Below the pieces are notes generated by a model. The model was not told where the DNA came from. It saw nothing but the letters and a program-made list of their open reading frames with translations, and ran no database searches. Both the position numbers and the translations under genes were made by a program. 35,499 nt of DNA from Paracoccaceae bacterium (lineage in GTDB: Bacteria; Pseudomonadota; Alphaproteobacteria; Rhodobacterales; Rhodobacteraceae): assembly GCA_003550665.1 (NCBI GenBank), contig PUKW01000036.1, positions 1 to 35,499 on the forward strand. The letters run 5' to 3'. Positions 1 to 35,499 of this stretch are shown piece after piece (positions within the stretch are counted from its first letter, which is position 1; every line of letters begins with the position of its first letter).

Positions 1-775
1 ACAGCACCATCGCATTGTCCATCCAGATCGGGAAACCCTCCTGCGGATAGCCATAGGCGAGGTCGGGATTGGCCAGCCGCGCGCGCAGCGTGTCGCCGTT
101 CCAGTAGACCCCGGCGCCGATGTCGCCCTCGGTGTAGCTGTCGATGGTGCCGTAATCGAGCGCGATCCAGTGCTCGCGCGCCGCGGTGAGCGTATCGCGC
201 ACCTCGCGCAGGATGTCGGGATCGTCGGTGCAGCGCTCGCCGCCGGCGTGGTTGACGGCCAGGTGCATCACATCGACCATTTCGGGGACGACATTGATCC
301 GCCCCTGAAGCTCCTCGGGCGGGTCGAAGAAGATGTCGGAGGTGTGGATGTCGCCGTCATATTCGGCGGTGTTGACGATGATCCCCGTCGACCCCCAGGC
401 CCAGGGCACCGAGTATTCGCGCCCCGGATCGAACTCGACGTCGCGCCATTCCTCGGCGATATTGTCGAGGTCGGTGACGATGTCGCGGTCGAGCGGCTGC
501 ACCAGCCCCTCCTCGATCCAGATCGGCACGTAGCTGTTGGAGGGCATCACCACGTCGAAGCCGTGCCCGCCGCGGCGCACCCGGGTGAGCGCGGTGTCGT
601 TGCTGTCGTAATCGGTGATGCTCACCGCGATGCCGGTCTCTTCCTCGAACTTCTCGATCATCTCGGGGCTGGTGTAGTTGCCCCAGTTGTAGATGTTGAG
701 CTCGTCGGCATGGGCGAGCCCGGCCGTGCCCGCGACGGCGGCGGCGAGGGGCAGGATGCGGGTGCTGTATCGCAT
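1..775 (-). CDS. Polyamine (spermidine/putrescine-type) ABC transporter substrate-binding protein, C-terminus truncated by window edge; tandem paralogue of the next gene
   Basis: Manual translation from ATG at 775 (minus): [49 protein letters not shown]...[17 protein letters not shown], open to the window edge; near-identical in layout to the 848..1885 protein. Not listed in the ORF track, presumably because no stop lies in the window. Confidence 0.93.
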
Positions 776-794
776 GGCGGTCTCCCTGTTGCGG

Positions 795-821
795 GGCCCG
801 GCGGGGCGTGCCCGCCGGGCC
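795..821 (-). terminator. Strong intercistronic hairpin (11-bp perfect stem, 5-nt loop) between the two tandem substrate-binding protein genes; no T-tract, so more likely mRNA-stabilising or attenuating than a full terminator
   Basis: GGCCCGGCGGG-GCGTG-CCCGCCGGGCC read directly. Confidence 0.6.
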
Positions 822-847
822 GTGTGATGCGCGCCTCTGCGGGCGGG

Positions 848-1885
848 TTACTGCATCAGCTCGGTCCAGACCTGGGTGTAGATGTCGTTGACCTCGGACG
901 GGCAGGTGATGCTGAAGCGGCCGGCATCGGCGAGCTCGTCGGGGATGCTGATCTCCGGCGCCTCGACCATCTCCGGGTCCATGTACTCCTCGGCCCCGAC
1001 GATGCCGCTGGCGTAGCGGTGGAAGTTGGAGTTCTCGCCGGCATTCTCGGGCTGCAGCATGAAGTTGATGAACTCCATCGCCTCATCGACGTTCTGCGCG
1101 TCCGACAGCACCATCGCGTTGTCCATCCAGATCGGGAAGCCCTCCTGCGGATAGCCGTAGGCGATGTCCTCGTTCTGCAGCCGCGCGCGCATCGAGGCGC
1201 CGTTCCAGTAGACGCCGGCGCCGATGTCGCCCTCGGCGTAGCCGTCCACAGTGCCGTAATCCATCGCGATCCAGTGCTCGCGCGCGTCGGTCAGCGTGTC
1301 GCGCACCTCGCGCAGGATGTCGGTGTCGCCGGTGCAGGGCTCGCCGCCATGGTAGCGCACCGCGAGATGCATCACGTCGCTCATCTCCGGGATCACGTTG
1401 ACGCGCCCCTGAAGCTCCTCGGGCGGGTCGAGGAAGATGGCCGAGGTATTGACCTCGCCGTCATAATCGGAGGTGTTGACGATCACGCCGGTGGTGCCCC
1501 AGGCCCAGGGGATCGAGTATTCGCGGCCCGGATCGAATTCGGGATCGCGCCACTCCTCCTCGATGTTGTCGAGATCGGTGACGATGTCGGTATCGAGCGG
1601 CTGCACGAGGCCCTCGTCGATCCAGATCGGCAGGTAGCTGTTGGAGGGCACGACGATGTCGTAGCCGTGGCCGCCCTGCCGGATCTGCGCGAGTGCGGTG
1701 TCGTTGCTGTCATAATCCGTCAGCGTGACCTCGATGCCGGTCTCCTCCTCGAACCTCTCGATCACGTCGGGGCTCGTGTAGTTGCCCCAGTTGTAGATGT
1801 TGAGCTCGCCCTCGGCGCTCGCGAGCGCGGTCGAGCCGAGAAGCGCGGCCACGGCGATCGGCAGTGTCGTCGTCTTGTGTTGCAT
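848..1885 (-). CDS. Polyamine ABC transporter substrate-binding protein (PotD/PotF family)
   Basis: 345 aa, signal peptide, [35 protein letters not shown], typical PotD/PotF features; next to cognate permeases and ATPase. Confidence 0.93.
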   Translation of the reverse strand: MQHKTTTLPIAVAALLGSTALASAEGELNIYNWGNYTSPDVIERFEEETGIEVTLTDYDSNDTALAQIRQGGHGYDIVVPSNSYLPIWIDEGLVQPLDTDIVTDLDNIEEEWRDPEFDPGREYSIPWAWGTTGVIVNTSDYDGEVNTSAIFLDPPEELQGRVNVIPEMSDVMHLAVRYHGGEPCTGDTDILREVRDTLTDAREHWIAMDYGTVDGYAEGDIGAGVYWNGASMRARLQNEDIAYGYPQEGFPIWMDNAMVLSDAQNVDEAMEFINFMLQPENAGENSNFHRYASGIVGAEEYMDPEMVEAPEISIPDELADAGRFSITCPSEVNDIYTQVWTELMQ

Positions 1886-1909
1886 GGTTTTCTCCCGGTT
1901 GGTTGAAGG

Positions 1910-2719
1910 TCAGGGACGTTTGCGCGACAGGATGAAGAACAGCACCACCACGACCGCCGACAACAGCAGGAACAGCGTAGCGATGGCGTTCATCTCCGGC
2001 GTCACGGTGCGCCGGATCTGGCCGAGCATATAGGTGGCGAGCGTATCCTGCCCGGCCGATTTCACGAATTCGGTGATCACGACCGTATCGAGCGAGATCA
2101 CGAAGCCCAGCATGAAGCCCGCGAGCACGCCGGGCAACAGAAGCGGCAGCGTGACGTAGCGGAAGGTCTGGAAGTGGTTGGCATAGAGATCGGCAGCCGC
2201 GCGTTCGAGGGTCAGATCCATGGTCTGCAGCCGCGCGCGGATCGGCAGATAGGCGAACGGGATGCAGAACGCCGAATGCGCCGCCACGAGATAGCCCATG
2301 CCGGTGTAGCCGGTCTGCATCTTGATGCCCGCAAAGAAGATCAAGAGCGCCGTGCCGGTGACCACCTCGGGCACCATCAGCGGCTGATTGACGAGCGCGT
2401 AGATCATCGTCTGGCCGGGGAATTTCGGCGTGCGGGTCGTCGCGAGCGCGGCGAGCGTTGCGGCGAAGGTCGCGATCGCCGAGGCCGTCACCGCGAGCCA
2501 GAGCGCGCGGATCGACACCTCGCGCACCTGCGAATTGTCGAACGCCGCCTGGTACCATTGCAGCGAGAACCCCTGCCAGCGCGACATCGACGCCGCCTCG
2601 TTGAACGAAAACACCACCAGCGTCGCGATCGGCACATAGAGCAGCACGAAGGTCAGCACCGCGATGGAGGCGAAACCCGGCAGCGCCGTGATCGAGAAAT
2701 TGCGCCGCGCCCTAGCCAT
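1910..2719 (-). CDS. ABC transporter permease, PotC/PotI-like
   Basis: 269 aa, multiple hydrophobic helices, FSFNEAASMSRWQGFSLQWYQAAFDN motif typical of PotC family. Confidence 0.92.
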   Translation of the reverse strand: MARARRNFSITALPGFASIAVLTFVLLYVPIATLVVFSFNEAASMSRWQGFSLQWYQAAFDNSQVREVSIRALWLAVTASAIATFAATLAALATTRTPKFPGQTMIYALVNQPLMVPEVVTGTALLIFFAGIKMQTGYTGMGYLVAAHSAFCIPFAYLPIRARLQTMDLTLERAAADLYANHFQTFRYVTLPLLLPGVLAGFMLGFVISLDTVVITEFVKSAGQDTLATYMLGQIRRTVTPEMNAIATLFLLLSAVVVVLFFILSRKRP

Positions 2720-3674
2720 GCCGCTTCTCCTCGTCGCCGCCGATCGTGCGCAGATAGAACACCAGCGCTACCAGCACGATCACCAGAAGCGCCAGCGCCA
2801 GCGCCGCGCCGAGCGGCCAGTTGCGCCCCTGCCCGAACTGAAGCTCGATCAGGTTCGACAGCATCATGTTGCGCCCGCCCCCCAGGAGCCGCGGCGTCAC
2901 GTAGGAGCCGATCGAGGGGATGAAGACGAGGATCGAGCCCGCGATGAAGCCAGGCCGCACCAGCGGGAACACGATCCGGCGCAGCACCTCCCAGCGGCTC
3001 GCATAGAGATCGTAGCCCGCCTCCAGCAGCCGCACATCGAGCTTGTCCATCGCCGCGAAGACCGGCAGCACCATCAGCGGCAGGAACACATAGGCCATGC
3101 CGATGAGGATGGCGAAGTCGGTATACATCATCTGGATCGGGCTGTGGATGATGTTGAGATTCATCAGCAACGAATTGACGACCCCCTGGTTGCGGATCAC
3201 CTCCTGGATCGCGAAGGTGCGGATCACGAGGTTGGTCCAGAACGGGATCGTGATCAGCAACAGCCAGATCTCGCGCTGCCCCGGCGGGCGCGTGGAGATG
3301 AACCAGGCCGTCGGAAAGCCGAGTATGGCGCAGATCACCGTGGTCTGAAAGGCGAGGCTCACCGAGCGCCAGAACACCGACAGGTGGCTCCAGTTGAGCG
3401 TCACCTCGTCGGGATCGAAGATGTCGCGGCGAAAGAACACCTGAAACCAGGCCCGCCCGGAAATCTCCCAGACCACGCCGCCATATTCCGCCGGCGTGAG
3501 GATCGAATAGACCACCACGATCAGGAGCGGCCCGGAGGCCGCGAAGATGAGGATCAGGAGCGCCGGCAGGCTGAGCAGCCATTTCCAGAAATTGCGCTCG
3601 CGCTCGGCGGCGAGGGGGGGCTCGGCGGCGTCCGGCTGCGCGCCCTGCCCGGCGATATGCTGCGTCACGGCCAT
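2712..3674 (-). CDS. ABC transporter permease, PotB/PotH-like
   Basis: 320 aa, hydrophobic, EAGYDLYASRWEVLRRIVFPLVRPGFIAGSILVFIPSIG (EAA-loop region); overlaps downstream permease by 8 bp. Confidence 0.92.
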   Translation of the reverse strand: MAVTQHIAGQGAQPDAAEPPLAAERERNFWKWLLSLPALLILIFAASGPLLIVVVYSILTPAEYGGVVWEISGRAWFQVFFRRDIFDPDEVTLNWSHLSVFWRSVSLAFQTTVICAILGFPTAWFISTRPPGQREIWLLLITIPFWTNLVIRTFAIQEVIRNQGVVNSLLMNLNIIHSPIQMMYTDFAILIGMAYVFLPLMVLPVFAAMDKLDVRLLEAGYDLYASRWEVLRRIVFPLVRPGFIAGSILVFIPSIGSYVTPRLLGGGRNMMLSNLIELQFGQGRNWPLGAALALALLVIVLVALVFYLRTIGGDEEKRHG

Positions 3675-3678
3675 CGCC

Positions 3679-4830
3679 TCAGTTCCTCAGCACCTGGATG
3701 CCGCCCTCGGCGACGCGCACGCCGACGCGGCTGCCTTCGGGCAGTGCAACGGCTCCGGCGCCCGTGTTCTGCCGGCGCAGGGTGAAGCGCGACTCGCCGG
3801 GCAGGCGCAGATGCACATGCGTGTCGGTGCCGAAGAACACCGCATCCTCCACCGTGCCCTCGAAATCGGCCGCCTCGTCGGTGATGCTGGCATGCTCGGG
3901 CCGGATCACGATCGTCACATTGGTGCCCGCGCTCGGCGACAGCCCCTCGGGCAGCGAGGCGCGGCGGGTGCCGCCGCCCGGCAGCCGCACATCCGCCGCC
4001 CGGCCGTTGACCGCCACGATCTCGACATCGAGGAAATTGGTATCGCCGATGAAATCGGCCACAAAACGCTCGGCGGGATGGTTGTAGATGTCGGCCGGGC
4101 TGCCTGATTGCAGGATCCGCCCGCCCGACATCACCGCGATGCGGTCCGACATGGTCAGCGCCTCGTGCTGGTCATGGGTGACGAAGACGAAGGTGATGCC
4201 CGTCTCGGTCTGCAGCCGCTTGAGCTCGGACTGCATCTCCTTGCGCAGCTTGAGATCGAGCGCCGAGAGCGGCTCGTCGAGCAGCAGCACCCGCGGCTGC
4301 GGCGCGAGCGCGCGCGCCAGAGCGACGCGCTGCTGCTGGCCGCCCGAGATCTCGGAGGGCTTGCGCGCCGCCATCGCCTCCATGCGCACCAGCTCGAGCA
4401 TCCGCCCGGTCGTCTCGCGCACCACGGCGGCGGACTTGCCGAGCATGCGCAGGCCGAAGCCGATATTGTCGGCTACGGTCATGTGCGGAAACAGCGCGTA
4501 GTTCTGAAACACCGTGTTGACCGGGCGCGCATTGGGGCCGAGCCCGGCGACCTGGCGGCCATTGATGATCACCTCGCCGGCGCTGGGTTGCTCGAAGCCG
4601 GCGATGAGGCGCAGCAGCGTGGTCTTGCCGCAGCCCGAGGGGCCCAGAAGCGTGAAGAACTCGCCGCTGCGGATCCCGATCGTGACCTCATCGAGCGCAC
4701 GGAACGCCGCATCGCCCTGCCAGAAAACCTTGCTCAGGCGCTTGATCTCGATCTCGTTGGTGGCGGATGCGGCCCGCCCGGTGGTGTCGGCCAAAGAGGA
4801 TCTCCCTGTCGCGGCGCTCGTGTCGGTCAC
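3679..4830 (-). CDS. ABC transporter ATP-binding protein, PotA/PotG-like
   Basis: Walker [13 protein letters not shown], signature [14 protein letters not shown], Walker [14 protein letters not shown]-terminal TOBE-like region. Start uncertain (TTG 4860 or GTG 4830). Confidence 0.93.
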
Positions 4831-4872
4831 AGTTTTGATCAAATCCCGCACCAAAGGCAAAACCTTTTCGCA

Positions 4873-6546
4873 TCACTTCGGCGCGTCGGCATGCGTGATC
4901 CGCCCGCCGCATATCGTGTACGCGATGCCGAGCGCCGCGACCTCGTCGCTGGGCACCGCCTCGATATCGCCGTCCACAACCACGATATCCGCGAGATACC
5001 CGGCGCGCAGCATCCCCTTGCGGTCATCGGTATGCTCGGCATGGGCGCCGCCCGATGTGTAGGCCGCGAGCACCTCGCGCAGCGCGAGCCGCTCATCCGC
5101 GCAGCTGTCGTCATAGGGCCGGCGCGTGCGCGCGGCCTGGATGCCGCGCAGCGGGTTTATGTCCGCCACCGGCCAATCCGACGCGAAGGCCAGCGCCGCG
5201 CCCGCATCGCGAAGCCGCCGGCAGGGGAAGGCGTCGCGCCAGCGATCGCGCCCGATCTTGCTCAGCGCGGGCTCGGTCGGAAAATCCATCGCGCCGGGCA
5301 CGTGACAGGGCTGGATCGACGCGACGACGCCCAGCTTTGCGAAACGCGCCACGTCGTCGGGGCGAATGAGCTCGATATGCTCGATTCGGTGGCGCGCATC
5401 ACGCGCGCCATTGGCCGCCCGCGCGGCGGCGTAGCCATCGAGCACGCGACGCACCGCGCCGTCGCCGATGGCGTGCACAGCGATCTGCAGACCGCGCCGG
5501 TCGGCCTCGGTCGCGATGGCGGCGAAGCGGTCCGTTTCAAAGAGCGGCTCGCCGCGCCAGCCGGGCTGATCGGGGTAGTCATCGACCATGACGGCCGTGC
5601 CGCTGTCGATGACGCCGTCCATGAACAGCTTGACAAAACCCGAGGCGAGCCAGTCATCATCGAAGTCGCGCCGCATCGCGCTCGCCTGCTCGAGTTCGGC
5701 GATCTCGCGGAAATTGCGGAAATGGAACGGCACCCGCACGCGCGCATCGAGCCGCCCCTCGGCGCGCAGCTCGGCCAGAAGCTCGAGCGTGTAGCGGTTG
5801 CCGTCCATCGTCACGAGCGAGGTGAAGCCGTGGCGCGTGCAATGCGCGATCCCGCGCGCGAGAATCTCGCGGTCGCGCGCGCGCTCGGCGGGGCCCGGCG
5901 GCGGATCGGGCTCGTCGCCGGTCGAGAGGCCGAGCGTCACGCGCTCCTCCCCGCCCAGCGCCTGGATCGGTGCGAAGGCCTCGAATTCGCGCAGCTCACC
6001 GGCGGCAAGCCCGTCATCGCCCATCACGATCTCGTTGCCAGGGCCCAGCGCGCGGCCCTCGAGCAGCCCGGCCGCCCGCAGCGCCGCGGTGTTGGCCCAG
6101 GCGGTATGGTGATCGGCGGCGAACATCGCGAAGGGCCGGTCCGGGCACACCGCGTCGAGATCGTGACGCGTCGCCGGTCGGCCGAGCAGCTCGTAATCGG
6201 CCCCCTGCGCCATCAGGATCGGCGCGTCGGGATGCGCGGCGGCATAGTCACGCACGGCCACCGCCAGCTCCTCTGCCCCGCTCACCCCGAGCAGCTGCAG
6301 ATGCGCCAGCTCGGCGCCGCCGGGAAACAGATGCATGTGACTTTCGATGAAACCGGGCAGCACCGTGGCGCCGCGCGCGTCGATCTCGGTCGCGCCCGGG
6401 GCGGCCATCGCGGCGATGGCGGCCCCGCTGCCGACCGCGAGGATGCGCTCGCCGGCCAGTGCGACGGCTTCGGCCTCCGGCGCGGCGGGATCCATCGTCA
6501 GCACACGCGCGTTCAAGATGATGGTGTCGGCCTGGGTGGCGGGCAT
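4873..6546 (-). CDS. Amidohydrolase family protein (YtcJ-like)
   Basis: TIILNARVLTMDP..., GFIESHMHLFPGG (HxH metal motif), C-terminal ADIVVVDGDIEAVP; ATG at 6546 preferred over the longer ORF start. Confidence 0.88.
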   Translation of the reverse strand: MPATQADTIILNARVLTMDPAAPEAEAVALAGERILAVGSGAAIAAMAAPGATEIDARGATVLPGFIESHMHLFPGGAELAHLQLLGVSGAEELAVAVRDYAAAHPDAPILMAQGADYELLGRPATRHDLDAVCPDRPFAMFAADHHTAWANTAALRAAGLLEGRALGPGNEIVMGDDGLAAGELREFEAFAPIQALGGEERVTLGLSTGDEPDPPPGPAERARDREILARGIAHCTRHGFTSLVTMDGNRYTLELLAELRAEGRLDARVRVPFHFRNFREIAELEQASAMRRDFDDDWLASGFVKLFMDGVIDSGTAVMVDDYPDQPGWRGEPLFETDRFAAIATEADRRGLQIAVHAIGDGAVRRVLDGYAAARAANGARDARHRIEHIELIRPDDVARFAKLGVVASIQPCHVPGAMDFPTEPALSKIGRDRWRDAFPCRRLRDAGAALAFASDWPVADINPLRGIQAARTRRPYDDSCADERLALREVLAAYTSGGAHAEHTDDRKGMLRAGYLADIVVVDGDIEAVPSDEVAALGIAYTICGGRITHADAPK

Positions 6547-6611
6547 CGCGGTCCTCCTGATCGGCGGACGGTAGCGGCGCCCCGGCGCCGCCGCAAGCCG
6601 CGCCAGCATGC

Positions 6612-6635
6612 AAAAAGGCCCCCGAAGGGGCCTTT
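6612..6635 (-). terminator. Rho-independent terminator of the cold-shock gene
   Basis: Minus strand AAAGGCCCC-TTCG-GGGGCCTTTTT: 9-bp stem, C(UUCG)G tetraloop, T-tract; about 32 bp downstream of the csp stop. Confidence 0.9.
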
Positions 6636-6666
6636 CCACTGTGCATCAAGGCAACCGGCGCGCGGC

Positions 6667-6873
6667 TCAGAGCGCCTGGATGTTCGCCGCGCTCTCGCGG
6701 CCGTCACGGCCGGCCTGGAGGTCGAAGCTGACCTTCTGGTTGTCGGCCAGGCCGGTCATTCCCGCGCGCTCGACGGCCGAGATGTGCACGAAAACGTCCT
6801 TGCCGCCGCCATCGGGCGCGATGAAGCCATAGCCTTTAGTGGTATTGAACCATTTCACGGTGCCGGTGGGCAT
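6667..6873 (-). CDS. Cold-shock protein (single CSD)
   Basis: [41 protein letters not shown]1/RNP2 motifs. Confidence 0.96.
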
Positions 6874-7035
6874 GCCGCGTCTCCTCTTTCAGTTTTCCCG
6901 CCACACCATTGCGCGGGCCGTGCAGCCAGGTCTTCCAAGTCTTCCGGCTGCCTGCTGAAAACAGGAGGCGGTCGTAAGAAGTCGGTTGTCACCCTGGAAA
7001 GATGCCAGAATCATCGCGAATTGCAAGAGCATTCC

Positions 7036-7926
7036 TCAGAGCCACTGCATGAGGATCTGCCAGGAGACCACCGCCACGAGCGCCCCTGCAACGAGTTCGA
7101 GCGCGGGAATCACCGCCCGGGCGCGCGCGATCGGCCCACTCCAGACCAGCGCCCCGTCGCGCGCGGAGACCGCGAGCAAAGCCACCGCGACGGTCACGCT
7201 CGCCGTGCCGAGCCCCATCGCATAGGCCCCCGCGATCCCCGCCGCCTCGATCCCCATGCGCCATGTCAGGATCAGCAGGAACAGCGCCCCGGTGCAGGGG
7301 CGAATCGCGATGCTGCCGATCAGCAGCGCCGAGTCGCGCCAGCCGCGCAGCTTCGACACCTGCTCCGCACTCGGGCCGTGACTGTGCCCCTTGCAGCCGC
7401 ACCCCGCGCCATGCGGCTGCGCGGCCGGGCGCCATTGCCGCAGCACGTTTCGAAGCCCGCGCAGCGCAAGGTAGACGCCCACGAGCCCGATCGCCGCATA
7501 GCTCACCGGGGTCAGGATCTCGTCTCCCGCCCCCACGAGCTGCTCGCGGCTCCAGCCGAGCACGAGCACCCCGGCATAGACCAGCACGACGGCCGTCGTC
7601 GCCTGGGCAAGGCTCGCGGCGAGCGCGATCCCGGCGAGCCGCCCGGCGCGCACGCCGCTGCCCGCACCGTAACCGCCGATCAGGATCTTGCCATGGCCCG
7701 GACCGACCGCATGGAAGAACCCGTAGGCAAAGGTGATCCCCATCAGCGTGGCAAGCGCGCCCGGTTCGCCCGCGCGCAGGCTGCGCAACGCACCCGCCAT
7801 CGCGTTCTGGAAGTCGCGCTGGCCCTCGATTGCCCAGCGCGCGATCCCGTCGAGCCCGCCCTGCAACCACATCACCGCGAGCGCGAGTGCAGCGGCGAGC
7901 GCGGCGGTCAGGATGACCCGTTGCAT
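7036..7926 (-). CDS. NicO/RcnA-family nickel/cobalt transporter
   Basis: Hydrophobic, HAVGPGHGKILIGGY signature, His/Cys-rich loop HGAGCGCKGHSHG; adjacent DUF1007 gene. Confidence 0.88.
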   Translation of the reverse strand: MQRVILTAALAAALALAVMWLQGGLDGIARWAIEGQRDFQNAMAGALRSLRAGEPGALATLMGITFAYGFFHAVGPGHGKILIGGYGAGSGVRAGRLAGIALAASLAQATTAVVLVYAGVLVLGWSREQLVGAGDEILTPVSYAAIGLVGVYLALRGLRNVLRQWRPAAQPHGAGCGCKGHSHGPSAEQVSKLRGWRDSALLIGSIAIRPCTGALFLLILTWRMGIEAAGIAGAYAMGLGTASVTVAVALLAVSARDGALVWSGPIARARAVIPALELVAGALVAVVSWQILMQWL

Positions 7927-8576
7927 GCGATACGCACCTCTTCGGCAAAGGCGTCGCCGACCTCCGGAAACTCGGCCTCGATGTCGGCCATGTCCGCGCC
8001 GTCGGCGATCATTTCGTCGAGCTTGTCCTGCAGCATCGCTTCGGCAGCGTCCCGGTCGGGCACGTCGATCCGCGCGGTGCAGTCGTCGCGCCCGGCGATC
8101 TCCGGATCGAACGCGACCCTGTATTCGGTGTAGTAGGTCGGGTCATACACCTCGAAGACGATCTCGCCGATGTCGGGATCGACGCCGTTTTCGATCTCGC
8201 GGCGATGCGTGGTGGTGATGCGCCCGTCGGTAAAGTCCGCGGTCCAGTCCTGCGGCCCGCTCAATTCCAGCGGCGTCCCGTCCGCGAAGCCGAAGAGATC
8301 TCCCTCATAGCCGTCAACCCAGTTCATGTCGAAGCCGGAAAGCTCCTCGCGCTCGCTGTCGTCGATTTCACCCGTATAGTCCTGATCGAGCCCGAGATCG
8401 TCGATCACCAGCATCGAGTAGAAATCATCATAGACCCAGGTCACCTTCACCTGCGCGAGCTGTCCGTCGTCATCGAAGTGCAGCTCGAGCCCGGCATCGA
8501 TGAAGATGTGCGGATGCGCCTGCGCCGCCGTCGCACCCAGACAGGGCAGCGTCGCCACCAGTATTACACGCAGCAT
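7908..8576 (-). CDS. DUF1007 family periplasmic protein
   Basis: Signal peptide then AHPHIFIDAGLELHFDDDGQLAQVKVTWVYDDFYSML, the DUF1007 signature; overlaps the NicO gene by 19 bp. Confidence 0.9.
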   Translation of the reverse strand: MLRVILVATLPCLGATAAQAHPHIFIDAGLELHFDDDGQLAQVKVTWVYDDFYSMLVIDDLGLDQDYTGEIDDSEREELSGFDMNWVDGYEGDLFGFADGTPLELSGPQDWTADFTDGRITTTHRREIENGVDPDIGEIVFEVYDPTYYTEYRVAFDPEIAGRDDCTARIDVPDRDAAEAMLQDKLDEMIADGADMADIEAEFPEVGDAFAEEVRIACNGSS

Positions 8577-8583
8577 GAATCAC

Positions 8584-8599
8584 GGCTCCTTTCGGAGCC
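8584..8599 (-). promoter_or_regulatory. Hairpin with GAAA tetraloop enclosing the Shine-Dalgarno of the DUF1007-NicO transcript
   Basis: Minus strand GGCTCC-GAAA-GGAGCC-GTGATTC-ATG; the AAAGGAG SD lies in the loop and 3' stem arm, 9 nt from the ATG at 8576. Confidence 0.55.
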
Positions 8600-8628
8600 C
8601 GGACCCTAGCCGCAGCCTCGGGGCGCTG

Positions 8629-9225
8629 CTAGCCCGGTCGTCGCGCGACGTAGTCGATCAGCGCCGATCTGCCGGAATGGCCGCTGCCCTCATGGATCTC
8701 GGCGTCGTAGTCGGATGCGACCAGCTCCTCGAAACCGGCAAAGGCCCGGCGCAGCAGATCGAGCGTATACATGTTCTCCCGCGCCGGGGGACCACCAGTG
8801 CCATACTCGACCTGACGGGGCGCGTAGCCCTGCACGAGGAGGAGCCCGCCGGGGCGCAGCGTCGTCGCCATGCCCGCGAATATGCGATCGCGCAGCGCGG
8901 GCGGGGCGAACTGAATGAAAATCGCCGCGACGGCGTCGTAGCGCGCGCGCTCCCAGGGCCAGTCGGCGATGTCGGCCTCGTGAAAATCCACGCTCACCCC
9001 GCGCCGCCGCGCGAGCGCGCGGGCCTTGTCGAGCCCGACGCGCGAGCTGTCCATCGCCGTGACCCGATGCCCGCGCCCGGCCAGAAAGACCGAGTTGCGC
9101 CCCTCGCCGTCAGCGACGGCGAGCACCGACGCGCCCGGCGCGATCCGATGCGCTTCGCGATCGAGAAAGGCATTCGGCGCCTCCCCGAAGAGATACGACG
9201 CTCCGGCGTAACGGTCGTCCCACAT
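8629..9225 (-). CDS. Class I SAM-dependent methyltransferase (TehB-like)
   Basis: VLAVADGEGRNSVFLAGRGHRVTAMDSS (motif I), LRPGGLLLVQGYAP. Start ATG 9225 or GTG 9231. Confidence 0.9.
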   Translation of the reverse strand: MWDDRYAGASYLFGEAPNAFLDREAHRIAPGASVLAVADGEGRNSVFLAGRGHRVTAMDSSRVGLDKARALARRRGVSVDFHEADIADWPWERARYDAVAAIFIQFAPPALRDRIFAGMATTLRPGGLLLVQGYAPRQVEYGTGGPPARENMYTLDLLRRAFAGFEELVASDYDAEIHEGSGHSGRSALIDYVARRPG

Positions 9226-9271
9226 CCACACCCCTCCGTTTGCGGCGAGCTATGGCCGTGGCGCCGCGAGT

Positions 9272-10273
9272 TCAACCCGCGGCGCGCTGGCGCGACAGGT
9301 CCAGCGTCATGATCCGTGCGCGACCGGCATGCTTGGCCTCGTAGAGCAGCATGTCGGCATCGCGCAGCATCCGGTCGGGTTCGGGCGTGTCGTACTGGGT
9401 CGACAGGATCGCCCCGATGCTGGCGGTCACGCGACAGGGCACGTCGCGATACCAGATCGGTGCGTCGAGCCGCTCGATCAGCCGCTCGGCGATCCGCCGC
9501 AGCGGCTGGCATTCGCCGATCCCGGGCATGATGACCACGAATTCATCGCCGCCGACGCGCGCGACCATGTCGCCCTGGCGCGTCTCCTCGATCAGGATCC
9601 GCCCCACGGCCTCGAGAACGGCGTCGCCGGCGGCATGGCCATGACTGTCGTTGACCTGCTTGAAGTGATCGAGGTCGATCTGCATCAGCGCGAAACGTGG
9701 CCCCCCGCGACACAGGTGCTCGAGCGCGCTGTCCATCGCGCGACGATTGCGCAGCCCGGTGAGCGTGTCCGTGAGCGCCTGCTCCTCGGCGGCGAGCCGC
9801 GCGCCCTGCAAGCGGCGGTTCAGGCTGCGCAGCTCGTCCTGCACGGCCGTCTTGGCTTCGGTGAGGTAGAGCATCTCGATGGCGAGATCGGTCGGCGCGA
9901 AGTCGCGATCGGTGAGGCCATGGCGCTGGACGGCCTCCGCCACGCTGATGCCGAAGGACAGGTTGACCAGCGCGCCCCGCCCCCCATCGAGCGGCACGGC
10001 GAGGCCCTTGAAGCCGGTGCCCGGCGGGCTGCGCAGGCTCAACCGCAGGCGCGGCACCGGCGCCTCGGCGAGCGCATGCGCCGCGCGCAGCCCGCGGGGT
10101 CGCTGCACCGCGAAGATATCGAAGAGCGGCTCGCCGACCAGCGCCCGATCACCAGAGATCTTCGCGATCGTGCTGCCGGCCGAGGCGATGCGCCCGGTAC
10201 CGTCGAGCTGCAGGTGCATCGGCATGAGCGCATCCAGCGCCGCCGGGTCGAGCCGCAGGCCGGCCATCGTCAC
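9272..10273 (-). CDS. Diguanylate cyclase with N-terminal H-NOX-associated (HNOBA-like) sensor region
   Basis: C-terminal GGDEF domain with VGGDEF active site and RQGD I-site 5 residues upstream; GTG start at 10273 overlaps the H-NOX stop (GTGA), alternative ATG at 10267. Confidence 0.9.
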   Translation of the reverse strand: MTMAGLRLDPAALDALMPMHLQLDGTGRIASAGSTIAKISGDRALVGEPLFDIFAVQRPRGLRAAHALAEAPVPRLRLSLRSPPGTGFKGLAVPLDGGRGALVNLSFGISVAEAVQRHGLTDRDFAPTDLAIEMLYLTEAKTAVQDELRSLNRRLQGARLAAEEQALTDTLTGLRNRRAMDSALEHLCRGGPRFALMQIDLDHFKQVNDSHGHAAGDAVLEAVGRILIEETRQGDMVARVGGDEFVVIMPGIGECQPLRRIAERLIERLDAPIWYRDVPCRVTASIGAILSTQYDTPEPDRMLRDADMLLYEAKHAGRARIMTLDLSRQRAAG

Positions 10274-10878
10274 GGGGCGTCCTGCCGAACGGGCGCGCCG
10301 ACGCCGGCGAGTTCGAAGCGCCGTCCGGCGGCATGGGCGCGGTCGAGCAGCCGGATCTCGATACGCTCGACACCGTCGGACTGCGCAACGCGCTCGAGCG
10401 TGATGAGCGCGCCGTAATCATCGGCCATCGCCTGCAGCAGGCCCGTCACGACAGGCGCAAAACCCGGATGCCGGGCGCGGCAGGTCACGCTGAACCGGCC
10501 CCCGCCCTCGTCGCGAAGCTCGAGATCCGGCAGGTCCAGATCCGGCACGGCGAGGCGCCCGCGCTCGCGCAGATCGTCGAGCGAATGAAGGAAGTCCTCG
10601 AAACTGACGCCACCGAATCGCAAGAGCCGGCGCAGGCGTTCGCGATCCGGATGCGACACGAGATAGATCCCGAGATCTTCGAGCAGGTCATCCACCGGCT
10701 TGTCGAGCGACGCCGCCGCCGCGTCGAGCACCGCGTCGGTCACCGCATCGCCGTATTCCAGCATCGTTTCGAATTCCCCGGCATCGACACCGCCCGCGCA
10801 GGCGATGGATGCCCAGCGGGCGTCGCCATAGGTGTCGCGCAGAAAGCACTCGATCGCCCGATTCACCAATCCATGCAT
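10270..10878 (-). CDS. H-NOX (heme-NO/O2-binding) domain protein lacking canonical heme-ligand residues
   Basis: MHGLVNRAIECFLRDTYGDARW N-terminus and FEDFLHSLDDL...GFAPVVTGLLQAMADDYG match the H-NOX fold family; coupled to the GGDEF gene. Confidence 0.87.
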   Translation of the reverse strand: MHGLVNRAIECFLRDTYGDARWASIACAGGVDAGEFETMLEYGDAVTDAVLDAAAASLDKPVDDLLEDLGIYLVSHPDRERLRRLLRFGGVSFEDFLHSLDDLRERGRLAVPDLDLPDLELRDEGGGRFSVTCRARHPGFAPVVTGLLQAMADDYGALITLERVAQSDGVERIEIRLLDRAHAAGRRFELAGVGAPVRQDAP

Positions 10879-11111
10879 TGCCAGACCTCTCCAGACCCAC
10901 GGACGCTAGACAGCCGGGGTTAAGAAATCGCCAAGCCGGGCGGGACGGTGCCGCGACCCGGCGCGGCGGAGCACCGGCGGCGCGCATGGTCCGGGGCCGC
11001 AGCGCGGTGTCGGAGCGCGTCGCGCTCATCTGCATCCACGCACCGCTCCCGGCCTCCTGACGTCGTGCTCCGGGCGCGAGGGAAGCGGTGCCTGCTGTCG
11101 TGCAGCACGCG

Positions 11112-11819
11112 CTAGCCCGGACCCGACGCCCACCACCCCAGCAGCCCGGGCAACTCGCCGATATCCGCAAGCACCGCATCCGCCAGCGGCGCGAGGTCAT
11201 CGCGCGCGGCCGGGCCGGTGAGCACACCTGCGGTGCGCATCCCCGCCGCGCGCCCCGCGCGCAGATCGTACAGGCTGTCGCCCACCATCAGTACCGATTG
11301 CGGGTCGAGCCGGCAGGCGCGGGCAAAGGCCGTCAGCATGCCGGGCTCCGGCTTGGGCCCGTAGCCGCTGTCATGGCCCGCGATGAAGTCGAATCGCCCG
11401 GCGAGGTCGCCCAGATGCGCGCGCGCCGGGGCCTCGGCGTCATTGGTGGCAACGCCGAGGCGCACGCCGTCCGCGCGCAGCCGGTCCAGAAGCGGCGCGA
11501 GCGGCACCGCGGGGACCATCGCGACCGCCGCCGCACTGGCATTGATGTGCGCGCGCAGCGCGGGGGATGTCATTCCCGGCAGGTGCTCGACCAGCAGTGC
11601 CACGACCTCGTCGGGGCTTCCGGCGATGGCTGGGCTGTCGGGCGCGAAGCGCCGCCGCTGCAGATCGTAGCGCAACGCACCGGCGAGCCGCGCCATCCGC
11701 CCCGCATCGCCGGAGGCGAGCTCCTCGATGAGCCCGCCGGCCCAGGCGCCCCAGCTCGCGTGAAAATCGAACAGCGTGCCATCCTTGTCGAAGATCACGC
11801 CGCGGATCGTCGTCGTCAT
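11112..11819 (-). CDS. HAD-family hydrolase (phosphoglycolate phosphatase-like)
   Basis: GVIFDKDGTLFDFHASW (DxDGT), KPEPGMLTAFARACRLDPQSVLMVGDSLYDLRAGRAAGM. Confidence 0.9.
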   Translation of the reverse strand: MTTTIRGVIFDKDGTLFDFHASWGAWAGGLIEELASGDAGRMARLAGALRYDLQRRRFAPDSPAIAGSPDEVVALLVEHLPGMTSPALRAHINASAAAVAMVPAVPLAPLLDRLRADGVRLGVATNDAEAPARAHLGDLAGRFDFIAGHDSGYGPKPEPGMLTAFARACRLDPQSVLMVGDSLYDLRAGRAAGMRTAGVLTGPAARDDLAPLADAVLADIGELPGLLGWWASGPG

Positions 11820-11884
11820 GCCGCCCCCTCGCCGCGCCGCGGCACCGGATTGACTTGCCCGCCACGATGCCGGACCGTGCGGTC

Positions 11885-12340
11885 ATGTCCGAACAGCCGC
11901 CTTATCGCCTGCACGACTCCGTCCTCTATCAGCTTACCGTGACCACGCGCCAGCAGGAGCGCCGGCTCGAGGAGCGATTGCGCGGGCTGGGGCTGACGCG
12001 GCTGACATGGTGCGTGCTGCTCGCGGTCAACAACGAGGGGCTGCGACAGCCCTCCGAGATCGCCGGGTTCATCGGGATCGACCGCCCCTCGACATCGCGC
12101 GCGCTGCGCCAGATGGAGGCGGCCGGCTGGGTCGCGCGGCGCGACGGCACACCGGACCGGCGCACGCGCTCGGTCGAGCTCACGCCGGCGGGCGTCGAGC
12201 TCCTGCACGCCGCGACCCCGCTCGCCATGGAAAACAGCAGGCACTTCCTCTCCAAGCTTGCCCCGGGCGAGGCCGAAACCCTCGCGCGGCTGCTCGAAAA
12301 GCTGCGCGCCGGCGAGACCCGCGCGCTCGACCGGTTCTGA
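11885..12340 (+). CDS. MarR-family transcriptional regulator
   Basis: wHTH with IGIDRPSTSRALRQMEAAGWVARRDGTPDRRTRSVELTPAG; start ATG 11885 chosen over TTG 11855. Confidence 0.9.
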   Translation: MSEQPPYRLHDSVLYQLTVTTRQQERRLEERLRGLGLTRLTWCVLLAVNNEGLRQPSEIAGFIGIDRPSTSRALRQMEAAGWVARRDGTPDRRTRSVELTPAGVELLHAATPLAMENSRHFLSKLAPGEAETLARLLEKLRAGETRALDRF

Positions 12341-12355
12341 TCGGCGGCATCCCGC

Positions 12356-12640
12356 TCAGGTCCAGTTGATCGGTGCGCCCCCCGGAAGACCCTGCCGCGC
12401 CGCCGCGAGGGTCTCGTATGCGAACCCGCATGCGTCGCAGCACGCCACCACCCAGTCATCATCCATCAGCACGAAGTCCATGACGGCGGCCAGAAATTCC
12501 GGATCACCCGTGCCGTCACGCAGATCCTCGAGCGCGGCGCCCGAAGCGCCGAGAAACACCGGCAGGAGGTCCTCGTTGCCCGCCAGCCAGCTCAACACCT
12601 GCAATGCGACCGTCTCGGCCCGTTCCCGCGTCATCGCCAT
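12356..12640 (-). CDS. DUF3572 domain protein
   Basis: 94 aa, ETVALQVLSWLAGNEDLLPVFLGASG...DPEFLAAVMDFVLMDDDWVVACCDACGF; divergent from pleD, a common alphaproteobacterial arrangement. Confidence 0.8.
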   Translation of the reverse strand: MAMTRERAETVALQVLSWLAGNEDLLPVFLGASGAALEDLRDGTGDPEFLAAVMDFVLMDDDWVVACCDACGFAYETLAAARQGLPGGAPINWT

Positions 12641-12723
12641 GATTGACCCCGCGAAAGAAAATCTTAACCATTTCTGCCAAAGTTGAGGAACGCACTGCGC
12701 GCACCTCGGGAGACGGAGTCACA

Positions 12724-14112
12724 ATGGCCGGCAAGGTCCTCATCGTCGATGATGTTTCAACGAACCGACTGGTCCTCAAGGCCAAGCTGTCGCGCAGCTG
12801 TTACGAGACGCTTCAGGCCGGCGACGGGACGACGGCGCTCGCACTGGCGCGCGCGGAGCAGCCGGGTCTGATCCTGCTCGACATGATGCTGCCGGATCTC
12901 GACGGGGTCGCGGTGTGCCGGCGGCTGCGCGCCGATCCGGCAACCCGCGACATCCCCGTGATCGTCGTGACGGCCCTCGACGACGCCGAGAGCCGGCGCC
13001 GCGCGCTGCGCGCCGGGGCGGATGACTTCCTCACCAAGCCGGTGGATGAGCTGATGCTGCTCGCGCGGATGCGCAATCTCCTGCGCGCCCGGCAGACCGA
13101 AAGCGAGCTCGGCCAGCGCATCCCGGCCGACACCGCGGGCGGCTTTGCCGAGCCCGAAGCGGCCTTCGAGGGCGCCGGGCCGCGCGGCCGGATCGCGCTC
13201 GTGGCGCGCGACCGGGCGGCGGGGGTCGCCTGGCGGGCCGCACTCGCGCGGCACCTGCAGCATGATTTCGAGATCTGCAGCCCCTCGGAAGCACTGAACG
13301 CGCGCGACGGCGCCGACGCGCCGCAGCTTTTCGTCATCGACGCCGATATCGACCGGCCCGGCGGCGGGCTGCAGCTCATGTCCGAACTTCGCGCCCGGGC
13401 GGGCACGCGCCACGCCGCGCTGTGCATCGTGCTCGACCCGGGCGCACGCGACACCGGGATCACCGCGCTCGATCAGGGGGCGAGCGAGCTTTTGCCGCGC
13501 GACTTCGAACCCCGCGAGGCGGCGCTGCGCATTGCCACGCAGCTGCGCCGCAAGCTGCGCGCCGACCGGCTGCGCGAGGCGCTGCGCGACGAGCTGCGTT
13601 TCGCCGTGACCGATCCGCTCACCGGGCTGCACAATCGCCGCCACGCGATTCCGCAACTCGCGCGCATCGCCCAGCAGGCGCGCCGCACCGGGCAGCGCTA
13701 CGCGATCATGCTTCTCGATCTCGACCGCTTCAAGGAGGTCAATGATCGCTGGGGGCACGGTGCGGGCGATGCCGTGCTGATGGAGGTCGCCGCGCGTCTG
13801 CGCGACGCGATGCGTCCCAGCGACATGCTCGCGCGGATCGGCGGCGAGGAATTCCTCGTCGCGATGCCGGGGGTCGATCTGGGCGCCGCCCGGCTCGCCG
13901 CGGAGCGTCTGCGTCAGGTCGTCGAGGCGCGGCCCTTCGCGCTCCCCGCCGACGCGGGCAGCGTCTGCGTGACCCTTTCGGTGGGGCTCGTGGTCGAGGA
14001 TGGCTCGGACGCGCAGGACGGCATCGGCGGTATCGACCGTGCCGACCGCGCGCTTCGCGCCGCCAAATCGGAGGGGCGCAATCAGGTCACTGTGGGCCTG
14101 TGCGCGGCCTGA
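12724..14112 (+). CDS. pleD: PleD-like response regulator diguanylate cyclase (REC-REC'-GGDEF)
   Basis: MAGKVLIVDDVSTNRLVLKAKL...LILLDMMLPDLDG...FLTKPVDELML, degenerate second REC, then GGEEF with RPSD I-site. Confidence 0.93.
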   Translation: MAGKVLIVDDVSTNRLVLKAKLSRSCYETLQAGDGTTALALARAEQPGLILLDMMLPDLDGVAVCRRLRADPATRDIPVIVVTALDDAESRRRALRAGADDFLTKPVDELMLLARMRNLLRARQTESELGQRIPADTAGGFAEPEAAFEGAGPRGRIALVARDRAAGVAWRAALARHLQHDFEICSPSEALNARDGADAPQLFVIDADIDRPGGGLQLMSELRARAGTRHAALCIVLDPGARDTGITALDQGASELLPRDFEPREAALRIATQLRRKLRADRLREALRDELRFAVTDPLTGLHNRRHAIPQLARIAQQARRTGQRYAIMLLDLDRFKEVNDRWGHGAGDAVLMEVAARLRDAMRPSDMLARIGGEEFLVAMPGVDLGAARLAAERLRQVVEARPFALPADAGSVCVTLSVGLVVEDGSDAQDGIGGIDRADRALRAAKSEGRNQVTVGLCAA

Positions 14113-14115
14113 TCC

Positions 14116-15003
14116 TCAGCCCGCGCGCACCGTAACGACCGGCGTCGCGACCCGCTGCTCTTGCTCGGGCCAGTGCTCATGGGTGCGCACGCCGCCCGCG
14201 GCGCGCACCCTCTGAACCGCGTCGAGACCGACATCCGCGATCGCCCAGCCGGGCACGTCGCGGTCGCTTTCGGCGAGGACTCCGTCGTCGGGCCAGCCGC
14301 GATCGGGCGGGCCGTAGATCGCGGCGCGGCCGGTATTGGCCTCGACCGGCTCGCACCACGCGGCCGGGCCGACCGTCGGCGACTGGACCGTGACGCACTG
14401 ATTCTCGAGCGCGCGCGCCATGGCGCCGATTCGCACGCGGCTGAAGCCCGCGCGCGTTTCGGTCGCCGAGGGCACCAGCAGGATCTGCGCGCCCGCATCC
14501 ACCAGAGCGCGCGCCAGCAGCGGGAACTCGCAATCATAGCAGATCAGCACCCCGATCCGTCCCAGCGCCGTGTCGAAGACATGCAGCGGCCCGCCCGGCA
14601 CGATATTCCAAGGATCGCGCTCATAGGGGACCATGATCTGCTTGTCCTGGTGGCCGATCACGCCGCGGGGGCCGTAAAACGTCGCGCGGTTGACGGGCCG
14701 TTCGGCGCCCGCCGTCCAGACCGGCCCGCTCGCGCCGAGGATATGCACGCCATGCGCCGCCGCGAGCTCGGCGTGCAGCGCATCGACCGCCTCCTTGCGG
14801 GCCGCGACCGCGCGCGCGGCCGCCTCGCGGTCGCTCCCCGCGCCGTCGAGCGCGGCGAGCTCCATCGCGCCGTATTCGGGAAACACGATCAGATCGCCCC
14901 CCTGCCCGGCCGCATCACCGACCCAGCGCGCGAGCTTTTCGGTATACGCGGCCCAATCGGCAAGCTGGTCGATCGGATAGGCGGCGGCGGCGATGCGGAT
15001 CAT
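14116..15003 (-). CDS. Carbon-nitrogen hydrolase (nitrilase superfamily)
   Basis: DLIVFPEYGAME (Glu), GVLICYDCEFPLLARALVDAGAQILLVPSAT (Cys nucleophile). Confidence 0.88.
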   Translation of the reverse strand: MIRIAAAAYPIDQLADWAAYTEKLARWVGDAAGQGGDLIVFPEYGAMELAALDGAGSDREAAARAVAARKEAVDALHAELAAAHGVHILGASGPVWTAGAERPVNRATFYGPRGVIGHQDKQIMVPYERDPWNIVPGGPLHVFDTALGRIGVLICYDCEFPLLARALVDAGAQILLVPSATETRAGFSRVRIGAMARALENQCVTVQSPTVGPAAWCEPVEANTGRAAIYGPPDRGWPDDGVLAESDRDVPGWAIADVGLDAVQRVRAAGGVRTHEHWPEQEQRVATPVVTVRAG

Positions 15004-15608
15004 TGGGCCCTCCCCGGCGCGTCGAGCGCGCGGATCCAGAATTGCAGCGGCTTGCGCGTCTCGTCGTCGATGTCCACGTCCTTCCAGGCGAATTCGGCGA
15101 CCACCCCAGGCATCGGCGCGTAACCGCGCCGGCGCCAGAAGCCGTCGAGCGGGCGGTAGTCGGCGGAGCGCTGCGGATGATCGTCAGGCCGGATCACGCC
15201 GCAGAACGCGCTCCAGCGCCGGCCGAGCGCGCGGGCGTGATCCTCGCGCAGATCGAAGAAGCGATGCCCGATCCCAGCGCCGCGATATGCCGGCAGCAGC
15301 ACCGACTCGGCGCAGTAGAACACGTCCGCGAGCGCGATGCCCGTGCCCGCGAAGGCATCTGCGAAATCCTCGGCGTGATCCTCCATCGGCGTGCCGGTCG
15401 CAGCCCCCACGAGGGTGTCGCCGTCGAAGGCGCCGACGAGGATCGCGCCGGGGCTGTTGCGGTAGATTTCGAGATAGGCGCGCTCATAAGCGGCGTCGCC
15501 GTCGTAGAGATAGGGCCAGTCGCGAAACACCGCGATACGCAGCCGCGCCACGTCATCGAGCGCGGCCGCGAGCGCGGCGCCGGTGAGTGTCTCCACGCGC
15601 AGCGTCAC
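15000..15608 (-). CDS. GNAT-family N-acetyltransferase
   Basis: AESVLLPAYRGAGIGHRFFDLREDHAR (motif A); GTG start overlapping upstream stop. Confidence 0.85.
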   Translation of the reverse strand: MTLRVETLTGAALAAALDDVARLRIAVFRDWPYLYDGDAAYERAYLEIYRNSPGAILVGAFDGDTLVGAATGTPMEDHAEDFADAFAGTGIALADVFYCAESVLLPAYRGAGIGHRFFDLREDHARALGRRWSAFCGVIRPDDHPQRSADYRPLDGFWRRRGYAPMPGVVAEFAWKDVDIDDETRKPLQFWIRALDAPGRAQ

Positions 15609-16066
15609 GGCGTCTCCTCGGGCGCGCCGAAGCGCGCGATCATCCGCGCGCGGATCTGGTCGCGGGTGGCGCGGTAGGCGGCGAGCTTATCCTCGCGCGC
15701 CTCGGCAAGCCCCGTCGGATCCATGATGGGCCAGTATTCGACCTCGATATGGGCGTAGCGCGTGAGCTCGAGGGCGCGGCGCTGGCTCGCCGGCGAGAGC
15801 GCGATGATCAGGTCGAACCCCGACAGGTCATCGCCCCAGTTCTCCATCTCGTCGAAGCTGCGCGAGCGGTGACGCGCGAGCTCGACGCCGATCTCGGCGC
15901 ACACGGCGATGGCGAAACCGTCCACCTCCATGTCCTCGCGCACACCCACGGACTGCACATAGGCGCGCTGGCCGTAGAGCTGCTTCATCAGCCCCTCCGC
16001 CATCGGCGAGCGCACCGCATTGTGATCGCAGCAGAACAGCACCGAGGACGGGAAGGGCTGCGTCAA
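15605..16066 (-). CDS. Low-molecular-weight protein-tyrosine-phosphatase / ArsC-like family
   Basis: VLFCCDHNAVRSPMAEGLMKQL (Cx5R P-loop), later YWPIMDPTG (DP general-acid region). TTG start. Confidence 0.88.
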   Translation of the reverse strand: MTQPFPSSVLFCCDHNAVRSPMAEGLMKQLYGQRAYVQSVGVREDMEVDGFAIAVCAEIGVELARHRSRSFDEMENWGDDLSGFDLIIALSPASQRRALELTRYAHIEVEYWPIMDPTGLAEAREDKLAAYRATRDQIRARMIARFGAPEETP

Positions 16067-16067
16067 A

Positions 16068-16556
16068 TCAGCCCCCGTAATGCAGCACGCAGATCAGCGT
16101 GAAGAGCCGGCGCGCCGTGTCGATATCCACCTCGGCCTTGCCCTCGAGCCGCTCCTGCAGGATGCGCGCACCCTCGGTGTGAATGCCGCGCCGCGCCATG
16201 TCGATGGTTTCGATCTGCGAGGGGGGCAGGCGCTTGACGGCATCGAAATAGCTGTCGCAGATCTGGTAGTAGTCCTTGACCACCTGTCGGAACGGGCCGA
16301 GCGACAGGTGAAACTCCGCCGCCGGGCTGCCGGCCTCGTCGGCGACATCCACGACCAGCCGCCGCTCGCGGATCGCCAGCGCCAGCCGGTATGGCCCCGG
16401 CGGCATGTCGCGGTCCTCGCGCGCGGGCAGGGCGAAGCTATTATCCTCGAGCAGGTCGAATATGGCGACGCGGCGCTCCTGCTCGATCTCGGGCGTCGGC
16501 GCGGGCAGGCCCGAATCGTCGATCTCGATATGACAGATGTGGTTGCGCTCAGTCAT
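16068..16556 (-). CDS. UPF0262 family protein
   Basis: 162 aa, FHLSLGPFRQVVKDYYQICDSYFDAVKRLPPSQIETIDMARRGIHTEG; conserved neighbour of hisD. Confidence 0.9.
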   Translation of the reverse strand: MTERNHICHIEIDDSGLPAPTPEIEQERRVAIFDLLEDNSFALPAREDRDMPPGPYRLALAIRERRLVVDVADEAGSPAAEFHLSLGPFRQVVKDYYQICDSYFDAVKRLPPSQIETIDMARRGIHTEGARILQERLEGKAEVDIDTARRLFTLICVLHYGG

Positions 16557-17862
16557 CGGCGCGCCTGTTCAGCCGGTCGAGCCGCGCCTGCACGGACAGC
16601 CCGTGCGCCTCGAGCCCCTCGGCGCGCGCCAGCGTCGCCGCCGCCGGCCCCACCGAACCGAGCGCGCCGGGCGTCATCCGCGCGATGGTGGTGCGCTTCA
16701 TGAAATCGAGCACCGAGAGCCCCGACGAAAAGCGCGCCGAGCCCGAGGTCGGCAGGACGTGATTCGGCCCGCCGACATAATCGCCGATGGCCTCGGGGGT
16801 GAACTGGCCCAGAAACACCGCCCCGGCATGGCGGATGCGGCCCAGCAGCGCCTCCGGATCGGCGACGCAGAGCTCGAGATGCTCGGGCGCGACGCGGTCG
16901 GACAGCGCGGCGGCCTCGCCAAGGTCGCGCACGGTGATGATGGCGCCGTGATCGCGCCAGCTCGCCGCGGCGATCTCGGCGCGCTCCAGCGTCTCGAGCC
17001 GCGCGGCGACGGCGGCCTCCACCGCCCCCGCGAAATCGGCATCGTCGGTGATCAGGATCGCCTGGGCGCCCGCGTCATGTTCGGCCTGGCTCATCAGGTC
17101 GAGCGCAATCCAGTCGGGGTCGTTGTCGCGATCGGCGATCACGAGGATCTCGGACGGGCCCGCGATCATGTCGATCCCGACCGCGCCGAAGACGCGCCGC
17201 TTGGCCGCGGCGACGAAGGCGTTGCCCGGCCCGGTGATCTTGTCCACGGGCGCGATGGTGTCGGTGCCGTAGGCAAGCGCCGCGATCGCCTGCGCCCCGC
17301 CGATGCGGTAGATCGCGTCAACCCCCGCGAGCCGCGCGGCCAGCAGCACCAGCGGGTTGGCCACCCCGTCGGGCGTCGGCACGCAGACCACGAGCCGCGC
17401 GACGCCCGCAACGCGCGCCGGAACGGCGTTCATCAACAGCGAGGACGGGTAGCTCGCGAGCCCGCCGGGCACATAGAGCCCCGCCGCATCCACCGGCGTC
17501 CAGCGCCAGCCGAGCTCGGCGCCCGCCCCGTCGTGCCAGCGCGCATCCTCGGGCAGCTGGCGTTCATGATAGGCGCGGATGCGCGCGGCGGCGGTCTCGA
17601 GCGCGGCGCGCTCGGCGGCGGGCACGCGCGCGATCGCGGCGTCGATCTCGGACTCGGTGAAGGCGAAGGCGTCCGGGGCGAGCTCGATACGGTCGAAGCG
17701 CGCCGTCAGCTCGGCGAGCGCCGCGTCGCCGCGCGCGCGCACATCGGCGATGATCGCGGCCACGGTATCATCCACATCGGCGGCGGCGTCGCGATCGCCG
17801 GCGAGGAACGCCGCGAACTCCGCCTCGAAACCGGCGGCGCGGGTGTCGAGCATGACGGGCAT
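16549..17862 (-). CDS. hisD: Histidinol dehydrogenase
   Basis: [53 protein letters not shown] 17862 preferred to the longer ORF start. Confidence 0.97.
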
Positions 17863-18341
17863 CACTCGGCCTCCGGATGTTGCGGCGCGGTTCCCGAGGG
17901 CGCCCGATAGGGGCGCGAGACGTCCTTGAGCGCGACATCGAGACATTCGACATCGAGCGCGATGGCGGCATCCCCGGCGAGGACCAGTTCGAGCCGCCCG
18001 GTCGTCTCGGGGCCCGGCTCGAACCGCAGCGACAGCAGCGACAGCACCGTGTCGCGGTCACAATCGACGAGCCCCGGCATCCGCAGCGCGAGCACATCCT
18101 GCACCACGAGGAGCGACTGGGTGCGCTCATAGGGACGGCCAGATGCCTCGGCGGCGGCGCGATCCTCCCAGCGAAAGCGATTGAGCAGGATCGCGAAGCG
18201 GCGGCGGCGCTTTTGCCAGGTCATCTCGGTGATCGGGAACACCGCATCCTGCAACAGCGAGGAGACGACCGCGAGGTCCTCCTCGTCGAGCGCGCGCAGC
18301 GCAAGCGCGGCCGCTGCATCCTCGAAGCGTGCGTCGCTCAT
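17862..18341 (-). CDS. DUF2948 family protein
   Basis: 159 aa, [14 protein letters not shown]...[20 protein letters not shown]; lies between murA and hisD as in many alphaproteobacteria. Confidence 0.88.
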
Positions 18342-19606
18342 GTCTCCCGGATCCGCTCGATATCCGCGCCGCAGGCGCGCAGTTTCTGCTCGACCGTCTC
18401 ATAACCGCGATCGAGATGATAGACCCGCGCGACGCGCGTCTCGCCCTCGGCACCGAGCCCGGCGAGCACCAGCGAGACCGAGGCGCGCAGATCCGTGGCC
18501 ATCACGGGCGCGCCGCGCAGCCGGGGCACGCCGCGCACCGTCGCGGTGCCGCCATGCACCTCGATATCGGCGCCCATGCGGGCGAGCTCGGGCGCGTGCA
18601 TGAAGCGGTTCTCGAAGATGCGCTCCTCGAGGATGCTGACCCCGTCCGCCGTCGCCAAAAGCGCCATCATCTGCGCCTGCAGGTCGGTGGGAAAGCCGGG
18701 ATAGGGCTCGGTGATCACATGGACGGCGCGCACCCGCTCGCCGGTGCGGTGCGTGGCGAGACCGTCGGCGGTCTCCTCGACCCGGATGCCGGCCTCCTCG
18801 AGCTTGTCGGCGAAATTCGCCACGAGCGCGCGCGCCCCGCCGAGGCATTCGACGCGCCCGCCGGTGATCGCCGGGGCGATCATGTAGCTGCCCAGCTCGA
18901 TACGGTCGATCACCACGGGATGCGTCGCCCCCGTGAGCCGCTCCACCCCCTCGATGGTGATGGTGCTCGTGCCCTCGCCCTCGATCTGCGCGCCCATGCG
19001 CCGCAGGCACTGCGCGAGATCCACGATCTCGGGCTCGCGCGCCGCGTTGCGGATCACGGTCGTGCCCCGCGCAAGGGTCGCGGCCATCAGCGCATTCTCG
19101 GTCGCGCCGACGGAAACGATGGGAAAGTCGATCCCGGCGCCGCGCAGACCCTGCGGCGCATGGGCATGCAGATAGCCGTCGCGCAGTTCGAGCTCGGCGC
19201 CCAGCGCCTCCATCGCCATCTGGTGCAGGTCCACCGGCCGCGCCCCGATCGCGCAGCCGCCCGGCAGCGACACCACCGCGCGCCCCTCCCGCGCCAGGAG
19301 CGGGCCGAGCACCAGGATCGACGCCCGCATCCGCCGCACGATCTCGTAATCGGCGCGGTGCCCCGACAGCCCGTGCGAGGCCAGCGCAAGCTCGCGCCCG
19401 TCATCGCGCGTCGCCACATCGACGCCGAGCGACTCGAGCAGCAGCGCCATCGTGGATATGTCGGACAGCCGCGGCGCGTTGGTGAGCGTGAGCGGCTCCT
19501 CGGTCAGCAGCGTCGCCGGCATGAGCGCCAGGCAGGCATTCTTGGCGCCGGCGATCGGAATCCGCCCGTTGAGCTCGGCGCCGCCGCGCACCAGTATCGA
19601 ATCCAT
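18338..19606 (-). CDS. murA: UDP-N-acetylglucosamine 1-carboxyvinyltransferase
   Basis: [49 protein letters not shown] (catalytic Cys loop). Confidence 0.97.
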
Positions 19607-19621
19607 AGCCTGTGCCCCGTT

Positions 19622-19768
19622 TCACGCGTCCTTGCCGCCATCACCCTTGCGCGCCGCCGCCTGTGCCTTGCGGCGGGCGATATTGGCCTTGAGCGCCGCC
19701 TTGAGCCGCGCATCGCGGCCCTTCGGCGCCTTGTCGGCCGCGCGGGGGGCGGGTTTGCTCGTCTTCAT
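19622..19768 (-). CDS. Small basic protein (48 aa) upstream of murA
   Basis: Manual translation: MKTSKPAPRAADKAPKGRDARLKAALKANIARRKAQAAARKGDGGKDA*; below the ORF-track size limit; 15 bp upstream of the murA start. Confidence 0.7.
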   Translation of the reverse strand: MKTSKPAPRAADKAPKGRDARLKAALKANIARRKAQAAARKGDGGKDA

Positions 19769-19847
19769 GCCCCGTGTCTATCGCAGGGGCGCGGGCGGGT
19801 CCAGTTCGCACCGGGGCAGCGCGCGGTTGCGTGTGCCGTCGCGCCGG

Positions 19848-22385
19848 TCAGGCGGTCTCGTGGCCGGCCGGCGCCCGCGCCGGGCGTACCGGGGCCGCGC
19901 TATCGGCGCGCAGGCGGGTGTTATCGGGGTCGTGCGGGCTGTCGGCGGTCACGACCGAATCCCAGAGCCGGTCGAACATCTTCACCCGCAGCGTCGTGCC
20001 CGGCGCGGCGCAATCGGGGCGCACATAGCCCATCGCGACCGACTGGCCGCGCGTGACCGAATACCCCCCGGAGGTCAGCCGGCCGACATAGCCCGCATCG
20101 CCGTAAAGCGCCTCGCGGCCCCAGGGATCCGCGTCGCTTGGCCCGTCCACCAGGAGCGTGACGCAGCGCGTGCGGATACCCGCCGCTTGCATCGCCGCCT
20201 TGCCGTGAAATTCCTTGGACAGATCCACGAAGCGGTCCAGCCCGGCCTCGAGCGGCGTCGCATCGCGGCCAAGCTCGTGGCCCATGGCGCGGTAGCTCTT
20301 CTCCTGGCGCAGCCAGTTCTGCGCGCGCGCGCCCACCAGCCGCAGCCCCGCGCCCTCGCCGGCGGCCATCAGCCGGTCGAAGAGATAGTTCTGCATCTCG
20401 ACGGGGTGGTGCAGCTCCCAGCCGAGCTCGCCGGTATAGGCCACCCGCAGCGCGCGCACCGGGCACTGCTCGAGCTCGATGCGCCGCGCCGACAGCCAGG
20501 GAAAGCGCTTGTTGCCGAGCGCCGTGGCCGGATCGGCGTCGCGGATGAGCGGGGCGAGCAGCGCGCGCGCCTTCGGCCCGGCCACCGCGAACACCCCCCA
20601 TTGCGTCGTCACGTCCTGCACCTCGATCCAGCCGAAGGCGGGGATGCAGTCCTCGGCTGCCTTGCGCAGCACGTCGCCGTCGTAGTCGGTCAGGCCGCCC
20701 GACGAGATCAGGTAATAATCGTCCTCGGCGAGCCGGACGATGGTGTATTCGGTCTGCACCGTGCCCGCTGCGGTGAGCGCATAGGTCAGGTTGATGCGCC
20801 CGATCCGCGGCAGCCTGTTGCAGGTGAACCAGTCGAGGAAGGCGGTCGCGCCGGGGCCGCGCACGCGGTGCTTGGTGAAGGCGGAGGCGTCGATCATCCC
20901 CACCCCCTCGCGGATCGCGCGCGCCTCGGCCTCGGCATAGGGCCACCAGGCGCCGCGGCGAAAGCTGCGCGCGGCGTGATCGTCGAAACCCGCCGGCGCG
21001 AAGTAGTTGGGCCGCTCAAACCCGTTCACCGCCCCGAACTGCGCGCCCCGCGCGGCGAGCCGATCATAGCACGGCGCGGTGCGCAGCGGCCGGCAGGCGG
21101 GGCGCTCCTCGTCGGGGTGATGCAGGATATAGACGTGCTCATAGGCCTCCTCATTCTTGCGCGCGGCATACTTCGTCGTCATCCAGCGCCCGAAACGGCG
21201 CGGATCGAGCATCGCGACATCGATCTCGGCCTCGCCCTCGGTCATCACCTGCGCGAGGTAATGCCCGGCGCCGCCCGCCGCGGTGATCCCGAAGGAGAAC
21301 CCCTCCGCGAGCCACATGTTGCGCAGCCCCGGCGCCGGGCCGAGCAGGGGGTTGCCGTCGGGGGTGTAGCAGATCGGGCCGTTATAGTCGTCCTTGAGCC
21401 CCACCTGCTCGGTGGAGGGGAGGCGGTGGATCATCTCCATGTACTCTTCCTCGATACGATCGAGATCGAGGGGAAAGAGATCGGCGCGGAAGGAGGCTGG
21501 CACATCGTGCAGGAACCGCGCCGGCGCGCCGCGCTCATAGGGGCCGAGGATCCAGCCGCCACGCTCCTCGCGCACATACCATTTGGCGTCGGCATCGCGC
21601 AGCACCGGGTGCCCGGGGTTGCCCGCGCGGCGCCACGCCATCAGCGCCGGATCGGGCTCGGTGACGATATACTGATGCTCAACGGGAATCGCCGGGATGC
21701 GGATGCCCAGAAGCCGCGCGGTGCGCTGGGCGTGGTTGCCGGTGGCGGTGACGACATGCTCGGCGGTGATCTCGAATCGGTCCTCGGACGCGACCAGGTT
21801 GCCGCCCCGCTCCGCCATGCGGGTGCAGGAGACGACCCAGTCATCCCCAGTCCAGCGATAGCCATCGACCTGCACCCGGCGGATGATCTCGGCGCCGTGC
21901 AGGCGCGCGCCCTTGGCCATGGCCTGGGTGAGGTCGGCCGGGTTGATGTAGCCGTCCTGGGGGTGCAGGATCGCGCCTTCGAGATCCTCGCTGCGCAGGA
22001 GCGGCCAGCGCGCCGCGATCTCGGCGGGGGACAGCCACTGGTACTCGATGCCCACCGTCTCCGCTGTCGCGGCATAGAGCATGTATTCGTCCATCCGCGC
22101 GCGCGTGCGCGCCATGCGCAGATTGCCCACCACCGAAAAGCCGGGGTTGAGGCCGGTCTCGGCCTCGAGGGTCTTGTAAAAGCGCACCGAGTAGTCATGG
22201 ATGTGGCTCGGCGCATGGCCCATGTTGAACAGCGGCAGGAGCCCCGCGGCATGCCAGGTCGAGCCCGCCGTGAGCTCGTCGCGCTCGACCAGCGCCGTCT
22301 TCCAGCCGGCCCGGGCGAGGTGATAGGCGATCGAGGTGCCGACGGCGCCGCCGCCGACGACGAGAGCTTTGACATGCGTGCCCAT
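19848..22385 (-). CDS. FAD-dependent oxidoreductase / GcvT-family protein (dimethylglycine/sarcosine dehydrogenase-like)
   Basis: 845 aa; ALVVGGGAVGTSIAYHLARAGW (FAD), GSTWHAAGLLP (His of covalent-FAD family motif), C-terminal GcvT-like aminomethyltransferase region. Confidence 0.9.
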   Translation of the reverse strand: MGTHVKALVVGGGAVGTSIAYHLARAGWKTALVERDELTAGSTWHAAGLLPLFNMGHAPSHIHDYSVRFYKTLEAETGLNPGFSVVGNLRMARTRARMDEYMLYAATAETVGIEYQWLSPAEIAARWPLLRSEDLEGAILHPQDGYINPADLTQAMAKGARLHGAEIIRRVQVDGYRWTGDDWVVSCTRMAERGGNLVASEDRFEITAEHVVTATGNHAQRTARLLGIRIPAIPVEHQYIVTEPDPALMAWRRAGNPGHPVLRDADAKWYVREERGGWILGPYERGAPARFLHDVPASFRADLFPLDLDRIEEEYMEMIHRLPSTEQVGLKDDYNGPICYTPDGNPLLGPAPGLRNMWLAEGFSFGITAAGGAGHYLAQVMTEGEAEIDVAMLDPRRFGRWMTTKYAARKNEEAYEHVYILHHPDEERPACRPLRTAPCYDRLAARGAQFGAVNGFERPNYFAPAGFDDHAARSFRRGAWWPYAEAEARAIREGVGMIDASAFTKHRVRGPGATAFLDWFTCNRLPRIGRINLTYALTAAGTVQTEYTIVRLAEDDYYLISSGGLTDYDGDVLRKAAEDCIPAFGWIEVQDVTTQWGVFAVAGPKARALLAPLIRDADPATALGNKRFPWLSARRIELEQCPVRALRVAYTGELGWELHHPVEMQNYLFDRLMAAGEGAGLRLVGARAQNWLRQEKSYRAMGHELGRDATPLEAGLDRFVDLSKEFHGKAAMQAAGIRTRCVTLLVDGPSDADPWGREALYGDAGYVGRLTSGGYSVTRGQSVAMGYVRPDCAAPGTTLRVKMFDRLWDSVVTADSPHDPDNTRLRADSAAPVRPARAPAGHETA

Positions 22386-22497
22386 GATGCGATTCCCTTG
22401 GCCGGATCCGCCCCCTCAATGCCTCAGACGCGCCCGCCGCGGCGCAATCCGGGCGACTTGTGATGCAGGGAAAACGACATCGCGCAGCCTTGGCGGG

Positions 22498-22517
22498 TCT
22501 TAACGCTTTGCGCATCA
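22498..22517 (+). promoter_or_regulatory. Putative regulatory region of the PAS kinase: TCTTAAC element followed by TTGCGCATCA
   Basis: TCTTAAC 22498-22504 and TTGCGCATCA 22508-22517 read directly; both recur in other intergenic regions of the window (see findings). Confidence 0.35.
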
Positions 22518-22581
22518 ATTTATGCGAGTGCTCGGTATGGGTACGACACGGACCAGGGATACCCGCGCAACGAGGCTGGCG

Positions 22582-26841
<4,260 letters not shown>

Positions 26842-26843
26842 GC

Positions 26844-28493
26844 TCAGCGCAGCCGGTTCTCGCGCAGCATCCCCGCGCGGTGCAGGACCGGATGGGTCAG
26901 CGCCACGAGCAGGGAGTTGATTTCCTTGAGATCGCGGATCGTGTCGACATGCAGCGCGCTGGTTTCGCGGCTTGCCGTGACCCCGGCGCGCAGGCGCTCA
27001 TGGTGGTTGTCCTCGCTCTCCTGCTCGAGCCGACGGATCGTCTCCTTGGTTTCGGCAAGCTCGCGCGCCGCATCGACATCGCCGGTCATCAGCACGTTGA
27101 AGGCCAGCCGCGCATTGCGCGCGACCTCGGCATGGATCCCCGACAGCTCGTCCCAGCCCGCGTCTGAAAAATCTACGCCCCGCTTGAGCTTCTTGCGCGC
27201 CTTCGCGGCGATGCCCTGCGCGACGATATCGGCGATCTGTTCGAGGCGGATATTGCCGCTCAGGATCTCGTTGAGCCGCGCGCGCTCCTCCGCGGTGAGC
27301 GCGGCCTCGTCGATGCGCGCGAGGTAGAGCTTGATCTCGGTGTGGATCGCGTCGACCTCGTCGTCGAGCCGGGCGAGATCGGCCAGCGCCGCGCGCTCGG
27401 GCTCGCGGTAGAGCCGGAACACCTCGCTCAGCATGAGCTCGACCCGCTCGCACAGCGCCAGAAGCTCGCGCGCCGCACCGGCAAGCGCGCGCGACGGCAC
27501 GGCGAGATCGGCCGCGTCAAGCGCACTCTCGCGACCGCGTCCGAGGCCGCCCTGCGCCCCCGCGGCCGGCAGCAGCGCATCGACGCCGCGCGCCACCACC
27601 CCCGCGAGCACCCCGCCGCCGAGCGCCACCGCCCCGTTGAAGGCCACATGTCCCATCACCACCGCATCGCCCGGCGGCAGACCCGCCAAGAGCGCATAGA
27701 GCGGCATCGCCAGATGCAGCACGAACACCGCCAGCGCCCCGACCCCGCGCAAGGCGAGATTGGCCATCAGCACCACCTGTCCCGCGCGCGCCATCCCGCG
27801 CCCGAGATAGACCGCGATCAGCGCAGCGCCGAAATTGATCCCGAGCACGAGTGGTATGACCAGAACCGGCGGGATCACCCCCCGGTCGGCGAGCGCCGCG
27901 ACGAGCAGTATCGCCGCGATGGACGAATGAAACAGCCAGGTCATCAGCGCGGCGAGCAGGAATGCCGTGAGCCAGTCGCGCGACAGGTAGCCGAGCACGA
28001 GCGGCAGCATCTCCCCGTCGCGCAGCGGTTCGGAGGCCTCCCCGATCAGCCGCAGCGACAGGAGCAGCAGGCCGATCCCGATCAGAATCCGGCCCACCTG
28101 CCGCCACCGCGCCTCGGTGCTCGAGCGAAAGGCGATCACCCCGAACAGGAGAAGCACTGGCACGAGCAGCGACAGGTCGAGCCGCAGGATACCCGTCACC
28201 ACCGCGGAGCCCAGATCGGCGCCAACCACCGCCGCGATGCCGCGCGCGGCCGCAACATGCCCGGAGGCCGCGAAACCCGCCACGATCAGCGCCACCGCCG
28301 TCGCGCTCTGCAGGGCCATCGCCATCAAGCCGCCGGCGCCGATGGCGCGCAACGCATCGGGAAAGGCGCGCCGCAGCCGCGCGTCGAGCCCGGCGCCGAA
28401 GGCTCGCTCGACCCCGCTGCGCACCATGTGCGTCGCCCACAGAAGGAGCGCCACCGCACCGGCGAGATTGAGAAGGATCAGCGCGCCGGACAT
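26844..28493 (-). CDS. Na/Pi cotransporter family protein with C-terminal PhoU-like domain
   Basis: 549 aa; two Na/Pi repeats (MALQSATAVALIVAGFAASG; LFHSSIAAILLVAALADRGVIPPVLVIPLVLGINFG) and a helical PhoU-like C-terminus. Confidence 0.92.
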   Translation of the reverse strand: MSGALILLNLAGAVALLLWATHMVRSGVERAFGAGLDARLRRAFPDALRAIGAGGLMAMALQSATAVALIVAGFAASGHVAAARGIAAVVGADLGSAVVTGILRLDLSLLVPVLLLFGVIAFRSSTEARWRQVGRILIGIGLLLLSLRLIGEASEPLRDGEMLPLVLGYLSRDWLTAFLLAALMTWLFHSSIAAILLVAALADRGVIPPVLVIPLVLGINFGAALIAVYLGRGMARAGQVVLMANLALRGVGALAVFVLHLAMPLYALLAGLPPGDAVVMGHVAFNGAVALGGGVLAGVVARGVDALLPAAGAQGGLGRGRESALDAADLAVPSRALAGAARELLALCERVELMLSEVFRLYREPERAALADLARLDDEVDAIHTEIKLYLARIDEAALTAEERARLNEILSGNIRLEQIADIVAQGIAAKARKKLKRGVDFSDAGWDELSGIHAEVARNARLAFNVLMTGDVDAARELAETKETIRRLEQESEDNHHERLRAGVTASRETSALHVDTIRDLKEINSLLVALTHPVLHRAGMLRENRLR

Positions 28494-28618
28494 CTCAGCG
28501 CGCGCCGCTTGCAGCGCCGGTACGGGGCGGACAGGTGAGGGTCAGGGCGGACGGCATGCTGCGCAGTCTTGATCGCTTCCGTTGGCCGCCGCGCGCAAGT
28601 CGCGCAAGAATGCATCAA

Positions 28619-28636
28619 TTGCGCATCACAATGCGC
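28619..28636 (-). promoter_or_regulatory. Inverted-repeat element upstream of the Na/Pi cotransporter gene
   Basis: Plus strand TTGCGCATCACAATGCGC; perfect GCGCAT-CACA-ATGCGC inverted repeat at 28621-28636, with nearby GCGCAAG direct repeats (28593-28599, 28602-28608). Confidence 0.35.
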
Positions 28637-28698
28637 CCTCACCCCGCGGCGAGCAGGCAAACTGCGCCATTTCCGCGCAGGGTGCAAGCGCGGCCGCG

Positions 28699-29199
28699 TC
28701 AGTCGCGATCACAGGGCCACGCGGCGATGTCCTGATCGAGACGCGGGTGACGCATCTCGCTGCCGGCGTCGATCCCGAGCCGCGCGGCCAGCCCGCCATT
28801 GATCTCGAGCACATACTGCACCGCGTCGCCGCCATGGATTGGCGTTTCGTCATGCGGCACCGCTTCGTGGTGGACGCGGGAGACCCGGCCCGTCGCATCC
28901 ATGAAAATCATGTCAAGCGAAATCAGCGTGTTGCGCATCCAGAACGAGACGGGCTGCGGGGCCGGGTAGACGAAGAGCATGCCCGCCGAAAGCGGCATGT
29001 GCGTGCGGTGCATGAGCCCCTCGGCGCGCCGTTCGGGCGTGTCGGCGAGCTCGACGGAGAACCGCGCCGAGCCCCATTCGCCGCGCAGATCGACCGCGCC
29101 GTCGCTGCACGCCGCGGCCACCGGCAGCGCCAAGAGTGCCAGCACCAGCGCCAGCGCCGCAATGAGCGGGCGCGCCCGGCTACCCCGAGGCGCTCGCAT
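28699..29199 (-). CDS. DUF192 family protein (exported)
   Basis: FSVELADTPERRAEGLMHRTHMPLSAGMLFVYPAPQPVSFWMRNTLISLDMIFMDATG, the DUF192 signature. Confidence 0.9.
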   Translation of the reverse strand: MRAPRGSRARPLIAALALVLALLALPVAAACSDGAVDLRGEWGSARFSVELADTPERRAEGLMHRTHMPLSAGMLFVYPAPQPVSFWMRNTLISLDMIFMDATGRVSRVHHEAVPHDETPIHGGDAVQYVLEINGGLAARLGIDAGSEMRHPRLDQDIAAWPCDRD

Positions 29200-29731
29200 C
29201 CACCTTCTCCGAGAGCGCCGCCTCCCACGGGACGGCGACGATCGCCATGAGCCCGCGATCCCCCTCAATCACGCGCAGCCCCACCGCCTCGCCCGGCTGC
29301 AGATCCGCGAAGCCGGAGCGGCGCAGCACCTCAACATGCACGAAGACATCCTCCGCCCGGCCGAAGACATTCGCAAAACCGAAGCCCTTGGTGCGGTCGA
29401 ACCATTTCACCCGCGCCGGCAACAGGGGATGCGCCGCGAGCGTGGCCGGGTCCATGTCGCTCAGCTCGTCGACCGGGCATTCCGCAGTGTCCTCGGGCGG
29501 CGCGATGGCGATCACGGTCACGGCCTGCATCCCGCGGTCGGTCTGCTGAACCTCGACCTCGACGATTGCGCCGTCCACCACCGAGTTCTGGCCGAAATTG
29601 CGCAGCACATTCGCATGCAGCAGGATGTCGGGGCCGCCGTGGTCAGCCACGAGAAATCCGAATCCCTTGCGCGGATCGAACCATTTCACACAGCATTTCA
29701 TGCACTGCGTCAGCGCCGTTTCCTCCGTCAT
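29180..29731 (-). CDS. Cold-shock domain protein with two tandem CSDs
   Basis: CVKWFDPRKGFGFLVADHGGPDILLHANVL and RVKWFDRTKGFGFANVFGRAEDVFVHVEVL; ATG 29731 preferred to TTG 29770. Confidence 0.92.
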   Translation of the reverse strand: MTEETALTQCMKCCVKWFDPRKGFGFLVADHGGPDILLHANVLRNFGQNSVVDGAIVEVEVQQTDRGMQAVTVIAIAPPEDTAECPVDELSDMDPATLAAHPLLPARVKWFDRTKGFGFANVFGRAEDVFVHVEVLRRSGFADLQPGEAVGLRVIEGDRGLMAIVAVPWEAALSEKVDASASG

Positions 29732-29846
29732 CTCGATTTTCTGCTTTCGACCCGATTTCTCTCGCGCCAAGCGGCTCAGCGCGCGCAGACTCTAGACGGT
29801 AAGGATGCGGATGCAAGTGTTCATCGCAAAACTGCGTTGCGCGGTC

Positions 29847-30452
29847 TCACGGGTTGAGACGCGTGACCTCCCATGCGGCGTCGAGCGCGGCGCGGCGCCA
29901 GGCGAAGCGGTCGTGCAGCCGAAAGGCGCCATCGGCCCAGAACTCGATCTCCAGCGGGCGGATCCGGAAGCCGCCCCAGAAGGGCGGGCGCGGCGGGTTG
30001 GTGCCGTAGCGCGCCGAGACCCGCGCGACCTCGGCCATCAGCGTGGCCCGCGAGTCGAGCGGACGCGACTGCTGCGACGCCCAGGCCCCGAGCCGCGACT
30101 TGAGCCCGCGCGAGGCGTAGTATTCGTCCGCCTTGGGTCCCTCCTCGCGCTCGGTCAGGCCACGCACGCGGATCTGGCGGCGCAGCGACTTCCAGTGCAT
30201 CACGAAGGCGGCCTTGCCGGCGGCCTCGATCTCGTGCGCCTTGGCGGACTCGTAATTGGTGTAGAACACGAAGGCGTCGGGCTCGATCTCCTTGAGCAGC
30301 ACCATGCGCGCGTTGGGCAACCCGTCGGCATCGACCGTGGCGAGCGCGATCGCGGTCGGGTCGTTGACCTCCTCGGCCACGGCCGCATCCAGCCAGCCCT
30401 GTGCGAGGGCGAAGGGGTCGTCGCCCGCGAAGATGCCCGTGCGCTCGCTCAT
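29847..30452 (-). CDS. pdxH: Pyridoxamine 5'-phosphate oxidase
   Basis: [63 protein letters not shown]...RFAWRR. Confidence 0.96.
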
Positions 30453-30484
30453 GTCGCTCTCCCACCTTGCCCGCGCCGCCGCAC

Positions 30485-30512
30485 TTGATGCACTCGGCGC
30501 AATCGCCTAAAG
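30485..30512 (+). promoter_or_regulatory. Possible sigma-70-type promoter for fabI
   Basis: TTGATG-N16-CTAAAG in the pdxH/fabI divergent region; weak match, by eye only. Confidence 0.3.
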
Positions 30513-30546
30513 CACGCTCACGCGACAGATGGCCGAGGAGCCCCGG

Positions 30547-31368
30547 ATGTCAACACATCTCCTGCAAGGCAAGCGTGGTCTCATCATGGGGCTCGCCAAT
30601 GAAAAATCCATCGCGTGGGGGATCGCCAAGGCCTGCGCGGATGCCGGCGCGGAGCTTGCCTTCTCCTATCAGGGCGGCCCGCTCAAGAAGCGCGTCGGCC
30701 CGCTCGCCGAGCGGCTGGGATCGGAGCTGGTCATCGAATGCGATGTCGGCGATCCGGGCTCCGTCGATGCGCTCTTTGCCGAGCTCGAGCGGGTCTGGGG
30801 CCGGATCGATTTCGTAGTGCACGCGATCGGCTTTTCCGACAAGGAGGAGCTGCGCGGCCGCTATGTCGACACCAGCGCGGAGAATTTCCGCTCGACGATG
30901 GACATATCGGTCTATTCCTTCACGGCGGTCTGCCAGCGCGCGGCGAAGCTGATGCCCGAGGGCGGCAGCCTGCTGACGATGACCTATTACGGCGCCGAGC
31001 GGGTGATGCCGCACTACAACATGATGGGGGTGGCCAAGGCCGCGCTGGAGGCCAGCGTGCGCTACATCGCCGAGGATCTGGGCCGCGACGGCATCCGCTG
31101 CAACGCGATCTCGGCGGGACCGATCAAGACCCTCGCTGCGAGCGGCATCGGCGATTTTCGCTACATCATGAAATGGAACGAGCTCAACTCGCCGCTGCGG
31201 CGCAACGTGACCATCGACGATGTCGGCAAATCGGCGCTCTACCTGCTGTCGGATCTCGGCTCCGGCGTGACGGGCGAGGTGCATCATGTCGATGCGGGCT
31301 ATCATGTCGTCGGGATGAAAGCCCCCGACGCGCCGGACATCGAGGGCGCGCTGGCCAAGGAGCGCTGA
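30547..31368 (+). CDS. fabI: Enoyl-[acyl-carrier-protein] reductase (NADH), FabI
   Basis: LQGKRGLIMGLANEKSIAWGIAKACADAGAELAFSYQG, MTYYGAERVMPHYNMMGVAKAALEASVRYIAEDLG; SD GAGGAG upstream of ATG 30547. Confidence 0.96.
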   Translation: MSTHLLQGKRGLIMGLANEKSIAWGIAKACADAGAELAFSYQGGPLKKRVGPLAERLGSELVIECDVGDPGSVDALFAELERVWGRIDFVVHAIGFSDKEELRGRYVDTSAENFRSTMDISVYSFTAVCQRAAKLMPEGGSLLTMTYYGAERVMPHYNMMGVAKAALEASVRYIAEDLGRDGIRCNAISAGPIKTLAASGIGDFRYIMKWNELNSPLRRNVTIDDVGKSALYLLSDLGSGVTGEVHHVDAGYHVVGMKAPDAPDIEGALAKER

Positions 31369-31371
31369 TCC

Positions 31372-31872
31372 ATGACCGAGCGGCTGCCGCATGAGAAGGG
31401 CTTTCATGTCAGCTGGGACCAGCTGCACCGCGATGCGCGCGCGCTGGCCTGGCGGCTCGACGGGATCGGGCCCGATGACGGCGACTGGCGCGCGGTGGTC
31501 GCGGTGACGCGCGGCGGGCTGGCGCCGTCGATGATCGTGGCGCGCGAGCTCGACATCCGCACCGTCGATACGATCTCGATCAAGTCCTATAACTGGCAGG
31601 AGCAGACCGAGCCGGTGCTCATCAAGGCGCCGCAGGCCGATGTCGTCGGCGACGGCACCGGCATCCTGATCGTGGATGATCTCGTCGATACCGGGCGCAC
31701 CCTGCAGCTCATCCACGACCTCTACCCCAAGGCGCATTTCGCTACCGTCTACGCCAAGCCCGAGGGCCGTCCGATGGTGCACAGCTTTATCACCGAGGTC
31801 AGCCAGGACACCTGGATCTTCTTTCCCTGGGACATGGCGCTGCAATACGTCGAACCCTATCGCGGCGCCTGA
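31372..31872 (+). CDS. gpt: Xanthine phosphoribosyltransferase
   Basis: [33 protein letters not shown]...[15 protein letters not shown] (PRPP motif). Confidence 0.93.
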
Positions 31873-33045
31873 ATGTCCGCGCCGCTTTCGCCCGTGATCG
31901 ACGCCACCTTCGCGCCGCCCGTGATGCAGGCGTTTCGCTGGCTCGACGGGGTCACGTTCGCGCCCGAGCGCCCGCTCATCAATCTCAGCCAGGCCGCCCC
32001 CGTCGATCCGCCCCCCGAGGGGTTGCGCATGGCGCTTTCCGAGGCGGTCCTGAACGACCCCGGCACGCATCTCTACGGCCCCGTTCTGGGCCTGCCCGAG
32101 CTGCGCGCGGAATTGGCCGCGCAGACGGCGCGGCTGTACGGCGGCACCGTGGCGGCGGCGAATGTCGCGATCACGGCGGGCTGCAACCAGGCCTTCTGTG
32201 CCGCGATCGCCACGCTTGCGCAGGCGGGCGACGAGGTGCTGCTCCCGGTGCCGTGGTATTTCAACCACAAGATGTGGTGCGATCTGAGCGGGGTCGCCGC
32301 CGTGCCGCTGCCCTCGGACGCCGCGCTCCTGCCCGATCCCGACGACGCGGCGCGGCGCATCACCGATCGCACCCGCGCCATCGTCCTGGTCACGCCCAAC
32401 AACCCCGGCGGCGTGGAATACCCGCCCGAACTCGTCGCAGCGTTCGCCGACCTCGCGCGGCGGCGCGGTCTCGCGCTCATCCTCGACGAGACCTATCGCG
32501 ATTTTCATTCCCGCGCCGGAGCGCCGCACCCGCTCTTCGATGACCCGGACTGGAGCGACACGCTGATCCAGCTCTACTCCTTCTCCAAGGCCTACCGGCT
32601 CACCGGCCACCGTGTCGGCGCGGTGGTGGCGAGCCCGGCCAGGCTCGCCGTGCTCGAGAAGTTTCTCGATACGGTCGGCATCTGCGCGCCGCAGATCGGC
32701 CAGCGCGGCGCGCTGTGGGGGCTGCGCCATCTCGGCCAGTGGCTTGCGGGCGAGCGCGACGAGATCCTCGCGCGGCGCGATGCCGTCACGGCCGGCCTCG
32801 CGCGGCTGCCGGGCTGGAAGCTGATGGGGGCGGGGGCGTATTTCGCTTATGTGGCGCATCCACACGCGATGCAATCGGACGTGCTCGCGCAAAGGCTGGT
32901 GCGCGAGGCCGGGGTGCTGATGCTCCCGGGAACGATGTTCATGCCCGAGGGCGGCGGCGGCGGCGCGATGCGCATCGCCTTCGCCAATGCCGACCGCGAC
33001 GGCATCGCCGCACTCATCGACCGGCTCGCCGCCTTCAGCCCCTAG
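31873..33045 (+). CDS. Class I/II pyridoxal-phosphate-dependent aminotransferase
   Basis: NNPGGVEYPPELVAAFADLARRRGLALILDETYRDF, YSFSKAYRLTGHRVGAVV (PLP Lys); ATG directly abuts the gpt TGA. Confidence 0.92.
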   Translation: MSAPLSPVIDATFAPPVMQAFRWLDGVTFAPERPLINLSQAAPVDPPPEGLRMALSEAVLNDPGTHLYGPVLGLPELRAELAAQTARLYGGTVAAANVAITAGCNQAFCAAIATLAQAGDEVLLPVPWYFNHKMWCDLSGVAAVPLPSDAALLPDPDDAARRITDRTRAIVLVTPNNPGGVEYPPELVAAFADLARRRGLALILDETYRDFHSRAGAPHPLFDDPDWSDTLIQLYSFSKAYRLTGHRVGAVVASPARLAVLEKFLDTVGICAPQIGQRGALWGLRHLGQWLAGERDEILARRDAVTAGLARLPGWKLMGAGAYFAYVAHPHAMQSDVLAQRLVREAGVLMLPGTMFMPEGGGGGAMRIAFANADRDGIAALIDRLAAFSP

Positions 33046-33139
33046 GCTCATGCGGCGCAAGGGCGCAAGCCGGTCCTGCGCCCCCGGCGATGCGACGCCG
33101 AAATGCAGAAGGGCGGCGCGCCGATGCGCCTTTCCTGAC

Positions 33140-33163
33140 GGCTTGCCCCGCCTCCGGCAAGCC
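33140..33163 (+). terminator. Hairpin downstream of the aminotransferase gene (weak terminator candidate, no T-tract)
   Basis: GGCTTGCC-CCGCCTCC-GGCAAGCC perfect 8-bp stem. Confidence 0.4.
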
Positions 33164-33207
33164 CTTACACACGGGGCCGGACGCGCAGGCACGGCTCGGA
33201 GGAACTC

Positions 33208-35052
33208 ATGGCGAAGGCACGCGGCAAGACGGCGAATTTCTTCGTCTGGATCATCCTCGGGCTGTTGATCATCGGGCTCGCGGGCTTTGGGGTGGACGGT
33301 TTCGGTGGCTCGGTGCGCAGCATCGGCTCGGTGGGCGATCGCGAGATCTCCGCGCAGGACTACGCCTCCGCCCTGCAGCAGCGCCAGCAGCAGATGGCGC
33401 AGGACGGCGACTCGATGAGCATCGCCGAAATGCGCGAGCAGGGCATCGACCAGGATATCCTGCGCGATCTCGTCACCCGCGCCGCACTCGAGAACGAGGC
33501 CGACAGGATGGGGCTGTCCGTGGGTGACGACTTCATCGCCCGCGAGATCACCTCGATCCAGGGCTTCCAGGGTGTCGATGGCGGCTTCGACCGCGAGGCC
33601 TACCGGCAGATCCTGCGCCAGCAGGGGCTCAGCGAGAGCGAGTTCGAGGAAGAGCTGCGCCGCGAGGTCGCGCGCGACATCCTGCAGACCGCCGTGCTCG
33701 GCGGCGCGCGCCAGCCCGACAGCTTCATGGACGCGATCATGACCTATGTCGGCGAGCGGCGCGACTTCTCGCTCGCGCGGCTCGATTCCGATGACCTCGA
33801 GGAGGATATTTCCTCCCCGACCGACTCCGAACTCGAGGCGTTCCACGAGGACAACATCGACGACTACACTCGCCCCGAGGCGCGGCGCATCACCTATGCC
33901 TGGGTCACGCCGCTGATGGTGCTGGAGGAGATCGAGGTCGACGAGGACGCGCTGCGCGAGATGTATGAGGAGCGCTCCGACGAATACAGCCAGCCCGAGC
34001 GCCGGCTCGTCGAACGGCTCGTGTTTCCCGATACCGAGACCGCGGAGGACGCGGCGGCGCGCATTGAGGCGGGCGAGGCAGATTTCGCCGAGATCGTGGA
34101 GGAGCGCGGGCTCGACCTCGCCGATACCGATATGGGCGACGTCACGCGCGCCGCGCTCGGCGATGCGGGCGATGCGGTGTTCGATCTCGAGGAGCCCGGC
34201 ATTGTCGGGCCTGTCGAGACCTCGCTCGGGCCGGCGCTGTTTCGCATGAACGCTGTGCTCGATGCGCAGGAGATCGACTTCGAGGATGTGCGCGATGAGC
34301 TGCGCGACGAATACGCCCGCGACCGCGCCGCGCGCTTCATCGACCAGCGCCGGGACGAATTCGACGACCTGCTCGCCGCCGGGGCGACGCTCGAGGAGAT
34401 CGCCGAGGAGACGGTGATGGAGCTCGGCGAGATCGACTACACCGGCGACAGCGACGCCGAGATCGCGGGTTACGAGAGCTTTCGCGAAGCCGCCGAAGCC
34501 GCCGAGGAGGACGATTTTCCCGAGCTGCGCACGCTCGATGGCGACGGGCTCTTCGCGCTGCGCCTCGACGAGATCGTGCCGGCCGAGCCCGAACCGCTCG
34601 AGGATGTGATGGTTCAGGTCATCGATGACTGGGAGCGCGCGCAGATCGTCGAGGAGCTGGCCGAGCGCGCCGAGGAACTCGCCGGCGAGATCGCCGACGG
34701 CACCGGCTTCGACGAGGCCGGGCTCATGCCCGAGCGATTCGAGGGCATGACCCGCGATGCCTTCATCGAGGGCGCGCCCGGCGACCTCATGGAAAGCGTC
34801 TTCGATCTCGAGCCGGGCGAGACGCGGGTGGTGCGCGATGCGGATGCGGTCTTCGTGCTGCGCGTCGACGAGGTGATGCCGCCCGCCGAGGACGATCCGG
34901 ACCTCGCCGAACTGCGCGAAATGCTCGCCGATCAGACCCGCCAGACCATGTCCGAGGACATCTTCATGCTCTACGCGCAGGCGCTGCAGGACGAGGCGGG
35001 GATCTCGCTCGATCAGTCGGCGATCGACGCCGTGCATTCCGGCCTGCGATGA
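33208..35052 (+). CDS. SurA N-terminal / PpiD-like periplasmic folding factor
   Basis: N-terminal TM anchor FFVWIILGLLIIGLAGFGVDGFGG, SVGDREISAQDYASALQQRQQQM, DILRDLVTRAALENEADRMGLSVGDDFI; degenerate parvulin region. Confidence 0.9.
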   Translation: MAKARGKTANFFVWIILGLLIIGLAGFGVDGFGGSVRSIGSVGDREISAQDYASALQQRQQQMAQDGDSMSIAEMREQGIDQDILRDLVTRAALENEADRMGLSVGDDFIAREITSIQGFQGVDGGFDREAYRQILRQQGLSESEFEEELRREVARDILQTAVLGGARQPDSFMDAIMTYVGERRDFSLARLDSDDLEEDISSPTDSELEAFHEDNIDDYTRPEARRITYAWVTPLMVLEEIEVDEDALREMYEERSDEYSQPERRLVERLVFPDTETAEDAAARIEAGEADFAEIVEERGLDLADTDMGDVTRAALGDAGDAVFDLEEPGIVGPVETSLGPALFRMNAVLDAQEIDFEDVRDELRDEYARDRAARFIDQRRDEFDDLLAAGATLEEIAEETVMELGEIDYTGDSDAEIAGYESFREAAEAAEEDDFPELRTLDGDGLFALRLDEIVPAEPEPLEDVMVQVIDDWERAQIVEELAERAEELAGEIADGTGFDEAGLMPERFEGMTRDAFIEGAPGDLMESVFDLEPGETRVVRDADAVFVLRVDEVMPPAEDDPDLAELREMLADQTRQTMSEDIFMLYAQALQDEAGISLDQSAIDAVHSGLR

Positions 35053-35499
35053 GCACGCAGCTGACGCCGGTTGCGGCGGCGTTCGCGGCAGGCTGGGCCG
35101 CCGGGCGTCACCAGCTCGTGCATCTCCGCCTCGCCGCCGATCTCGACACGCCGGTCTCGCTGATGCTGCGCCTCGCCGAGGCGCGCCCGGACAGTTTCAT
35201 GCTCGAATCGGTCACCGGCGGCGAGGTGCGCGGACGCTACTCGGTCGTCGGCATGAAGCCCGACCTGATCTGGCAATGCCACGGCACGCAGGCGCGCATC
35301 AACCGCGAGGCCCGCTTCGACCCCGACGCCTTCGCGCCCGAGCCGGACGACCCGCTGAGCTCGCTGCGCCGGCTGATTGCGGAGTCGCGCATCGAGATGC
35401 CCGAGGGGCTGCCGCCGATCGCGGCGGGGCTGTTCGGCTATCTCGGCTATGACATGGTGCGGCTGGTGGAGCGGCTGCCCGATGTGAACCCGGATCCGC
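35049..35499 (+). CDS. trpE: Anthranilate synthase component I, N-terminal part (truncated by window edge)
   Basis: Manual translation MSTQLTPVAAAFAAGWAAGRHQLVHLRLAADLDTPVSLMLRLAEARPDSFMLESVTGGEVRGRYSVVGMKPDLIWQCHG; ATGA overlap with the ppiD-like stop. Confidence 0.92.
   Translation, partial: MSTQLTPVAAAFAAGWAAGRHQLVHLRLAADLDTPVSLMLRLAEARPDSFMLESVTGGEVRGRYSVVGMKPDLIWQCHGTQARINREARFDPDAFAPEPDDPLSSLRRLIAESRIEMPEGLPPIAAGLFGYLGYDMVRLVERLPDVNPDP

Follow-up and report, generated by a model that had tools for sequence, protein, structure and literature searches.

An H-NOX-type fold need not carry heme: in sGC, the H-NOX domain of the alpha subunit has none. S. oneidensis H-NOX without its His (H103G, structure 2kil) mimics the inhibitory state. 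In canonical H-NOX proteins, NO severs the Fe-His bond, and helix alphaF and the subdomains move; heme-free H-NOX of V. cholerae senses redox via a zinc-Cys site (PMC7108781). A class of H-NOX proteins lacking the proximal His was described in 2022 by Lee-Lopez and Yukl as 'Group 5', a very large cluster in which fewer than 10% of members have the His, most have Pro, and no Cys is conserved; their review raises the question of how such proteins sense any signal (PMC8738867). The absence of the axial His had been noted earlier for P. denitrificans and R. sphaeroides by Kumar and Spiro, citing Iyer 2003 and Plate & Marletta 2013 (PMC5588039). In P. denitrificans, biofilm formation is deficient in an hnoX mutant and excessive in a dgcAB mutant, which the authors read as NO-dependent inhibition of DgcA by H-NOX (PMC5588039); direct measurement of c-di-GMP failed in this organism (PMC12582929). 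A review and a later paper describe the H-NOX of D. shibae as reported to use heme to sense NO and as an inhibitor of Dgc1 (PMC8846402, PMC7232146). No measurement of heme in a His-less member turned up in a literature search.

The H-NOX gene and its heme-site residues

The gene examined here lies within a 35,499-nucleotide stretch of Rhodobacteraceae DNA, referred to as the window. The gene and its two heme-site features are:

10270..10878, minus strand: H-NOX (HNOB) protein, 202 aa (ORF translation, Pfam match, Nostoc alignment, tree)
10567..10569, minus strand: codon CGC, encoding Arg104, in the place of the His that is the proximal heme ligand (the plus strand reads gcg)
10468..10482, minus strand: C133-R-A-R-H137, replacing the YxSxR heme-propionate motif (alignment)

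Pfam HNOB (PF07700) matches residues 2-161 of the protein with an E-value of 2.7e-22 (79.9 bits, against a cut-off of 25.5). In a phmmer alignment with Nostoc Alr2278 H-NOX, both heme sites fall within gap-free stretches, where R104 is paired with the ligand H105, and C133, A135 and H137 with Y134, S136 and R138, respectively. The protein is therefore an H-NOX, as the first-pass annotation of the bare sequence had it, and it lacks both canonical heme-binding features, the proximal His and YxSxR; alignment and codon agree on Arg at the ligand position, with no His aligning there, and all three of Y, S and R are replaced. Misalignment at the ligand position was considered and rejected, given the absence of any gap relative to the Nostoc protein. 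HNOB was found once in a search of the window's genome, which revealed no second, canonical H-NOX. The only Cys residues of the protein are 11, 27 and 133, and its sequence contains no three-Cys zinc motif near the hinge.

The H-NOX fold is confidently predicted. An AlphaFold model without heme has a mean pLDDT of 91.9, and its best solved matches are Nostoc H-NOX (Foldseek E-value 1.3e-14, rmsd 2.3-2.4) and sGC beta1 (rmsd 2.2 to the NO-activated state of the human protein), with alpha chains scoring far worse than beta1. In the model of a Pro-type congener (pLDDT 92.4), the helix at 93-110 is unbroken. Such models do not reveal the state of the pocket, which could be vacant, occupied or ready for heme. 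The fold, Pro117 and the hinge glycines are shared with canonical H-NOX proteins (Nostoc Alr2278, sGC beta1 and S. oneidensis), but the window protein differs from these in having neither His ligand nor YxSxR, and in possessing a GRxFxL C-terminal extension and an RRLLRFGG segment.

The gene is under purifying selection, with a dN/dS of 0.26 between the window and its nearest relative (L032), values of 0.10-0.22 for other close pairs, and 0.42 against the more distant L059. Since this is a real, selectively maintained H-NOX with neither proximal ligand nor propionate clamp, canonical His-ligated heme binding is, judged from the sequence, unlikely.

Distribution and history of the ligand position in Rhodobacteraceae

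Of 298 genomes from the family to which the window belongs, 224 contain an HNOB match. Loci were gathered from the family and from named genomes, and ten more were added from a class-wide search, in which few relatives were found outside Rhodobacteraceae. When the ligand and YxSxR columns are left out of the H-NOX tree, 105 Rhodobacteraceae sequences, including the window protein, form one clade (SH-aLRT 99), and its nearest sister, L002, has both the His and an intact YxSxR. Of the clade members, 77 have Pro at position 104, 10 have His, 5 have Arg and 4 have Ala, with the full range of residues comprising P, H, R, A, Q, S, K, E, G, T and N, and the complete YxSxR is kept by none of the 105. 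Canonical paralogues in the same family (L004-L028 and others) retain YxSxR, and all but one retain the His. The loss is thus not private to a single genome but is clade-wide; nor are the losses of ligand and clamp, which the first-pass annotation took together, tied to each other, because YxSxR has gone from clade members that keep the His as well. With the His mostly replaced by Pro, G70 and G146 kept, and Cys unconserved, the clade matches Group 5, and the window protein is a further member of that published class, not a new kind of protein. It shares these traits and an associated GGDEF gene with the P. denitrificans Pden_3719 type, but its ligand position holds Arg rather than Pro. Two Paracoccus species other than P. 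denitrificans (L056 and L057) sit in the clade.

The genome G035 is that of D. shibae (100% match, at the same coordinates, to plasmid pDSHI01). Its H-NOX (Dshi_2815, locus L060) belongs to the same clade, shares 47% identity with the window protein and is followed by the same type of cyclase. The Y and S of YxSxR are lost there too (the sequence is C-I-W-H-R), but in contrast to the window protein it keeps the proximal His and the Arg at the third YxSxR position, and has been reported to sense NO and inhibit Dgc1. D. shibae, the sole member found with a reported NO response, is a His exception, and its response is therefore not transferable to the window protein or to the His-less majority. 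The literature search found no statement that NO-responsive D. shibae is such an exception.

Several positions are near-invariant and specific to the clade: H2, W22, E37, E67-D68, R106, D153-D154-Y155-G156 and R83-R84-L85-L86-R87-F88-x-G90. The C-terminal G185-R186-x-F188-x-L190 is also near-invariant in the clade and is absent from canonical proteins. Pro117 on the proximal side is retained, and so are the hinge glycines G70 and G146; F70, found in 35 of 35 comparison sequences, is mostly L, I, V or M in the clade. His2 is present in 98 of the 105 members and is not conserved in canonical proteins; a role for it as substitute ligand is unsupported, the His-bearing D. shibae H-NOX having His2 as well. 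Among the three Cys positions of the window protein, C11 is Cys in 32 of 105 members, position 27 is not a Cys position (the top residues are R, E, A and D), and C133 is Cys in 61 of 105, with V, L or I in most others.

In a concatenated H-NOX and cyclase tree, the window and L032, both with Arg at position 104, are sisters (support 100), their next outgroup is the Pro-bearing L059 of the same genus (support 87), and the three are nested in a wider Pro group (support 96). This indicates that the Arg of the window most simply arose from Pro, not His. The first-pass observation that the codon is one transition from CAC (His) holds for the codons, but with L059 as outgroup it does not describe the likely history. 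Parsimony requires nine changes between His and not-His on the concatenated tree, and there is modest evidence (p-AU 0.035) against a tree uniting all His-bearing clade members with the outgroup. His was thus probably lost several times or regained; the deep branches of the tree are poorly supported.

Three further observations concern these residues and genes. Trp occupies the former Ser position of YxSxR in 14 clade members (L029, L031, L037, L046, L048, L055, L060, L071, L093, L108, L113, L125, L130 and L131), and position 104 is not Pro in 13 of these, compared to 15 of the other 91; there are just two independent pairs on supported branches, so the link may reflect shared ancestry. The clade member L067 (genome G274) has an internal TAA and comes as two ORF pieces, probably a broken gene or an assembly error, and it was excluded from the combined tree. 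A canonical-type H-NOX with intact YxSxR, L030 (genome G087), carries Gln at the proximal position and lies outside the Group 5 clade; it represents a separate ligand loss.

The partner cyclase and the surrounding locus

The genes flanking the H-NOX gene, and the catalytic domain of its partner, are:

7036-8576, minus strand: DUF1007 protein overlapping a NicO-type metal transporter, after the cyclase
8629-9231, minus strand: TehB-like methyltransferase, after the cyclase
9272..10273, minus strand: partner diguanylate cyclase, HNOBA-like N-terminus and GGDEF domain, downstream of H-NOX (ORF and Pfam)
9317..9778, minus strand: catalytic GGDEF domain within this cyclase (residues 166-319); its sequence contains the GGDEF motif and an RxxD inhibitory site
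11112..11819, minus strand: HAD-type hydrolase, conserved neighbor 5' of the H-NOX gene
12356..12640, minus strand: DUF3572 protein, conserved neighbor
12643..14112, plus strand: PleD-like response regulator (REC-GGDEF), the second diguanylate cyclase of the locus

The cyclase gene overlaps the H-NOX gene by 4 bases (10270-10273), and by Pfam its HNOBA match is weak and its GGDEF domain full. A nearly full-length homologue of this cyclase is found directly downstream of H-NOX in all 109 of the 109 clade loci, whatever the residue at position 104, and a pattern search detected both GGDEF and the RxxD inhibitory site in 108 of the 110 cyclases examined. L002, the closest relative with His and YxSxR, is also followed by the same type of cyclase, so the partnership is probably older than the loss. 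The PleD-like cyclase, DUF3572 protein and HAD hydrolase occur near the H-NOX/cyclase pair in 18 of 27 related loci, and this linkage identifies the region as a conserved c-di-GMP locus of the family. Among the same 27 loci, the arrangement of DUF1007/NicO and TehB-like genes recurs only in L032, the nearest.

Neither nirS nor nirK was detected by profile search in the window's genome (96.7% complete). One or other gene is carried by 71 of about 216 genomes with a clade H-NOX (a count based on match scores, with eight canonical-only genomes removed) versus 11 of 74 genomes without an HNOB match (Fisher p 0.003, kinship ignored). Respiratory NO production and carriage of the clade H-NOX are thus somewhat associated, although two thirds of carriers have neither gene. 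Denitrification was found in 4 of 8 His104 carriers and 22 of 69 others, numbers too small to establish a link. A search for NnrS gave no match in the window's genome, and none in the control genomes either.

Possible roles of the H-NOX subunit

The best explanation, held with modest confidence, is that the protein is a heme-independent regulatory partner of the adjacent cyclase, most likely an inhibitor. The gene pair would form a two-part c-di-GMP module, consisting of an H-NOX-fold regulatory subunit and an HNOBA-GGDEF diguanylate cyclase. The H-NOX subunit would no longer use His-ligated heme, would probably be heme-free in vivo, and would bind the cyclase and regulate it, most likely by inhibition. 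Because NO acts on canonical proteins by breaking the Fe-His bond, and the H103G protein mimics the inhibitory state, His-less proteins may well rest in that state: with no Fe-His bond, their resting conformation would resemble the NO-activated one (Fe-His broken) and inhibition would be the default. Its activity might then depend on expression or on the partner; alternatively, a non-heme ligand or a protein signal might control it, acting on the conserved, clade-specific surfaces RRLLRFGG (83-90), LED (66-68), DDYG (153-156) and the C-terminal GRxFxL. The missing ligand and YxSxR, the confidently predicted fold without heme, the low dN/dS, the constant pairing with a cyclase whose motifs are intact, and the same pairing in L002 all speak for this reading. 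The free exchange of residues at position 104, while many surrounding residues are near-invariant, is consistent with such a role, as are, by analogy, the hnoX and dgcAB phenotypes of P. denitrificans, whose H-NOX is reported to be His-less and to inhibit DgcA (PMC5588039). Counting against it, those phenotypes were read as NO-dependent by their authors, and about 10% of the clade has His, regain of which would point to an occasional continued use of heme.

The main rival, unlikely but deserving serious attention, is that the protein still binds heme, perhaps only weakly or for short periods, either by means of a different residue or without any axial ligand from the protein, and senses NO or heme availability. 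The D. shibae H-NOX is listed as a heme-based NO sensor despite lacking Y and S, so the full YxSxR is not essential, and the retention of Pro117 and of the hinge glycines G70 and G146, the clade-restricted conservation of His2 (98 of 105) and the richer complement of nitrite reductase genes among carriers (71/216 versus 11/74, p 0.003, kinship ignored) are all in keeping with residual heme. However, position 104 spans at least eleven residues, the F70 of all 35 comparison sequences has mostly given way to L, I, V or M, His2 also occurs in His104 members such as D. shibae and so is no special replacement ligand, and two thirds of carriers, including the window's genome, have neither nirS nor nirK. 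Constant pairing and conserved surfaces would also suit a purely structural subunit that is needed just to fold or hold the cyclase and senses nothing itself. A precedent is the H-NOX domain of sGC alpha, likewise free of heme, although that domain is fused to its own cyclase and has a beta subunit with heme as its partner. A separate, conserved fold of 200 residues with hinge glycines would be a costly scaffold, and the opposite phenotypes of hnoX and dgcAB mutants in P. denitrificans suit an inhibitor better (PMC5588039), making a structural role distinctly improbable.

Redox sensing via Cys11, Cys27 and Cys133, as suggested in the first-pass annotation, or via a zinc-Cys site as in V. cholerae, is very improbable. 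The V. cholerae protein does show that an H-NOX fold can regulate without heme (PMC7108781), but it keeps its His and uses a Cys-zinc site that the window protein lacks, there being no three-Cys motif near the hinge; Cys11, Cys27 and Cys133 all lack conservation across the clade, in line with the published description of the group (PMC8738867). Loss of hallmark residues could also signify a decaying pseudogene or a sequencing error, yet the ORF is intact, dN/dS is 0.26, the nearest relative L032 carries the same Arg, and about 95 further clade orthologues are also without His, so that this is the least credible reading of all.

Heme-independent regulation of the cyclase may extend beyond the window: it is nearly as likely as not that, in the whole family, a former NO sensor has become a regulator of diguanylate cyclase that works without heme, is on by default, responds to a new signal and has been retained throughout, with scattered lineages holding His. 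Papers on P. denitrificans continue to speak of NO-bound H-NOX, but with the NO-responsive D. shibae being a His exception, the case for NO sensing by the His-less majority is one of analogy, and the interest that remains is in which signal these proteins answer. The clade provides a natural series of His, Pro and Arg orthologues that share one type of cyclase partner, and so supplies ready test pairs. If heme-independent regulation is true of the family, the scattered His lineages would offer possibly heme-competent proteins for comparison with heme-less orthologues that have the same partner, and this bears on how c-di-GMP is controlled in a bacterial family that is common in the sea.
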